64,000 nucleotides of DNA from Cylindrospermum stagnale PCC 7417. Its GTDB lineage: Bacteria; Cyanobacteriota; Cyanobacteriia; Cyanobacteriales; Nostocaceae. The DNA lies in NCBI RefSeq assembly GCF_000317535.1, contig NC_019757.1, forward strand, positions 3,809,501 through 3,873,500, read 5' to 3'. This document shows positions 1 through 64,000 of the stretch, piece after piece; position 1 is the first letter of the stretch, and each line of letters begins with the position of its first letter. The notes beneath the pieces are model-generated. The model saw only the letters and a program-made list of their open reading frames with translations, did no database searches and was not told the DNA's origin. Both the position numbers and the translations under genes were made by a program.

Positions 1-1035
1 CCTGCTAGCTTAGATCAACTCGGTCAACAGATGAGCGAATTGCCGCTTGGTAAGAAGGTGTTGCTAGTTTCTAATCCGATGATATTTAAGCATTATGGGG
101 AAAGAGCGATCGCATCCCTGAAAAATGCCGGCTTTTCCGTTGCTAGCTGCAACCTACCACCTGGAGAACGCTACAAAACCCTCAACTCCATCCAGAAACT
201 CTATGATATCGCCCTAGAAAACCGCCTAGAACGTTCCTCGACGATGGTAGCCTTGGGGGGAGGCGTTATAGGTGATATGACAGGCTTTGCTGCCGCTACC
301 TGGCTCCGGGGGATTAATGTTGTCCAAGTGCCCACCACACTCTTAGCAATGGTAGATTCGGCAATTGGCGGTAAAACTGGCGTAAATCATCCCCACGGCA
401 AAAACTTAATTGGGGCGTTCCATCAGCCACTCCGAGTATTAATTGACCCAGAACTATTAAAAACACTACCGACGCGAGAATTTCGGGCAGGAATGGCAGA
501 GGTGATCAAGTACGGTGTCATTTGGGACACCGATTTGTTTGCTCAGTTGGAAGCGAGTAAACATCTCGACCAACTCCGCTACGTAAAGACCGACCTGATA
601 AACAACATATTAACTTATTCTTGTCAAGCCAAAGCCGATGTAGTTGGCAAAGATGAAAAAGAATCTGGATTACGGGCAATTCTCAACTATGGTCACACCA
701 TCGGTCATGCAGTAGAAAGCTTGACAGGTTATCGCCTACTAAAACACGGTGAAGCTGTGGGCATTGGCATGGTAGCCGCCGGACAAATTGCTGTAGAACT
801 GGGACTTTGGCAAAAAGAAGATACAGAACGGCAAAACGCCCTAATTCAAAAAACAGGTTTACCGACTAAGTTACCTGCTCTTGTGGATATTGAAGCAATT
901 ATTAATGCTTTGCAATCGGATAAAAAAGTCAAATCCGGTCAAGTGCGCTTTGTTTTACCGACACAAATTGGTGCAGCGACAGTTACCGACCAAGTTCCAT
1001 CAGATATCATTCGGCAAGTGTTGCAGGGTATGTAA
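1..1035 (+). CDS. aroB: 3-dehydroquinate synthase, 5' end outside window
   Basis: Second step of the shikimate pathway: NAD- and metal-dependent conversion of DAHP to 3-dehydroquinate in the cytosol. The frame is open from base 1 ([10 protein letters not shown] precedes the first internal Met at position 31), so the true start lies upstream of the window and only a short N-terminal piece is missing. Visible family motifs are the nucleotide-binding GGGVIGD, the [13 protein letters not shown] active-site stretch, and the metal ligands in [18 protein letters not shown] and HGEAVGIGM. The C-terminus looks complete. The next plus-strand gene is more than 700 bases away, so it is probably the last gene of its transcript. 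Confidence 0.95.
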
Positions 1036-1167
1036 GAACCTCACCCCCAAGCTCTCACAGGTGTCAGTTTTTGACAACAACACCATCTAGGAAGGAGGAC
1101 AAGTGCTTCAAATTCATCGTCTGACTCTTGCAAGCACTTACCCGAATTGAATCTGACTCTGACAAAA

Positions 1168-1422
1168 CTAGAAATTATCCAATCTAATATCCTTCCAAAT
1201 ATCAGAAACCTGCCACCCTGTTCTCCCAACAGATAGGACTACAGGATTATCACGCGACGGAATATAGTTAGTTTCTTCATACTCTATATCCAGTTCTAGC
1301 TGTTCCTCAACTGTTGGTTCTTCAATATTAAGATTCTCCGCTTCAAGGTTTAGCTCTTTTGACTCCTCTGTTGTTTTGATTTGATCGAGGAGAAGCTTTT
1401 CAGATTTTTTGATGAGTCTCAT
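1168..1422 (-). CDS. small acidic hypothetical protein
   Basis: 84 residues, not recognised. The N-terminus is basic (MRLIKKSEKLLLDQIK), the middle is strongly acidic (residues about 18-50, rich in Glu) and the end is hydrophobic-aromatic (VVLSVGRTGWQVSDIWKDIRL), which reads like a real folded tail rather than random translation. No Shine-Dalgarno sequence is visible before the ATG, which is common in cyanobacteria. It converges on aroB from the other strand. It could be a spurious frame, so the call is held at moderate confidence. Confidence 0.45.
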   Translation of the reverse strand: MRLIKKSEKLLLDQIKTTEESKELNLEAENLNIEEPTVEEQLELDIEYEETNYIPSRDNPVVLSVGRTGWQVSDIWKDIRLDNF

Positions 1423-1777
1423 GCTTTTTTAAATCTTGATGATTTGCACATTAAGGGGTGAAATGAATCGATACCGTTGGCAAATTTACCACGCTATCGG
1501 AAATCAAAATACTACAGAGACTAAAAACATTAATTTGTTGTCGCACCTTTTGTCAAGTACAGAGGTGATATTCTTGCCACGCCAATAATATCCGGATCTC
1601 GGCTCAACCTTTATATCTCTTCCTGACATCAATCAGAAATCACCCAACTTCAAACCAACGCGATAACTACCTATTACTGCACTATCCAGAAGTAAATAAA
1701 ATCCGACTTACGTTTAATCCGGACAAATCGAAATCCAACTGAATAGGAGTTTATCTAGAATTTCTCTGCTCAAAATT
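1423..1777. other. gene-free stretch, nothing recognised
   Basis: About 355 bases between the minus-strand small ORF and the plus-strand 107-aa ORF. It should hold the divergent promoters of both. No repeat, hairpin or RNA gene stood out. Confidence 0.5.
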
Positions 1778-2101
1778 ATGGAAATGCCCCAACGCATATC
1801 AATTCGCTACAAAGATGTGCCCTACAACATTAATGAGATCCGCTTGAAGACCTTCCGACTTGGGTTACAAATATGGGAAGAACAAACTAAACCTAGAAAA
1901 ACAGAGCTTTATGAATTTATATTGTGTTGTTTGAAACAGGTTGACCGCCAAGAGCGTTTTATGTTTTCTCTGCTGTTTATAGAATTAACAGATATTGTCC
2001 GCAATTCGGCAATTGAAAGGGGAATGAAAGAGGTGATTATTAAAACAGCCTTTAGTGAGTTTGCTTGTGCATTAACAGACTTTGAAAATGCTGCCAAATA
2101 A
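1778..2101 (+). CDS. hypothetical protein, 107 aa
   Basis: Not recognised. The protein is soluble, with an amphipathic, probably helical core (NEIRLKTFRLGLQIWEEQ, YEFILCCLKQVDRQERFMFSLLFIELTDIV). Two Cys are adjacent at about residue 49. The ATG at 1778 is followed five codons' distance by a second in-frame ATG at 1784, so the start could be either. It stands alone, with intergenic DNA on both sides. Amino-acid composition is that of a genuine small protein; no function is proposed. Confidence 0.55.
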   Translation: MEMPQRISIRYKDVPYNINEIRLKTFRLGLQIWEEQTKPRKTELYEFILCCLKQVDRQERFMFSLLFIELTDIVRNSAIERGMKEVIIKTAFSEFACALTDFENAAK

Positions 2102-2259
2102 CATCAAATTTTTTAGTATTTGATGGCATTGTATCATATTCATGATCGGAAATCCTGGCAGCCTAAGCGAATTTGATCTGGCTTCACTCGGCTAACGCTG
2201 CCTTTGCAATCACATCTGGGTTTCATCCCAAATGAGATCGGCTGCAAATTGTTGTCATA

Positions 2260-3792
2260 TTACATTGAAGCTAGGGGAAAACCTTGGTATTTTAGGAAAC
2301 TGGGGGTTAAATAGTTTTTAAGCAGACGACCAAGAATTTCGATTCCTTGTTCAATATCCTCTGGTGTGTGGCAAAAATTTAACCGCATCGCTGGATAGCC
2401 ACCTCCGGGGAAAAATGCTGCACCACTAGCAACTAGGACATTCTGAGCTAAAGCTTCTCGACAAATTGCCTGAATTGGTAAATAGTCTGGTAGATGAGTC
2501 CAGAGAAATAAACCACCTTTGGGAATAGTCCAGGAAACGACATCGGGAAAATAACGCTCTAGTGCTTGCAGCATCACATTTCGACCTTGCAGATTACTAG
2601 TCCGCACGCGACTAAGGTGACGGCGGTAATGTCCCGATGCTAAAAACTCACTCACAATTGTCTGCGATACCGTAGACACGTGTAAATCGTTCAGTAATTT
2701 CTGCTTAACCAAATGCCGATAATGCTCACCCTTCACCACTATGTAACCAACTCGTAATCCAGGCATCAGGGTTTTTGAGAATGTACTGATGTAAGTCACC
2801 AAATCATCGGTATCGAGTGCCTTAATCGGAGCAGGCACAGGTTCAAAATTTAAGCCTTCATAGGCATTATCTTCCAAAATATGACACTCATACTGTTGAG
2901 CTAAAGCCAGTAAAGCTTGACGATGGGCTATATAAGTTGTGATACCCGTCGGATTGTGTAAAGTACTGATGGTGTAGATTAATTTTGGGCGGTGACTTTT
3001 AAGATACTGCTCCAGTAACTCCAAATTCATCCCCCCCGCAGTCATGGGAATTCCGATCACCTTAGCTCCCAAATTTTCGAGAATGCCCAATACGCCATGA
3101 TAAGTAGGGGTTTCCACAATCACCCAATCACCATTACCCTTTTGCAAGTAGTACTGCATTACTAGCGATAAAGCTTGCTGTGAGCCACTGGTAATAATTA
3201 TTTCATCAGGGAGAACTTCCAATCCTTGCTGCACTAACATCTGAGCAATCAACTGCCGTAGGCTGATTTGTCCTTGAGGAAAGTCTTCTTGAAATAAGAT
3301 ATCTCCTGCTTTCGTAAATGCCCGTTTAGCAACCCGTTGAAAATTATCTGAGCTAGAAGTTGGGGGAAAACCTGAACTGAAATCAACAATGTCTCGCTGT
3401 TGTCGAGCTTGAATTGAAGCTGTATATTGCTCAAAAAATGCCCCTCCTCCTTGGGAAATGATCACCTCTTGGGACGGGGCAAAGGTGGAGCGCAAGGTAA
3501 AATTAGAAGTTGCTGTAGGGTTGACAAAATATCCTGAACCTTGACGAGCATGAATCAGTCCATCGGCTTCTAGGAGACTGTAAGCTTCAATCACAGTCAA
3601 CTTGTTAACTTGAATACTCGTGGATAAAGCCCGAATAGAGGGAAGTTTTTGTAGGGCTGGCATTTTGCCTGATTGAATCAGACGACTCAGATAATCGCGA
3701 ATCTGTAGATAAATAGGTGTTTGTGAGTGTTTATCTAGGGGAATATTCACAGCGAACCCTTCCTTCACGATGACAGCAGGGACTACGGGCAT
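2260..3792 (-). CDS. MocR/GntR-family transcriptional regulator with aminotransferase domain
   Basis: 510 residues with the two-part MocR layout: an N-terminal GntR-type winged helix (about residues 18-92, KLPSIRALSTSIQVNKLTVIEAYSLLEADGLIHARQGSGYFV region) and a class I aminotransferase-like domain (about 130-500). The aminotransferase part keeps the PLP features, LHNPTG around Asn280, EDNAYE with Asp308, and Schiff-base Lys340 in FSKTLMPG. Members of this family usually bind PLP as an effector and control a nearby gene; a short transporter-like fragment lies upstream at 4200-4325. A catalytically active aminotransferase of the 2-aminoadipate type is the alternative reading. Ligand and targets cannot be told from sequence. 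Confidence 0.85.
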   Translation of the reverse strand: MPVVPAVIVKEGFAVNIPLDKHSQTPIYLQIRDYLSRLIQSGKMPALQKLPSIRALSTSIQVNKLTVIEAYSLLEADGLIHARQGSGYFVNPTATSNFTLRSTFAPSQEVIISQGGGAFFEQYTASIQARQQRDIVDFSSGFPPTSSSDNFQRVAKRAFTKAGDILFQEDFPQGQISLRQLIAQMLVQQGLEVLPDEIIITSGSQQALSLVMQYYLQKGNGDWVIVETPTYHGVLGILENLGAKVIGIPMTAGGMNLELLEQYLKSHRPKLIYTISTLHNPTGITTYIAHRQALLALAQQYECHILEDNAYEGLNFEPVPAPIKALDTDDLVTYISTFSKTLMPGLRVGYIVVKGEHYRHLVKQKLLNDLHVSTVSQTIVSEFLASGHYRRHLSRVRTSNLQGRNVMLQALERYFPDVVSWTIPKGGLFLWTHLPDYLPIQAICREALAQNVLVASGAAFFPGGGYPAMRLNFCHTPEDIEQGIEILGRLLKNYLTPSFLKYQGFPLASM

Positions 3793-3969
3793 TTTAAGGG
3801 ATTTTTCTTGGACTGAACCAGTACAGTTGCGGGCAATTTGACTATAACAGTTGAAATCGCTGCCACTGTACCAGAATAAAATGTCTGAATCTGTACCTTC
3901 TCATCAAGCTGTTACTGAGGGAAGCTAGAAAGTATCTGATGCTCAATCGAGCCAGGAGAGACTTTGGTT

Positions 3970-4194
3970 ATGAAGATATTTTATACATGGTTGCTGGTCG
4001 GGTCAAAATGCCAAAGCGTTTGGCAAAGCTTAGTTAGGTTGCTGACAACTAGTTCTGAATTGCAAGTTTGGCAAACCCACCGTGGCGGTGATACTGCTTG
4101 GCACGCCTATGACCCAATGACTGGGCGTTCTGCTTGTTTTGGCTCTGAAGCTGAAATGCGGATGTGGATTGAGATGCAGTATTACAGCAGGTAG
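3970..4194 (+). CDS. small hypothetical protein, 74 aa
   Basis: Not recognised by name. The ATG at 3970 is preferred over an in-frame TTG at 3964. The C-terminal half (WQTHRGGDTAWHAYDPMTGRSACFGSEAEMRMWIEMQYY) reads like a compact conserved cyanobacterial domain of the kind in which a WHAYDP-type stretch is followed by an acidic helix. It lies divergently from the MocR regulator, with 177 bases between the two starts, so both promoters share this space. Confidence 0.6.
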   Translation: MKIFYTWLLVGSKCQSVWQSLVRLLTTSSELQVWQTHRGGDTAWHAYDPMTGRSACFGSEAEMRMWIEMQYYSR

Positions 4195-4199
4195 TTAGG

Positions 4200-4325
4200 A
4201 TGACTAAATTTTTAAGTATTTACCGCATTAACCCAGAAACTCTGGGACTGGGTTATGGCTTCTTGGGTGTGCTGGGCTTTAGCTTACAAGTAAATCCGTC
4301 ACTGTCCCGTGTGAACCGATTTTAG
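4200..4325 (+). pseudogene. possible remnant of an EamA/DMT transporter gene (N-terminus only)
   Basis: A 41-codon frame starting 5 bases after the previous stop codes for MTKFLSIYRINPETLGLGYG followed by FLGVLGFSLQ and then a short unrelated tail. The piece LGYGFLGVLGFSL resembles the first membrane helix of EamA-type drug/metabolite exporters. Nothing transporter-like follows. EamA transporters are frequent partners of MocR regulators, which supports the idea that a partner gene was lost here, but the match is only about 20 residues long and is inference. Confidence 0.3.
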
Positions 4326-4447
4326 AATTTATACTTAAGTAAAGACGTTGCATTCAACATCTCTAGATTGCTCAAAATCTAAAATTGGGTAAGTCAGCGT
4401 GCCCACTGAATTATATTATCGGGTTCTACAAATCTGCGAGGATACAG

Positions 4448-4864
4448 ATGACTGCTACTACAAATCCAACCAGTTCCCCTGGTGTCGCCACACATACTTT
4501 ATTTGTTTGTAAGGTCTGTGCCAGTGTTTGGCAAGAGGGAAAACGCATCGGTGAAAGCGGTGGCGAAAAACTACTCCAACAGCTTCAGCACCTCGCACAA
4601 GATTGGGATTTACGAGATGAATTCCCGATTGAGGAAGTGGAATGTATGAGTGCTTGTAACCGTTCTTGCGTCGTCGCCTTTACTGCTAAGGGCAAATTAA
4701 CTTATGTGTTCGGTGATTTGACTGTTGATGGCTGTGCCTCGTCGGTGCTGGAATGTGCCCATCAATACTACATTCAGCCAGACGGTGTACTGCCTTGGGC
4801 AAAAAGACCAGAAGCTTTGAAAAAGGGACTTTTGGCCAGAATTCCGGCTTTACCGACGATTTAA
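4448..4864 (+). CDS. DUF1636 family protein (small metal/Fe-S-type protein)
   Basis: 138 residues from the ATG at 4448; an upstream in-frame TTG at 4385 gives a longer but unlikely product. The domain has CKVCASVWQ near the start, then an ECMSACNRSC motif and a late CA-H stretch, the cysteine pattern expected of a thioredoxin-like ferredoxin fold that binds a cluster or metal. DUF1636 proteins often sit beside cobalamin genes, and here cobK follows after 132 bases on the same strand, with a hairpin in between. The molecular role is unknown; a function tied to cobalt or corrin metabolism is inference from context. Confidence 0.75.
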   Translation: MTATTNPTSSPGVATHTLFVCKVCASVWQEGKRIGESGGEKLLQQLQHLAQDWDLRDEFPIEEVECMSACNRSCVVAFTAKGKLTYVFGDLTVDGCASSVLECAHQYYIQPDGVLPWAKRPEALKKGLLARIPALPTI

Positions 4865-4912
4865 GCAATCCCCAGGAAACGCGAAAATTGAGAATTTAGA
4901 GATAGACCACGA

Positions 4913-4949
4913 GATTGACACAGATGAATTATCTTTATCTGTGTCAATC
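4913..4949 (+). terminator. strong hairpin between DUF1636 gene and cobK
   Basis: A perfect 13-bp stem (arm GATTGACACAGAT) with an 11-base loop, 48 bases after the DUF1636 stop. There is no clear T-run, so it may also be a copy of a dispersed palindromic repeat; termination is inferred. Confidence 0.5.
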
Positions 4950-4996
4950 TGTATTTATCTGTGGTGACTTTTTCATAAAATCCAAAATTGCTGATA

Positions 4997-5749
4997 ATGC
5001 GCGTTTTGATTCTGGGTGGGACGGGTGATGCTGCGGAGTTAGCTGCAAGGTTGGCGACTATTCCAGGAGTTGAAGCGATCGCATCTTTAGCCGGTCGTAC
5101 CCGTGAACCATCAACCCCCATTGGTAATTTCCGCATTGGGGGATTCGGTGGTGTGGCGGGTTTGGTTGATTATCTGCGAGGAGAGCAAATTGATTTTTTG
5201 ATTGATGCTACCCATCCTTTCGCAAATCAAATTTCTTTCAATGCCGCAGATGCCGCCGCATCCGTGGGAATCCCTCGTTTGCTGTTAAATCGTCCGCCTT
5301 GGGAGCAGAAACATGGGGATATCTGGGTTAAGGTTGAGAATGTTACAGCCGCCGCTACAGTCCTAGAAACCCAAGCACAGCGGGTATTTTTGACTGTTGG
5401 TAGACAAGAACTTTCTGCTTTTGCAGATTTAAAAGATATCTGGTTTTTGATGCGGATGATTGACCCGCCTAACCCTGATGCGATCGTACCGCCGGGAATG
5501 CTGTTGTGCGATCGCGGCCCTTTTGCTTTGGATAATGAAAGAGCAATTTTGACTCAATACAATATAGATGCGATCGTCAGCAAAAATAGCGGCGGTGATG
5601 CCACCTATCCCAAAATTATCGCCGCGCGGGAACTAGGAATCAAAGTCGTGATGATAAACCGTCCAGCCATCCCCCCAGGTGAACAAGTCGCAGATGTTGA
5701 AAGTGCTGTGGCGTGGCTGGTTGGTAAAATAATCACACGTGATATTTAG
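4997..5749 (+). CDS. cobK: precorrin-6A reductase, cobalt-precorrin-6A reductase
   Basis: Reduces the corrin ring during cobalamin synthesis using NAD(P)H. The ATG at 4997 gives MRVLILGGTGDAAELAARL, the expected nucleotide-binding start; an in-frame TTG at 4988 is less likely. Other family features are DATHPFA near residue 70 and the C-terminal SKNSGGDATYPKI and VMINRP stretches. Length (250 residues) is normal. No other corrin gene is in the window apart from the DUF1636 gene before it, so the pathway is dispersed, as usual in cyanobacteria. Confidence 0.9.
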   Translation: MRVLILGGTGDAAELAARLATIPGVEAIASLAGRTREPSTPIGNFRIGGFGGVAGLVDYLRGEQIDFLIDATHPFANQISFNAADAAASVGIPRLLLNRPPWEQKHGDIWVKVENVTAAATVLETQAQRVFLTVGRQELSAFADLKDIWFLMRMIDPPNPDAIVPPGMLLCDRGPFALDNERAILTQYNIDAIVSKNSGGDATYPKIIAARELGIKVVMINRPAIPPGEQVADVESAVAWLVGKIITRDI

Positions 5750-5901
5750 CAACAACTTGTAAAACGGTCTACGACGGGCTACGCCTACGCCAAAAATAAA
5801 CTGGCAATCTCCAATATCAACCTCAGCGCCGTCAATATTCGTCATCGCCCAAAAATTCATCCCACACTGCCCTTCGGGTCAGACGTGGGGCTTCTTTTTG
5901 A

Positions 5902-6297
5902 TTAAGCTAAATTGGTGTAGATTTCAATGAGATTGCCGTCAGGATCGCGAAAATGAGCTGTTCGGATTCCCCAGTCTGGACGGTCTAGAGGTGGTGTCAC
6001 GACTATCACATTATTATCTTGTAACTGTTGATATATTTCATCCACGTTATCAACGGCGAAAATCAAGGATATTTTGTCTTGGACGAGGAAAGATGAGGGT
6101 GGCTCATTGCTGGAAACGACTTCAGCCATAAATTCTTTGTTGAATACAGCCAGCTGGATAGAACCAGTATTAAATTCAGCATATCCAGAATTTTCATCAC
6201 CCCAATCGACATCAAAACTCAGTAAATCTCGGTAGAATAAAAAGGAATCTTTATAGTTGGCAACTAGCAGTCTTAGATGTGTTAACTGAAGCTTCAT
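5902..6297 (-). CDS. VOC (glyoxalase/bleomycin-resistance fold) protein
   Basis: 131 residues with two beta-alpha-beta-beta-beta modules: LTHLRLLVANYKDSFLFYRD at the N-terminus and ISLIFAVDNVDEIYQQL in the second half, ending with the typical FRDPDGNLIEIYTN. His6 and the Glu of NLIEIYTN are candidate metal ligands. Substrate cannot be assigned; the superfamily includes glyoxalases, dioxygenases and antibiotic-binding proteins. It lies 20 bases downstream of miaE on the same strand and is likely co-transcribed with it. Confidence 0.85.
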   Translation of the reverse strand: MKLQLTHLRLLVANYKDSFLFYRDLLSFDVDWGDENSGYAEFNTGSIQLAVFNKEFMAEVVSSNEPPSSFLVQDKISLIFAVDNVDEIYQQLQDNNVIVVTPPLDRPDWGIRTAHFRDPDGNLIEIYTNLA

Positions 6298-6317
6298 AAT
6301 CTCTGTGCGTTGGTCTA

Positions 6318-6917
6318 CTAACTATGAATTCTAGGTTCTGGGTGCAAAGTCGCTAGCAACTCACTTTCCGTAAATGCCAATTCATCGAGCCGTTGGCTTA
6401 CCGTTTCACGATCAAAGTATGTATCAGCTAAAACCCAATATATACCGAAGTGTCGGGCCTCTGATGCCATTAAACCGCGATAAAATTTGGCTAATTCTGG
6501 CTCTGGACAGTGAGTGGCTAACAATCCCAAGCGTTCATGACTGCGAGCTTCGATTAAGCCAGTAACTAGTAACGAATCTAAAAAACGCTGCGGTTCTTGA
6601 GGACGAACTTGAGCTTTTAAACCGGCACCATAGGGAGGCGGTGATAGGGGAGCTAGGGGAATATGCCGACGTTCTAGCCATTGATTAACTAACTCAAAGT
6701 GTTCTAGTTCTTCACGGGCGATCGCGGTTAACTCCCGTACCATTTTAGTATTGGAAGGGTAGCGAAACATCATGTTTAAGGCTACACCTGCCGCTTTGCG
6801 TTCACAGTGGGAGTGGTCGAGTAAAATAATATCTAAATTAGCGATCGCTTGTTCTACCCAAGCAGCACTAGTGGGTTGTTTGAGAGCATTAATAGTCGGT
6901 AACACAGGAGTAAGCAC
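6318..6917 (-). CDS. miaE: tRNA-(ms2io6A)-hydroxylase
   Basis: Diiron monooxygenase that hydroxylates the isopentenyl group of ms2i6A at position 37 of tRNAs reading codons that begin with U. At 199 residues it has the expected four-helix-bundle ligand series: an early Glu in HSHCERKAAG, EELEHFE, LIEARSHER and SEARHFGIYW. The start is the ATG at 6917, followed by MLTPVLPTINALKQPT. It precedes the VOC gene in the direction of transcription. Confidence 0.92.
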   Translation of the reverse strand: MLTPVLPTINALKQPTSAAWVEQAIANLDIILLDHSHCERKAAGVALNMMFRYPSNTKMVRELTAIAREELEHFELVNQWLERRHIPLAPLSPPPYGAGLKAQVRPQEPQRFLDSLLVTGLIEARSHERLGLLATHCPEPELAKFYRGLMASEARHFGIYWVLADTYFDRETVSQRLDELAFTESELLATLHPEPRIHS

Positions 6918-7193
6918 AGGCTAACCAAATTCCAGGTTTTTCAATTTAGCTGAGTAGTCCCAACAAATAGATTGTAATCGGCAATTGAGCCTTCTGATAT
7001 TTGCCGCTACCAGATTGTTACGTTATGGCTTAGAGAAGGAAACTATAGAGGAGGTTACATCGCAATATCTCTACATTGTGAGAACTGCTATGTTTTTTTC
7101 ACTATTTTCCATCGTTGTTATCCGAACGACATAGTTTTTACCAGGTTTGCAGGGATAATCATTCTAAATAAGTATTTTGGTGGTTACAGGGTT

Positions 7194-7979
7194 ATGAAAT
7201 TTTTGCTTTCTGTTCTGCTGACACCTGTGGTTGTGTTGTTAAGTTCCACCTATGCACTGGCAGCCATTAAAACAAAGACTATCGAGTATAAACAAGGAAA
7301 TACAGTTTTAGAAGGATATCTAGCATACGATGACGCCATCAAAGTCAAGCGCCCTGGGGTGTTAGTGGTTCACGAATGGAATGGCTTACAGTCTTATGTT
7401 AAAAAACGTACAGAGCAATTAGCTGGCTTAGGGTATGTTGCCTTTGCTGCCGATATCTATGGTAAAGGAATTAGACCAAAAAACCAGCAAGAGTCAGGCG
7501 CACAGGCGACATTTTATCGTCAAGATAGAAAATTGTTGCGCGATCGCGCTAATGCTGGGTTAAAAGTTTTACAAAAAAACCCGCTCACCGATGCCCAACG
7601 CATTGCCGCAATTGGTTACTGCTTCGGTGGTGGTACAGTTTTGGAATTAGCACGTAGCGGCGCAAATATAGCGGGTGTGGTGAGTCTTCACGGCAACCTC
7701 GATACCCCTAACCCCAACGATGCCAAAAACATCAAAGCCAAAGTATTGGTATTACATGGTGCAGATGATCCCTTTGTGCCAGAGACGCAACTTAAAGCAT
7801 TTGAAACCGAGATGCGATCGGCAAATGTAGACTGGCAATTAATATCTTACGGTGGTGTCGTACATGCCTTTACCAATCCAGAATACAAAAACAACCCTAA
7901 GGGAGCAGCTTATAATCAGCTTGCCGATCAGCGTTCTTGGCTAGCTATGCGGCAGTTTTTTGCCGAGATTTTCCGCTAA
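7194..7979 (+). CDS. secreted dienelactone hydrolase family protein
   Basis: 261 residues. An N-terminal signal peptide (MKFLLSVLLTPVVVLLSSTYALA) implies export to the periplasm or beyond. The alpha/beta-hydrolase core follows, with the dienelactone-hydrolase triad: nucleophile Cys in GYCFGGG, Asp in HGADDPFV and His in VVHAFTNP, plus the Glu in VHEWNG. Dienelactone hydrolases open cyclic lactone esters, but exported members of the family have mostly unknown substrates. A second, cytosolic member is at 49261. The upstream 277 bases carry no other gene. Confidence 0.88.
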   Translation: MKFLLSVLLTPVVVLLSSTYALAAIKTKTIEYKQGNTVLEGYLAYDDAIKVKRPGVLVVHEWNGLQSYVKKRTEQLAGLGYVAFAADIYGKGIRPKNQQESGAQATFYRQDRKLLRDRANAGLKVLQKNPLTDAQRIAAIGYCFGGGTVLELARSGANIAGVVSLHGNLDTPNPNDAKNIKAKVLVLHGADDPFVPETQLKAFETEMRSANVDWQLISYGGVVHAFTNPEYKNNPKGAAYNQLADQRSWLAMRQFFAEIFR

Positions 7980-7987
7980 AAAATTTT

Positions 7988-8032
7988 GACGGCTGACTCA
8001 GTGACTTAGATTGGTAGAGCCAGCCGTCAGTG
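7988..8032 (+). terminator. inverted repeat after dienelactone-hydrolase gene
   Basis: Arms GACGGCTG and CAGCCGTC, 8 bp, separated by about 25 bases, right after the stop codon. It is a plausible terminator, but the loop is long and no T-run follows. Confidence 0.3.
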
Positions 8033-8069
8033 GTTTAGATTTGGGTAGATCGCTTAAATTTGTAGATTT

Positions 8070-8142
8070 GGGTTTAGGCCATGGCGCGAAGCACCTGCAC
8101 TAAGAGCGATGGCGCGGAGCGCCCGCCGGAGGCGATCGCAAA
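8070..8142. repeat. dispersed GC-rich Nostoc-type repeat
   Basis: The stretch with GATGGCGCGGAGCGCCCG and CCGGAGGCGATCGC has the look of a multi-copy GC-rich repeat that is scattered through Nostoc intergenic DNA, ending in a HIP1 octamer. Only one copy is in the window, so its repeat status is from general knowledge. Confidence 0.4.
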
Positions 8143-8226
8143 TTACCGCTTGTGAGTAGTTCATTACTATAGAAGTGGGAGATTAGTTAGTGAAAAAATT
8201 CTCAACTAACAAATTCTTAATTGCTT

Positions 8227-9219
8227 ATGCAGGCAATGATGTTAGAGGCACCGCGTCAGCCTTTGCGGCTAGCTGATTTACCAGTGCCAAAACCCAATCC
8301 AGAGCAAGTACTGATTCGCGTTCATGCTTGTGCTGTCTGCCGCACAGATTTACATATAGTTGATGGGGAATTGACGCAACCGAAATTACCTTTAGTGCCT
8401 GGACATCAAATTGTGGGTACTATTGAAATGATCGGCAGTCATGTTAATAAATTTAGTATTGGTCAACGTGTTGGCGTTCCCTGGCTAGGTCATACATGCG
8501 ATCGCTGTCGTTATTGTCTGTCTGGACGTGAAAACTTGTGCGATCGCGCCGAGTTCACAGGTTACAATCTTGATGGCGGCTATGCAGAATACACTGTAGC
8601 CGACCACCGTTTTTGTTTTCCCCTAGATCCTAGCTATTCTGACTTGCAAGCTGCACCCCTACTATGTGGTGGCTTAATTGGCTATCGCGCTTACAGAATG
8701 ACTGGTGATCCCGAAAAAATCGGTTTTTATGGCTTTGGTTCAGCTGCCCATATTCTAATTCAACTGGCGCGTTATCAAAGTCGTCACGTATACGCTTTTA
8801 CCCGTGATGGCGATGTTAAAGGGCAAGAATTTGCTCGTCAATTGGGTGCAACTTGGGCTGGTGACTCTAGCATATTACCCCCAGAACCCTTAGATGCAGC
8901 GATTATATTTGCGCCAGTCGGGAGACTCGTACCTGCGGCTTTGCGTGCAGTTGCTAAAGGCGGTATAGTAATTTGTGCAGGCATTCACATGAGTGATATA
9001 CCGAGTTTTCCCTATAATATTCTTTGGGAAGAAAAAATCTTGCGGTCTGTAGCTAACTTGACGCGCAAAGATGGAGAAGAGTTTCTCGCCTTAGCGCCCA
9101 AAGTTCCCATCCGCACAGAAGTAAATCCCTTCCCCTTAACTCAAGCGAACGAGGCACTAGATGCCCTGCGTAGTGGCAAAATTGAGGGATCAGCCGTGTT
9201 GGTGGTAGCTAGCGCCTAA
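8227..9219 (+). CDS. zinc-dependent alcohol dehydrogenase family protein
   Basis: Medium-chain dehydrogenase/reductase, 330 residues from the ATG at 8227 (an in-frame TTG at 8221 is upstream). The catalytic zinc region reads CAVCRTDLHIVDGE and PGHQIVG, with Gln where most members have Glu. Four structural-zinc cysteines are in CDRCRYCLSGRENLC. The nucleotide-binding stretch is FYGFGSAAHILIQLARYQ, which keeps the glycine pattern. Likely an NAD(P)-linked alcohol/aldehyde oxidoreductase; the substrate is not known. Its 3' end overlaps the acylphosphatase gene by 11 bases tail to tail. Confidence 0.88.
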   Translation: MQAMMLEAPRQPLRLADLPVPKPNPEQVLIRVHACAVCRTDLHIVDGELTQPKLPLVPGHQIVGTIEMIGSHVNKFSIGQRVGVPWLGHTCDRCRYCLSGRENLCDRAEFTGYNLDGGYAEYTVADHRFCFPLDPSYSDLQAAPLLCGGLIGYRAYRMTGDPEKIGFYGFGSAAHILIQLARYQSRHVYAFTRDGDVKGQEFARQLGATWAGDSSILPPEPLDAAIIFAPVGRLVPAALRAVAKGGIVICAGIHMSDIPSFPYNILWEEKILRSVANLTRKDGEEFLALAPKVPIRTEVNPFPLTQANEALDALRSGKIEGSAVLVVASA

Positions 9220-9505
9220 CCTCAAACCCCCGCAAACCTTCCGGATTTTTATACTCAACCACAACTTCCTGCACCACAGCAGCAGGTGGCCCAGAGTGAC
9301 ACCAGCGAACCATCTCTTCCACAATATCCTGCAACCCCTCAAAAACTGCTTCCACACGGTTGTCGGGGAGATTCCGTACCCAACCGCTTAACCCCAACTG
9401 GCTAGCTGTATCCACAGTGGCATAGCGATAACCTACTCCTTGAACCCGGCCAGCAATGAATACATGAGCACGGATTATTTTTGGCATTGGTCGGGGATTT
9501 TGCAT
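9209..9505 (-). CDS. acyP: acylphosphatase
   Basis: 98-residue ferredoxin-like alpha/beta sandwich that hydrolyses acyl-phosphates. The signature is complete: AGRVQGVGYRY with the catalytic Arg, and GWVRNLPDNRVEAVFEG with the catalytic Asn. The ATG at 9505 gives MQNPRPMPKIIRAHVF; a second Met six residues on (MPKII) could be the true start. It converges on the alcohol dehydrogenase with an 11-base overlap. Acetyl-phosphate from xfp (46407) could be one of its substrates, which is inference. Confidence 0.92.
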   Translation of the reverse strand: MQNPRPMPKIIRAHVFIAGRVQGVGYRYATVDTASQLGLSGWVRNLPDNRVEAVFEGLQDIVEEMVRWCHSGPPAAVVQEVVVEYKNPEGLRGFEVRR

Positions 9506-9830
9506 AGACTGGTATATTGTTGATAATTTCCAGTCTACCTAGTTTGTGAATGCACAAGCAAGTTTTTAACTGCAACTCATAATTTTTATTCTTTGTTAGC
9601 GTATCTGTGAATTCTAGCTTTATTCAGTTGTTACAAATAAATCTTTTATTTTGTTTAGAAAAGGATAAAATTGTCCCTATATTTATTTAGGAATCTAGCA
9701 GGCTGGTAATTAATCACTTTTGACTACCTATTAACTGCTGTGCATTTAAATTGTACACAGTCATGAGTCAGTGGTAATTATTCTGGCACTGACAACAACC
9801 AATAGGCAATTTATTCTCTTTGAATTACTT
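9506..9830. other. gene-free stretch, nothing recognised
   Basis: 325 AT-rich bases that should hold the divergent promoters of acyP and the DUF1823-like gene. I saw no repeat, strong hairpin or RNA gene. Confidence 0.5.
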
Positions 9831-10208
9831 ATGTCTAACCTACCACCGCTTAATACAGAAACCATTTGGGCAATCGTCAACGAGAAAATTGATGATACTA
9901 CCGTCAACCAATTGGTATGGTACTACTTAGGCTATCGCTATGACGCCTCAACAGAAAAATGGGATAATAGCGAAGTTTTACCAGCATGGCGGGATGAATA
10001 TCCACAACCACCAGATTTCATAGACTCTCGCCCTGCAACAGTCAAGTTAACCCGTTCTATTCCCCAAGAAAACAAACAAATAATGAAACAAAAACTGGGT
10101 TTTAAAGGTTATAAAATTGGTGAATTTGGACCTCGACAAACTCGCAGAGCAACAGCAGCAAATTGGTTATTAAGTTATCTGCAAGAAACTACTGGTAAAA
10201 TAGAATAA
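9831..10208 (+). CDS. DUF1823-like conserved cyanobacterial protein
   Basis: 125 residues from the ATG at 9831 (MSNLPPLNTETIWAIVNEK); an upstream in-frame start at 9771 adds an unlikely leader. The middle (LVWYYLGYRYDASTEKWDNS) and the end (KLGFKGYKIGEFGPRQTRRA) match my memory of a small soluble family shared by cyanobacteria and plastid-bearing organisms, DUF1823. No function is known and the DUF number is recalled rather than checked. The gene is isolated. Confidence 0.75.
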   Translation: MSNLPPLNTETIWAIVNEKIDDTTVNQLVWYYLGYRYDASTEKWDNSEVLPAWRDEYPQPPDFIDSRPATVKLTRSIPQENKQIMKQKLGFKGYKIGEFGPRQTRRATAANWLLSYLQETTGKIE

Positions 10209-10762
10209 AATCCAGCAACAGATATTTGGTGGGTATTCTGATATTTTCCACCAACCAAATATCTACTGCTTTCACATTCAAATATAATTTGCTGATTATT
10301 AAAGGCTTGTAATTAAATGCAATACGTTTTGTATCCCGCAGTGTGAGTAATGCCCACCTCATACTAAATTAGGATGGCAGCCAATTAAAAACTGTTGTAA
10401 ATACAGGATTTAAGCAAATATTTTTTTGTCATACTGAGCGAGTATCAGTGTAGCAAACCATTTGCAAGATTCCACCATACCATTCGGCAACAGCTTTGCT
10501 GAAAGGGAACACCTGAAGGCGCATTGCACTGATATCCCTAGACACTATGCCGAAAAAATACCTTCGGTAACGCTCACAGAATTATAGAATTAATTGGAAA
10601 AGCGTAAATTATAAAATAGTCAAAAATCACAGAAAAAGCAATTTAAATTCACAAATTATGTCCAAAGATGGAGATAATATTTATCTACATATAATCTATT
10701 TCCCTAGAATGATTGACAAAGTTAAATTAACTATCGGAGAATAACTCAACTAGGAATTCTCC
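10209..10762. other. long intergenic stretch upstream of the GH13 gene
   Basis: 554 AT-rich bases without a credible ORF. The last 110 bases should hold the GH13 promoter. An AGGA at 10752-10755 sits 7 bases before the ATG at 10763 and supports that start. Confidence 0.5.
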
Positions 10763-12439
10763 ATGCAAAATATTTTAATTATGGCAAAACCAATTGAATT
10801 TAAGTTATTTGCACCTTACAATCAAGGAGCAAAATTAATTGGTTCTTTTTCCGATTGGCAAGAGATTGAAATGGAAAAAGATGATGATGGACACTTTCAA
10901 ACGACAGTGAACTTAGAAGACGGTGTTTATAAATATAAATTCCGCGTTCAAACTAACTCATGGTTTTTTGAACCAGGACAATGGGTTGATGTCACAGACC
11001 CCTATGCAACCGATATTGATGAATTGAGCGGAAAAGATAATGCTGTTTTGCTGGTTAAAGATGGCGAAAAAATAACCGATACCTATGTTTGGAGACATGA
11101 TGATCAACCTTTATCGGCTGACAAAGAACTAGTAATTTATGAATTACATGTTGGAGATTTTTCTGGTGGTGAGGATGACCTTTATGCACGAGGCAAGTAT
11201 AAGCATGTAATTGAGAAATTGGATTATTTATGTGACTTGGGAATCAATGCTATTGAATTGATGCCCATCAAAGAATATCCAGGTGATTATAGCTGGGGTT
11301 ACAACCCCCGCTATTTTTTTGCCACAGAATCTAGTTATGGTTCTACATCAGAGTTGAAAAACATGATTGACGAGTGTCATGCTAGAGGCATTCGCGTCAT
11401 TATGGATGGTATTTTTAACCACTCAGAAGCCAGCAGTCCCTTAACCCAAATTGACCATGATTATTGGTATCACCACTCTCCCCGTGACCCTGATAATAAC
11501 TGGGGTCCAGAGTTTAATTACGAACATTACGACGACAAATTAGACATCTATCCAGCGCGGAAATTTATTGGTGATACGATCCGTTTTTGGATTGAAGAAT
11601 ATCATATAGATGGTATTCGCTATGATGCAGCCAGGCAAATTGCCAACTACGATTTCATGCACTGGGTTGTTCAGGAAGCTAAAAATACTGCTGGTGCTAA
11701 ACCTTTTTATAACATTGCCGAACATATTCCAGAAACTACCAGTATCACTAATGTAGACGGGCCAATGGATGGTTGCTGGCATGATAGTTTCCGCCATACA
11801 ATTACGGTACATATTGGCGGTGACACCTTTGATATAGAAAGCCTCAAAGATGCCATTGACGCCAAACGCCAAGGCTTTATGGGTGCAACTAATGTAGTCA
11901 ATTACCTCACCAACCATGACCATGACCATATCATGGTAGAACTGGCTAATCGAAATATTTTTAATGAAGAAGCCTTTACGCGGGCTAAATTGGGCGCAGC
12001 TATTCTCATGACATCTGTTGGTGTACCTTTGATTTGGATGGGGGAAGAATTTGGCGAATACAAACCCAAACAATCAGAATCATCTAAAATTGAGTGGAGT
12101 TTGCTAGGAAATGACCTAAATCAAGGCTTATTTGCATACTACAAAGGCTTGATTAACTTGCGTAAAGAAAATCATGCTCTTTACACAGAAAATATTGATT
12201 TCATCCACGAAAATTTAGAGACAAAGGTGCTAGCTTACAGCCGTTGGAATGAGCAAGGTTCCCGTGTAGTTGTTGTAGCGAATTTCTCTGAGAATTTCCT
12301 GGCTGGTTATCAGATTGATAACTTCCCCTGCGGTGGTACATGGCATGAATGGACAGGTAATTACGATGTTGAATCTGGTGATGATAGTATCATGACTGAC
12401 TTGGGCCCATACGAAGCCAAAGTATTTGTTTGGCAATAA
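10763..12439 (+). CDS. GH13 alpha-amylase family enzyme with N-terminal CBM48-like domain
   Basis: 558 residues acting on alpha-glucans, probably glycogen. A CBM48/isoamylase-type N-domain spans about residues 8-100 (FKLFAPYNQGAKLIGSFSDW). The (beta/alpha)8 barrel has all four GH13 regions: DGIFNH (215-220), DGIRYDAAR with nucleophile Asp288, IAEH with acid/base Glu320, and TNHDHD with Asp386. A short beta-sandwich C-domain ends the protein. Branching enzyme, debranching enzyme, trehalohydrolase and alpha-amylase share this plan, so exact specificity is open. An AGGA 7 bases upstream supports the ATG at 10763. A terminator-like hairpin follows at 12476. Confidence 0.85.
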   Translation: MQNILIMAKPIEFKLFAPYNQGAKLIGSFSDWQEIEMEKDDDGHFQTTVNLEDGVYKYKFRVQTNSWFFEPGQWVDVTDPYATDIDELSGKDNAVLLVKDGEKITDTYVWRHDDQPLSADKELVIYELHVGDFSGGEDDLYARGKYKHVIEKLDYLCDLGINAIELMPIKEYPGDYSWGYNPRYFFATESSYGSTSELKNMIDECHARGIRVIMDGIFNHSEASSPLTQIDHDYWYHHSPRDPDNNWGPEFNYEHYDDKLDIYPARKFIGDTIRFWIEEYHIDGIRYDAARQIANYDFMHWVVQEAKNTAGAKPFYNIAEHIPETTSITNVDGPMDGCWHDSFRHTITVHIGGDTFDIESLKDAIDAKRQGFMGATNVVNYLTNHDHDHIMVELANRNIFNEEAFTRAKLGAAILMTSVGVPLIWMGEEFGEYKPKQSESSKIEWSLLGNDLNQGLFAYYKGLINLRKENHALYTENIDFIHENLETKVLAYSRWNEQGSRVVVVANFSENFLAGYQIDNFPCGGTWHEWTGNYDVESGDDSIMTDLGPYEAKVFVWQ

Positions 12440-12475
12440 TGAAATACGCTAACGTTGAAATAGCAGCTAAGTAAT

Positions 12476-12510
12476 GCTTCAAAAGGGGGGAAATCTTCCC
12501 TTTTTGAAGC
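12476..12510 (+). terminator. hairpin downstream of GH13 gene
   Basis: Arms GCTTCAAAAGGG and CCCTTTTTGAAGC pair over about 12 bp around a short loop, 36 bases after the stop codon. A run of five T lies inside the 3' arm. Confidence 0.6.
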
Positions 12511-12883
12511 TATTAGCAGTTCATGAGTTATGAACAATAGTTATGACTTTAATAAAATAGAATTATAAATTTCTTGAGCAAACAGATTGCTTTTTTAACT
12601 TATATACCCTTTCCCAAGCTAATGAGGTACATCAAAATTTCGTATACCAAGACTTTCGCTTTTTACAGCAGTTTTCATCTATTTGAACCACATCTATCGT
12701 AGGGAACAGTGCTGTGCCCCTACTACAGTATGGTCTATTTACCTGAAAATCGCTGTAAAGGTGTAAAGCGTACCTCACGTGATAGGGAAACGCTATATGA
12801 GCTTATCTTGTATTTTTGATTAAAAGTAGGTATATTATTCTATTATCCATAAATATCATATCACAAATCAAGAGTTTTGCTCT
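12511..12883. other. gene-free stretch upstream of DAHP synthase
   Basis: About 370 bases with no credible ORF. The 3' part should contain the promoter of the class I DAHP synthase. Nothing else recognised. Confidence 0.45.
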
Positions 12884-13927
12884 ATGCTCAATAAATTAAT
12901 TAACACTAACATCAAGAGTTCTCATGTCTTGTTAACTCCCCATGAAATCAAGTCAAAATTACCTTTAACAAAATCGGCTGAACAGACGGTCTTGAAATCT
13001 CGCCAAGAAATAGAAAATATTCTAGATTTTAAAGACAGCAGAAAATTTATCGTACTTGGCCCATGCTCAATTCATGATCCTAATGCTGCACTAGAATATT
13101 CTCAAAGGTTGAAAATTCTGGCGGAACGAGTCAAGGATAAACTGCTACTCATCATGAGGGTGTATTTTGAAAAACCCCGAACAACTGTGGGCTGGAAAGG
13201 ATTAATTAATGATCCAGATATGGACGATTCTTTCCATGTAGAAAATGGTTTATTAATTGCTCGTAGCCTATTGTTAAAAATTACGGAATTGGGATTACCT
13301 ACTGCGACAGAAGCACTTGATCCGATTATTCCTCAGTATATCAGTGAATTGATTTCTTGGTCAGCAATTGGCGCCCGCACAACTGAGTCACAAACTCACC
13401 GAGAAATTGCCAGTGGACTTTCTATGCCTGTGGGTTTTAAAAACGGTACTGATGGCAATATTCAAGTGGCTTTGAACGCCTTACAATCAGCTAAAAGCCC
13501 GCACAATTTTCTAGGAATTAATCAAAAAGGACAGGTAAGCGTATTTCAGACTAAAGGTAATGTCTATGGCCACGTAATTCTGCGTGGGGGTAATCAACCC
13601 AACTTTGATGCAGCAAATGTCAAACTGGTGGAAGAAAAATTAAAAGAGGCTAATTCGCCCCCCAGGATTGTTATCGACTGTAGCCACGGCAATACAAATA
13701 AAGACTACAGATTACAATCTGCTGTATTGGAAAATGTTACTCAACAAATAGTCGAAGGTAATACTTCAATTGTTGGCATGATGCTGGAATCTAATTTGTA
13801 TGAAGGTAATCAACCGATTACTGGAAAACGTGAGAAATTACAATATGGGGTTTCGGTAACTGACAAATGTATTAGCTGGGAAGAAACAGAAAAAATTATT
13901 TTGGCTGCCCACGCAAAACTTCAGTAA
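12884..13927 (+). CDS. DAHP synthase, class I alpha (AroFGH type)
   Basis: 3-deoxy-7-phosphoheptulonate synthase, first step of the shikimate pathway (PEP plus erythrose 4-phosphate). 347 residues, the length of the E. coli-type enzymes. Motifs include LGPCSIHDP (residue about 60), RVYFEKPRTTVGWKG, GARTTESQTHRE, FKNGTDG and VIDCSHGN. Such enzymes usually carry a feedback site for one aromatic amino acid. A second, structurally different DAHP synthase is at 18964. The ATG at 12884 gives a normal N-terminal length. Confidence 0.92.
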   Translation: MLNKLINTNIKSSHVLLTPHEIKSKLPLTKSAEQTVLKSRQEIENILDFKDSRKFIVLGPCSIHDPNAALEYSQRLKILAERVKDKLLLIMRVYFEKPRTTVGWKGLINDPDMDDSFHVENGLLIARSLLLKITELGLPTATEALDPIIPQYISELISWSAIGARTTESQTHREIASGLSMPVGFKNGTDGNIQVALNALQSAKSPHNFLGINQKGQVSVFQTKGNVYGHVILRGGNQPNFDAANVKLVEEKLKEANSPPRIVIDCSHGNTNKDYRLQSAVLENVTQQIVEGNTSIVGMMLESNLYEGNQPITGKREKLQYGVSVTDKCISWEETEKIILAAHAKLQ

Positions 13928-13936
13928 TTTACACAG

Positions 13937-13972
13937 AGAGGATATGCAGACTTATTTATCTGTATATCCTCT
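13937..13972. terminator. bidirectional hairpin between convergent genes
   Basis: A 14-bp stem (arm AGAGGATATGCAGA, one G-T pair) with an 8-base loop lies between the ends of the DAHP synthase gene and the convergent cyanophycin-synthetase-like gene. Confidence 0.5.
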
Positions 13973-14005
13973 GCGCTGAATCAGAGTTTATCTGCGGTGA
14001 AGAAG

Positions 14006-15916
14006 CTACAAAATCGTACTAATTTCTTTCAAGTAAACCCGTGTAAATGGTTCGTTTTCACCCAAGGTGTAATCTTCAATCAACCCCTTGCTTCTAATAG
14101 AAATGTCGTTTTCTTTCCTAATTACTACAGTTGACCCATCGAAGACATTCCTTACTAGCATCATCTCGGTTTCACTAGGATTATCCAAAACTACAATATT
14201 ACTCCCCTGGTAAAACATCCCCTCATCTTCTAGGATATCTCCTGTGTATTCGGCAATCAGCAAATCTAGTTTAGGATGACGTAGTAAAAGTTGCACGTTG
14301 CTGTTGTAATCTTGGTTCAATACTTTTGCTGACCGATTTACAAAAACTGCATCACGACAAACTGCTCCAATTGTCCATTCAGGATGCTGTAAAAGAATAT
14401 GGTCAATTGTAGTTTGCAGTTCCTGAACGGAGATTTTATTAAAGGTAATCACTGGTATCCTGGCATTTATACCAGACTCAAAAAAGGTTTCCAAAATATG
14501 AGCAGGTACATCAACACTTTCACCAATTGCCGGGTTAAGATGCATCAAAATGCCTGGTGCAGCGTTGATTTCTAAAATGGCAAAGTTACTAGATTTCCAA
14601 GATTCTGAGAGACTTTTAGTAATGACATCAATGCCAAGACAAGTTAGGCGAAAGTATTGGGCAATATCTTGGGCTAGGATGATATTGTCATGGTGAATTG
14701 TCTGTGTTGCATCAATACTCAACCCGCCAGCTGAAAGATTAGCAACTTTGCGGAGGTAAATGATGCGGTCTTTGCTAATGACTTTGTTTAAGGATAAACC
14801 TTGTTCTTCTAAGTAAAGTTCCATCGCCTCATCAATCTGAATCTTGCTCATCGGCGAGGTTGGTGAGTCCAGACGTGCAGGTTTACGGTTTTCTCGGTGA
14901 ATTAACTCCTCAATTGTTAAGTACCCATCACCGACAATGGATGCTGGACGGCGTTCTGTGGCGGCGACAAATCTGCCATTGACACACAGTAAGCGAAAAT
15001 CCTTTCCAGATATACTTTTTTCGACAATTATTCTTGTTGGCTGCTCTTCTGGTATTGCTGCCAGCGCTCTATTGTAGGCAGACTCTAACTCTTTTGAGTC
15101 TTGCACCTCAGCTGTGACGCCAATTCCTTTATGACCTACCACAGGCTTAACTGCTACCGGGTAGCCAATTTCTCTGGCTACCGCGAAGGCTTCTTTTTCG
15201 GAAACGACGATATCACCCTCAGGGACTGGGAAACCCAAGGTTTTTAGAAAAACTTTGCAGTCATCCTTGCGGGTGGTGAATTCTGAATCTATGTGGCTAT
15301 CACAATCAAATGTCGTCGCTACTCCCCGGACTAGTTTTTTTCCGTAGCCATATTGGATTAATCCTTCTTCCCACAAATAAAAGGCGGGTATACTTTTTTC
15401 GTAGGCGGTTCGCAATAAGGCGTAAACTGTGGGGCCACCGTAGACAGATAACCGGAATCTGTTCTGAAGCCTCACCAGTTGTTCGTCAAACAGGAAGTCT
15501 TCACCTTGAGTAATGGCTTCAAACCAATCCCAGACAAAGTAAACTACTGCTTTAGTTGTGCGTGCATGTAAAGATTGGAGGCTAATTCGCACATAATGTG
15601 GATATGGCTTGACACTCCAACGGTTGAGGTGCAAACCCATGTCCAGCTTGCCTACTTCTGAGACAACGCGAGCGAACAAATGAGCATAGGATTCGTATGT
15701 CTGGTCACCCAAGTGCGAATAGCGATCGCTAATAATTGAAATATAGTCCTCAATGGGTAAGGGCTGTCGATATTCAGTCAAAGAAAAATTAAACACTAGG
15801 GCCCCTGTATCTAAATAGGGGTTCGGTCCAATGTAATGCTTAAAGTCGAAAATATCGAAGACATCCGTTTTTCTGGCATTGATGCGGATTACATCGGTGA
15901 TTTGTTCTTGCACCAT
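14006..15916 (-). CDS. cphA2: CphA2-like cyanophycin synthetase (ATP-grasp, degenerate Mur-ligase part)
   Basis: 636 residues. The central part (about 190-480) is the ATP-grasp domain of cyanophycin synthetase: YGYGKKLVRGVATTF, GFPVPEGDIVV, YPVAVKPVVGHKGIGVT, VNGRFVAATERRPASIVGDG and LEINAAPGILMHL. CphA1 is about 870-900 residues and has a Mur-ligase half with a GTNGKTT P-loop; here the matching place after RIPVITF reads NKISVQELQTTI, so the second ATP site is gone and the domain is cut short. That is the described layout of CphA2, which repolymerises beta-aspartyl-arginine released by cyanophycinase. cphB lies close by on the other strand, which fits. The name rests on domain layout rather than on an alignment. 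Confidence 0.75.
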   Translation of the reverse strand: MVQEQITDVIRINARKTDVFDIFDFKHYIGPNPYLDTGALVFNFSLTEYRQPLPIEDYISIISDRYSHLGDQTYESYAHLFARVVSEVGKLDMGLHLNRWSVKPYPHYVRISLQSLHARTTKAVVYFVWDWFEAITQGEDFLFDEQLVRLQNRFRLSVYGGPTVYALLRTAYEKSIPAFYLWEEGLIQYGYGKKLVRGVATTFDCDSHIDSEFTTRKDDCKVFLKTLGFPVPEGDIVVSEKEAFAVAREIGYPVAVKPVVGHKGIGVTAEVQDSKELESAYNRALAAIPEEQPTRIIVEKSISGKDFRLLCVNGRFVAATERRPASIVGDGYLTIEELIHRENRKPARLDSPTSPMSKIQIDEAMELYLEEQGLSLNKVISKDRIIYLRKVANLSAGGLSIDATQTIHHDNIILAQDIAQYFRLTCLGIDVITKSLSESWKSSNFAILEINAAPGILMHLNPAIGESVDVPAHILETFFESGINARIPVITFNKISVQELQTTIDHILLQHPEWTIGAVCRDAVFVNRSAKVLNQDYNSNVQLLLRHPKLDLLIAEYTGDILEDEGMFYQGSNIVVLDNPSETEMMLVRNVFDGSTVVIRKENDISIRSKGLIEDYTLGENEPFTRVYLKEISTIL

Positions 15917-16239
15917 TGATTATAAACCTTTGGCTAGATACCCTGAACTCTGGACTCTGAGTGGCTGTTACTCAAACTCATTTATTGACAGTTGATTGAC
16001 ATTATTGGAGGTAACTTTGGCTTGAGCTTAACGCGATTGTTTGGCATTTTCAGCTATCCCAAGACATAATTTCCATAAAATAAAATTTATCAGCATCCCA
16101 GTTGTCACTAGAAGATAAAAATCAGTCTCTATCTCCATCTATGAATGAAAAAAAATATAACCTTTGAAAGGTGCAAGACCTTGCCAAAATTTATATAAGT
16201 AAGGTATGGCAAAGTATGACATTAGGGAGACAGCAGAGT
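15917..16239. other. divergent promoter region of cphA2-like gene and small ORF
   Basis: 323 bases between two divergent starts. It must hold both promoters; I could not identify a convincing NtcA or other operator. Confidence 0.45.
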
Positions 16240-16443
16240 ATGAATAGCACGCAAGTTGCCCTGAGAAGCGAAGTTCGACAACTGGCTGAAGAAGCTTTTC
16301 ACCGTAAGCTGATTTCTGGACATGGAGATGGGCCAGACGACAAAGAATACCAAATTGTCTACCAGGGAAAACCCAGGCATCTGCCACTAGAACAAGCAAG
16401 GTTTTTCTTAATTAACTTGCTCTACAGAAGTCGGATTCATTAG
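16240..16443 (+). CDS. small conserved-looking protein in the cyanophycin cluster
   Basis: 67 residues from the ATG at 16240 (MNSTQVALRSEVRQLAEEAF), preferred because GGGAGA lies about 10 bases upstream; in-frame ATGs at 16171 and 16216 give longer forms. The rest reads HRKLISGHGDGPDDKEYQIV followed by a basic, hydrophobic C-terminus. Not recognised. It lies between the cphA2-like gene and cphB and points toward cphB, with 385 bases in between, so a link to cyanophycin metabolism is only positional. Confidence 0.65.
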   Translation: MNSTQVALRSEVRQLAEEAFHRKLISGHGDGPDDKEYQIVYQGKPRHLPLEQARFFLINLLYRSRIH

Positions 16444-16828
16444 AGGTTCTCAGTTAAAAACATAGCTGCCTATATCCAATTGCACGTGGCTAGAGTTAAT
16501 GCCCAGATGTATTCCCAAGAGTCACCTTGGCAGCAGGGCATAAGTTACCTTGCCACGGATGTTATCCTTTACCAAAAATCTCAAAAATTCAATAAATTTT
16601 ACAGACAATCCCTCTAGAAAATTATTGCTTATAAGGTCTATATGCATTTGGTGATAATTTCTAGCGGAGGTGATCAAAAGACTTGTTTCCGTTTAACAAT
16701 TTTCTAATTGCAAATCCAAGATGATCAAGCCTAATGTATCTTCAAATTTTTAGATACATCTACCAAACGGAAGATTTTGTATCTGACGTTTTCCCTAGCT
16801 CAATTAAATTAACTAATGAGGAGACATC
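16444..16828. other. cphB upstream region
   Basis: 385 bases without an ORF. It contains the inverted repeat annotated at 16734-16759 and a second pair of half-sites, TTTCCGTTT near 16686 and AAACGGAA near 16764. Confidence 0.5.
16734..16759. promoter_or_regulatory. perfect inverted repeat upstream of cphB
   Basis: ATGTATCT and AGATACAT, 8-bp arms separated by 10 bases, 69 bases before the cphB start. A further TGTATCT half-site occurs at about 16778. The geometry suits a dimeric regulator site, or an RNA hairpin in the leader. It does not match the NtcA pattern GTAN8TAC. Confidence 0.4.
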
Positions 16829-17683
16829 ATGGCTGAGAATGAAACCACGCGGCAGCTAGTGATTATTGGCGGTGCTGAAGACAGAGATGGGGATTCCCAA
16901 GTCTTGCGGGAGTTTGTGCGCCGTTCAGGGAGTATCAAGGCAAACATTGTGATTATGACAGCGGCGACGGAACTACCAAGAGAAGTAGGCGACAATTATA
17001 TTAAAGTCTTTACTCGTTTAGGCGCTGCGGATGTTCGCATTATAGACACGGAAACTCGTGAAGATGCATCTTCATCTACGGCATTAGAGGCAATTAGTAA
17101 GGCAACTGGAATATTTTTTACTGGGGGAGACCAAGCTCGGATCACTGGCATCCTCAAAGATACTGAAATTGATAAAGCGATTCACCAACGTTTCTCTGAA
17201 GGCATAGTTGTAGCAGGTACAAGCGCGGGAGCTGCTGTGATGCCAGATCAAATGATCGTCGAAGGTGACTCCCAGACAAACCCCCGGATTGAAGTTGTGG
17301 AAATGGGGCCTGGTCTTGGTTTTCTGCCTGGGGTGGTGATTGATCAGCATTTTTCCCAACGCGGACGTTTGGGACGCTTAATTGCTGCTTTGGTGCAACA
17401 GCCTGCGGTTTTGGGATTTGGGATTGATGAGAATACCGCGATGATAGTCACCGACGGTCAGATTGAAGTGATTGGGGAAGGCGCTGTGACGATTGTGGAT
17501 GAATCAGAAGCTACATATAATAATCTGGATGAAATTTTAAAGGATGAGCCTTTGGCTGTTTTCGGCGCCAAGCTGCATATTTTGCCGCATGGGTTTAAAT
17601 TTGACCTAAAAACCCGCCAGCCTATCCTGAGTAATCGCTCGGCGGCGAATGTCCCTGTCCCAGCCGGTTCAGCAAATGCCTAA
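16829..17683 (+). CDS. cphB: cyanophycinase
   Basis: Serine exopeptidase of family S51 that degrades cyanophycin to beta-aspartyl-arginine dipeptides. 284 residues. Nucleophile Ser132 is in GTSAGAAVM, His174 in IDQHFSQRGR and Glu201 in GIDENTAM, positions that agree with the characterised cyanobacterial enzyme as I remember it. The ATG at 16829 is preceded by GAGGAGA 6 to 12 bases upstream. It is divergent from the CphA2-like gene, so breakdown and dipeptide re-use enzymes are neighbours. Confidence 0.96.
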   Translation: MAENETTRQLVIIGGAEDRDGDSQVLREFVRRSGSIKANIVIMTAATELPREVGDNYIKVFTRLGAADVRIIDTETREDASSSTALEAISKATGIFFTGGDQARITGILKDTEIDKAIHQRFSEGIVVAGTSAGAAVMPDQMIVEGDSQTNPRIEVVEMGPGLGFLPGVVIDQHFSQRGRLGRLIAALVQQPAVLGFGIDENTAMIVTDGQIEVIGEGAVTIVDESEATYNNLDEILKDEPLAVFGAKLHILPHGFKFDLKTRQPILSNRSAANVPVPAGSANA

Positions 17684-17939
17684 CTTTTAGCTAAAACGCA
17701 AAAAGCTCTATACCCTACCTACAAGAGTGCTTGCGGAATTGCTAAAGACGAAGAAAGCGATCGCCATCTTGCGTACCTTAATGTAGCGATCGCCATTGCT
17801 TAATTGCCGAGAAGCCAAGCCATACAGCCAAAATCTTTCTTTAACAGCAGTGGTAAAGCTAATTCAACCCACAGCTTAATGGCTGTGATATTATGGGAGA
17901 CTGCTGCACACACTAGAAAAAATAGAACTTGAATCGATC

Positions 17940-18209
17940 ATGGCTCTGACGCAACAGCGCAAACAAGAACTCATTTCCAACTTCCAAGTTCACGAAACCG
18001 ATACCGGCTCCGCCGATGTCCAGGTGGCGATGCTAACAGACCGCATTAACCGCCTCAGCGAACATCTTCAAGCAAACAAAAAAGACCACTCTTCCCGACG
18101 GGGACTGTTAAAGATGATCGGTCAGCGCAAGCGCCTCCTATCTTATATTCAAGAAGGAAGCCGGGAAAAATATCAAGCTTTGATTGCTCGCCTCGGTATT
18201 CGTGGTTAG
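17940..18209 (+). CDS. rpsO: 30S ribosomal protein S15
   Basis: 89 residues, the standard length. It binds 16S rRNA and starts platform assembly. Recognised by [20 protein letters not shown], the INRLSEHL and [21 protein letters not shown] stretches. The PAM68 gene follows 12 bases later and is probably co-transcribed. Two HIP1 octamers lie in the upstream region. Confidence 0.97.
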
Positions 18210-18221
18210 GAATTATCGCTT

Positions 18222-18692
18222 ATGCCTGCTGAAGAATCAGAACGTAGTCATTTGCCTTTTGAACCGACCAAAAAGCGCCAAAAACCCGCAAAAGCTACGA
18301 GCAAACCAGTAGTCAAGCCACAGGAAACTGACAAACAGACTGCAAAAAAGCCATCTTTCACCAAAGAAGAGATGGCAATTCCCCAAGTTGTCAGCCAGCG
18401 GATGGTCAAAAGATTAGCTGCATTCTGTGGAATTCCCACAGCTTTGGGAATTACTACCCTGGTTGTTAGCTATCTGCTTGCTAGCTTCACTGACATTCAA
18501 CTACCTCCCATCGCCGTATTATTGGTGAATATGGGCTTCTTTGGTTTGGGAGTTTTGGGGATAACCTATGGTGTTCTATCTGCCTCTTGGGACGAAGAAA
18601 ATTCTGGAACTCTATGGGGTTTCGATGAGTTCCGCACCAATTGGGGAAGAATGACGGAGGTTTGGCGCGAAACTCGGCAAAAAAACCTATGA
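18222..18692 (+). CDS. PAM68 family photosystem II assembly protein
   Basis: 156 residues. A lysine-rich soluble N-terminus (about 1-60) is followed by two membrane helices (about 72-92 and 98-120) and a WDEENSGTLWGFDEFRTNWGRM tail typical of PAM68. In plants and cyanobacteria the family helps insertion of chlorophyll into early photosystem II modules at the thylakoid membrane. It sits 12 bases after rpsO, an arrangement I recall as common in cyanobacteria. Confidence 0.9.
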   Translation: MPAEESERSHLPFEPTKKRQKPAKATSKPVVKPQETDKQTAKKPSFTKEEMAIPQVVSQRMVKRLAAFCGIPTALGITTLVVSYLLASFTDIQLPPIAVLLVNMGFFGLGVLGITYGVLSASWDEENSGTLWGFDEFRTNWGRMTEVWRETRQKNL

Positions 18693-18744
18693 TGACCAGC
18701 ACTCAGATATTGGCTGACTAAGGTATTGGGTAAATTTTAGTATA

Positions 18745-18777
18745 AATGTTGAAGTTGAATCTTCTCACTTCAACATT
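18745..18777 (+). terminator. hairpin after rpsO-PAM68
   Basis: Perfect 11-bp stem (arms AATGTTGAAGT and ACTTCAACATT) with an 11-base loop, 52 bases downstream of the PAM68 stop. Confidence 0.55.
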
Positions 18778-18963
18778 GCTAATAAAAAATTTATATTGCT
18801 TGTTTTATACCCAATATCTAGAAAAATCCAACTGAGCACTGGATGAATTTTTTAAATAAATACATTATATTTTTTCGATTCATTCAGTAATTAAGTACAT
18901 AGGTAACAATTAATTCCAGCCTCTTTATTGAATAATCTATACAAATAAACAGGAAATTTCATA

Positions 18964-20022
18964 ATGATTGTTGTAATAAAAAGCGGTTCCCCAGAGGCGG
19001 AAATCAACCGGATTAATGAGGAACTAGCTAGCTGGGGGCTGACACCAGAAAAGATTATCGGTAGGCACAAGGTAGTCATTGGTCTAGTGGGTGAGACTGC
19101 CGACTTAGACCCGCTGCAAATTCAAGAAATTAGCCCCTGGATTGAGCAAGTGTTGCGGGTAGAGTTACCTTACAAAAGGGCTAGTCGCCAGTTTCGTCAT
19201 GGGGAAGCTTCTGAGGTAGTGGTAAATACTCCCAATGGGCCAGTTGTGTTTGGTGAACACCACCCTTTGGTAGTTGTTGCTGGCCCCTGCTCTGTAGAAA
19301 ATGAAGAGATGATTGTCGAAACGGCGCAGCGCGTTAAGGCATCCGGAGCCAAGTTTTTGCGCGGCGGGGCATACAAACCACGGACTTCACCTTATGCTTT
19401 TCAAGGACATGGCGAGAGTGCTTTGGAATTGTTGGCAAGGGCACGGAAAGCCAGCGGACTCGGCATAATAACAGAAGTAATGGATGCTAGCGAATTGGAT
19501 AAAATCGCGGAAGTCGCCGACGTGATCCAGGTGGGTGCCAGGAATATGCAGAATTTCTCGCTGCTAAAAAAAGTTGGGGCGCAAGCGAAACCAGTACTTT
19601 TGAAGCGGGGTATGGCTGCTACCATTGAAGATTGGTTGATGGCGGCTGAGTATATTTTGGCAGCAGGCAATGCGAATGTAATTTTGTGTGAACGGGGTAT
19701 CCGCACTTTTGACCGCCAATACACTCGGAATACTTTAGATATATCGGTGGTGCCGGTGCTGCGAAAGCTGACTCACCTACCAATTATGATTGACCCCAGC
19801 CACGGCACAGGTTGGTCTGATTATGTACCTTCAATGGCTATGGCTGCGATCGCAGCTGGTACAGATTCCCTGATGATTGAAGTACATCCCAATCCTGCCA
19901 AAGCCTTATCTGACGGGCCACAATCTTTGACACCAGAAGGTTTTGATAAGTTGATGCCAGAATTAGCAGTCATTGCTAAAGCGATGGGACGCTGGGAACA
20001 ACCAGCAGTTGCCTTAGTGTAA
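18964..20022 (+). CDS. aroF: DAHP synthase, class I beta with N-terminal ferredoxin-like domain
   Basis: 352 residues. An N-terminal ACT/ferredoxin-like domain (about 1-70, MIVVIKSGSPEAEINRINEE) that usually senses an aromatic amino acid precedes a KDO8P-synthase-like barrel. Motifs are VVAGPCSVENEEM, RGGAYKPRTSPYAFQG, VGARNMQNF, LKRGMAA and DPSHGTGW. It performs the same reaction as the gene at 12884 but belongs to the other class I lineage, so the two are probably regulated differently. The CRISPR leader begins about 60 bases after its stop. Confidence 0.93.
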   Translation: MIVVIKSGSPEAEINRINEELASWGLTPEKIIGRHKVVIGLVGETADLDPLQIQEISPWIEQVLRVELPYKRASRQFRHGEASEVVVNTPNGPVVFGEHHPLVVVAGPCSVENEEMIVETAQRVKASGAKFLRGGAYKPRTSPYAFQGHGESALELLARARKASGLGIITEVMDASELDKIAEVADVIQVGARNMQNFSLLKKVGAQAKPVLLKRGMAATIEDWLMAAEYILAAGNANVILCERGIRTFDRQYTRNTLDISVVPVLRKLTHLPIMIDPSHGTGWSDYVPSMAMAAIAAGTDSLMIEVHPNPAKALSDGPQSLTPEGFDKLMPELAVIAKAMGRWEQPAVALV

Positions 20023-20338
20023 ACCTTTCTTTTGTGAGGGGAACTGCTTTGAATTTTTACCCTTTATAGCTGGATTTCATGATGCTAGTTGCGCGGATGG
20101 GTGGGTGTAGAATTTCGATGCTGGAAAAAAATGCTTGGATCTCAATCACTGCAAGGGTTTCAGCCTCTAATCGCCCAATATCGATCCGCGCGATCTCTGA
20201 AAGCCTTAACCTTAAAGGGTTTCAGCCTTTTTTTTCTGACCCCTATTTTCAAACCAACGGCTGTAATGGTATATTGATGATCGATCCGCGCAACTGTACC
20301 TTGAAAACTAAATATGGTAAGGTTTCCAGACCCCAGCG
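20023..20338 (+). promoter_or_regulatory. CRISPR leader region
   Basis: 316 non-coding bases directly before the first repeat. The region contains two short direct repeats: AAGGGTTTCAGCCT at 20153 and 20215, and TCGATCCGCGC at 20181 and 20281. Repeat orientation (ending ATTGAAAC) and the degenerate last repeat at the far end both place the leader here, so transcription is to the right. Promoter elements were not resolved. Confidence 0.6.
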
Positions 20339-22864
20339 GTTGCAATTCATCAAAATCCCTATTAGGGATTGAAACGAATACTTGGGCTTTCCTACAACAA
20401 CAGTAGTGGGTTGCAATTCATCAAAATCCCTATTAGGGATTGAAACGTGGGATCTTTATCAACTTCAGACGCAAGCTGGAGTTGCAATTCATCAAAATCC
20501 CTATTAGGGATTGAAACACAAAGAAAATACGAAACCGCAGAAAAGATACTTGCGATCGTTGCAATTCATCAAAATCCCTATTAGGGATTGAAACGCATAC
20601 AGAATTACTTGTTCGCAATTCCTGCAAGTTGCAATTCATCAAAATCCCTATTAGGGATTGAAACGCCGTGAACCATAAATTAAAAACCCTCGATGTATGT
20701 TGCAATTCATCAAAATCCCTATTAGGGATTGAAACCTTTAAAGTCTGTGACAATTCCCGCCGCGTTGTGTTGCAATTCATCAAAATCCCTATTAGGGATT
20801 GAAACGCGAGTGCTGCTAGTGAATTCCTTGCCCCGTTGGGTTGCAATTCATCAAAATCCCTATTAGGGATTGAAACGAAAGCCATAATAAGTATATAGTC
20901 ACGGATCTGGTTGCAATTCATCAAAATCCCTATTAGGGATTGAAACTTACCCTAATGCTAATGTAGCTCCTTTAGATTATTTAAGTTGCAATTCATCAAA
21001 ATCCCTATTAGGGATTGAAACTTTTCTCCTATTTCTACAAGAGTTGAACTACCAGTTGCAATTCATCAAAATCCCTATTAGGGATTGAAACGTAAAGAGA
21101 TACGGCATCGATAATGTAGTACTCCTGTTGCAATTCATCAAAATCCCTATTAGGGATTGAAACCTTGACTACTGCTATGTGATTGTAAAACCCTCCAATT
21201 CCGTTGCAATTCATCAAAATCCCTATTAGGGATTGAAACTAAAACTTGGTCTGCAAGCAAAGTACCCGCAGGTTGCAATTCATCAAAATCCCTATTAGGG
21301 ATTGAAACGCAATGATTCTTGCAGGAGGTGGGATGAGTCATGTTGCAATTCATCAAAATCCCTATTAGGGATTGAAACCTTTGTGACAAGCTAGCTCCTA
21401 TTCTTCATTGGGTTGCAATTCATCAAAATCCCTATTAGGGATTGAAACCAATAACGGCTATAGTGAAAAGCCAAATGTGCAGTTGCAATTCATCAAAATC
21501 CCTATTAGGGATTGAAACGAAATGTCTACCATCCAAGCGAACCACCCATAAAGTTGCAATTCATCAAAATCCCTATTAGGGATTGAAACTTTTTCATGGA
21601 TTGAAGAAAAAATTACTCGTTGGTTGCAATTCATCAAAATCCCTATTAGGGATTGAAACAAAAGCCAGAATCATTGGTAAATCCTGGAGAATCAAGTTGC
21701 AATTCATCAAAATCCCTATTAGGGATTGAAACTTTCTAGTGGGAAATAAGAGAGTAGTTTGGATAAGTTGCAATTCATCAAAATCCCTATTAGGGATTGA
21801 AACTTCTAGGCTAGGTAGTTCTAGCAGAGTACCCAAAGCCAGTTGCAATTCATCAAAATCCCTATTAGGGATTGAAACTTTATTTGTCAATGAAGCGGCA
21901 AGCCTTGCTAGTTGCAATTCATCAAAATCCCTATTAGGGATTGAAACAGCCGCTCCCATTTCTAAATTATAAGCAGTGATCCCCTGTTGCAATTCATCAA
22001 AATCCCTATTAGGGATTGAAACTTTAGAACAACTTGTAGAAGATGGAAAGTTGCTATTTGTTGCAATTCATCAAAATCCCTATTAGGGATTGAAACTTGC
22101 AGGGCACGGGCATAAATTACGTTAGTCCCGTTGCAATTCATCAAAATCCCTATTAGGGATTGAAACGTAAACGAGATTTTAAATAGATTTCCTATTGCAC
22201 TGTTGCAATTCATCAAAATCCCTATTAGGGATTGAAACAGCCCAGTTGGACGCAAAGAAGAGATAGTTTGGTTGCAATTCATCAAAATCCCTATTAGGGA
22301 TTGAAACAAATCATAAATATAAATTGGGAAATGCAAGTGCGAGTTGCAATTCATCAAAATCCCTATTAGGGATTGAAACTATATCCCTGACCTGCCACCT
22401 GCACGAAGGTAGACTTGCGTTGCAATTCATCAAAATCCCTATTAGGGATTGAAACTTAGAATTAATTCCTCAGCATGAAGGAAAGAGCACGTTGCAATTC
22501 ATCAAAATCCCTATTAGGGATTGAAACGCTGTTGCTGTCTATTCGTCCCGCCAATGCGATTGCCACAGGTTGCAATTCATCAAAATCCCTATTAGGGATT
22601 GAAACTCTGATCCCAATCCTTTATCTATGCGTATCAGTTTGTTGCAATTCATCAAAATCCCTATTAGGGATTGAAACTTGAGTTACTTACAAGATAAACT
22701 AGATTTATACTGTTGCAATTCATCAAAATCCCTATTAGGGATTGAAACGCATATATGATGGTGAATTTCCAAATCTGCCAAGGGTTGCAATTCATCAAAA
22801 TCCCTATTAGGGATTGAAACTTCCTACATGACACAGATACCACCAAATACATTGTTGCAACTCA
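20339..22864 (+). CRISPR. CRISPR array, 35 full repeats plus a truncated last repeat
   Basis: The 37-bp repeat starts GTTGCAATTC, carries the palindrome TCCCTATTAGGGA and ends GGGATTGAAAC; all 35 full copies I traced look identical. Starts run from 20339, 20410 and 20481 through to 22712 and 22784. Spacers are 32-41 bases (mostly 33-35), 35 in all counting the one before the truncated repeat at 22854, where only GTTGCAACTCA remains. The 8-base tag ATTGAAAC fits processing by a Cas6 enzyme. Spacer size and repeat form suit type I-D, I-B or III systems. No cas gene is present within the window on either side. Spacer targets could not be searched. Open frames reading SIPNRDFDELQ or SKSLLGIET are repeat artefacts. 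Confidence 0.98.
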
Positions 22865-23218
22865 AGCCATTGGCTTTTGCATTCTTGAAAAGAAATCTGT
22901 AAGCGAGTCTACGATTCCTGTTACCAGGAGCAATTAAGAAATCAGGCTTCAACAGATTACGCTAAAAGAACTAATTTTCTGGGTAAATCTAGCAAGGGTG
23001 TTACCAGGGGCAAGTAGTATTTAAGTAGGTTGGGTTGAGGCACAAAACCCAATATTATCAATAAATTTGTTGGGTTCTCACACGGTAAGCCCAACTTACA
23101 ATTTTCTCAAGTGAACCGCATTGATCATAAAAATACTCGGTATGCGGGAAAGTCAGGGTCTTTAGACCTGAGAGGGAAGCGACACGAGCGGTTTTAACCG
23201 CCGTGGTATGAGTCTATA
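22865..23218. other. non-coding stretch between CRISPR array and TnpB locus
   Basis: Contains the short inverted-repeat element at 23024-23099, a direct repeat of GTTACCAGG near 22919 and 22999, and two hairpins near 23155-23171 (GGTC-TTTA-GACC core) and 23188-23201 (GCGGTT/AACCGC) that may belong to the end of an IS200/IS605 element. Confidence 0.45.
23024..23099. repeat. short dispersed inverted-repeat element
   Basis: About 76 bases bounded by AGTAGGTTGGGTT and AGCCCAACTTAC, with internal AAAACCCAA and TTGTTGGGTT copies. It resembles a common Nostoc intergenic repeat rich in GGTTGGGTT; only this copy is in the window. Confidence 0.45.
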
Positions 23219-23302
23219 TTATCCGTGGTGTGGGTCTTCAATATAACGCCTAACTGCTTCGCTGCTAACATTCCCTGCTGTACTCACAAAATAACTTTGT
23301 AG
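23219..23302 (-). pseudogene. tnpA: C-terminal remnant of an IS200/IS605 tnpA (Y1 transposase)
   Basis: The minus strand reads LQSYFVSTAGNVSSEAV then RRYIEDPHHG and a TAA stop. SYFVSTAGNVS followed by RRYIE is the conserved tail of IS200/IS605 TnpA. In frame, an upstream TGA lies 7 codons before Leu23302 and no catalytic HUH or Tyr part is present. The rest of tnpA would have to lie where tnpB now begins (23309), so this is a broken relic. Confidence 0.7.
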
Positions 23303-23308
23303 TCGATT

Positions 23309-24676
23309 ATGATATGGATATCAACGAAACTCTGGAAAGTAGAGCCAGTGGCTAAAGTCAAGAAAATAATCGGAGTGCAACAAGTCTTGCTGTCTCCTAA
23401 CAATGAGATAAAAGCGTTATTAGAGTACCTTTGTCAACAAGCAGGAAAGCTGTATAACAACGGTGTTTATTTTGCTCGACAAATATTTTTTAAGACGGGA
23501 ACACTCTTGACTGGTAAATTTGATTTGGCCTTTGAACCATCTGTTTCAAAGACTTTGACTGCTCAATCATTGCCATCAACACCAATGCAACAAACTTTGA
23601 TGTCTGTAGCAGAAGCTTTCAAATCTTTTAAAGAGTTGAGAAATTTATATATCAAAGGTCAGCTACATTTCAAACCAAAGGCACCAGATTACCTCAAAGG
23701 TTCAAAGCTTTTTAAAGTCGCTTATCCAAACTCTGGGGGACAAAAACCAACTCTTGTTGATGGTCAACTTAGATTTTCTTTGGGACTGACAGTTAAAAGA
23801 TGGTTTGGCGTTTCCGAATTTTTCCTGCCCATGCCATCAAATATTGATTACTCCAAGGTTAAAGAGTTTACTATTCTTCCTAAAAATGGGGCTTTTTATC
23901 TTGAGATGTCTTACGAGATAGCACTACAAAAACACGACATAGATATTAATCAAGCACTATCAATTGACCTAGGAACTGCTGATAATTTAGCGGCTTGTGT
24001 AGATACATTGGGTAATTCTTTGCTGATTGATGCCCGTGGCATGAAAGCCATGAATCAGTTGTGGAACAAAAAAGTATCAACTCGTCAAGAAACTAAACCA
24101 GAAAATTATTGGGATAATTGGCTAGACCGCGTAACCCGCAAACGCAACCATCAAATGCGTGACGGGATCAACAAAGCCGCCAAATTAATTATCAACCACT
24201 GTCTTAATTACAGTATCGGAACATTAGTAATCGGTTGGAATCAAGGTTTTAAAGCTAATGCCAATATGGGTAGATTCAACAATCAAAAGTTTGTTCAAAT
24301 GCCTTTAGGCAAGTTGAAAGACCGATTAAAACAACTTTGTGACTTGCACGGTATTAGATTTCAAGAAACTGAAGAAGCTTACACCTCAAAAGCCAGCTAT
24401 CTAGATGGAGACTCCCTGCCCCAATACGGTGAAAAACCTCTGGGGTGGAAAGCATCGGGAAGGCGGATTGAGCGTGGATTATATCGGTCAGAAAACGGTT
24501 CAATTGTTAATGCTGACCTTAATGGTGCAGCAAATATTCTCAGAAAAGTAGCCAGCAATCTCAGCTTAGACTTAGGCTTACTGGGTAGACGGTCTTTGAC
24601 AACCGTAGCGAGAGTTAGACTTTGGAAACTACCTAAGTTTACTCTGTCCGCAGAATCTCAGCGGCTTCAGCCCTGA
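23309..24676 (+). CDS. tnpB: TnpB family RNA-guided nuclease, rearranged RuvC site
   Basis: 455 residues; the true start may be the GTG at 23348 (VAKVKKIIG), since the first 13 residues come from tnpA-relic DNA. RuvC-I Asp220 is in LSIDLGTADN and the last Asp403 in NADLNGAANI. At the place of the usual RuvC-II Glu (IEDLN in most TnpBs) this protein has VIGWNQ, Gly309. Glutamates at 353, 355 and 356 in QETEEAYTSKAS lie 44-47 residues later, where a displaced catalytic Glu is described for Fanzor-like TnpBs. The CxxC zinc finger is absent; DGDSLPQYGE and ASGRRIERGLYR replace it. TnpB cuts DNA guided by an omega-RNA from the element's right end, and helps retain the transposon. Confidence 0.88.
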   Translation: MIWISTKLWKVEPVAKVKKIIGVQQVLLSPNNEIKALLEYLCQQAGKLYNNGVYFARQIFFKTGTLLTGKFDLAFEPSVSKTLTAQSLPSTPMQQTLMSVAEAFKSFKELRNLYIKGQLHFKPKAPDYLKGSKLFKVAYPNSGGQKPTLVDGQLRFSLGLTVKRWFGVSEFFLPMPSNIDYSKVKEFTILPKNGAFYLEMSYEIALQKHDIDINQALSIDLGTADNLAACVDTLGNSLLIDARGMKAMNQLWNKKVSTRQETKPENYWDNWLDRVTRKRNHQMRDGINKAAKLIINHCLNYSIGTLVIGWNQGFKANANMGRFNNQKFVQMPLGKLKDRLKQLCDLHGIRFQETEEAYTSKASYLDGDSLPQYGEKPLGWKASGRRIERGLYRSENGSIVNADLNGAANILRKVASNLSLDLGLLGRRSLTTVARVRLWKLPKFTLSAESQRLQP

Positions 24677-24677
24677 G
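24657..24677 (+). ncRNA. right-end hairpin of the tnpB element, probable omega-RNA 3' region
   Basis: CTCAG-C-GGCT-TC-AGCC-CTGAG forms a two-part stem with one bulge and includes the tnpB stop codon. In TnpB loci the guide RNA overlaps the end of tnpB and extends into flanking DNA, so the RNA probably covers this hairpin. RNA boundaries were not determined. Confidence 0.4.
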
Positions 24678-24752
24678 ACTGTCAATTATTTGAATTACAT
24701 CTTTCGTAGGGGCACAGCCAATACGGTTCGGTTAACGTTTGAATCTGTGGAA

Positions 24753-24903
24753 GATCCCCCCAACCCCCCTTAAAAAGGGGGGCTTTAGACTGTTTTTTAG
24801 CCCTTTTTAAGGGGGGCTTTAGACTGTTTTTAGCCCTTTTTAAGGGGGACTTTTGACTCTCTTTTACCCCCTTTTCAAGGGGGTCGCCGCAGACGGGGGG
24901 ATC
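24753..24903. repeat. palindromic-ended tandem repeat, GATCCCCCC family
   Basis: Bounded by GATCCCCCC and GGGGGGATC. Inside are direct copies of CTTTTTAAGGGGGGCTTTAG, about 37 bases apart, alternating with AGACTGTTTTTAGCC. A related element with the same ends is at 48952-49097. Confidence 0.75.
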
Positions 24904-24927
24904 TTAACGGAACCCTATTGGGGGCAC

Positions 24928-25126
24928 AGCAATGCTCATTGGTGTCAACTTAAGCTGAAAGCTTTTCCAAATAACACTTTGAGCCATTATCTCGTTCCCA
25001 ATCTCCGACGCTTAATGCAATCAGTGCGGCTCTGCCGCTTATACGGAAGGCGGCAGCCCTAAAGTAGGCATTCCCAGCCCAGAGGCTAGGAACGAGATTT
25101 TAAAAGGGTTTTCGCTTAAGTTGACA
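24928..25126. repeat. MITE-like element, copy 1
   Basis: Starts with AGCAATGCT and CATTGGTGTCAACTTAAG and ends with the inverse GCTTAAGTTGACA; the outer part of the right end is diverged. About 200 bases without coding capacity. The same termini flank 50024-50234. Confidence 0.65.
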
Positions 25127-25164
25127 TCTATGTAGATTGTCGTGCCTCTACATGTTCAAATTGT

Positions 25165-26046
25165 CTAACGTCGTCTGCTGCCAAAACCAGATGAGCGACG
25201 GCTAGAAGAACGGCCCCCGCTACCAAAACCACTACCAGAATTACGTCGGGTTGGGCTGGAGTTCCCAGAAGGTCTGAGTGTGCTGCTACCATAACCGGAA
25301 CCTGTGGCGCGGCTTCCTGTATTGGTGCGCGGTGCTGTACGGTCAGTTGAACTTCCTGGATATGATCTTCTAATCGAACCTGTACTGCGGAAAGCAGTAC
25401 GATTCTTCACGGCTGCGGGTGGTGCATTGTAGCGAGTTTGGTATCTTTCAACTGCTTGACCATAGTTGGAGCCATACCCACCGTAGCCAGTCATTATCCC
25501 TCCTGGTTGATAGACAGGGGGTACATAATACTGGGGTCTAAATAACATACTACCGATCGCTTGACCGGCGACGCTACCGACTAAAGAACCAGCAAAGGGT
25601 GCCCAGAAACTGTTTTCTCGGCGCACTACCACTGTTTCTTGCTGTCCGGTTTGGGGATTAGTTTTGTTCTCGGTAACGTTATGAACGTACTCGATTTTAA
25701 AGTCTTCCGTCAGGTACAAACTCGGCTGTCCCTTATCCACCTTCAGGTAAGTTTTCTTACCTTCTTTGATTTCCTCATCGGTCAGCCGTGCCATTTGCAA
25801 ATTTTCGGTTGTGAAGGTTGGGGGTTTGTTGTTGAGTAAAAACACTGTATACTCCCCAGTGCCATCATCGTAAGTAGCTTGTTGCACTTGATACTGACCA
25901 TCACTCAGCTTGGTGGTGGTAGAGGTTTGGCTAACATTTTTCGCTGAAGAGTTAGTTTGGTTTCCTCCCCCACAGGCGACAGTTGTCAAGCACAAACTCA
26001 GGGCTAAAAAAACGACTGTGAATTTACGCAGTATGGTCATGATCAT
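25165..26046 (-). CDS. lipoprotein with glycine-zipper segment and Gly/Ser/Arg-rich tail
   Basis: 293 residues, not assigned to a named family. The N-terminus is a lipoprotein signal with lipobox LTTVACGGG (Cys about 25). Residues about 45-130 form a charged domain (SDGQYQVQQATYDDGTGEYT). PFAGSLVGSVAGQAIGSMLF at about 152-171 is a glycine-zipper-like membrane segment, and the last 100 residues are low-complexity Gly, Ser, Arg and Tyr. Likely anchored to a membrane facing the periplasm. ATG at 26040 (MTILRK) is an alternative start. Confidence 0.8.
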   Translation of the reverse strand: MIMTILRKFTVVFLALSLCLTTVACGGGNQTNSSAKNVSQTSTTTKLSDGQYQVQQATYDDGTGEYTVFLLNNKPPTFTTENLQMARLTDEEIKEGKKTYLKVDKGQPSLYLTEDFKIEYVHNVTENKTNPQTGQQETVVVRRENSFWAPFAGSLVGSVAGQAIGSMLFRPQYYVPPVYQPGGIMTGYGGYGSNYGQAVERYQTRYNAPPAAVKNRTAFRSTGSIRRSYPGSSTDRTAPRTNTGSRATGSGYGSSTLRPSGNSSPTRRNSGSGFGSGGRSSSRRSSGFGSRRR

Positions 26047-26112
26047 TATTGTGCTATCTGGTTAAGGAGAAAAGTTCTGAATCTGGGTATTAACTACAGA
26101 CTACCCAACAAG

Positions 26113-26706
26113 TTACAAGGGAATCAATTCCGGATAATACTGCAACAGCTGATCGTTAGTGAGTTCATCACCTAACTGCGCTGGTGAGTAATGCACTTGG
26201 ATGGCTTGGAGTTTATGTTTGTAATGCAAATTTATTAAAGCTTTCAAACCTTCTTTTAGCGCCTGCACGTTAGAAAGGTCAGTTTCTAACTCTGGCACTT
26301 CTCCGTTATAAGCGACTGTAATCATGACAATCACGTTGCGAGTTACAGGGAGAGAAAGAGGTTCATCAGCTCTATTAGCAGAACTTAAATCTGTTTCAGC
26401 ACCGTATCTTTCGGCGGAGTCGCTAAATAGTTCATTAACGTAATCGCCCGCCTCGCCTTCGTCCCAAAATACATCGCCTTCATTGGCAGCAGAGAGCCAG
26501 TATTCATCAAATCGTAACAAGCTTTCGCAGATTTCGACTAATCCTTCTCCCAAAACTTCCAATTCGCCGTCAGAATCAATTGCTTCCCTTGCCGCACGAT
26601 TTAATGTTCCCAAAATTGGTGCTACTTCACCTCCTGCTAAATGCAAAAACAGGCGAAAGACTACATAGCGGGTTCGTCCGATCATTCGATTAAAGGTATC
26701 GCGCAT
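26113..26706 (-). CDS. DUF1517 domain protein
   Basis: 197 residues. The late part, NVIVMITVAYNGEVPELETD through SPAQLGDELTNDQLLQYYPEL, matches the DUF1517 pattern known from cyanobacteria and plastids (a strand followed by a T-x-D-x-L-x-x-YP motif). This copy lacks the membrane-spanning N-terminal part that longer family members have and is therefore probably soluble. Function unknown. It lies 66 bases upstream of the lipoprotein gene and may share its transcript. Confidence 0.75.
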   Translation of the reverse strand: MRDTFNRMIGRTRYVVFRLFLHLAGGEVAPILGTLNRAAREAIDSDGELEVLGEGLVEICESLLRFDEYWLSAANEGDVFWDEGEAGDYVNELFSDSAERYGAETDLSSANRADEPLSLPVTRNVIVMITVAYNGEVPELETDLSNVQALKEGLKALINLHYKHKLQAIQVHYSPAQLGDELTNDQLLQYYPELIPL

Positions 26707-26775
26707 TTTTCCTCTCCATACATTTGTTTTTACTTTAATAAGTATAGAAAAATAATATGCTTAATTGTGGATTTA

Positions 26776-27489
26776 CTATTGACTGATATTGTGAGAACCT
26801 TTGACGAAATCTATAATCATATTCAACGAGGGCATGATGTTATTGGTGGATTCTCTAGATATCTCATTATAAACTAAAGGAGCGAGACTGGAATGATTAA
26901 TCCATCGCTTTCTAACGTTGGGATTGTCATGCACCATCAAAGTGTGAGCGCTAGAATTCGTTAAGATTGTCTGGGTAGGTACTTTGACAAAGTTTAATTT
27001 GGCTGCTATCTCCAGATTTTTTTTCGTTTGTTTAATGATTGTGGCTTTATTCATAGCTTCTTCTATTAGCCGGGTTAATTGTTCCACCAGATGGGGTGAT
27101 TTTATATCTTGGGGAGTAATAACTTGGCTTTTAATTATTTCGGCGATCGCATAAATATTGTTTTGGGTGGCGATCGCATCTTGAAAGGGCAGAATGGCCA
27201 CGTAAGCTGTGGGTAATAAAGCTTCGTCGTTATCTACTCGGACTGTGAACACAGTCCGGCGTCGCCCACTTTCTATGCTTGGGGGTTGTTTCAGCAGTTG
27301 GTATTCTTGAGCAATTTGGTAATCAGCGCCGGCGAGGGCAAAGTTGGCTTCGTGTTCTAGAGGCGCATCAATCACAATCCGGATTGTCGGCGGGGTGGCA
27401 TTAAAAAAGTCCCGTGAGTCTTCAGCATCAAACTTTTGGATGATGGAGCGATCGCCTGTGGGAGAGAGATCAACCCATTCGCAGGTCAT
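26776..27489 (-). CDS. hypothetical protein, 237 aa
   Basis: Not recognised. Opens MTCEWVDLSPTGDRSIIQ, has a beta-rich first half (TPPTIRIVIDAPLEHEANF, RRRTVFTVRVDNDEALLPTAYVAIL) and a helical second half (IEEAMNKATIIKQTKKNLEIAAK). The frame upstream of the ATG at 27489 closes at a TAG 17 codons earlier, so the start is well bounded. A 36-codon frame ends 4 bases before this ATG. No membrane segment. It lies divergently from tyrA. Confidence 0.65.
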   Translation of the reverse strand: MTCEWVDLSPTGDRSIIQKFDAEDSRDFFNATPPTIRIVIDAPLEHEANFALAGADYQIAQEYQLLKQPPSIESGRRRTVFTVRVDNDEALLPTAYVAILPFQDAIATQNNIYAIAEIIKSQVITPQDIKSPHLVEQLTRLIEEAMNKATIIKQTKKNLEIAAKLNFVKVPTQTILTNSSAHTLMVHDNPNVRKRWINHSSLAPLVYNEISRESTNNIMPSLNMIIDFVKGSHNISQ

Positions 27490-27493
27490 ACCT

Positions 27494-27604
27494 TCAGTTT
27501 TTAAACCAAACCGAGAGGTTAACGCCTCTAAAGTCTAAGACTCCTGCCGCATATTGTGCTAGCAATTCCTCTAAAGTCCATGAATCCGACTCCTCAGATG
27601 GCAA
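27494..27604 (-). CDS. very short ORF resembling the start of a pentapeptide-repeat protein
   Basis: From a TTG at 27604 it reads PSEESDSWTLEELLAQYAAG then VLDFRGVNLSVWFKN. LEELLAQYAAG followed by DFRGVNLS is a usual opening of cyanobacterial pentapeptide-repeat proteins, but no further repeats follow. The stop is 4 bases before the 237-aa gene. It could be a decayed N-terminus, an upstream peptide, or chance. Confidence 0.25.
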   Translation of the reverse strand: MPSEESDSWTLEELLAQYAAGVLDFRGVNLSVWFKN

Positions 27605-27648
27605 TTTTAATAGTTGGTAAAGTATGCAGAAAATAAATAAACAATAGT

Positions 27649-28497
27649 ATGTCAAAAATGAAAATTGGGATTGTCGGTTTGGGACTGATAGGCGGCTCCT
27701 TGGGTTTTGATTTGCGATCGCTAGGACATGATGTTCTCGGAGTGAGTCGTCGGCAATCAACCTGCGAAAAAGCGATCGCACTCGGTAATGTGGATCAGGC
27801 ATCAGTTGAACTCAGCCTATTGGCAGATGCAGAGGTGGTATTTATTTGCACGCCTATAGGGCTGATTGTTCCCCAAGTTGAACAATTGATCGCTCATTTG
27901 TCTCCCGGTACAGTGGTGACTGATGTCGGTTCGGTGAAAGCACCCATAGTCGAAGCAATAGCTCCCCTGTGGGATCATTTTATCGGCGGTCATCCAATGG
28001 CGGGAACAGCCGATAGTGGTATAGAAGCAGCGCAGCGGAATTTATTTGTGGATCGGCCTTATGTCCTCACACCGATAGCAACAACACCCAGCATCGCTAT
28101 TCAGGTAGTAGAAAAAATTGTGCGATCGCTTGGTGCAACTATCTACCATTGTCGCCCAGAGCAACATGACCGCGCTGTGAGTTGGATCTCCCATTTACCC
28201 GTAATGGTTAGCGGTTCGTTGATTGCGGCTTGTTTGAGTGAAACTGATGCCGACGTTTTGCAATTAGCCCAAAATCTAGCCAGTTCAGGCTTTCGCGATA
28301 CCAGTCGTGTCGGTGGTGGAAATCCAGAATTGGGGCTGATGATGGCCCAATATAATCGCCAAGCATTACTGGTTTCACTGCAACAATATCGCCACAACCT
28401 CGACGAACTTATTCACCTGATTGAGCAGGAAAATTGGGCTGTTTTAGCGGAAAAGATGCTGATTAATCAACAAGCACGACCTAAGTTTGTTGATTAA
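27649..28497 (+). CDS. tyrA: prephenate/arogenate dehydrogenase
   Basis: Oxidative decarboxylation leading to tyrosine; cyanobacterial enzymes mostly prefer arogenate and NADP. 282 residues. The Rossmann start is MKIGIVGLGLIGGSLG, followed by VTDVGSVKAPI, GGHPMAGTADSG and PEQHDRAVSWISHLP, all diagnostic. No ACT domain is attached, so feedback would have to act on the catalytic domain. Start may be 27649 or the ATG three codons later. A 24-base palindrome follows the stop. Confidence 0.94.
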   Translation: MSKMKIGIVGLGLIGGSLGFDLRSLGHDVLGVSRRQSTCEKAIALGNVDQASVELSLLADAEVVFICTPIGLIVPQVEQLIAHLSPGTVVTDVGSVKAPIVEAIAPLWDHFIGGHPMAGTADSGIEAAQRNLFVDRPYVLTPIATTPSIAIQVVEKIVRSLGATIYHCRPEQHDRAVSWISHLPVMVSGSLIAACLSETDADVLQLAQNLASSGFRDTSRVGGGNPELGLMMAQYNRQALLVSLQQYRHNLDELIHLIEQENWAVLAEKMLINQQARPKFVD

Positions 28498-28505
28498 TGA
28501 ACAAT

Positions 28506-28529
28506 TCACGGCGACTTAAGTCGCCGTGA
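28506..28529. terminator. 24-base perfect palindrome after tyrA
   Basis: Each arm is TCACGGCGACTT or its complement, with no loop bases beyond those within the palindrome. It lies 9 bases after tyrA and 60 bases before ackA, so it may end tyrA transcription or act as an operator for ackA. Confidence 0.5.
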
Positions 28530-28589
28530 GGCAAGTAAATTAATGTAATAACATAAGAAAACTGGCAATTTCGTTATACTTTATCCTCT

Positions 28590-29807
28590 ATGAAAATACT
28601 TGTATTAAATGCCGGATCAAGTAGTCAGAAAAGTTGTCTGTATGAAATTGCAGATGAGGCTCTTCCTAATCAAGCACTCCAGCCTCTATGGTCGGGAAAA
28701 GTCACCTGGACTCAAGACCGGGGTGGGGCAGAAATTAAGGTGAGAACCGCCACGGGTGAAACGCTGCAAGAAACCATCTATGGTGACTCTCGACAAGCAC
28801 ACGTCGCATATATGCTTTACGCTCTCAGTCGCGGTGCTACCAAAGTCATTAATCAAGTGTCGGAAATTGATGTTGTGGGACATCGTGTGGTGCATGGTGG
28901 ACAAGATTACCGCCATCCTGTGATAGTTACAGAAGATGTCTTAAAGGCGATCGCACAATATTCTAGTTTAGCTCCCATACACAACCCCGCCGCCTTAGAA
29001 GGGATAGAAGCCATTGAAGAAAGCTTGGGAGATATCACCCAAGTGGCAGTATTTGATACGGGATTTCATGCCACTTTACCCGATGCAGCAGCAATCTATC
29101 CCGGCCCTTATGAATGGCTTAAACAAGGTATCCGCCGTTATGGCTTTCATGGCATCAGTCACCAATACGTATCGGCCCGTGCGGCGCAAATCCTCGGTCG
29201 AGATTTATCATCTTTGCGGATAATTACCTGCCATCTGGGCAACGGTTGCTCTTTGGCAGCAGTTAAAAATGGTCTCAGTATTGACACCACTATGGGATTC
29301 ACGCCCCTTGATGGTTTGATGATGGGTAGTCGTTGCGGCTCAATTGATCCGGGGATTTTAATTTACCTGTTGCGGGAATCTCATTACTCGATTGAAGAGT
29401 TAGATAATGTTTTAAATAAAGCCTCAGGATTACGGGGAATTTCGGGGGTATCTAGCGATTTACCCTCAGTCATAGAGGCGATCGCACAAGGTAATGAACG
29501 CGCTCAACTGGCTTGGGATATGTATGTGCATCGCTTGCGGGCTGGTATTGGGGCGATGCTTACCAGCCTGGGGGGATTGGATGCCTTAGTTTTTACCGCA
29601 GGTGTGGGCGAAAAATCTCCAGGAATTCGCCAAGCTGTCTGTGAAGGTTTGGGATTTCTGGGGTTAAACATAGATTCTCTGAAAAATCAGCAGCAGCCGA
29701 TGGATGAGAATATTGCCACACCCGACTCAGCAGTGGATGTATTAGTGATTCAGACGCAAGAAGATTGGGCGATCGCGCAACAATGTTGGCAACTGTTAAA
29801 AAACTAA
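28590..29807 (+). CDS. ackA: acetate kinase
   Basis: Interconverts acetyl-phosphate plus ADP and acetate plus ATP in the cytosol. 405 residues with the family signatures VLNAGSSSQKS at the start, GHRVVHGG, FDTGFHATLP, RRYGFHGISHQYV, THLGNG-type CHLGNGCS and TMGFTPLDGLMMGSR. The acetyl-phosphate could come from the phosphoketolase at 46407. It stands alone between tyrA and the histidine kinase. Confidence 0.95.
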   Translation: MKILVLNAGSSSQKSCLYEIADEALPNQALQPLWSGKVTWTQDRGGAEIKVRTATGETLQETIYGDSRQAHVAYMLYALSRGATKVINQVSEIDVVGHRVVHGGQDYRHPVIVTEDVLKAIAQYSSLAPIHNPAALEGIEAIEESLGDITQVAVFDTGFHATLPDAAAIYPGPYEWLKQGIRRYGFHGISHQYVSARAAQILGRDLSSLRIITCHLGNGCSLAAVKNGLSIDTTMGFTPLDGLMMGSRCGSIDPGILIYLLRESHYSIEELDNVLNKASGLRGISGVSSDLPSVIEAIAQGNERAQLAWDMYVHRLRAGIGAMLTSLGGLDALVFTAGVGEKSPGIRQAVCEGLGFLGLNIDSLKNQQQPMDENIATPDSAVDVLVIQTQEDWAIAQQCWQLLKN

Positions 29808-29853
29808 CAATATAAGTTACAAAAGAAACAAATGCCACAGAGTAATCACGCAA

Positions 29854-32800
29854 ATGAATCTTCCTAAATTGCGTCTGTTAAAGATCGAACAACAAGCTGC
29901 ACTGCGCCAAAGTAAAACAGCCGACAAGTTAGAACTCATTCCCAGCCGAGACTTACAACAAGCTATTTTTAACCAATCTGCTGATGCGATTTTTCTAGTG
30001 GATAGAGAAACATTGCTGACCACTGATTGCAATCATCGCGCCGTGGAACTATTTGCCGCCTCTAGCAAAGCTGAACTGATTAATATTGAGGGTCAAAGCC
30101 TGCAAAAACAACCTTTCACCCCTGATGAGTTAGCCACCATTGTGGAAGCAATTAATCGGCAAGGGTTTTGGAGTCGAGAAATTGAATATATTACCAAGCA
30201 GGGCAATTGCTTTTGGGGAAATTTAGCAATCAAGCAAATCCAGGTTGCCGGTCAGGTGATGAATTTGGTACGAGTCACAGATATCAGCGAACGCAAACGG
30301 GCAGAACTAGCCTTACAAGAGCGGGAAGCGATGTTGCGGGTAATTGGTGATAACCTACCCAATGGCGCAGTTTATCAGGTGATCCGTGAACTGGATGGGT
30401 GTGATAGCTTCACCTACCTCAGTGCTGGGATTGAAAGATTAATGGAAGTCAGCGCCCAAGAGGCACTTAGAGATTCAACTCTACTTTATCGCCAGTTTAT
30501 CCCAGAGGACTCACTCCGCTTACAGGCAGCCGTTGATCAGTCCCACCGTCATCTATCTGTATTTGATATTCAACTGCGAATCCGAACACCCAGTGGTCAG
30601 CTTAAATGGTTCCATTTTCGTTCCACCCCGCAAAAGTTACATGATGGTCGTGTAGCTTGGAATGGGCTAGTTGTAGATGTAACCGACCTCAAGCGCACTG
30701 AAGAGACACTACGTAAAAGTGAAGCCCTGCTAGAAGAATCCCAGCGAGTCGCTCGTCTTGGTAACTGGGAGTTTGACCTGACCACTGGCAAAATTAGCTG
30801 GTCAAAGAAGCTATTCGACCTCTTCAACCGAGATTTAGCCCTAGGGGAGCCGAACTATGAGGAAAATCTTGGGTTGTACCACCCAGAGGATCGGCAAAAA
30901 TTAGCCCAAGCCGTCGAGATCGCGATCGCCACTGGTGAGTCCTACAAACAGGTTCTCCGTGTGCCTCAGCCTGATGCTTCTGATCGCTATTTCGAGGGCA
31001 TTGGATATGCAGAATTCAACGCCGAGGGAAAAGTGATTCGTCTCTATGGAACTGCCCAAGACATCACCGAACGGCAAACCGCCCTACGCGAACGGCAAAA
31101 GGCTGAAGAAAAACTCCGCCAGCGTGAAGCCCAGCTAGCTTCTGCTCAACAGATCGCCCATATCGGCAGTTGGGAATGGAACTTGGAAACTCAGCAGCGC
31201 ACCTGGTCAACCGAAACCTTTCGCATCTTTGGTCTAAATCCGACTCAACCAGAACCAACCCAAGCTGAATTTCTCCAGATGGTTCACCCAGATGATCGTT
31301 CACCGTTACAGACCTACCTGGAATTAGCGATCGCTGACGGAACTCCTTACAATATTGAATATCGAGTAGTTCGACCCGATGGCTCTGTGCGCTACATTGA
31401 GTCCAAAGCAGAGATAGCTAAGGACGCTCAAGGGCAAGCAGTTAAGCTGTTGGGAGCTATTCTGGATATTACAGAGCGCAAACAAACCGAGTTAGAAATC
31501 ATCCACAGCCGCGACCTGCTAGAAGCCGTCTATAACGAATCTGCTGATGCTCTGTTTCTGGCGGATACAAAAACATTAGTCACCACTGACTGCAATGATC
31601 GGGCAGTGGAACTATTTGAAGCTGCTAGCAAAGCTGAACTGATTAATATTGTGGGTTCAACTCTACATAAACTACCATTCACCCCCGATGAGTTAGCCAC
31701 CATTATAGAAGCAACTCAGCAGCAAAGGCTTTGGAGTCGAGAAATCGAATACCTCACCAAGCAGGGTAATTCCTTTTGGGGAAGCATCGCCATTAAGCAA
31801 ATTAAGGTTGCTGGTCAGGCGATGAATTTGTTACGAGTCAAGGATATCACCGCCCGTAAGCGTGTCGAAGAAGAGCACCAACAGGCAGAAGCAGCCTTAG
31901 CCAGAAGTGAAGAGCAACTGAGATTAACCTTGGAATTTACCCACATCGGTATCTGGGACTGGAATGTTCAAACAGGTGAAGTCATCTGGAACGACAACCA
32001 TTATCGCTTGCTAGGGTTAGTACCAGAAACCTCAACAGATATGTATCAGCTATGGCTCAATTCTATTCATCCAGAGGATGTTGACCGAGTTGAACAGGCT
32101 TTATTAAACGCCCTGGCACAGCATACTAACTATGAAGCTGAATATCGGGTGATTCATCCCAATGGCAAGATTCACTGGCTCATTGGCAAAGGACAAGGGA
32201 TTTACAACGAAGTAAATGACCCAGTCCGGATGCTGGGTGTGATCATTGATGTTAGCGAACGGAAACTGACAGAAGCATCACTACGGAGATATGAGCGAAT
32301 TGTCTCCACAACGATGGACGGGATGGCACTGGTTAATCGCAACTACATTTATCAGGTCGTTAATCAGGCGTATCAGACCTGGCGTCACAAATCTCGTGAC
32401 GAAATTGTCGGCTATTCTATGAGTGACATTCTGGGACAGGAGGTATTTGAGCAGGTGATCAAACCTCGCTTCGATCAGTGTTTGGCTGGACAGAAGATTC
32501 AGTACGAAATGTGGTTTGACAATCCAGACAAAGAAGCTAAATTTTTGAGTGTTACCTATGCACCGTATTTAGAAGTAGATCAAACCATCTCAGGCGTCGT
32601 ACTGAGCATTAGAGATATCACCGATCGCAACCGCGCTGAACAGATGTTAGATCTGCAAGCAGTGATTACCCGGAACATGGCAGAGGGCATTTGCCTTGTT
32701 CGCCGCGCTGATGGCATGATTGTCTATACCAACCCTAAATTCGAGCAAATGTTCGGCTATGACTCTCATGAATTAGTCGGTCAGCATATATCTATCGTCA

Positions 32801-33651
32801 ACTATACCAACGAAAATATTAATCCTGAAGCAGTTCACCAAGCGATCGCATCTGCCGTTACCCAAAAAGGTGAGGCAACCTATGAAATCCACAATATTAA
32901 GAAAGATGGCACTCCCTTCTGGTGTAGTGCGACCACATCCGTTTTTGAGCATACTGAGTATGGCACCGTCCTTGTAGCTGTCCAACAAGACATCACCGAA
33001 CACAAGCAAGCAGAGGAAAAAATTAAAGCATCTCTCAAAGAAAAGGAAGTATTACTCAAGGAAATTCATCATCGCGTTAAGAACAACTTAGGAATTGTTA
33101 GCAGTTTGTTGCAGATGCAGTACAGACGTACACAAGATCCTCAAGCAAATGCCATCCTGCGCGATAGCCAAAACCGAATTTCCTCAATTGCCCTGGTTCA
33201 TGAAAAACTCTATCGTTCTGACGAACTTTCTGATATTGATTTCGCACAATATATTCCCGATTTAACAACTCATTTATTTGATTCCTATAATGTCAGTAAT
33301 AGCCTGATCCAACTGAATATTCAAGTTGATCATGCTAGCCTAGACATTGAAACCGCTATTCCTTGTGGCTTGATTATCAATGAACTGGTTTCCAATGCTT
33401 TAAAATACGCTTTTCCTAGTAATTGTGAAGGTAAAATTCAAGTCAGGTTCTATCAAGAATGCGATCGCACTTTGAAACTCATTATTCGAGATAATGGTGT
33501 TGGGCTACCTGAAGACTTTGATAGCAAAAAGGCTAAAACACTTGGTATAACCCTTGTTCAGGGTTTAGTCAAGCAGCTAAGGGGCATAATCGAGATTAAC
33601 CGTCAGGAGGGAACAGAGTTCAAAATTACTTTCACCAAAAACAGGGTATGA
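29854..33651 (+). CDS. multi-PAS sensor histidine kinase (HisKA_2 type), 1265 aa
   Basis: No membrane helix, so a cytosolic sensor. About eight PAS or PAS-like modules follow one another (approximate residues 31-150, 160-285, 290-415, 425-548, 551-670, 685-810, 815-935, 940-1050), often joined by ITERK-type linkers. The kinase core has EIHHRVKNNLGIVSSLLQMQ (His1072/1073, HisKA_2 family) and an HATPase with NELVSNALKYAF and DNGVGLP. Modules 1 and 5 are close duplicates (SADAIFLVD/SADALFLAD, FTPDELATI). Ligands are unknown; some PAS may bind haem or flavin. The response regulator at 33857 is the likely partner. Confidence 0.9.
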   Translation: MNLPKLRLLKIEQQAALRQSKTADKLELIPSRDLQQAIFNQSADAIFLVDRETLLTTDCNHRAVELFAASSKAELINIEGQSLQKQPFTPDELATIVEAINRQGFWSREIEYITKQGNCFWGNLAIKQIQVAGQVMNLVRVTDISERKRAELALQEREAMLRVIGDNLPNGAVYQVIRELDGCDSFTYLSAGIERLMEVSAQEALRDSTLLYRQFIPEDSLRLQAAVDQSHRHLSVFDIQLRIRTPSGQLKWFHFRSTPQKLHDGRVAWNGLVVDVTDLKRTEETLRKSEALLEESQRVARLGNWEFDLTTGKISWSKKLFDLFNRDLALGEPNYEENLGLYHPEDRQKLAQAVEIAIATGESYKQVLRVPQPDASDRYFEGIGYAEFNAEGKVIRLYGTAQDITERQTALRERQKAEEKLRQREAQLASAQQIAHIGSWEWNLETQQRTWSTETFRIFGLNPTQPEPTQAEFLQMVHPDDRSPLQTYLELAIADGTPYNIEYRVVRPDGSVRYIESKAEIAKDAQGQAVKLLGAILDITERKQTELEIIHSRDLLEAVYNESADALFLADTKTLVTTDCNDRAVELFEAASKAELINIVGSTLHKLPFTPDELATIIEATQQQRLWSREIEYLTKQGNSFWGSIAIKQIKVAGQAMNLLRVKDITARKRVEEEHQQAEAALARSEEQLRLTLEFTHIGIWDWNVQTGEVIWNDNHYRLLGLVPETSTDMYQLWLNSIHPEDVDRVEQALLNALAQHTNYEAEYRVIHPNGKIHWLIGKGQGIYNEVNDPVRMLGVIIDVSERKLTEASLRRYERIVSTTMDGMALVNRNYIYQVVNQAYQTWRHKSRDEIVGYSMSDILGQEVFEQVIKPRFDQCLAGQKIQYEMWFDNPDKEAKFLSVTYAPYLEVDQTISGVVLSIRDITDRNRAEQMLDLQAVITRNMAEGICLVRRADGMIVYTNPKFEQMFGYDSHELVGQHISIVNYTNENINPEAVHQAIASAVTQKGEATYEIHNIKKDGTPFWCSATTSVFEHTEYGTVLVAVQQDITEHKQAEEKIKASLKEKEVLLKEIHHRVKNNLGIVSSLLQMQYRRTQDPQANAILRDSQNRISSIALVHEKLYRSDELSDIDFAQYIPDLTTHLFDSYNVSNSLIQLNIQVDHASLDIETAIPCGLIINELVSNALKYAFPSNCEGKIQVRFYQECDRTLKLIIRDNGVGLPEDFDSKKAKTLGITLVQGLVKQLRGIIEINRQEGTEFKITFTKNRV

Positions 33652-33856
33652 ACATCCTGCCGTATTGTACTTTGATTAGAGTAAGATCAAGCAAACTCTT
33701 CTCCAACCTTCGTTCCGGATATTTTAAATAGGCCCTTTCTCAAGTTACTTGGCATCATCAATGATTCTTGCCATTTTTTAGTTAGTTTAGTCGCTGCCTA
33801 ATTCAGCGATTTCTTGAGTTTTTTGTTGGACTAAAGTAACAATCATCAGCTATATC

Positions 33857-34810
33857 ATGGGCATTTCATCAAACACGCACATACTAAAGATAGTTCGGCT
33901 CCTAATTGTTGAAGATGAGTTTATCCTGGCTGTAAACCTACAAGAAAGTTTAGAGACCTTAGGCTACACAGTTATCGATATCGTAGATTCTGGGGAAGCA
34001 GCAATTGAGAAAGCAACTGAACTGCTCCCAGACTTGATTTTGATGGACATCCGGCTGCGGGGCGAGATGGACGGTATCCAGGCAGCAGAGCAAATCTGGA
34101 ATCGGCTCCAAATCCCCATTATCTACATCACAGGACATTCTGATAAGAGTACTGTAGAGCGGGCAACGCTAACCTTACCCTTTGGGTACATCCTCAAACC
34201 CATCAAGGAACAAGAACTCTATGTCGCTATTCAAACAGCACTCAACCGCTATGAACGTGAGCAATTCTTGAGTTCTGTCCTGAGAGGAATGGGGGACGGA
34301 GTGGTCATAGTTGATAGTCAGTTGCGCGTCAAGTACCTGAATCGGGTAGCTGAAGCGCTAACAGGGTGGCGATTAGATGAAGTGAAAGACCAAATATTAA
34401 CCGATGACCTCTTCAACTTCATTGATGAACAAACTCAGATGAGAGCAGATAATCCCATCATCTTAGCTTTCCAAAAAGAAACCACTATCTGTCAAGGCAA
34501 ACGCTGCCTACTTGTTGCTAGAGATGGAACAAAAACTCCAGTTGCTCATAGCGCTACTCCTCTAATAGACAAGAGCAATCTAATTACAGGAGCCATAATG
34601 CTTTTCCGAGACGACACCCAACGTCGGCTAACTGAAGATGAAAATCGCGCCGCTGAACGCGCCCGTCAACTGGAAATTCAAATGGCAGAACTCCAAAAAT
34701 TAAAACAGTTGAAAGATGATTTTTTGCTGCCCATCTCTCAGGAAATGCAGACGCCTTTATCAAACATTAAAATGGCAATATATATGCTAGGAAATGTTCT
34801 GGACAAGTAA
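33857..34810 (+). CDS. response regulator with PAS domain and vestigial kinase dimerisation helix
   Basis: 317 residues. A CheY-like receiver (about 12-130) has Asp20, phospho-acceptor Asp64 in LILMDIRLRG, Thr92 and Lys114 in YILKPIKE. A PAS domain (about 135-255, GMGDGVVIVDSQLRVKYLNR) follows, then a coiled linker. The last 35 residues copy the start of a HisKA helix, KDDFLLPISQEMQTPLSN, but Gln295 stands where the phosphorylated His should be and no ATPase domain follows. It cannot be a kinase and probably works as a signalling adaptor for the upstream kinase, 205 bases away. Confidence 0.87.
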   Translation: MGISSNTHILKIVRLLIVEDEFILAVNLQESLETLGYTVIDIVDSGEAAIEKATELLPDLILMDIRLRGEMDGIQAAEQIWNRLQIPIIYITGHSDKSTVERATLTLPFGYILKPIKEQELYVAIQTALNRYEREQFLSSVLRGMGDGVVIVDSQLRVKYLNRVAEALTGWRLDEVKDQILTDDLFNFIDEQTQMRADNPIILAFQKETTICQGKRCLLVARDGTKTPVAHSATPLIDKSNLITGAIMLFRDDTQRRLTEDENRAAERARQLEIQMAELQKLKQLKDDFLLPISQEMQTPLSNIKMAIYMLGNVLDK

Positions 34811-34864
34811 GCTATATTGATTATATTGTATAATATACATCTATTTTATAAAGTTTAACAAAAT

Positions 34865-35650
34865 ATGTTGGTATCTCGTCAAGGGTTGGTTACACCAGTA
34901 ATATTCTGTTTGTGTATTTTGGGAGTTGGTTTAATACAATTACCCCGACTGGAAAAACTCTTAACTGGTAAACAATCTGCATCTTTAGAAACTCTAGAAA
35001 AAGATATTGAATCTGAGAATCTGCATCTCAATTTACTCAAAAAACTGCCCAGTTTTGGTTATGATAATTTCATTGCAGATTGGACATTTATTAATTTTTT
35101 ACAATACTTCGGTGATGATGAAGTCCGTGAAAAAACAGGTTACAGCCTAAGTCCAGAATACTTTGAAGTTATATTAACTCGTGACCCACGATTTTTAGAA
35201 GCTTATATTAATCTTTCTGCCAGTACTTCGTTATATGCTGGTATGCCAGAACGGTCTATAGCAATAATGGAAGAAGGTTTAAAATCACTATCTCCTGGGA
35301 TTCCTGAGAAGTCTTATTATGTATGGCGTTATAAAGCAATTGATGAGTTATTATTTTTAGGCAATGCTCAAGCCGCCCAAGAATCATTTACTAAGGCAGC
35401 AAATTGGTCTAGTAAATTTACTGATGAAGAGAGTAGAAACACAGCTTTTCTTTCCCAACAAACTGCTGAATTTTTGAAGCGCAATCCTGATAGCAAATCT
35501 GCGCGAATTTCTACTTGGGCAATGGTTCTAAATAATAAGATTGATGAGAAAACTCGTAAAAGAGCAATCAGCGAAATCGAGGTTTTGGGAGGGAAGGTAG
35601 TTCAAACTCCTGAAGGGAATTCAAAAATTATATTTCCCCCAAAAGATTGA
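34865..35650 (+). CDS. membrane-anchored TPR-like hypothetical protein
   Basis: 261 residues. One N-terminal hydrophobic segment (VTPVIFCLCILGVGLIQLP) probably anchors it, with the rest in the periplasm or lumen. Helical pairs such as PRFLEAYINLSASTSLYAG, PERSIAIMEEGLKS and NAQAAQESFTKAANWS are spaced like degenerate TPR repeats. The family looks cyanobacterial, but I cannot name it. 54 bases follow the response-regulator stop, so co-transcription is possible. Confidence 0.7.
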   Translation: MLVSRQGLVTPVIFCLCILGVGLIQLPRLEKLLTGKQSASLETLEKDIESENLHLNLLKKLPSFGYDNFIADWTFINFLQYFGDDEVREKTGYSLSPEYFEVILTRDPRFLEAYINLSASTSLYAGMPERSIAIMEEGLKSLSPGIPEKSYYVWRYKAIDELLFLGNAQAAQESFTKAANWSSKFTDEESRNTAFLSQQTAEFLKRNPDSKSARISTWAMVLNNKIDEKTRKRAISEIEVLGGKVVQTPEGNSKIIFPPKD

Positions 35651-35754
35651 TCAGTTAGTCAATCCATTTTGAATTTTGAATGGGAGCAAAGGAACTCTCA
35701 AGAGTCAAGTCGCTTCGCTCCAATTCAAAAAAGGTCATAAGAACTCATAGCATA

Positions 35755-36558
35755 ATGACTAATAAAGTTTTTTGGTACAACGGAAAATTAATCGAGTCCC
35801 AAACTCTGGAATTAGATATTTACGATCCGGGGTTACTTTATGGAGCAACAATTTTTACCACGCTGCGGGTTTATGGCAACTCCCTCGATAGTCGTTTAAC
35901 TAACTGGCAAGCGCACTGCGATCGCCTAAAATTTAGTTTACAAACTTTTGGTTGGCAGCAACCAGACTGGAACCTTGTCCGTCAAGGCGCACAAATTATG
36001 TTGGCACACTTTCCCGTCCTGAGAATCACCCTCTTTGCAGATGGACGCGAGTGGATAATTGGCAGGTTCATTCCCCCAAATTTGACAGAACAGCAAAAAA
36101 ATGGTATTATGTGCGCCCTAGCTCCACCAGAATTGGCTCGCTCTCTTCCTTCTCATAAAACTGGTAACTATCTGAGTCCTTGGTTAGCAAAAATTAGTGT
36201 CCAACCCTTAGATGCCCAAGAAGCGATTTTAGTGGATACCGCAGGCAATTGGCTAGAAACCAGCACAGGTAACCTTTGGGGCTGGCGGGATGGCAGTTGG
36301 TGGACACCGCCCTTAACTGCGGGGATTTTGCCGGGAGTGATGCGAAAGCAAATTATCCACTGGCTGCAAAACCACCAACTGGCAGTGCAGGAGGAACCTT
36401 GGAGTGCGGCGTTAGTCCAGGAGTTTGATGCGATCGCCTACACTAATAGTGTGGTAGAAATTATCCCCATTCATACCGTTAAGCAGCCAACAGGGTCGCT
36501 ACAATATAATCCTTACCATCCGAGTTTTCGGCTACTTAGAGGGTTATTTGTACCATGA
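35755..36558 (+). CDS. pabC: aminotransferase class IV, probable aminodeoxychorismate lyase
   Basis: PLP enzyme expected to release 4-aminobenzoate for folate synthesis. The ATG at 35755 gives 267 residues (MTNKVFWYNGKLIESQTLEL), normal for the family; an upstream in-frame ATG at 35680 adds an unlikely 25-residue leader. The fold-type IV signs are YDPGLLYGATIFTTLRVY, Lys135 in SHKTGNYLSPW and LETSTGNLWGW. Branched-chain or D-amino-acid transaminases share this fold, so the lyase call is probable rather than certain. Confidence 0.8.
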   Translation: MTNKVFWYNGKLIESQTLELDIYDPGLLYGATIFTTLRVYGNSLDSRLTNWQAHCDRLKFSLQTFGWQQPDWNLVRQGAQIMLAHFPVLRITLFADGREWIIGRFIPPNLTEQQKNGIMCALAPPELARSLPSHKTGNYLSPWLAKISVQPLDAQEAILVDTAGNWLETSTGNLWGWRDGSWWTPPLTAGILPGVMRKQIIHWLQNHQLAVQEEPWSAALVQEFDAIAYTNSVVEIIPIHTVKQPTGSLQYNPYHPSFRLLRGLFVP

Positions 36559-36670
36559 CAGGAATGGGATTTTGGTATATCTTAAGATAAGTTAACATAA
36601 TTCTTAATAATGCCCTCTCTGACTAGAGACACTACGCGAACAAACAAAAAATACGGGAGGATTGACCTCG

Positions 36671-38512
36671 GTGAATAAAAGATGGAGAAATGCGGGGCTA
36701 TATGCGCTGCTGTTTATTGTTGTCATTGCCCTAGGCACAGCATTCTTTGACAAACCTCAAAGTAGCCGAGAAACATGGCGATACAGTCAATTTATTCAAG
36801 AAGTTGAAAAAGGCAGAGTTGAAAAAGTCAGTCTGAGTTCAGACCGTTCTACAGCACTGGTAACACCCAAATATGACCCCAATAAAAAGCTGGTAACCTT
36901 GGTCAACGACCCTGACCTGATCAACACACTCACCACCAAAGGCGTTGATATTTCTGTATTGCCACAAACCGACGAAGGATTTTGGGTTAAGGCACTCAGC
37001 AGCTTATTTTTCCCAGTATTGCTTCTTGTAGGCTTATTTTTCTTGCTCCGCCGCGCTCAAAATGGGCCAGGCAGCCAAGCCATGAACTTTGGCAAGTCTA
37101 GAGCTAGAGTGCAAATGGAGCCACAAACCCAGGTGACCTTTGGTGATGTCGCTGGCATCGACCAAGCCAAGCTGGAACTAAACGAAGTTGTAGACTTTCT
37201 GAAAAACGCCGATCGCTTTACCGCAGTGGGCGCAAAAATTCCTAAAGGTGTACTGCTAGTTGGACCTCCCGGTACTGGTAAAACCCTCCTAGCTCGTGCT
37301 GTAGCTGGGGAAGCAGGTGTGCCCTTCTTCTCTATCTCTGGTTCAGAATTTGTCGAAATGTTCGTGGGTGTGGGTGCATCCCGCGTCCGCGATTTGTTTG
37401 AGCAAGCTAAGTCCAATGCTCCCTGCATCGTCTTCATCGATGAAATTGACGCCGTAGGACGTCAGCGGGGTGCAGGTTTAGGCGGTGGTAACGATGAGCG
37501 GGAACAAACCCTCAACCAGTTGCTCACAGAAATGGACGGCTTTGAAGGTAACACCGGCATCATCATCATCGCCGCCACCAACCGTCCTGACGTTCTAGAT
37601 GCAGCTTTGTTACGTCCTGGTCGCTTTGATCGTCAAGTCGTGGTAGACCGTCCTGACTATGCCGGACGCAGCGAAATTCTCAAAGTTCATGCCCGTGGCA
37701 AAACCTTAGCCAAAGATGTGGACTTGGATAAAATCGCCCGACGCACCCCTGGTTTTACCGGCGCAGATTTATCCAACCTGCTGAATGAAGCCGCAATTTT
37801 GGCAGCACGGCGTAACTTGACCGAAATTTCGATGGACGAAATCAACGACGCCATCGACCGCGTACTAGCTGGGCCAGAGAAGAAAGACCGGGTAATGAGC
37901 GAAAAGCGCAAAACCCTGGTGGCATACCACGAAGCTGGTCACGCCTTAGTTGGTGCGTTGATGCCCGACTATGACCCAGTGCAAAAGATTAGCATTATTC
38001 CTCGTGGTCGCGCAGGTGGTTTAACTTGGTTTACCCCCAGCGAAGACCGAATGGATACCGGTTTATACAGCCGCGCTTATCTGGAAAATCAAATGGCAGT
38101 GGCTTTAGGTGGTCGCATTGCTGAAGAATTAATCTTTGGTGACGAAGAAGTTACCACCGGCGCTTCCAACGACTTGCAACAGGTAGCGCGAGTTGCTAGA
38201 CAGATGATCACTCGTTTTGGGATGAGCGATCGCTTGGGACCAGTCGCCCTTGGTCGTCAGCAAGGCAATATGTTCCTCGGTCGCGATATTATGTCAGAGC
38301 GTGATTTCTCAGAAGAAACCGCAGCCGCAATTGATGATGAAGTAGACAAACTAGTGCGGGTAGCCTACACACGCGCTAAAGAAGTGTTGGTTAACAACCG
38401 CCACATTCTCGATCAAATCGCGCAAATGCTGGTTGACAAAGAAACCGTAGACGCCGAAGAATTGCAAGAAATTCTAGGAAATAACGATGTAAAAACTGCT
38501 GCATTCGCATAA
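36671..38512 (+). CDS. ftsH: FtsH ATP-dependent zinc metalloprotease
   Basis: Membrane-bound AAA protease; in cyanobacteria FtsH complexes degrade damaged photosystem II D1 and other membrane proteins. Two N-terminal membrane helices (about residues 10-26 and 110-128) flank a lumenal or periplasmic loop. Then come Walker A GPPGTGKT, Walker [13 protein letters not shown], the [20 protein letters not shown], and the zinc site HEAGH. The GTG at 36671 is chosen because GGGAGG lies 10 bases upstream; the longer TTG start at 36662 would leave only one base between them. A GGGTAA/TTACCC hairpin with a T-run follows. Confidence 0.96.
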
Positions 38513-38544
38513 ATGCTTGTAGTTGCAATCTAAAACCCAAATTC

Positions 38545-38587
38545 GGGGTAATTCTGGGATTTGCCAGGGTTACCCTCATTTTTTTCC
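38545..38587 (+). terminator. rho-independent-like terminator of ftsH
   Basis: GGGTAA and TTACCC pair across an 18-base loop that contains a weak inner pairing (CTGG/CCAG), followed by TCATTTTTTT. Confidence 0.55.
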
Positions 38588-38977
38588 CAGTTCGGATTTG
38601 ACGATGTTAGCGGTGGGAAAATGGCGATTGCCTCCGGCGGCACTGGCGCAACCAATCGCATCGGTGTACCGCAGACAATTGCATTATCAGTTCAACTTGG
38701 AAGCTGTTATTGTCCAAACACTTGCTTTTTGCGTATAGTAGATGCGGGTAGAGATCAGCATCTGACTTAGGTATAGGGGCTATATCGTTAAATCCACTCT
38801 GGCTAGACGAGGGAACCCATTAACCACCAGATTTGGAATTCTGCACAGTCTCATCTAGTTAAGATTATTTGCATCTAGTGTATTAATACCATTTCCTGCT
38901 ACGGTTATAAATCAGCACCGACTATTTATTGCCAATTTAACCAAAAGCTTTCCTAAATTTAACATCCAGAGGTATCA
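38588..38977. other. gene-free stretch upstream of the NYN gene
   Basis: About 390 bases. Short overlapping frames in two phases have no protein-like character. The end should hold the promoter of the NYN-domain gene, whose AGAGG lies 6 bases before its ATG. Confidence 0.45.
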
Positions 38978-39664
38978 ATGAGTATTACTAACCTTAGCAT
39001 AAAAACAAATGAATATAAAGAACTTAGGGAGAAACCCCATTGGCAAGGGCCAGCATTGACAAATCCTAGTGTCAAAGGGCGAGAAACTAAAATTCAAGAA
39101 ACTGTAAATGACAGTGCTATTTTCGATGGCTTAAATCGCGGTAGAGTGGCAATTTTTATTGATGGTATAAACCTCTTTCATACAGCCTTACAACTCGGCA
39201 TGGAAATTGACTATGTTAAATTGCTATGTCGTTTAACTAATGGTTCGCGGCTGTTACGTGCTTTTTTCTACACTGGAGTTGATAGCAGTAATGAAAAACA
39301 ACAGGGTTTTCTATTGTGGATGCGTCGGAATGGCTATCGTGTAGTTACCAAAGATATAGTGCCAGTTGCAGAGAATTTTAAAAAACCAAATTTGAATGTT
39401 GAAATAGCTGTAGATATGATCACTTTAGCTCCCTACTATGATACTGCTGTCTTAGTCAGTGGGGATGGAGACTTAGCCTATGCGGTGAATGCTGTTAGCA
39501 GGTTGGGATCTCGCGTGGAAGTGGTAAGTCTGCGAACAATCACCAGTGACAGCCTAATTGATGTTGCTGACTACTTCATTGACTTTGACAGTATTAAACA
39601 ACACATTCAAAAAGATTCCCATGTCGGCTATAGTTATCGCACGCCGTCCAACTCTAGCTTTTAA
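38978..39664 (+). CDS. LabA-like NYN domain protein
   Basis: 228 residues. An unstructured N-terminus (about 1-50) precedes a PIN-like NYN domain: VAIFIDGINLFHTA with the first catalytic Asp, VEIAVDMITLA and VLVSGDGDLAYAVNAV with later acidic residues, and LRTITSDSLIDVADYFIDF at the end. NYN domains are generally RNases; cyanobacterial LabA affects circadian output. A clock role for this paralogue is inference. AGAGG lies 6 bases before the ATG. Confidence 0.88.
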   Translation: MSITNLSIKTNEYKELREKPHWQGPALTNPSVKGRETKIQETVNDSAIFDGLNRGRVAIFIDGINLFHTALQLGMEIDYVKLLCRLTNGSRLLRAFFYTGVDSSNEKQQGFLLWMRRNGYRVVTKDIVPVAENFKKPNLNVEIAVDMITLAPYYDTAVLVSGDGDLAYAVNAVSRLGSRVEVVSLRTITSDSLIDVADYFIDFDSIKQHIQKDSHVGYSYRTPSNSSF

Positions 39665-39783
39665 ATTCAAATCTCAAATCCATCAAAGTCTACACTGAAT
39701 TACTACAAGACCTGTAGTAGCTTTCTGGAGTAAAATAACAAGCCAGAAAATGATCCTACATTTTTTGTTTAACCCTGATCAAG

Positions 39784-40140
39784 ATGGATATTTTAATAGT
39801 TGAAGATGAACCAGAAATTGGTCATTTAATCCAACTTTCTTGAGAAAAAGAAGGATTTTCCTATCGCATTAGCCGTGATGGGATCAACTCTTTACGGTTA
39901 TTTCAGGAGCAACCACCAGATTTAATTATCCTAGATTTAATACTTTCCGGTTTGGATGGGCTAGAAGTTTGCGCCAGAATTCGCCAGAAACCAGGTGTAA
40001 AAGATCCCTATATTTTGATGCTGACAGCTAAGGGTGAGGAAATTGACCGCATGATTAGCTTATCTACTCGTTGCATGATTGGTCAGTTTACTTACAACTT
40101 CTGGTTACGCTGCGATCACCTACCTGTTTCTGCAAAATAA
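39784..40140 (+). pseudogene. response-regulator pseudogene with in-frame stop
   Basis: The frame reads MDILIVEDEPEIGHLIQLS, then TGA at 39841, then EKEGFSYRISRDGINSLRLF, LIILDLILSGLDGLEVCARI and YILMLTAKGEEIDRMISLS. This is an OmpR-type receiver with the phospho-acceptor Asp in LIILDLI. After ISLST the expected GADDYLTKPF is replaced by unrelated residues, so the receiver's Lys and the whole DNA-binding domain are missing. Both an internal stop and a 3' truncation show that the gene is dead. Confidence 0.85.
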
Positions 40141-40785
40141 TTCTCAAGACTAAGCAAATATCGATGTTGTGGAATGTCTACTGTTGAACATGGCAGTAAT
40201 AACGTTGACTTCCCCCATGCTAGTTTTTATAGGCTAGTACCGCAAGGCAGAATTCAAAATAGAGCCTACGGCTCCCGTAAGGGATACAAAATTCAAAATT
40301 CAAAATGATTACAGCGTAAGCGTTTTGTTAATTTGGAATGGTCTGTTTATTTGCGCCGTGCTGTACTAGTAAGTCTTGAGATGACCAGATCGCAAACCCA
40401 ACGAGATTGAGCACATTTGGATAATTCACAGTTATTTTACTTTCTCTACATATACTTTTTACACTACCTTTAATGCTGTATGTAACATAGGCTGCATTTT
40501 ATTTGCCAATGTTTTAAGATCTATGCTATACCAGGGGCAGAATTGCTGAAATTGACAAGTATAATTGCCAGCCTATGCATTTCTATTTGAAATTGGGGTG
40601 TACTGATTACTGTGTTTTCAGAATTCGATTAAGATTTATCTCATTGAGAGACGTCTAGCTGGCATTAGAGTTATTAACTCTGAAAGTTGCTGTTCAATTA
40701 TCTGCATCTCCATTGAACCAACTATAGTAATAACTTCATGCAAATGATTTTTGCTGAATCTCACATAACTTAAGGAGTGCTAACA
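40141..40785. other. 645-base gene-free stretch
   Basis: Contains AT-rich simple repeats (CAAAATTCAAAATTCAAAAT near 40288-40307) and a GAGCCTACGGCTC palindrome near 40262. No ORF or RNA gene recognised. The 3' end holds the start signals of the small membrane protein. Confidence 0.45.
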
Positions 40786-41115
40786 GTGAGTCAGATCCAA
40801 TTGGCTTTAGTAATTAGTTACCTGCTCATGACATGCTATTTTTTTAGCACCTGGTTAAAGTTTACTATCAGTCACCCTTTATCTTCTCCAGAAGATACAT
40901 TTTTATCTTTTGTGATGTTTTTGATAACTACTATTTTCTGGCCATTAATTATTCCCATTTCTTGTTTGGAAATATTTCAGCAGCGAAGGCTGGAGTTTAA
41001 TACTGTGATTCCTGTTCTCTTGACAATATTTGCTTTTAGTATTTCCTACTATTTGAGTTATTGGCATGTAAATTGGTTGTGCTATTACGATTTACTTTGT
41101 CCTTATGCCTCATGA
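40786..41115 (+). CDS. small integral membrane protein
   Basis: 109 residues with three predicted hydrophobic helices (LALVISYLLMTCYFFSTWL, FVMFLITTIFWPLIIPISCL and VIPVLLTIFAFSISYYLSYW). GTG at 40786 is chosen because TAAGGAG lies 8-9 bases upstream; an in-frame GTG at 40777 overlaps that site. Not recognised. A similar size and layout occurs in many uncharacterised cyanobacterial proteins. Confidence 0.6.
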   Translation: MSQIQLALVISYLLMTCYFFSTWLKFTISHPLSSPEDTFLSFVMFLITTIFWPLIIPISCLEIFQQRRLEFNTVIPVLLTIFAFSISYYLSYWHVNWLCYYDLLCPYAS

Positions 41116-41551
41116 TGGGAGGATTTTTTTGTTGGAATAGATGCCTGAAAGATGCCATTTTCAATTAGTAAAATTACTGAAACGCTGAGGTATTGCTATT
41201 CCTCAATCAATTCAAAATTTCCCCAGTCATAAATCTCACCCAATAAAAGAAAGAAAATCGATTCTATCCAGGGATAAAATTGCATCTACCTCTTCACCTT
41301 GTAGAAAACAATATCGTCTTACCACCTTGTTGGCAAATTGTTTGATAGCATAACTATAGTGGTCAACCCCTTCCCTACGGGACGCCAAAGGCGAACGGGG
41401 AATTAAAAATTAAAAATTAAAAATTAAAGATTATCTGCGTCCACTTGCGGTTCCAAATTCTAGATTAGACTTGAATTACAATGCAAAAAATAGGGATAGG
41501 TTAAGATACCCATCCCATGAAATGCAACTACAGAAATTAAAAGTAAAAAAC
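41116..41551. other. gene-free stretch with heptamer repeat
   Basis: 436 bases between convergent genes. At 41401-41429 a 7-base unit (AATTAAA) is repeated four times, a typical Nostoc STRR sequence. Nothing else recognised. Confidence 0.6.
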
Positions 41552-42817
41552 TTATTGCACTCGCGTGGGGAAAGCACCAGGTTGCACAGCTAAGTTAATA
41601 TTCTGCCCATTGCGACGCAACTCTAGGCGCAAATCTCCCCCGACTTGGCTATTTTCTACTGCCTTTTGAACACTAGCGGCATCTGCGACTGATTGACCGT
41701 TGAGCTTCTGGATAACGTCACCAGCACGTACTCCTGCTTTAGCAGCTGGGGAATTGGGCACAACTTTCACAACTAACACACCTTTATCTTCATTCACACT
41801 CAATCCACTGTTGGGGTCTGAGTTGATGTTTTGCTTTAACTCAGGTGTTAACCCCACCATCTGAATTCCCAAATAAGGATGTTGGACTTTACCTGTAGAT
41901 ATTAGTTGAGTGGAAATGCGCTGCGCTGTGTTGATGGGAATAGCAAAGCCTAATCCTTGGGCCCCTTGGATGATGGCTGTATTCATGCCAATTACCTCGC
42001 CACGGGCATTGAGTAAGGGTCCGCCGGAATTACCGGGATTAATGGCTGCGTCGGTTTGAATATATTCAACTCGCTTATCGGGTGCGCCAATTTGATTGCT
42101 AGTGCGTCCGGTGGCGCTGATAATGCCTGTAGTTACGGAATTATCTAGACCGAGAGGGTTGCCGATCGCGATCGCCCATTGTCCTGGTTGCAGTTGGTCG
42201 GAATTACCCAAGCTAACTGTTGGCAGATTGTCTGCCTGAATCTTCACCACCGCCACATCTGTTAACTCGTCTTTCCCCAGCACCTTACCTTTAAAGCTGC
42301 GCCCATCCTTAAGGGTTACTGTCACCGTATCAGCACCATCAACTACGTGAGCATTCGTGAGAATCCGACCATCACCACCAATAATAAAACCTGATCCTGA
42401 ACCCCGTTGCACCCGATTTTGTCCTGGGGAAGGTAGTTGGGAGCCAAAGAAGCGGCGGAACAACGGATCGTTAAATTCATCTGGTAACTGGGTTTTGACG
42501 GTGCGGGAAGAATCAATCCGCACTACAGAGGGCCCGACTCTTTGTACAACCTGGGTAATAAAGTTGGGATCTGTGGCGGCTGTGATTGGGGGGGCAGCAT
42601 TTACTCGACTCACTGCCAAGCTAGATGCGTTCTCAGATATCTGCTGTTTGTGACCAGCTAGATAGCCACCAGACAAGGTCATACCCGATCCCAGCAACAC
42701 CAACGATAGAGAGGCGGCTGCCTTTTTCCAGGGTGCATAATCATGGCTTTTGGTGTTAGCGATGTTGGATGAAGTGCTGTTTGATAAATTTTCTCCGTCC
42801 CGTGGTTGGTTTTGCAT
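41552..42817 (-). CDS. HhoA/HtrA family serine protease with PDZ domain
   Basis: 421 residues. An N-terminal membrane segment (about 34-53, [20 protein letters not shown]) places it in or across a membrane facing the periplasm or lumen. The trypsin-like domain has His157 in TNAHVVD, Asp187 in LTDVAVVKI and Ser264 in NPGNSGGPL. One C-terminal PDZ domain (about 310-415) has [13 protein letters not shown]. Cyanobacteria have three such proteases (HtrA, HhoA, HhoB) in protein quality control; single-PDZ form and length suit HhoA or HhoB, but I cannot separate them. Confidence 0.92.
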
Positions 42818-43491
42818 TGCTGTCTGGAAGGATATTTAGAGTTACTAATAGTGTAGATATTATTTTTGATGCTTTTGTTGCGAAGGTATTGTGCTGGTGT
42901 GAAAAGTCTGGTATTTTACTTAATCTTTAAGTAAATTCTATTTGTGCCTAGTGTTACTAATTTTTTAGCTGGTTCTTGATTACACTTGATCAAACAGATT
43001 GTTGACAGTATTTGGACGCTTCAGAATGGCAACGACTTCTCATATTAAAGTGACTATTGCCCTGTCTGAACTGGTTTGAGACGAGGAATTACAAGCAAAA
43101 GTGGAAAATTTGCTCCCACAGCTTAGAGGGGTGGAGGATTTCTTTTCTAGGTATAGATGTACTATCCTAAGCTATCGCCTAGCAAGTACGCCTTGCCAAT
43201 TTGGGGATAAAGTATCCTGAAAACGCTAATTTTCCTGCTTCTTGTGATCCCTGAAATGAGTAACGTCTTGATAATTAAAGGCTATGGGCTAATTTCAAGA
43301 TTTCCGATACCTAGACTGCGCTGCAATACCGACCGTGGGAAGTGTTCCCCGCTCTGATCGTGGCGTCCATCCCAGAAATCAATATCGATTAACCGCCAAA
43401 AAGCGATAATTGAATTATGAGAGAAGCGATCGCAGTTCCGTCCAAGAATTTAGCGATCGCCCCTAATTAACCCCTAGCCAAGGAATCAATC
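42818..43491. other. gene-poor stretch with one decayed ORF
   Basis: Upstream region of the HtrA-type gene, then the pseudogene at 43026-43220, then about 270 bases with two HIP1 octamers (near 43425 and 43453). No intact gene seen before 43492. Confidence 0.5.
43026..43220 (+). pseudogene. decayed small ORF with in-frame stop
   Basis: The frame reads MATTSHIKVTIALSELV, TGA at 43077, then DEELQAKVENLLPQLRGVED and unrelated residues. An ALxxLxDEELxxxVxNLLPQLRxVxGVED pattern is usual at the N-terminus of small cyanobacterial proteins that I remember as partners of caspase- or NTPase-type effector genes. Both the internal stop and the loss of the 3' part argue for a pseudogene; family identity is weak. 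Confidence 0.45.
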
Positions 43492-43656
43492 ATGAAAATT
43501 CTAGCGTTAGCCGTGCCACTATTGATTGCAGTGGCTGCCCCCTCATTCGCACAAAAACCTCATCATCCAAGCACCGAAGGGATGAGGCAACCAGAGCAAC
43601 CCAGTCAACCTTACCGAGGTGGGGGGAGACGGGATTTTTATGGTTTGCCATATTGA
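43492..43656 (+). CDS. small secreted proline/glycine-rich peptide, 54 aa
   Basis: MKILALAVPLLIAVAAPSFA is a clear signal peptide with an AFA-type cleavage site, followed by a 34-residue mature part rich in Pro, Gln, Gly and Arg (QKPHHPSTEG, PYRGGGRRDFYG). AAGGAA lies 8 bases before the ATG. The mature peptide is very basic. Not recognised. Confidence 0.6.
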   Translation: MKILALAVPLLIAVAAPSFAQKPHHPSTEGMRQPEQPSQPYRGGGRRDFYGLPY

Positions 43657-43776
43657 CGAATCGTCGTAAATGTGTATTGTAGTAATCTAAATAACCAAAA
43701 AATTTTATTATTTATAGGTAAAAGGTAAAAAGTAAAAAGAAATTTCCTTGACTTTTTACTTTCACCTTTCAGATTT

Positions 43777-44781
43777 TTAACCAGCTATTACTAGGTTCTC
43801 TCCCTCAAGACGAGCTAGTCTCTCTGCCAATAGTTTTTCTAGAGCAACTAGAGCTTTGGTAAAGCCGTCGATCCCCTCAGCCAGTTTGTCGTATGCCATC
43901 CGGTCAGCGGCGTGCATCTTGTCAAAGGTAGCTTTATCAACGGAGATTTTTTCAATAGACAAGCTTGCTACCTTAGCGGGGTCAAGTTTGCGTGGTAGTT
44001 CGCCCACAGTTGACTTCAATTCGGTCAACAGCCCCGGAGAAATAGTCAGCAAGTCACAACCAGCAAGTTCGGTAATTTCGCCAATGTTGCGGAAGCTAGC
44101 TCCCATAACTTCGGTTTTATAGCCGAATTTCTTGTAGTAGTTATAGATTTTAGTCACTGACAACACGCCTGGGTCTTCCGTAGCCGTGTAATCCTTTCCG
44201 GTGTCTTTCTTGTACCAGTCGAGAATCCGACCGACGAAAGGAGAAATTAGAGTGATACCAGCTTCCGCGCAGGCGATCGCTTGGTGAAGTCCAAACAAAA
44301 GAGTCAGGTTGCAGTGAATACCTTCTTTTTCCAGAATTTCCGCCGCACAAATCCCTTCCCAAGTAGCAGCTATTTTAATCAGCACTCGATTTGGGGAAAT
44401 TCCAGCAGCTTTGTACTGGGCAATCAAATCTCGCGCCTTAGCTACAGTCGCTTCCGTATCGTATGATAAACGGGCATCGACTTCCGTAGAAACGCGACCG
44501 GGGATGATTTGCAAAATCTTCAACCCAAAAGAAACTGCCAGACGGTCAAAAGCCAGAGAAACTATTTGTGCTTGGCTTGCTCCGGCTCCAGCATCCTTTT
44601 TAGCCTGAAGTAATGTTTGATCAACAATTCCCTGATATTCCGGCATTTGCGCCGCAGCAGTAATCAGGGAAGGATTAGTAGTAGCATCTTGGGGCTTAAA
44701 CTGCTCAATTGCTTGAATATCGCCTGTGTCTGACACCACAACGGTTACTTGCCGCAATTGTTCCAGTAAATTCTTAGACAT
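43777..44781 (-). CDS. tal: transaldolase
   Basis: Transfers dihydroxyacetone between sugar phosphates in the pentose-phosphate pathway. 334 residues, TalB-type length. Schiff-base Lys136 is in [20 protein letters not shown] at the N-terminus and VGRILDWY after the catalytic part are further signatures. CGGAG lies about 10 bases before the ATG at 44781. In the minus-strand order it is downstream of xfp, gap and the pyk remnant. Confidence 0.96.
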
Positions 44782-44922
44782 ATTATAATTCTCCGTGAAT
44801 TTGATTTGCTGAGGGCGTACCTATTCCCCTCTTGTTTCTTTGCGGTTCATGAATTTTCAATTCTGGCAAATTATACTCACCGCTGCCTAAGTTTGCGTGC
44901 CCTCTTCAGCCTCAGCCTTATT

Positions 44923-45060
44923 TTAGGTGTGCTCTGCTGTAATTGGCTGTCCGATAGAATGCACTTTAATTAAACTTGTTGTTCCTGACTTACCAACTGG
45001 GACGCCGGAGGTAATTACCACCTTATCCCCCTGGTTGACCAGATTCATCTCAACAACGGT
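44923..45060 (-). pseudogene. pyk: C-terminal remnant of pyruvate kinase
   Basis: The minus strand reads VVEMNLVNQGDKVVITSGVP then VGKSGTTSLIKVHSIG, ending at a stop at 44923. This is the last beta-strand region of pyruvate kinase (NLVxxGDxVVITSGVPVGxxGTTxxIKVH). Only about 45 residues remain of a protein of about 480-590; the DNA before it (45061-45160) is unrelated in all frames. It lies exactly between tal and gap, where I recall an intact pyk in other Nostocaceae. Confidence 0.8.
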
Positions 45061-45163
45061 GTTTAGTTTACACTTTTGATAATTTTGGTTCGACGCATAA
45101 GGCGTAGGGAGTAACGACAACGGAACGCACCCCGGCAAGCCTGTGATCAATATCGAGGCAACA

Positions 45164-45187
45164 GTCAGTGATCATTTGACCACTGAC
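45164..45187 (-). terminator. hairpin downstream of gap
   Basis: GTCAGTG and CACTGAC pair with a 10-base loop 14 bases past the gap stop codon. The sequence also resembles a dispersed CAGTGGTCAGT-type repeat. Confidence 0.4.
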
Positions 45188-45200
45188 TACTGACCAGGGA

Positions 45201-46262
<1,062 letters not shown>

Positions 46263-46406
46263 CTATTACCCTACCTTTAATGCTGCACTTAGATGGGTTA
46301 ATTTTGGCCTGACTGAGATGATCGTGACAGTCACCAGACGCCTAAAGCTCATTTACTTGGCATCTTTTAAGGTTTTGTCTTTAGCCAGAAGCAAAAACCC
46401 GTATTT

Positions 46407-48788
46407 TTAGTAAGGCCACTTCCAGTCGCGGATTTCTGGCATGTCTTCGCCGTATTTTTCGATGTAGTGCTTGTGTTCGATTAGTTTATCTTGCAACTGC
46501 TGTTTGACATAAGCCGCTTTATAACCTAATTTCGGCACGCGGTCAATTACATCGATCACCAGGTGGAAGCGATCGAGATCGTTAAGGACGACCATATCAA
46601 AGGGGGTGGTGGTGGTTCCCTCTTCTTTGTAGCCGCGCACGTGTAGATTATTGTGATTGGTGTGACGATAAGTGAGGCGATGAATGAGCCAAGGATAACC
46701 GTGAAAAGCAAAGATAATCGGTTTGTCGGTGGTGAAAATTGTATCGAAGTCTTTGCTGCTTAAACCGTGAGGATGTTCGCTTTTTGGCTGTAGTGTCATT
46801 AAATCTACGACGTTCACTACCCGCACTTTTAAATCTGGGAAATTTTGGCGCAAAATATCGACAGCGGCTAAGGTTTCTAAGGTGGGAATATCCCCAGCGC
46901 AGGCCATGACTACATCTGGTTCGCTGTCTCTGTCGTTGCTGGCCCATTCCCAAATACCTAAGCCTTTGGTGCAATGTTTAATCGCTGCGTCCATATCCAG
47001 GTATTGTAATGCTGGCTGCTTCCCAGCAACAATGACGTTGACATAGTTGCGGCTTCTTAGGCAATGGTCTGTTACTGATAGCAAGGTGTTGGCATCGGGG
47101 GGGAGATAGACGCGAATAATCTCGGCTTTTTTGTTAACTACATGATCGATAAAACCGGGGTCTTGGTGGGAGAAGCCGTTGTGATCTTGCCGCCAAACGT
47201 GGGAGGTGAGTAGGTAGTTAAGGGAAGCAATAGATCGACGCCAGGGAATTTCACGGGTAGTTTTCAACCATTTGGCGTGCTGGTTGAACATCGAGTCTAC
47301 TATGTGGATAAATGCCTCGTAGCAGGAGAATAAACCATGACGACCCGTAAGTAGGTAGCCTTCTAACCATCCTTGGCAATTGGTTTCACTGAGAATTTCC
47401 ATCACCCGACCGTTGGGGGATAGGTGTTCGTCTTCTGGGAGGATCTGGGCAACCCAAGTACGGTCTGTGACTTCTAATACGGGATCTAGGCGATTCGATG
47501 CGGTTTCGTCTGGGCCAAAAAGGCGGAAGTTGCGGCTTTCTTGGTTAAGTTGCATGATGTCCCGCAAGAATTTGCCGGTGACTTTGGTGGCTTCAGAAAT
47601 TACCTTTCCTGGTTGGGGAACATCTACGGCATATTCTGAGAATTCGGGGATTTTTAGGTCACGCAGCAAAATGCCGCCGTTGGCGTGGGGATTGTCACCC
47701 ATGCGGCGATCGCCAATTGGTGCTAATTCTGCGAGTTCAGAAACCAGTCTACCATTGCTGTCGAAGAGTTCTTCTGGTTTGTAACTCTTCAGCCAATCTT
47801 CTAGAAGTTTCAGGTGTTCTGGTTGTCCAGATATATTCCCAAAGGGGACTTGATGCGATCGCCAATAACCTTCGGTTTTCTTCCCATCAACTTCCTTCGG
47901 CCCTGTCCAACCTTTGGGCGTCCTCAAAACAATCATCGGCCACTGGGGACGCCCACTAAAACCATGCACCCGTGCTTCCCGCTGGATACCTTGAATCTCT
48001 ACAATTATTGTGTCTAAAGTCGCCGCCATTTGCTGGTGTACATCTGCGGGATCAGATCCCTCCACAAAATACGGCTTATAACCATAGCCGATAAATAAAC
48101 TCTCTAACTCATCATGAGGCAATCTTGCCAGTAAGGTTGGGTTAGCAATCTTATACCCATTCAAATGCAAAATGGGTAAAACTGCGCCATCATGAACAGG
48201 GTTGAGAAACTTGTTAGAATGCCAGCTAGTAGCTAAAGCGCCAGTTTCCGCTTCACCATCACCAACAACAGCAGCAACAATCAAATCAGGATTGTCAAAA
48301 GCAGCACCGTAGGCATGAACCAGAGCATAACCGAGTTCTCCCCCTTCGTGAATAGAACCAGGGGTTTCTGGTGCAACATGACTAGGAATACCACCAGGGA
48401 AAGAGAACTGTTTGAAGAGATTCTTCATCCCCTCGGCATCTTGGGAAATATTGGGGTAGTATTCGCTGTAAGTGCCTTCTAGATAGGTATTGGCGACGAG
48501 TCCGGGGCCTCCATGACCAGGCCCAGCAATGTAGATTGTATTCAGGTCATACTTTTTGATCACCCGGTTGAGGTGAGCATAAATAAAGTTTAGCCCTGGA
48601 GTTGTTCCCCAGTGTCCCAAGAGTCGGGGTTTGACGTGTTCTAGCTTTAGCGGTTCTCGCAGCAGTGGATTGTCTAATAGATATATTTGCCCAACTGAAA
48701 GATAGTTAGCTGCACGCCAGTAAGCGTTGATCTTATGTAATTCTTGATCTGTTAAAGGCTTTGATTGGGTTGTACTAGCTAAAGTCAT
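46407..48788 (-). CDS. xfp: xylulose-5-phosphate/fructose-6-phosphate phosphoketolase
   Basis: Thiamine-diphosphate enzyme that splits xylulose 5-phosphate or fructose 6-phosphate into acetyl-phosphate and a shorter sugar phosphate. 793 residues from the ATG at 48788 ([10 protein letters not shown]), which has GGAG 6 bases upstream; an ATG at 48800 is an alternative. Signatures are [40 protein letters not shown], the ThDP motif [20 protein letters not shown], and [13 protein letters not shown] near the end. ackA (28590) could use the acetyl-phosphate. Confidence 0.96.
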
Positions 48789-49260
48789 ATCCAACTCCAT
48801 TAAAAAGTATCTGCACCAATGGGTTCAGTATGTCAGTCCATGTCTCTAGCGTCATCTTACCTGTGATAAATTTTCCTTGTAGGAAGTTAAATATTTTTCT
48901 CTTCAGATCCCCGACTTCTTAGAGGATGTTTGTAAAGTATCAAGTCGTATCGAGATCCCCCCTAGCCCCCCTTTTTAAGGGGGGAATTGGAGTCAAAGTC
49001 CCCCTTTTTAAGGGAGGAATTGGAGTCAAAGTCCCCCTTTTTAAGGGAGGAATTGGAGTCAAAGTCCCCCTTTTTAAGGGGGATTTAGGGGGATCTCAAT
49101 ATTTTTGATACATCACCAAGGACTTTTAAAACATCCTCTTAGAGAAGTCGGGGATCTTGTTCTCCACGAATGATAGATAATTGCTATTTTTTTAGTAAAA
49201 TTTGCTGATTATTACTAAATCTTTGGAAAAAGAAGTTAACACATTAGCAAAAGATAAAAA
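48789..49260. other. intergenic region between divergent xfp and dienelactone hydrolase genes
   Basis: About 470 bases dominated by the repeat element at 48952-49097. GATCCCCGACTTCTTAGAGG at 48907 and its inverse AGAGAAGTCGGGGATC at 49140 form an outer inverted repeat around it. No ORF other than the repeat-encoded frame. Confidence 0.6.
48952..49097. repeat. 33-bp tandem repeat inside palindromic ends
   Basis: Three copies and a partial fourth of a 33-bp unit (CCCCCTTTTTAAGGG then GGAATTGGAGTCAAAGT) start at 48967, 49000, 49033 and 49066. The block is bounded by GAGATCCCCC and GGGGGATCTC. Because 33 is a multiple of 3, one frame reads PLFKGGIGVKV repeatedly; it is not a gene. Related to 24753-24903. 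Confidence 0.85.
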
Positions 49261-50001
49261 ATGCAAATCGTTAAACGCAATATTGAATTGAGAGTCGATG
49301 ATAGTTTAATGCGTGTTTATGTCGCATCTCCTAAAGCAGCCGGAAAATATCCAGGCATTGTTTTTTACAGCGATATTTATCAGTTAGGTGGGGCAATACT
49401 GCGTCTAGCTAACTACTTAGCCGGATTTGGTTATGTTGTGGCTGCACCAGAAATTTTTCACCGGATTGAACCTGTGGGTTCTGTGATTGAACCTGATGAT
49501 CTTGGCAGAATGCGAGGTAATGATGATGCACGACGCACGCTTATATCTGAATATGATGCTGATTGTCGAGCGGTGATTGATTTTTTGAAAAGTGATAATT
49601 CAGTTATTGCTGATAAAATCGGAACTTTGGGTTTTTGTATTGGTGGACATTTAGCTTTTAGGGCAGCTTTTGAAAATGAAATTAAAGCCTCGGTTTGCTG
49701 TTACCCTACTGGGATTCCTAGCGGTAAATTGGGTAAGGGAGTAGCGGATACTATTCACAGAATAGGAGAAATTAAGGGAGAGATGCTGTTAGTTTTTGGT
49801 ACTCAAGACCCACATATTCCCGAAAATGACCGTCTGATGATAATTAACACTTTAGAGAATGGGAAAATACCTCACAAAGTTTTTTCTTATGAAGCAGAAC
49901 ATACTTTTATGCGAGATGATGGATATCGTTATGATGCTGCTGCTACCACTGCGGCTTGGGGGGAAATAATCGCTTTCTTGAAACAGATGTTTGCGGTTTA
50001 A
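49261..50001 (+). CDS. cytosolic dienelactone hydrolase family protein
   Basis: 246 residues with no signal peptide. The nucleophile Cys is in GFCIGGHLAF, the acid Asp in GTQDPHIPENDR and His in AEHTFMRDDGYRYD, which completes a DLH-type triad. FYSDIYQLGG occupies the place of the EIFG-type oxyanion segment. Substrate unknown. The member at 7194 is exported and distantly related. Confidence 0.87.
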   Translation: MQIVKRNIELRVDDSLMRVYVASPKAAGKYPGIVFYSDIYQLGGAILRLANYLAGFGYVVAAPEIFHRIEPVGSVIEPDDLGRMRGNDDARRTLISEYDADCRAVIDFLKSDNSVIADKIGTLGFCIGGHLAFRAAFENEIKASVCCYPTGIPSGKLGKGVADTIHRIGEIKGEMLLVFGTQDPHIPENDRLMIINTLENGKIPHKVFSYEAEHTFMRDDGYRYDAAATTAAWGEIIAFLKQMFAV

Positions 50002-50023
50002 TTGCAGATTTTCGTAGGGAGAC

Positions 50024-50234
50024 AGCATTGCTCATTGGTGTCAACTTAAGCTCAAACCGTTTTCCCACAGCCGTTTGACCTCTCCCCTCAATCCCCTCCC
50101 CTCATGAGGGGAGGGGAGGTTTTGCGCCAGCAAAACCGGGGTGGGGTTCTTCTGGATTAATTGGTAATTGGGTAAATGTTGTTATACCGCCGTTACCAGG
50201 TTTTAACGTTAAGTTGACACCAATGAGCATTGCT
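50024..50234. repeat. MITE-like element, copy 2
   Basis: Inverted ends AGCATTGCT then CATTGGTGTCAACTTAAG, and at the right AAGTTGACACCAATG then AGCATTGCT, about 211 bases apart. The interior has a perfect palindrome with arm CCCCTCCCCTCA at about 50095-50118 and no ORF. Related to 24928-25126. Confidence 0.75.
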
Positions 50235-50357
50235 GTTTCCCTACAAATTTATTGAGAATTTTGGGTTATACCGTTATACATAAATTTTTCGCGGTTAAAT
50301 AAGCTAATATTTGGCATAGCAGGTCATGAAAAGCCGATTTTTATTAATTAGCCAACC

Positions 50358-51065
50358 ATGCAAAGAAGACAAAAATTGCTTGATGATATTATCGCAGGTA
50401 TCGATGACCCTTATGGAGGTACTTGCCTCCAAAATTGCTTTCGTATTCTTTATGGTCTACCTACAGATTTGCAACTAGAACTTGCCTACTTTATGATGTT
50501 ACGTTATCTTCCTATCTTTGAGAGGAAGTATCCTGATATCACAGTACCAAGGCAAATTACCAGTGATATCTCCAAATATTTTGAGACATTTGCTAGAGGA
50601 GTAGATATGCGTACCGTAAAATCCTTTACAGCAGAAGGTCTCTATGTAACTAGCTGTGATGGTGTCTTGCTGGCTTATTCTCATCAAAACGATTTATTTA
50701 CAGTCACTTCATCTTGTACTTGCGCTATTGACTCTGTAATTGATGCTCGTCGAACTAATGTGTGGGAAGCTGACGATCCTGAAGCGTGGGAAAAGACCCA
50801 AAAAAGAGAATATGTTCCCAAAGACCGTATGCCTGTATTTAACGCAGCGGGATATGCTGTTTTTGCTAGAGAATGGGAAGAGGTGGTAAAATGGCTCAGA
50901 GAAAAGGAGATTTGGAATTATCCTGATGAAGTTAATTTAGAGTTGATAGAGCGACAACTAGAGTATTGGATAGATAATATGTATGTTTTAATAGTTCCAG
51001 AAATAGCCGAACTATTGAGCCAAGAACCGGATGATGTTTTCGTTGATGACATGAACGATGATTAG
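50358..51065 (+). CDS. hypothetical protein, 235 aa
   Basis: Not recognised. Soluble and acidic, especially at the C-terminus (SQEPDDVFVDDMNDD). The first part is helical (RQKLLDDIIAGIDDPYGG, LQLELAYFMMLRYLPIFE), the middle is beta-rich with a Ser/Thr/Cys stretch (FTVTSSCTCAIDSVID), and two Trp-rich helices follow (AREWEEVVKWLREKEIW). It is isolated downstream of the MITE-like element. It may be accessory. Confidence 0.65.
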   Translation: MQRRQKLLDDIIAGIDDPYGGTCLQNCFRILYGLPTDLQLELAYFMMLRYLPIFERKYPDITVPRQITSDISKYFETFARGVDMRTVKSFTAEGLYVTSCDGVLLAYSHQNDLFTVTSSCTCAIDSVIDARRTNVWEADDPEAWEKTQKREYVPKDRMPVFNAAGYAVFAREWEEVVKWLREKEIWNYPDEVNLELIERQLEYWIDNMYVLIVPEIAELLSQEPDDVFVDDMNDD

Positions 51066-51104
51066 ACATCAACTAAATTTAAATGTGCATTTTCTAGAAT
51101 CCTT

Positions 51105-51141
51105 GTAGAGCCGTTTTATGGGTAGGGATTTTTGGCTCTAC
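51105..51141. terminator. hairpin between convergent genes
   Basis: GTAGAGCC and GGCTCTAC pair across a 21-base loop, 39 bases after the 235-aa gene; rimM converges from the other side. Confidence 0.4.
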
Positions 51142-51226
51142 GTTATTTACCGGAGATGTCTAAACAATAAAACATTAAGGGAAGAATTCCAACGCTGCCT
51201 AGATATTAGCGCTGGGGATTTCTAAA

Positions 51227-51871
51227 CTAATTGTTGATTTCTAGTAACCCTGGTGGTGGTGTAATTTCAATGCGACGATTTTGTAAATCTACCACAGGTG
51301 CGATCGCCATGACAAAGGGAATCAAAACGGTTTTTTCTTTGCTATCACTGGCATAGGACGGATCTAACTTCACTTCTAACAAATCATTACCAGCGGGGAT
51401 GATATCCGCTACCACCCCCACAAGTTCCCCAGATGTTTGCATAAAGACTTCCAAGCCGATCAAATCGATCACATGATATTCATCTTCGCCTAATTCGGGG
51501 CGATCGCTTGCCGGAACCATTAACTTACATCCACGCAACGCTTCTGCTTGGTTGCAGTTCTCCACACCAGCTAATTGCAGAACATACAAATTTTTCCCTT
51601 CAATGTAACGTCCTGACAACAACTCTATCGGTTGCGGTTGCGTCTGGCCGGGACGCAATAACCAGCGGGTTCCAGGTTCCTCAAAGCGTTCGGGGAAATC
51701 GGACTCAGGATAAACCCGCACCTCCCCAGCTAATCCTTGAGGTGCCACAATCTTCCCAATTGCTAACCAATCATCAGTACTGGGGATTGCGGATGGGGGA
51801 ATTTTGACCTTTTCCCCTACCACTGCCTTTTTTTTCTTCTTCTTCGCGTTCTTCGCGTCTTCGTGGTTCAT
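51227..51871 (-). CDS. rimM: ribosome maturation factor RimM
   Basis: Binds S19 and helps 16S rRNA processing and 30S head assembly. The RimM N-domain begins at [21 protein letters not shown] and the PRC-barrel follows ([34 protein letters not shown]). The first 20 or so residues, [15 protein letters not shown], are not part of the family and look translated from a dispersed repeat. A GTG at AVVGEKV is a possible alternative start. It follows avtA by 5 bases and must be co-transcribed with it. Confidence 0.9.
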
Positions 51872-51876
51872 TCCTC

Positions 51877-53196
51877 TTATGCACTCACAGCAGAACTTTG
51901 ATAAACCTGTTCAGCCACTTTTGCTAAACGTTGCATACCAGTCACAATCTCTGTATCACTACCTGTTAAGCTGATGCGTAGACACTGGTGCTTGTGTTGC
52001 CACTCTTCCTTTAAACCGGGGAAGAAAGTACTACCAGGCACAACAATGACACCAACTTTCTTGAGTTCCTGGTAAAATTCCCAATCAGTAATTGGTAAAT
52101 CTTGCAACCATAACCAAGCAAAAATTGCACCTTCACCGCGATGGAGAAACCAAGGTAAATTTTTGGGCATAGCGGCATCTAAAGTACCTTCCAGCACAGC
52201 AAATTTATTTTGGTAAAAGGGACGGATGACTTTTTCAGCAATGTCTGCTAAAGCACCAGAGTTAATTGCCCTAGCGGCGATCGCTTGCCCATAACGTGAA
52301 GAATGGATACCAATGTTGGTTTGGAAGGATTCCAGGACTTGAATTAGCTTTTCATCACCAATCGCAATGCCAATTCTTTCACCTGGTAGCCCTGCCTTCG
52401 ATAAGCTCGTACAATGAAGGATATTTTCCCCAAAAATCAGCGACATATCCGTAAAATTCAACGCTGGGAAGGGAGGAGCATAAGCTGAGTCAACCAACAC
52501 TGGCACATCGTAAGGCGCAGCCAGGGCAGCAATTTTTCTCACTTCATCATCTGAGAGAACGTTACCTGTAGGGTTACAGGGACGAGAGAAAATCACGCAA
52601 CCTGTTTTTTCTGTAATTGATAGTTGGCTAAAATCGGGGCGATATTTAAATCTGTGGGCAGATGCATCTATATCCAAAGTTGGTTTGTAGGCAACTAAGG
52701 CTTCAGGAACCAAGCAAACACCGCCATAACCAGTGTAGTCAGGACTCAAAGGCAAAACAATTTGCTTAAGTTCGCCACTTTTGGTGTAACCGCCAAAGCT
52801 ATTGGCAGCATAGAAGTAGAGGGTTTGACTGCCGGGGGTGATCAGAATATTGCGTTCGGTTAAACCGCCGCCGAAGGCATCGGTTAAATTTAACCCATAG
52901 CGTTGATTAAAATCATTGACAACCGCATCAATTAATGGTGCATAGCCCTGACTTGAACCGTAACGACAAACGACTTCACCATATTCTGAACTAGCTAAAA
53001 GTTCCGCCGTGCAATCCCGCCACAACTGTTCTACCTCCGGTAAAATCAACGGGTTTCCAGCACTCAAATTACTTAATTCCTGCCCTGCACCAGCTTTTAG
53101 GGTTTCGTTAATGTCCTTCATAATTGCTCTAACGCCAGTCAGGTTAGACATTTGAGCGCCAAATTGGGTAAGGGCAGGTTTCATAGGCTTTGACAA
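51877..53196 (-). CDS. avtA: valine-pyruvate transaminase
   Basis: PLP fold-type I aminotransferase linking valine, pyruvate and alanine pools. 439 residues. The AvtA-type start [20 protein letters not shown] and [19 protein letters not shown] are visible, with Asn-Pro-Thr in RPCNPTGN, Asp in [10 protein letters not shown] and Schiff-base Lys in [14 protein letters not shown]. The LRISLTGSD stretch at the end carries the substrate-carboxylate Arg. First gene of a two-gene unit with rimM. Confidence 0.9.
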
Positions 53197-53517
53197 AATA
53201 AATTAATCGAGATGTGAACGAATATTAGGGTTTTGCTGCTAGCAGAAAGTTAACATCGTTGCCAAAACAGTCACCGCAGCTTAAACCAATCTAACTAGAG
53301 AATACAATTTTAACAAAGCAATACTATTAGCTTATAGCGGTTTTCCTGCAAAGCGAATCTCACAAAATCGTGCGAAAGTCGATCATACAGTGAAAGCGAT
53401 CAGGGAATCACCTTGAAGAATCGGTTGCAAAAAGAGACTGAAACACAAACCACTCCCCGATATACACTCGTTATCAGCTGATTCACGAAACCTATATTTA
53501 TTCAGGAGGGCTGACGC
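53197..53517. other. divergent promoter region of avtA and frmA
   Basis: 321 bases without an ORF, between two divergent starts. AGGAGG at 53503-53508 is the frmA ribosome site. Confidence 0.5.
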
Positions 53518-54627
53518 GTGGAAGTTAAAGCAGCAATTGCTTACAGTGCCGGGAAGCCGTTAACTATCGAAACCGTTCAACTATCTGGGCCACTTGCTGG
53601 GGAAGTATTGGTTGAGATTAAAGCCAGTGGGGTTTGTCATACCGATGCTTACACCCTTTCTGGTGCCGATCCTGAAGGTTTGTTCCCGGCAATTTTGGGA
53701 CATGAAGGCGCTGGTGTGGTGGTGGAAGTGGGCGCTGGTGTCACCAGTGTCAAACCAGGGGATCATGTAATTCCTCTTTATACCCCAGAATGCCGCCAGT
53801 GTGAATATTGTCTAAGCATGAAAACCAATCTCTGTCAAGCGATTCGCCTCACCCAAGGACGGGGTGTGATGCCTAATGGCACTAGTCGCTTTAGCATCGG
53901 TGGGGAAATGATTCATCACTATATGGGCACATCTACCTTCTCTAACTATACGGTGCTGCCAGAAATCGCCGTGGCAAAGATTCGCGAAGATGCCCCCTTT
54001 GATAAGGTTTGTTACATTGGCTGTGGCGTAACAACGGGTATTGGTGCAGTCATTAATACAGCCAAGGTGGAACCGGGAGCAAATGTTGTAGTTTTCGGTT
54101 TGGGTGGTATCGGCTTAAATGTCATCCAAGGGGCGCGGATGGTGGGGGCAAATATGATTGTTGGGGTGGATATTAATCCCAACAGACGCACCTTGGCAGA
54201 AAAGTTTGGCATGACACACTTCATTAATCCCCAGGAAGTTGAGGGTGATTTAGTTGCCTATTTGGTTAATTTAACGAAGGGCGGCGCTGATTACAGCTTT
54301 GAATGTATAGGTAATGTCAATGTGATGCGTCAAGCTTTAGAATGCTGCCATAAAGGTTGGGGCGTGAGTGTAATTATCGGTGTTGCTGGTGCTGGACAGG
54401 AAATCAGTACTCGTCCTTTTCAACTGGTAACTGGGCGCGTTTGGAAAGGTTCAGCATTTGGTGGCGCGAGAGGGCGTACAGACGTACCGAAAATTGTTGA
54501 TTGGTATATGGATGGGAAGATAAATATTGACGATTTAATTACTCATGTCATGCCAATTGAGCAAATTAATGATGCTTTGGATTTGATGCACAAAGGCGAG
54601 TCAATTCGCAGCGTGGTAACGTTTTAG
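53518..54627 (+). CDS. frmA: S-(hydroxymethyl)glutathione dehydrogenase, class III alcohol dehydrogenase
   Basis: Oxidises the glutathione adduct of formaldehyde to S-formylglutathione with NAD. The GTG at 53518 has AGGAGG 9 bases upstream. 369 residues. Catalytic zinc ligands are Cys in GVCHTDAYT, His in GHEGAG and Cys in GCGVTTG; four structural-zinc cysteines are in [15 protein letters not shown]. The Rossmann glycine pattern is [17 protein letters not shown]. FghA, the next enzyme, follows on the same strand after 259 bases. Confidence 0.95.
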
Positions 54628-54632
54628 TTAGT

Positions 54633-54659
54633 GGTGCGTTACGCTGCGGCTAACGCACC
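54633..54659 (+). terminator. hairpin after frmA
   Basis: GGTGCGTTA and TAACGCACC pair over 9 bp with a 9-base loop, 5 bases past the stop codon. The same palindrome is a common dispersed repeat in Nostoc as I recall. Confidence 0.5.
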
Positions 54660-54886
54660 TTGGCGCTAACGGCCCATTTTTAACCAAGCAAAAACTTGAT
54701 TAACGGTTAGGATAATTTTATTTCAATAGGACTTACGCAAAATATCTCTCAAACTCTCATTTCTCTGTGTCCTCTGTGCCTCTGCGGTTCGTTCAGTTAT
54801 TTATTAACATTAGCAAAAATAGAAGAACCACAAATCAAATAGGATTGCCATAACACATCTTACATTTAACTAATAACTAATCATTC

Positions 54887-55756
54887 ATGACTAATCTTAA
54901 CCTCATCTCAGAATATAAATCCTTTGGTGGCCAAGTTGGCTTTTACTCTCATCCCTCCTCAACCTGCAACGGTGAAATGTGCTTTGCTGTTTATCAACCA
55001 CCGCAAGCAACACAAAAACCTGTGCCGGTTCTTTATTTCCTCTCCGGGTTAACTTGTACAGAAGAGAATTTTATGGTCAAAGCGGGGGCGCAACGCTACG
55101 CGGCAGAGTATGGTTTAATGTTGGTTACACCGGATACTAGCCCCCGGAATACAGGTATTGTAGGTGAGGATGACGAGTGGGATTTCGGTACGGGTGCGGG
55201 CTTTTATGTTGATGCTACAACGGCAAAATGGCGATCGCATTATCAAATGTATAGCTATGTCGTCCAAGAATTACCCGCCTTAATCAACGCACATTTCCCC
55301 ACTCAACCTGATAAACAAGGCATTTTTGGTCATTCAATGGGAGGACATGGGGCGTTAGTCTGTGCATTGAGAAACCCGCAGCTATATAAATCAGTTTCCG
55401 CCTTTGCACCTATCACTGCACCCATGCGCTGTCCTTGGGGGCAAAAAGCCTTCAGCCGTTATCTAGGAAGCAATCAAGAAACTTGGCTGGCTTATGATGC
55501 TAGTGAATTAATCAAGCAAGTGAGATATCATAGTTCCATTCTCATTGATCAAGGAACTGCCGATAAATTTCTAACTGAGCAATTATTACCAGAGGTGTTT
55601 GAGCAAGCTTGTGCAACAGTTAATCAGCTTCTCAACTTGCGTTACCAAGCGGGCTACGACCACAGTTATTATTTTATCTCTAGTTTTATTGAAGACCATA
55701 TCCGCCATCATGCCGTTACTTTAGGCATTCAGTCAGAATTTCACCGCGAGATATGA
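54887..55756 (+). CDS. fghA: S-formylglutathione hydrolase
   Basis: Esterase-D type serine hydrolase that releases formate and glutathione, completing formaldehyde detoxification begun by frmA. 289 residues. Nucleophile Ser is in FGHSMGGHGAL, Asp in LIDQGTADKF and His in GYDHSYYFI; LYFLSGLTCTEENFM is the oxyanion and family signature. Confidence 0.94.
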   Translation: MTNLNLISEYKSFGGQVGFYSHPSSTCNGEMCFAVYQPPQATQKPVPVLYFLSGLTCTEENFMVKAGAQRYAAEYGLMLVTPDTSPRNTGIVGEDDEWDFGTGAGFYVDATTAKWRSHYQMYSYVVQELPALINAHFPTQPDKQGIFGHSMGGHGALVCALRNPQLYKSVSAFAPITAPMRCPWGQKAFSRYLGSNQETWLAYDASELIKQVRYHSSILIDQGTADKFLTEQLLPEVFEQACATVNQLLNLRYQAGYDHSYYFISSFIEDHIRHHAVTLGIQSEFHREI

Positions 55757-55804
55757 GCTAGATTTGCTAATTTTTTTGATGTATTTGTTCATCTGTTTTA
55801 ACTC

Positions 55805-56599
55805 ATGACAATTTGGCAAGCTGATTTTTACAAGCGTCCGCAAAAGGATGCCACAGAACAAGTATTATGGGAGTTGTCGATTTGTGATCAGACTCGCAGC
55901 TTTGAATTTGCAGCTACCTGTCCCCAATCACAAGCAAATTCGACTTGGGTTGCTACACAACTTCAGCTAGCAGCTAATAAAAAATTGCCAGATGTAATTC
56001 AGGTGTTTCGTCCCCAGTCTTTGAATTTAATTGCCGCCGCTGGACGCACTTTAGGTATTAATGTCGAACCTAACCGCCGGACTTTGGCATTAAAACAGTG
56101 GTTGCAACAAAAGCAATTTCCCTTAGCTGTGGAAAAACCACCCCCAGCACCATTACCAGAAAATCTTTGGGGGGAAGAGTGGCGCTTTGCTAAACTCCCA
56201 GCAGGTGATATTGCAGATATTTTCACAGAACGCCCGATTCCCATTTTACAAGTACCAGAATTTCTTAAACCGATTAATCTCGGTTTGGCGTCAACGGTTT
56301 CCGTTCCTGGTGTGATAATTTATGGGGGACGGCAATCGATGCGTTTAGCGCGTTGGTTACAGGAAGCTGATCCTGTGGCGTTAAATTATATGTCTGGTGC
56401 GCCTGATGGCTTAATTTTAGAAGCGGGTTTGCAAGATAGGTGGATTGTGGCGACGTTTGACGATTCAGAAGTGACAGATGCCGCTAAGGTTTATGAACAG
56501 CGGAAACAGCAAAGTCGGGGATTGCATTTTTTGTTGGTGCAGCCTGATGATTCGGGGATGACTTACACCGGTTTTTGGCTGTTGCAGGCGGTAGATTGA
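55805..56599 (+). CDS. Tab2/Atab2 family RNA-binding protein
   Basis: 264 residues. WQADFYKRPQKDATEQVLWEL at the start and DRWIVATFDDSEVTDAAKVYEQRK with GLHFLLVQPDDSGMTYTGFWLL at the end are the conserved blocks. Plant and algal members bind the 5' region of psaB mRNA and activate translation of photosystem I reaction-centre proteins; the cyanobacterial role is less clear. An IS-type relic begins about 10 bases after its stop codon. Confidence 0.9.
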   Translation: MTIWQADFYKRPQKDATEQVLWELSICDQTRSFEFAATCPQSQANSTWVATQLQLAANKKLPDVIQVFRPQSLNLIAAAGRTLGINVEPNRRTLALKQWLQQKQFPLAVEKPPPAPLPENLWGEEWRFAKLPAGDIADIFTERPIPILQVPEFLKPINLGLASTVSVPGVIIYGGRQSMRLARWLQEADPVALNYMSGAPDGLILEAGLQDRWIVATFDDSEVTDAAKVYEQRKQQSRGLHFLLVQPDDSGMTYTGFWLLQAVD

Positions 56600-56609
56600 A
56601 CAGGAGGTT

Positions 56610-57000
56610 GACACTCCCCGGCATAAATGCACGGGGATTCTTGGTTCAACGAGACCACTTAAACTAGATTCCTTGCGTTATCTAGCCCAGAGGTGGGACT
56701 CTCCACGCCAGGTGCTTCAAGTCGGCAGAGCCGCCCAACGCACTGGCTCTCAAGCGTTAACTTTCCGGATGCCCTCCGGTAGTTGCATTGCTGCAAGTCC
56801 TGTTTGGTTTGAAACTTTCTCGTTTCAAAATTCTGAGTCGTCTAGTTCCTATGAATCTTTTACCTACTGCTAGGAGGAAACTAGAACAATGCAGTAGAAC
56901 CGCATAGATTCAGTTGTCAAGGTACAGATTGCCGTTAGGCAGTTGGGTTTTTATACAGGTTTATTACCTTTCCTGTTAAAAACATTATAACCCAATAAGT
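56610..57000 (-). mobile_element. IS200/IS605-type relic without transposase, omega-RNA-like right end kept
   Basis: Read on the minus strand the element ends in a typical TnpB-element right end: GAATCCCCG, a hairpin (56616-56636; CCCCG and GCAT arms) and GGGGAGTGTCAA. The adjoining 150 bases can fold extensively and have no ORF. No tnpA or tnpB remains. The left boundary is only approximate. The sequence beyond the right end is the last part of the Tab2 gene. Confidence 0.45.
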
Positions 57001-57053
57001 CACTTGTCACTGGGGAATAAATCCCCCAAAAGGCTTTCATCCCCGACTTAAAA

Positions 57054-57098
57054 GAAATGACTTCATAAAAACTCTTTAGGTTTTTATGAAGTCATTTC
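57054..57098. repeat. long perfect hairpin
   Basis: 18-bp perfect arms (GAAATGACTTCATAAAAA and its complement) around a 9-base loop, extended outside by CCCC and GGGG. It lies 90 bases before the antitoxin start; possible IS end, terminator or MITE. Confidence 0.7.
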
Positions 57099-57187
57099 GG
57101 GGTTTTCAGCCAACATTTTTATAAACTTGGCAAATTATAGTATGATTAAATAGTCATACTAATTAGTAACTCCGTAAGGTAATACAA

Positions 57188-57418
57188 ATGATTAAAGCCA
57201 CAATTACCTTAGAAGAAGCCAACCTCCGATTTGTAGATAAATACGCACAAGGTAACCGCAGTGCATACATCAATGCACTGCTGGCAGAACGTCGCCGCCA
57301 AACTTTGGAAGCAGAAATGATTGCAGCCCTCAAGCAGGATGCTGAAGATCCAGAATATCAGGCTGAAATTGCTGCTTGGGATCATGTTGTTGGAGATGGC
57401 ATTAATGCCAGGGAGTAA
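57188..57418 (+). CDS. antitoxin of a MazEF/PemIK-type system
   Basis: 76 residues with a ribbon-helix-helix-like N-terminus (MIKATITLEEANLRFVDKYA, NRSAYINALLAERRRQ) and an acidic C-terminal tail that would wrap the toxin. The stop overlaps the toxin start by 14 bases, the usual arrangement for translational coupling. Family name of the antitoxin is not certain; a ParD/MazE-like RHH protein is the best reading. Confidence 0.85.
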   Translation: MIKATITLEEANLRFVDKYAQGNRSAYINALLAERRRQTLEAEMIAALKQDAEDPEYQAEIAAWDHVVGDGINARE

Positions 57419-57764
57419 TTTAACTTACCGACGGGGAGAAATCCGTTGGGTTAACCTTGATCCAACAGTGGGGGCTGAAGCTTACAAAACCCGTAGTTGT
57501 TTGATTGTGCAAAATGACATTATGAATCAGTACGGATTGCTGACAATTGTCATGCCATTTCGACCGGGAAGCAAACAAGCCCCCTATGTTGTGAATGTGA
57601 AAGCAACATCAATTAATGGATTAGACCAAGATCGTTTTATTGATGTTGGTCAAATTCGTTCTGTTGATAATAGTCGTATTTTAGGTTTAACAGGTCTTCT
57701 TGAGGAAGAATACTGGGAACCCATTCACACAGCTTTAAATATAGTTTTGGGGTTTGTGGTTTAA
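57405..57764 (+). CDS. MazF/PemK-type mRNA endonuclease toxin
   Basis: 119 residues from the ATG at 57405, which lies inside the end of the antitoxin gene; a longer frame from 57321 is out of step with normal length. YRRGEIRWVNLDPTVGAEAYKT then RSCLIVQND is the PemK/MazF opening with the catalytic Arg, and DQDRFIDVGQIRSVDNSRI the second conserved block. It cleaves RNA when free of antitoxin. Confidence 0.9.
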   Translation: MPGSNLTYRRGEIRWVNLDPTVGAEAYKTRSCLIVQNDIMNQYGLLTIVMPFRPGSKQAPYVVNVKATSINGLDQDRFIDVGQIRSVDNSRILGLTGLLEEEYWEPIHTALNIVLGFVV

Positions 57765-57769
57765 GGATT

Positions 57770-58087
57770 TTAAGGAAATAGAAGCGAATTTAGAGGAAAT
57801 ATTGGGTCTCGCGTATCTCCGAAACCTGATTTTTTACCAGCATGAGAGAAAGACTGACAAGGAAACCCAGCTAATAAAATTTCAGGTTCTGATAGTTTAT
57901 CTATTAGTCGAATATCGCCTAAAGGCTTGTGAGCAAAGTTATTTTTAGAAAATAATTGAGCGTCTGGATTTATTTCGCTACTTAAAACACATTCAGTCTC
58001 TATATTTAGGGAATTAGCCGCCTGTTCAATGGCTAATCTAATTCCCCCAAGTCCGGAAGAAAAATCAACAAACCGAATTTTAGGCAT
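57770..58087 (-). pseudogene. truncated C5 cytosine DNA methyltransferase
   Basis: From the ATG at 58087 the frame has motif I FVDFSSGLGGIRLAIEQA and motif IV with the catalytic Cys, LLAGFPCQSFSHAGKKSGFG then DTR, after which unrelated residues and a stop follow. 105 of the usual 300-400 residues remain; motifs VI, VIII, IX and X are missing. Its 3' end abuts the toxin gene (6 bases between), so the toxin locus may have arrived at the break. No restriction enzyme gene is near. Confidence 0.85.
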
Positions 58088-58195
58088 GGATATGAAGCTA
58101 CGTTTAGTAATGAATAATTGGCACAACTAATTATTCATTACTAGCCTTTGGCAGTATGAATACACAAAAACATTGGAGTTTCATTGACGCGATTT

Positions 58196-58480
58196 CTACT
58201 TTGCCTTCACTCGCCCTTGCTTCACCATAGCAATTAGGGTTTGATGAGCATCTTCTGCATCTGCTAAAACATGATCAAACTGAATGCGGACTGGTATCGA
58301 TTCTTCATTCACTTGTGCTGTTAAATTCATCCCCTCAGCATCAATTGACAGCATCTGTGCTGCTGTGGCATTTGTTACACCACCAAAAGCCTGGCTATAA
58401 AGAATTATGGCATCAGCGTGATCTTCATTCATATGCTTGCAGATGCGTGAGCTAATTTCAGCAGAAAATATATCAGACAT
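58196..58480 (-). CDS. DUF2470 domain protein
   Basis: 94 residues. ISSRICKHMNEDHADAIILY with MLSIDAEGMNLTAQ is the DUF2470 pattern seen at the C-terminus of haem-utilising HugZ-like proteins and of plastid proteins. Here the domain stands alone. The conserved His and Asp-His pair could bind haem or a metal, as in its relatives; function is otherwise unknown. Confidence 0.85.
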   Translation of the reverse strand: MSDIFSAEISSRICKHMNEDHADAIILYSQAFGGVTNATAAQMLSIDAEGMNLTAQVNEESIPVRIQFDHVLADAEDAHQTLIAMVKQGRVKAK

Positions 58481-58743
58481 TGTCAGCTTTAAAGTCGGTT
58501 ATACAGGAATTGTCTAAATTTTAAGCTATCCCGGTAGAAATTTGTATATTTACCTGGGAGGCAGAAAAAGTCTCAGTCCATTATCCCCAGAGGCAACGGC
58601 AGGTTAATTTATGTTTTTGCAAATTAACCTGATTTTTACGATTAAAATTAAAATTATCAATATTTTTTTACCTTTCTTTTCGGAAACTAGAAAGATTAGA
58701 CTGTAGCAGAAGTGTTCAGCTAAATTATTTAAGCTAAGAGCCG

Positions 58744-59505
58744 ATGAGCGAAAATAGTTACCGTAGAATTGTCATTGGGGATGTACATGGTCACTACAAA
58801 GGTTTAATGGCATTGTTGGAGGCGATCGCCCCGACATCAGACGATCAAGTCTATTTTCTAGGAGACTTAATAGATCGCGGACCTCAAAGTTCACAGGTAG
58901 TAGAGTTTGTAAAGGAAAGTAACTACTCTTGTTTGCTAGGCAATCATGAGCAGATGTTATTAAGCATTTTGACGAATACAGAGAACTTTTCTTCAATTAT
59001 GCAAGCATGGCTGTACAGTGGCGGGCAAGCAACCTTGGCGAGTTACCAAGCAGCCACGATTCCCCAAGAACATCTCGATTGGTTTAAGACTTTGCCCACA
59101 TATCTGGACTTGGGGGATATTTGGTTAGCTCATGCAGGTGTTGATCCTGCTAAACCTGTGTCAGAACAAACCACCGATCAACTCTGCTGGATCCGCGATG
59201 AATTTCACAGCATTGAACAACCCTACTTCGCAGATAAGCTGATTATCGTTGGTCATACCATTACCTTTACCCTACCTGGTGTTACTGCTGGTAAACTGGC
59301 GCAAGGACAGGGGTGGCTAGACATCGATACTGGTGCTTATCATCCCCGGAGTGGCTGGTTGACTGGATTTGATGCCACAAATAACCTGGTTTATCAAGCT
59401 AACGTTTTTAGCGATCGCATCCGCACTCTGCCCAAAGATGAAGCAGTCATCGACATTGATCCCACCCAAGTTAAGATTAATCGCCGCCACAAGCAGCGAG
59501 CATAA
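58744..59505 (+). CDS. metallophosphoesterase, PPP-type phosphatase
   Basis: 253 residues. The dinuclear metal site motifs are in order: IGDVHGHYKGL, FLGDLIDRGPQS, LLGNHEQML, and VGHTITFT with the later His in LAHAGVDP. Relatives act as bis(5'-nucleosyl)-tetraphosphatase or Ser/Thr phosphatase, and the substrate is not decided by sequence. No signal peptide. Confidence 0.92.
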   Translation: MSENSYRRIVIGDVHGHYKGLMALLEAIAPTSDDQVYFLGDLIDRGPQSSQVVEFVKESNYSCLLGNHEQMLLSILTNTENFSSIMQAWLYSGGQATLASYQAATIPQEHLDWFKTLPTYLDLGDIWLAHAGVDPAKPVSEQTTDQLCWIRDEFHSIEQPYFADKLIIVGHTITFTLPGVTAGKLAQGQGWLDIDTGAYHPRSGWLTGFDATNNLVYQANVFSDRIRTLPKDEAVIDIDPTQVKINRRHKQRA

Positions 59506-59546
59506 TCTCTCTCGATAATTGGCAGATGGGAAGACAATGGATATTT

Positions 59547-60425
59547 TTACTGCACAAATCTGCGGACGTTAGCTTGATAAGCAGTATTATCCAACCCATA
59601 ACCCCCATTGCTAGGCTTGGCTTTAATCTGATTTTTGAGGGCTTTAATGCGATCGCCAGTTGCAGGGTGGGTACTCAAAAATGAGGGGCCAGAACCCTTA
59701 CTGAGCAGCTTTGTCATAAACGAAACCATTCCAGATTGGGCATAACCAGAGCGTGTCAAAGCGGTTAAACCTCTTTTATCAGCATCAAATTCATCTTGAC
59801 GACTGCGGGGACGGTTGAGCGCTAGGTCTACACCAATACCTACTACTTGATTCCGATTTAAACCTGTTACTGTGGCTACACCACTAGCGATGGATTTTTG
59901 CCGTATCTGTTCTATTAAGTGTTTTCCCTCAATATGACCCATTTCATGGGCGAGTACACTAGCTAGTTCTGCTTCATTGTCTGCGGTCTTCATCAAACCC
60001 GTGTTGACATAAACAAAGCCTCCCAGAGTGGCAAAAGCGTTAACAGCATCATCATCAACTACCTGGAAGGTATAGGGGAGATTGGGGCGACTGCTATTAG
60101 CTACTAAACGCCGCCCAATTTGCTCAACATAGCGATTTATCTCGGTATTGCGGTTAATTCGCACACCGTCGCCAAGCAATTCCTGATTCATCTGTTTGCC
60201 AATTCCAACTTCATCGCTCATCGATAAATTAGACAGTTGAATTATCTGCGATACTTGTGGAGCTATCTCTGCTCCCTTGCGTATAATCTGCCAGATGTCT
60301 ATAGCCCTTGCCTGAAGGGGTGTACTCAGGCACAGACTCAGGGCGACGACTGCCGAAATTAATGGATAAAACCAGCGACGACGCCACAAACGGTAATTTG
60401 TCAAATAGCTTTTCCAATTGTTCAT
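59547..60425 (-). CDS. M48 family zinc metallopeptidase
   Basis: 292 residues. A hydrophobic N-terminal segment (FYPLISAVVALSLCLSTPLQARA) is a signal peptide or anchor, so the catalytic domain faces the periplasm. The zinc site is HEMGH in ASVLAHEMGHIEGKH and the third ligand Glu is likely in RQDEFDADKRG. STHPATGDRIKAL completes the M48 pattern. BepA-like and Oma1-like relatives work in envelope protein quality control. Confidence 0.92.
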   Translation of the reverse strand: MNNWKSYLTNYRLWRRRWFYPLISAVVALSLCLSTPLQARAIDIWQIIRKGAEIAPQVSQIIQLSNLSMSDEVGIGKQMNQELLGDGVRINRNTEINRYVEQIGRRLVANSSRPNLPYTFQVVDDDAVNAFATLGGFVYVNTGLMKTADNEAELASVLAHEMGHIEGKHLIEQIRQKSIASGVATVTGLNRNQVVGIGVDLALNRPRSRQDEFDADKRGLTALTRSGYAQSGMVSFMTKLLSKGSGPSFLSTHPATGDRIKALKNQIKAKPSNGGYGLDNTAYQANVRRFVQ

Positions 60426-60796
60426 GATCCGGTTGTTCGATAATTGTGAGAGAACATTAAGTTAAGGGACGGATTTAGAGCTTTCTATGTTGCATTCTAA
60501 ACTTAAGACCGAAGATGGGAGATCCTCCCTATGGGACTAAAGCATTCATTAGTGAAAATACTTATGCATTTGGCGCGATGGGGCATTTTTCAATTCAACC
60601 CAACTGGCTTTTTTCCCACAGCCACAACTCAGAGGTTTGGTTGCCAGCGCTCGGAACTTCCGCAGTCATGATAAACTGGCGCATAACTGCAACGCCCAGC
60701 CGCTTCGAGTTGTGCCCAAACAGGTAAAATTGCCGTTTCCCTGAAAAACATTGCTGCTACAATCAATTACTCCGCTCATATCTGGGAAAATTTGTT
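60426..60796. other. divergent promoter region, nothing recognised
   Basis: 371 bases between the M48 peptidase and the DUF4330 gene. A 70-codon frame at 60515 lacks protein-like character. No repeat or RNA gene seen. Confidence 0.45.
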
Positions 60797-61330
60797 ATGG
60801 CTATTTTAGATTCCAAAGGTCGCTTGTTTGGCAAAATTAACTTTCTCGATTTAGGTGCTGCCCTAGTAATTCTGCTAGTTATATTTGGCATTTTTCTCTT
60901 TCCGGGAACTTCCGGTTCAGTTGCCCAAATCGGTGAGGAAAAAGTACCTATTGAAGTAGATTTAGTAGTTCGTGGTTTGAATGTGCGTGACCCTGAGCAG
61001 TTATTCAAAAACGGATTAACAAAAGGCGGGAAAACTAATGTAATTATCCGCAATCAACCCCACGGGCAGATTGAAATTAAATCTATTAAACAGCTACCAA
61101 GAACAATAAATGTTACCCAACCTGATGGGACTGTTAAAGAATTGCCAGATCCCAAAACAAACAATTTTAGTACAGATTTACTTTTGACTTTAGACGGTAA
61201 AGCCCGAAAAACAGACAATGGATTAGTTCTTGGTAACAGTAAAGTAAAAATTGGTATGCCTTTTGAATTAGAAGGCTTCAATTACAGCTTTAACGCCACT
61301 GTTATCGATGTCAGAGAGAAAAACAAATAA
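60797..61330 (+). CDS. DUF4330 family membrane-anchored protein
   Basis: 177 residues. The start MAILDSKGRLFGKINFLDLG followed by one membrane helix (AALVILLVIFGIFLF) is typical of DUF4330 proteins, with the remainder a beta-rich domain outside the cytosol. Function unknown. A good terminator follows. Confidence 0.87.
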   Translation: MAILDSKGRLFGKINFLDLGAALVILLVIFGIFLFPGTSGSVAQIGEEKVPIEVDLVVRGLNVRDPEQLFKNGLTKGGKTNVIIRNQPHGQIEIKSIKQLPRTINVTQPDGTVKELPDPKTNNFSTDLLLTLDGKARKTDNGLVLGNSKVKIGMPFELEGFNYSFNATVIDVREKNK

Positions 61331-61354
61331 TATTATCTTTTTTTGAGCTTCTAT

Positions 61355-61387
61355 TCCCCCATTGCCTGCCCGATGGGGGATATTTTT
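61355..61387. terminator. terminator between convergent genes
   Basis: TCCCCCAT and ATGGGGGA pair over 8 bp with a 10-base loop, followed by TATTTTT. Confidence 0.7.
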
Positions 61388-61399
61388 GATTATGATAAC

Positions 61400-62299
61400 T
61401 TACTCATTAAGTAAGGGTAAAAATAGACGAATTAAGCCAATTGTCACTGCTGGTAATTCCAACTGTGGCGTTAACCCCACATCTTCCAACTGTTGAAAAA
61501 ATCTGATTGCTTGGGGATTTAATTTGGCAAGGCGATGACCAACTTCAGGACCTGTAAATTGGGATTTTTGTCCCCAAATCATAGCAGTGGGAGTTGTCAA
61601 CTGTTGAATGTATTGGGACAAATCAAAGCACAAGTCACCACGTACAAAGGATAGCGCCGCATACTCAGCATTTGGCTGCTGGGCAGATTGTAGATAAGCC
61701 TCAACAATTTCCTGGTATACTCGATTAGATTGAGCAAATTGCCGTTGCTCCAAGAAGCTGCGAATACCCCCCTCGGTAGCAACTCCAGTGCTATACAACA
61801 AGCGGTCAACAATGGGAACGCTGATTAACTGGGCAAAAAAGCTGCGGGAGTAGTCTTCACCAAAGTCAGAAAGTCCAGCGGGAGTGGTGAGAATTAAAGA
61901 CTTGAATAAATTGGGATGAGTAAGAGCCAACCGAATTGTCAACGCTGCTGTCAGGGAAGATGCAATCACCGTCACTGGCGCTGTACAAGTCTGCTCAATA
62001 AACTCCCGAATTGTCGTCAAATAATCTTCAATCTGATAATTTCGTGCCGGATGTTCAGATCTACCCCAACCGATCAAATCTGGTGCAATCACCCGATATT
62101 CGGCGGCAAAAGCAGGATAGACTTTCGACCATTCATAAGCCGAAGACCCACCACCAAACCCGTGCAAAAATACCAAAGTTTCTCGTTCGGTTTTGGCGGT
62201 GATATTATCCTCCCAAGGTGAGCCAGAAGCAGTATAGTATGTAATTCTACCTAAAGAGGTATTTATGGAGCGTTGCTCAAATCCCAGTGGCTGAAACAT
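61400..62299 (-). CDS. alpha/beta hydrolase fold protein
   Basis: 299 residues. LVFLHGFGGGSSAYEWSKV holds the oxyanion region, and VIASSLTAALTIRLAL the nucleophile elbow with Ser. The place of the catalytic His near the C-terminus, usually GHxPHxE, reads VGLTPQLELPA, so the triad looks incomplete. Cyanobacteria and plastids have conserved members of this type with unknown substrates. No signal peptide. Confidence 0.85.
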   Translation of the reverse strand: MFQPLGFEQRSINTSLGRITYYTASGSPWEDNITAKTERETLVFLHGFGGGSSAYEWSKVYPAFAAEYRVIAPDLIGWGRSEHPARNYQIEDYLTTIREFIEQTCTAPVTVIASSLTAALTIRLALTHPNLFKSLILTTPAGLSDFGEDYSRSFFAQLISVPIVDRLLYSTGVATEGGIRSFLEQRQFAQSNRVYQEIVEAYLQSAQQPNAEYAALSFVRGDLCFDLSQYIQQLTTPTAMIWGQKSQFTGPEVGHRLAKLNPQAIRFFQQLEDVGLTPQLELPAVTIGLIRLFLPLLNE

Positions 62300-62373
62300 A
62301 AGTATTTTTTTGCACTCGTGTCATTAATTTGGATGTGTAACACTTGCATAAATCGGTCACGGTTACTAATTAA

Positions 62374-62640
62374 GTGGAAACAAATCATCCTTGTTTATTA
62401 ATTATCGGCGAACCAATAACTCCAAAACCTCCTACCACCGTCAGATCCGTAGGCAATCGCTGGAAAGCGATCGCCAACTGCTTACCCAATCAGCACTACC
62501 AGCCGCTAGTGAAAGCTAATTTTGACTCAAAGTTGCCCCCCAATGCTTTATTATCTGTAGCGGCAGAGAACATCAAAAGCATTACCTTCTGGGCCTTTAA
62601 TGGTCAATTCACCCTTGATAACCTTCGTTTTGGTTTTTAG
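62374..62640 (+). CDS. uncertain ORF, 88 aa
   Basis: GTG start at 62374. The C-terminus (ALLSVAAENIKSITFWAFNG then QFTLDNLRFGF) faintly recalls the DNxxFG end of secreted PEP-CTERM-type domains, but the first half is not protein-like and includes a HIP1 site. It may be a decayed fragment or chance. Confidence 0.25.
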   Translation: METNHPCLLIIGEPITPKPPTTVRSVGNRWKAIANCLPNQHYQPLVKANFDSKLPPNALLSVAAENIKSITFWAFNGQFTLDNLRFGF

Positions 62641-62888
62641 CTCAAAATCCTCAAAACTCAACCACAAAAGCGCTCTGCATCTGCCCAGCCCAGGTACTCT
62701 GGTAGAGTAGACTGATGAATCACACCCCTAGTTACGGGAAAGGAACGAGGTTGGAAGTTGGAAGTGTGAAATTTCTGCCTTCACCCTAGACTTTAGCTAG
62801 CAAGCCTTTTGGTTGCCTATTCTTTCCTGTTCTTAGGCAAAAATTATATATTTTAGACAGTCGAATTGTAATTAAGTAGGTAAACACT

Positions 62889-63656
62889 GTGGCACAGGCT
62901 TCGTCTTCTTGGCGGCAATTGATCAACCAGCTCCCCAACTGGTCGCTTCCAGAGATTAAGACAGTTCGCCCAAAACAGCGAAATTTAAAGCGTTTCTCTG
63001 AACCTGGGGGCGTTCTTGGGTTCCTGACAATCGTCGTTGCTATGCTGTTATGGAACTGGAAACTGCTGCTGGCTCTAGGAATTGGCATTGGGGTGATGGT
63101 ATTAGCTTACTCAATGCAGAAGTGGGACTGGCAAAAACGCTTGTTCGACATTCGCAGGTTTTTAACTGGTTCCAACCGTCGGTTAGCCTTAGCAGTCGGT
63201 AGTGGCGGTATTGCCACTCTCAGTACTTACATGGCAGCTACAATCTGGGTTGACTCCAACAGCCCTTGGATTGCCGTTGGTGTGATTGTCCAAGGTGTCG
63301 GGATGCTGTTAACTCTAGTCTTGTTGGTGTGGCAAATCTTCAGCCTTTACGGCAGCCAAGAGGAAGACCACATCGATCAGTTGTTAGTCAATTTAACAGA
63401 AACAGATCCCTTAAAGCGTTTACTTGCCGTGCGTCAACTAACTAAATTCATCACCCGGAAGCAAGTTGATGTTTCAGTGCAGCAAGATGTTATCGAATGC
63501 TTGCGACTCCTACTGTGTCGGGAAGAGGAAGCAGTGATTCGAGAAGCAGTTTTCAACAGTTTACAGGCCCTTGAGCGCTTGCATGTTCTACCATCCAGCA
63601 CTACAGCGGCTTTTACATCTGTACCAACAAAAGTTAAGGCTCGAATTTTAGCTTAG
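62889..63656 (+). CDS. armadillo-fold membrane protein
   Basis: 255 residues from a GTG at 62889. Membrane helices are at about 43-57, 60-75, 100-117 and 124-148; the soluble C-terminal part (about 160-250) is helical (LLVNLTETDPLKRLLAVRQL, CLRLLLCREEEAVIREAVFN) and resembles HEAT/armadillo repeats. Conserved in cyanobacteria as I recall; role unknown. Confidence 0.8.
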   Translation: MAQASSSWRQLINQLPNWSLPEIKTVRPKQRNLKRFSEPGGVLGFLTIVVAMLLWNWKLLLALGIGIGVMVLAYSMQKWDWQKRLFDIRRFLTGSNRRLALAVGSGGIATLSTYMAATIWVDSNSPWIAVGVIVQGVGMLLTLVLLVWQIFSLYGSQEEDHIDQLLVNLTETDPLKRLLAVRQLTKFITRKQVDVSVQQDVIECLRLLLCREEEAVIREAVFNSLQALERLHVLPSSTTAAFTSVPTKVKARILA

Positions 63657-63678
63657 TGAAGTTTTGCAATGCTTCCAT

Positions 63679-64000
63679 CTATTTTAGACTAGCAAATTTA
63701 GCACCATTGATAGGCAATAGCCGTGGTCGTTTTTCCAAACCATAACTCTGAACTACAAGACGTTCTCCCACTGTCGGTAGCCGTTTAAGATAGTTAACAA
63801 CTTCAGTTTCTCTACCTTGAAGTAAAATCGGAGATTCCAATTCTATTCCAGCACCAGCATCATCGACACTCTCCACTTTCATCTGGATTTGCACCATGTA
63901 TTTGGGATGTCTGCCACTCTTGTCTACATTTGTCTTGTGTAGACGCATCACCTCACCGGTAACTGTGATTGTCCATCCTTCTTGTACTGTGGCATCTACC
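63679..64000 (-). CDS. hypothetical protein, N-terminus outside window
   Basis: The frame is open to the window edge (VDATVQEGWTITVTGEVMRL precedes the first internal Met at 63951), so the start lies beyond base 64000. At least 107 residues, mostly beta-strand (YMVQIQMKVESVDDAGAGIE, RLVVQSYGLEKRPRLLPI). Not recognised; it lies convergent with the armadillo-fold gene. Confidence 0.7.
   Translation of the reverse strand, partial: VDATVQEGWTITVTGEVMRLHKTNVDKSGRHPKYMVQIQMKVESVDDAGAGIELESPILLQGRETEVVNYLKRLPTVGERLVVQSYGLEKRPRLLPINGAKFASLK

Follow-up and report, generated by a model that had tools for sequence, protein, structure and literature searches.

TnpB proteins have been divided into those with the canonical RuvC-II Glu and those in which this Glu is displaced (Ealt), and the displaced-Glu proteins in turn into DPhiG and DPG clades (PMC10711439). 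In the available text of that paper, the DPG clade comprises the Fanzors and the pro-Fanzors, the latter mostly from cyanobacteria and found together with IS607 TnpA. The line ancestral to Fanzors is marked there by DPG plus Ealt, a combination called specific to the Fanzor clade; the search pattern requires a zinc finger, and the displaced Glu is spaced E-x6-C from the first finger Cys. Another study recognises five major TnpB clades, among them the Derived TnpBs, which carry NADxN and whose guide-RNA scaffold retains two 5' stem loops and a 3' stem loop (PMC10278001). The zinc finger is described as conserved in TnpBs (PMC3627910, PMC9956272), and the motif shared by TnpB and Fanzor as a C4 finger followed by RD (PMC3627910). 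In the solved complex of the Fanzor SpuFz1, the metals are bound by D383, N385, E541 and D606 (PMC10432273).

We analysed a stretch of 64,000 nucleotides of the Cylindrospermum stagnale PCC 7417 genome (hereafter, the window). It contains a tnpB gene of 455 codons at 23309–24676 (+ strand, as are all features below unless noted). Its product matches the curated model NF040570 (guided_TnpB) at 158 bits against a cut-off of 100, which places it in the TnpB family; PF01385 (44.6 bits) and PF07282 (29 bits) are also matched above cut-off. We would read the protein, with a probability of about 0.87, as a Derived, or Ealt-DPhiG, TnpB of a zinc-free clade, encoded on an IS200/IS605-type element (23129–24685) that retains a stub of its Y1 transposase, and predicted to act as an ordinary OMEGA nuclease.

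The motif residues were read in an alignment of 126 rows (the window protein and 125 relatives that are 380 aa or longer and as little as 29% identical). RuvC-I is DLG at residues 220–222, with Asp220 (codon 23966–23968) conserved in 126/126 rows. The slot of the canonical RuvC-II Glu is Gly309 (codon 24233–24235), in the context LVIGWN and likewise invariant. Glu353, Glu355 and Glu356 follow 44, 46 and 47 residues later, in the context QETEEAYTSKAS; Glu356 (codon 24374–24376) is present in every row, Glu355 in 125 and Glu353 in 104, varying in the other 22. RuvC-III reads N401-A402-D403-L404-N405, where Asp403 (codon 24515–24517) is kept in 125/126 rows and NAD at 401–403 in 120/126. A smaller alignment of 68 rows (the window protein and 67 of 80 relatives, picked for coverage) agrees. 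Since D220, G309, E356, E355 and D403 are nearly uniform over 126 rows, the displaced-Glu pattern is more than a chance feature of one sequence. No CxxC...CxxC finger occurs in the window protein, in any of 119 family hits or in any of the 125 relatives, and the motif of PMC3627910 is absent from the window protein, which has no Cys4 and reads NAD instead of RD. An earlier note on this DNA had described exactly these residues and the lack of a four-Cys finger; both readings hold, and both features extend over the whole clade. Displaced-Glu TnpBs, for which the note had pointed to published work on Fanzor, are indeed described in PMC10711439.

The gene lies in an element with defined ends. A TCAT at 23125–23128 marks the left boundary, and the left end follows at 23129–23209, with a hairpin at 23153–23171 and a palindrome at 23188–23201; it matches the left ends of the related loci L009, L012 and L103. 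Left ends of the copies start at TCATA, and the sequence before is unconserved. The anchored motif was found in 73 of 115 distinct contexts, a count that depends on anchoring the rows with a TCATA-like pattern; the remaining contexts are mostly right-end matches, and at least three left ends read TCATC or TCATT. TCAT is the probable transposase target and TnpB TAM of the element, by its resemblance in shape to the IS605-type TAMs TCAC of AmaTnpB and TTGAT of Dra2TnpB (PMC10278001). On the right, a subterminal hairpin at 24656–24678 includes the tnpB stop codon, and TCAA at 24682–24685 forms the boundary. With a fuzzy right-end pattern, TCAA ends 77 of 78 right ends, followed mostly by unrelated sequence.

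Between the left end and tnpB, on the − strand, we found the C-terminal 25 residues of a Y1 transposase (23222–23296); the rest of tnpA is missing. The open frame that holds them, 23222–23320, matches PF01797 at 20 bits, under the 23-bit cut-off, over profile positions 99–120 of 121, and the intact homologue in L009 (5538–5939, −) scores 127 bits. A divergent Y1 tnpA lies within 500 bp in 31/125 relatives. The Y1 gene beside tnpB (a stub in the window, intact in relatives), the subterminal hairpins and the fixed ends identify an IS200/IS605-type element. The window copy may be decaying, because its tnpA is broken and its right end, GAGACTGTCAA, deviates from most of the 70 aligned copies, which read GAGAGTGTCAA. 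Shortly 3' of the element, repeated C/G-rich palindromic units of the CCCTTTTTAAGGGGG type occupy 24750–24890.

A guide-RNA (omega/re-RNA) scaffold region of three hairpins overlaps the 3' end of tnpB at 24536–24685, its 5' limit being provisional. It consists of two 5' stem loops (helix 1; helices 2 and 3) and one 3' stem loop (helices 4 and 5, the right-end hairpin). Over 70 sequences, 90.7% of the cells of its 27 pairs are paired. Both sides change in 19 of the 27 pairs, versus a shuffled mean of 11.2; cells with double changes number 150, versus 48.7 when shuffled. Slid controls reach at most 53.1% pairing, and the covariation score is 0.282 against 0.135 for shuffled and at most 0.085 for slid versions, a comparison that favours the scaffold over the slid versions because the structure was derived from the fold of the window. 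The inner helix 3 is weaker, with 81% pairing; two of its pairs are disrupted, one in 25 and the other in 34 of the 70 rows.

Synonymous divergence drops over the last 150 aligned coding nucleotides in each of the five relatives, out of seven, for which both values were computable: dS falls from 1.30 to 0.28 (L009), 1.24 to 0.41 (L103), 1.18 to 0.15 (L010), 2.07 to 0.73 (L019) and 1.44 to 0.70 (L042), rough values given that many exceed 1. At gathering scores, Rfam found CRISPR repeats in the window and no scaffold family. The predicted guide, defined by position, is the host DNA directly after the right end (24686–24705, with the length assumed). A 16-nt probe of it has a single exact match in the genome, its own flank. 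When two mismatches are allowed, the matches number 21 versus 17 for the reversed control, a count so near that of the control that we see no sign of another chromosomal target.

A guide RNA derived from the end of its own mRNA has been shown for another TnpB (PMC10278001). By analogy with published TnpB work, the 3' end of the tnpB mRNA with the right-end hairpin would supply the element's own guide RNA, and the host sequence after it would serve as guide. The protein would process or accept this RNA, with the guide starting at 24686, and the ribonucleoprotein would find copies of the guide sequence flanked by TCAT, the putative TAM, which are unoccupied sites. A RuvC site of D220, E356 and D403, with E356 as a presumed metal ligand, would cut them, and repair after cutting would favour retention of the element. 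Mobilisation of the window copy would be expected in trans only.

Where does this protein belong in the family? We calculated a tree of 42 rows after removing the finger region and the columns of the motifs. The tree is unrooted and contains one presumed Fanzor, on a long branch; 25 relatives were chosen by hand, and the canonical near-copies L114, L122, L123, L124, L125 and L127 were dropped. The window protein and the 25 zinc-free relatives form one group (100/100), and 12 canonical finger TnpBs group separately (92/93). A third group (78/31) joins L115, L126 and L129, described below, with L79 (PDB 9b0l), which we take to be the mimivirus Fanzor2; its branches are long and the join may be false, as the tool warned. 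From this grouping, the window protein is neither a canonical TnpB without its Glu, the outcome that the earlier note had named as fatal to its reading, nor a pro-Fanzor. It fits the Derived TnpBs as their text description in PMC10278001 defines them: NADxN and the scaffold of two 5' and one 3' stem loops are shared, and no tested feature differs. It likewise resembles the Ealt DPhiG TnpBs in its displaced Glu and DLG; the pattern by which those were collected, however, needs a zinc finger, which the window clade lacks (PMC10711439). The clade thereby departs from the TnpBs of PMC3627910 and PMC9956272, in which the finger is described as conserved. ISDra2 TnpB (PDB 8h1j) is, like the window protein, a TnpB with RuvC, guide RNA and an IS200/IS605 setting, but has the canonical Glu, a Cys4 finger and RD. 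A single-protein phmmer search of the PDB gave no match; the family profile matched six chains (Cas12f, IS605 OrfB transposase or OrfB Zn-ribbon protein; E 8e-5 to 1e-3).

The same genome holds proteins of the published pro-Fanzor pattern. Among 30 of the 46 PF07282 matches in the genome we found three, elsewhere than the window, that carry it exactly (DPG, displaced Glu, Cys4): L115 (85–1794, +), L126 (1405–3198, −) and L129 (13–1788, +). Their displaced Glu lies in [NT]-E-[SE]-Y-T-S-K-T-C, and like the window protein they have this Glu late; they differ in having Pro (LPTFE) at the canonical slot, where the window protein has Gly, and DPG, a Cys4 finger and RD, where it has DLG, no finger and NAD. 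L79, reached in the PDB solely through the profile of these proteins, reads VNEYLTTKTC and shares both the displaced Glu and the Gly at the canonical slot with the window protein, from whose clade it is set apart by DPG, a Cys4 finger and a long branch. A search of viral contigs with the three-row pro-Fanzor-pattern alignment gave no confirmed relative. With canonical, pro-Fanzor-pattern and zinc-free displaced-Glu TnpBs in one genome, a clean comparison of the three is at hand.

The earlier note had left the choice among Glu353, Glu355 and Glu356 open, and E356 is the best candidate for the displaced catalytic Glu by sequence comparison: its conservation, its alignment and its spacing agree. 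In a comparison of the window-family and pro-Fanzor-pattern profiles, it aligns without gaps with the displaced Glu of L115, L126 and L129, and it satisfies the published E-x6-C spacing, S363 occupying the slot of the first Cys. MAFFT misaligned RuvC-II between the clades, so G309 was assigned to the canonical slot from a profile comparison, which is one residue off: counted on the printed alignment, the canonical Glu lands on W310, next to a gap at G309. These alignments would place a Glu near the RuvC aspartates, and in SpuFz1 the Glu is also late, 65 residues ahead of the last Asp, where E356 stands 47 ahead of D403 (PMC10432273). That E355 is the catalytic residue instead is unlikely, even though its conservation comes close to that of E356; L152 has Asn at this position, the pro-Fanzor-pattern proteins and L79 have Asn or Thr, and all of them have Glu at 356, which the published spacing also suits. 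Less probable again is a protein that lacks a RuvC-II Glu and is dead as a nuclease, acting for instance as a guided repressor. The empty canonical slot would fit such a protein, as would a tnpB stranded by the loss of its tnpA, but all three candidate catalytic residues are invariant or nearly so over the 126 rows. Moreover, TAM activity was reported for 27 of 59 orthologues across clades, and RII-r5, from a clade with rearranged RuvC-II, was among the active ones (PMC10278001).

The earlier note had also proposed that the protein belongs to the TnpB branch ancestral to eukaryotic Fanzors. A pro-Fanzor of the IS607 line would account for the late Glu and for a canonical slot filled by Gly or Pro, both common to the window protein, the pro-Fanzor-pattern proteins and L79, and the 92/93 branch does separate the canonical group from both displaced-Glu groups. 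We nevertheless regard this placement as highly improbable. The window protein has DLG where the published definition demands DPG with Ealt; in place of a Cys4 finger and an IS607 partner it has no finger, a Y1 stub and Y1-linked kin; it reads NAD instead of RD; and it falls in its own 100/100 clade outside the pro-Fanzor group of our unrooted tree with its one presumed Fanzor. The proteins that do carry the published pattern are distinct loci of the same genome. The window protein thus looks like a cousin, and not a direct forerunner, of eukaryotic Fanzors.

The immediate neighbourhood offers one further reading, to which we give the least credence of all: that the protein works as a C2c8/V-U2-like effector of type V CRISPR with the array upstream. 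This array of 35 CRISPR-DR5 repeats (Rfam; 20339–22820) ends 488 bp before tnpB, and PADLOC returned a weak match of the protein to a Cas12f model (41 bits). The NCBIfam C2c8 model (NF038192), however, was not among the hits at E ≤ 1, a range in which the HMMER filters drop most hits above about 0.1. No cas gene was noticed beside the array, and a single cas1 was found in the genome, about 2.1 Mb away. Of 88 loci, six were flagged by a repeat detector, none of them CRISPR-like on inspection, since the stretches between the repeats were repetitive or coding (many loci are short, and short or irregular arrays may escape the detector). The element ends and the covarying scaffold, by contrast, accompany tnpB itself, and the adjacency of the array is most likely a coincidence. 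The reading as a zinc-free Derived TnpB on its own element is the one we retain.

We then asked how DPG is distributed in this clade. Across 60 non-redundant rows of the zinc-free clade, the RuvC-I motif is DLG in 36, DHG in 11, DPG in 9, DFG in 2, and DVG and DIG in one each. DPG needs four changes on the tree, and the starred branches alone force two. A tree constrained to keep the nine DPG rows together was rejected (p-AU 6.5e-42; the DPG motif defined the group, and its column was omitted). Altogether, 10/125 relatives combine DPG with the displaced Glu (L137, L138, L143, L145, L179, L180, L181, L182, L184 and L189), and two of these zinc-free proteins, L145 and L179, have an adjacent Y1 tnpA. 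The combination is therefore probably not exclusive to the IS607-linked Fanzor line with its zinc finger, as which PMC10711439 describes it in the available text, and has been gained or lost repeatedly: the middle residue of DxG varies (L, H, P, F, V, I), with four changes to or from Pro. The published pattern demands a zinc finger and so would have missed the zinc-free DPG proteins. In a limited literature search, which reached some sources in part, we found no report of TnpBs with DPG besides PMC10711439. With DPG so scattered, naming Fanzor ancestors by DPG and a displaced Glu alone is risky. On this reading, the zinc-free clade would allow what the displaced Glu does to be told apart from what the zinc finger and DPG do. 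The clade could also be put to use as a system that is compact, zinc-free and built on a displaced RuvC Glu.

The clade is not rare, contrary to the "less-studied branch" of the earlier note: matches to the family, fragments included, occur in 46 of 60 related genomes, and the Derived TnpBs are a published major clade (PMC10278001). The window gene is one TnpB among many of a described clade and as a single gene matters little. In the search of genome contigs, the best 80 of 111 confirmed relatives are 68–87% identical over the best segment, and all are cyanobacterial by title. Against the six of seven relatives for which dS was computable, dN/dS of tnpB is 0.067–0.103; the protein is under selection. 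Thirteen contigs of a viral collection (L089–L101) also carry TnpB relatives, six at 75–82% and seven at 29–46% identity.

A second full copy, L103, is present in the same genome, with a short left end directly 5' of tnpB. The gene pair that flanks it lacks the element in all five relatives inspected; 5 of 12 loci were aligned, and divergence of the intergenic sequence obscures the exact junction. In L103, Ile replaces Lys at position 361 (YTSIAS). A genome of the same genus (G030) contains thirteen near-identical frames of 157 aa (for example C41:73939–74376) that cover profile positions 291–437, from RuvC-II to the C-terminal end. Several of them sit at contig ends, and they are possibly a miniature element that retains the guide-RNA end. 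Elsewhere in the window, at 14006–17683, a short, putative cyanophycin synthetase-like gene (−) is followed by a putative cyanophycinase-like gene (+).
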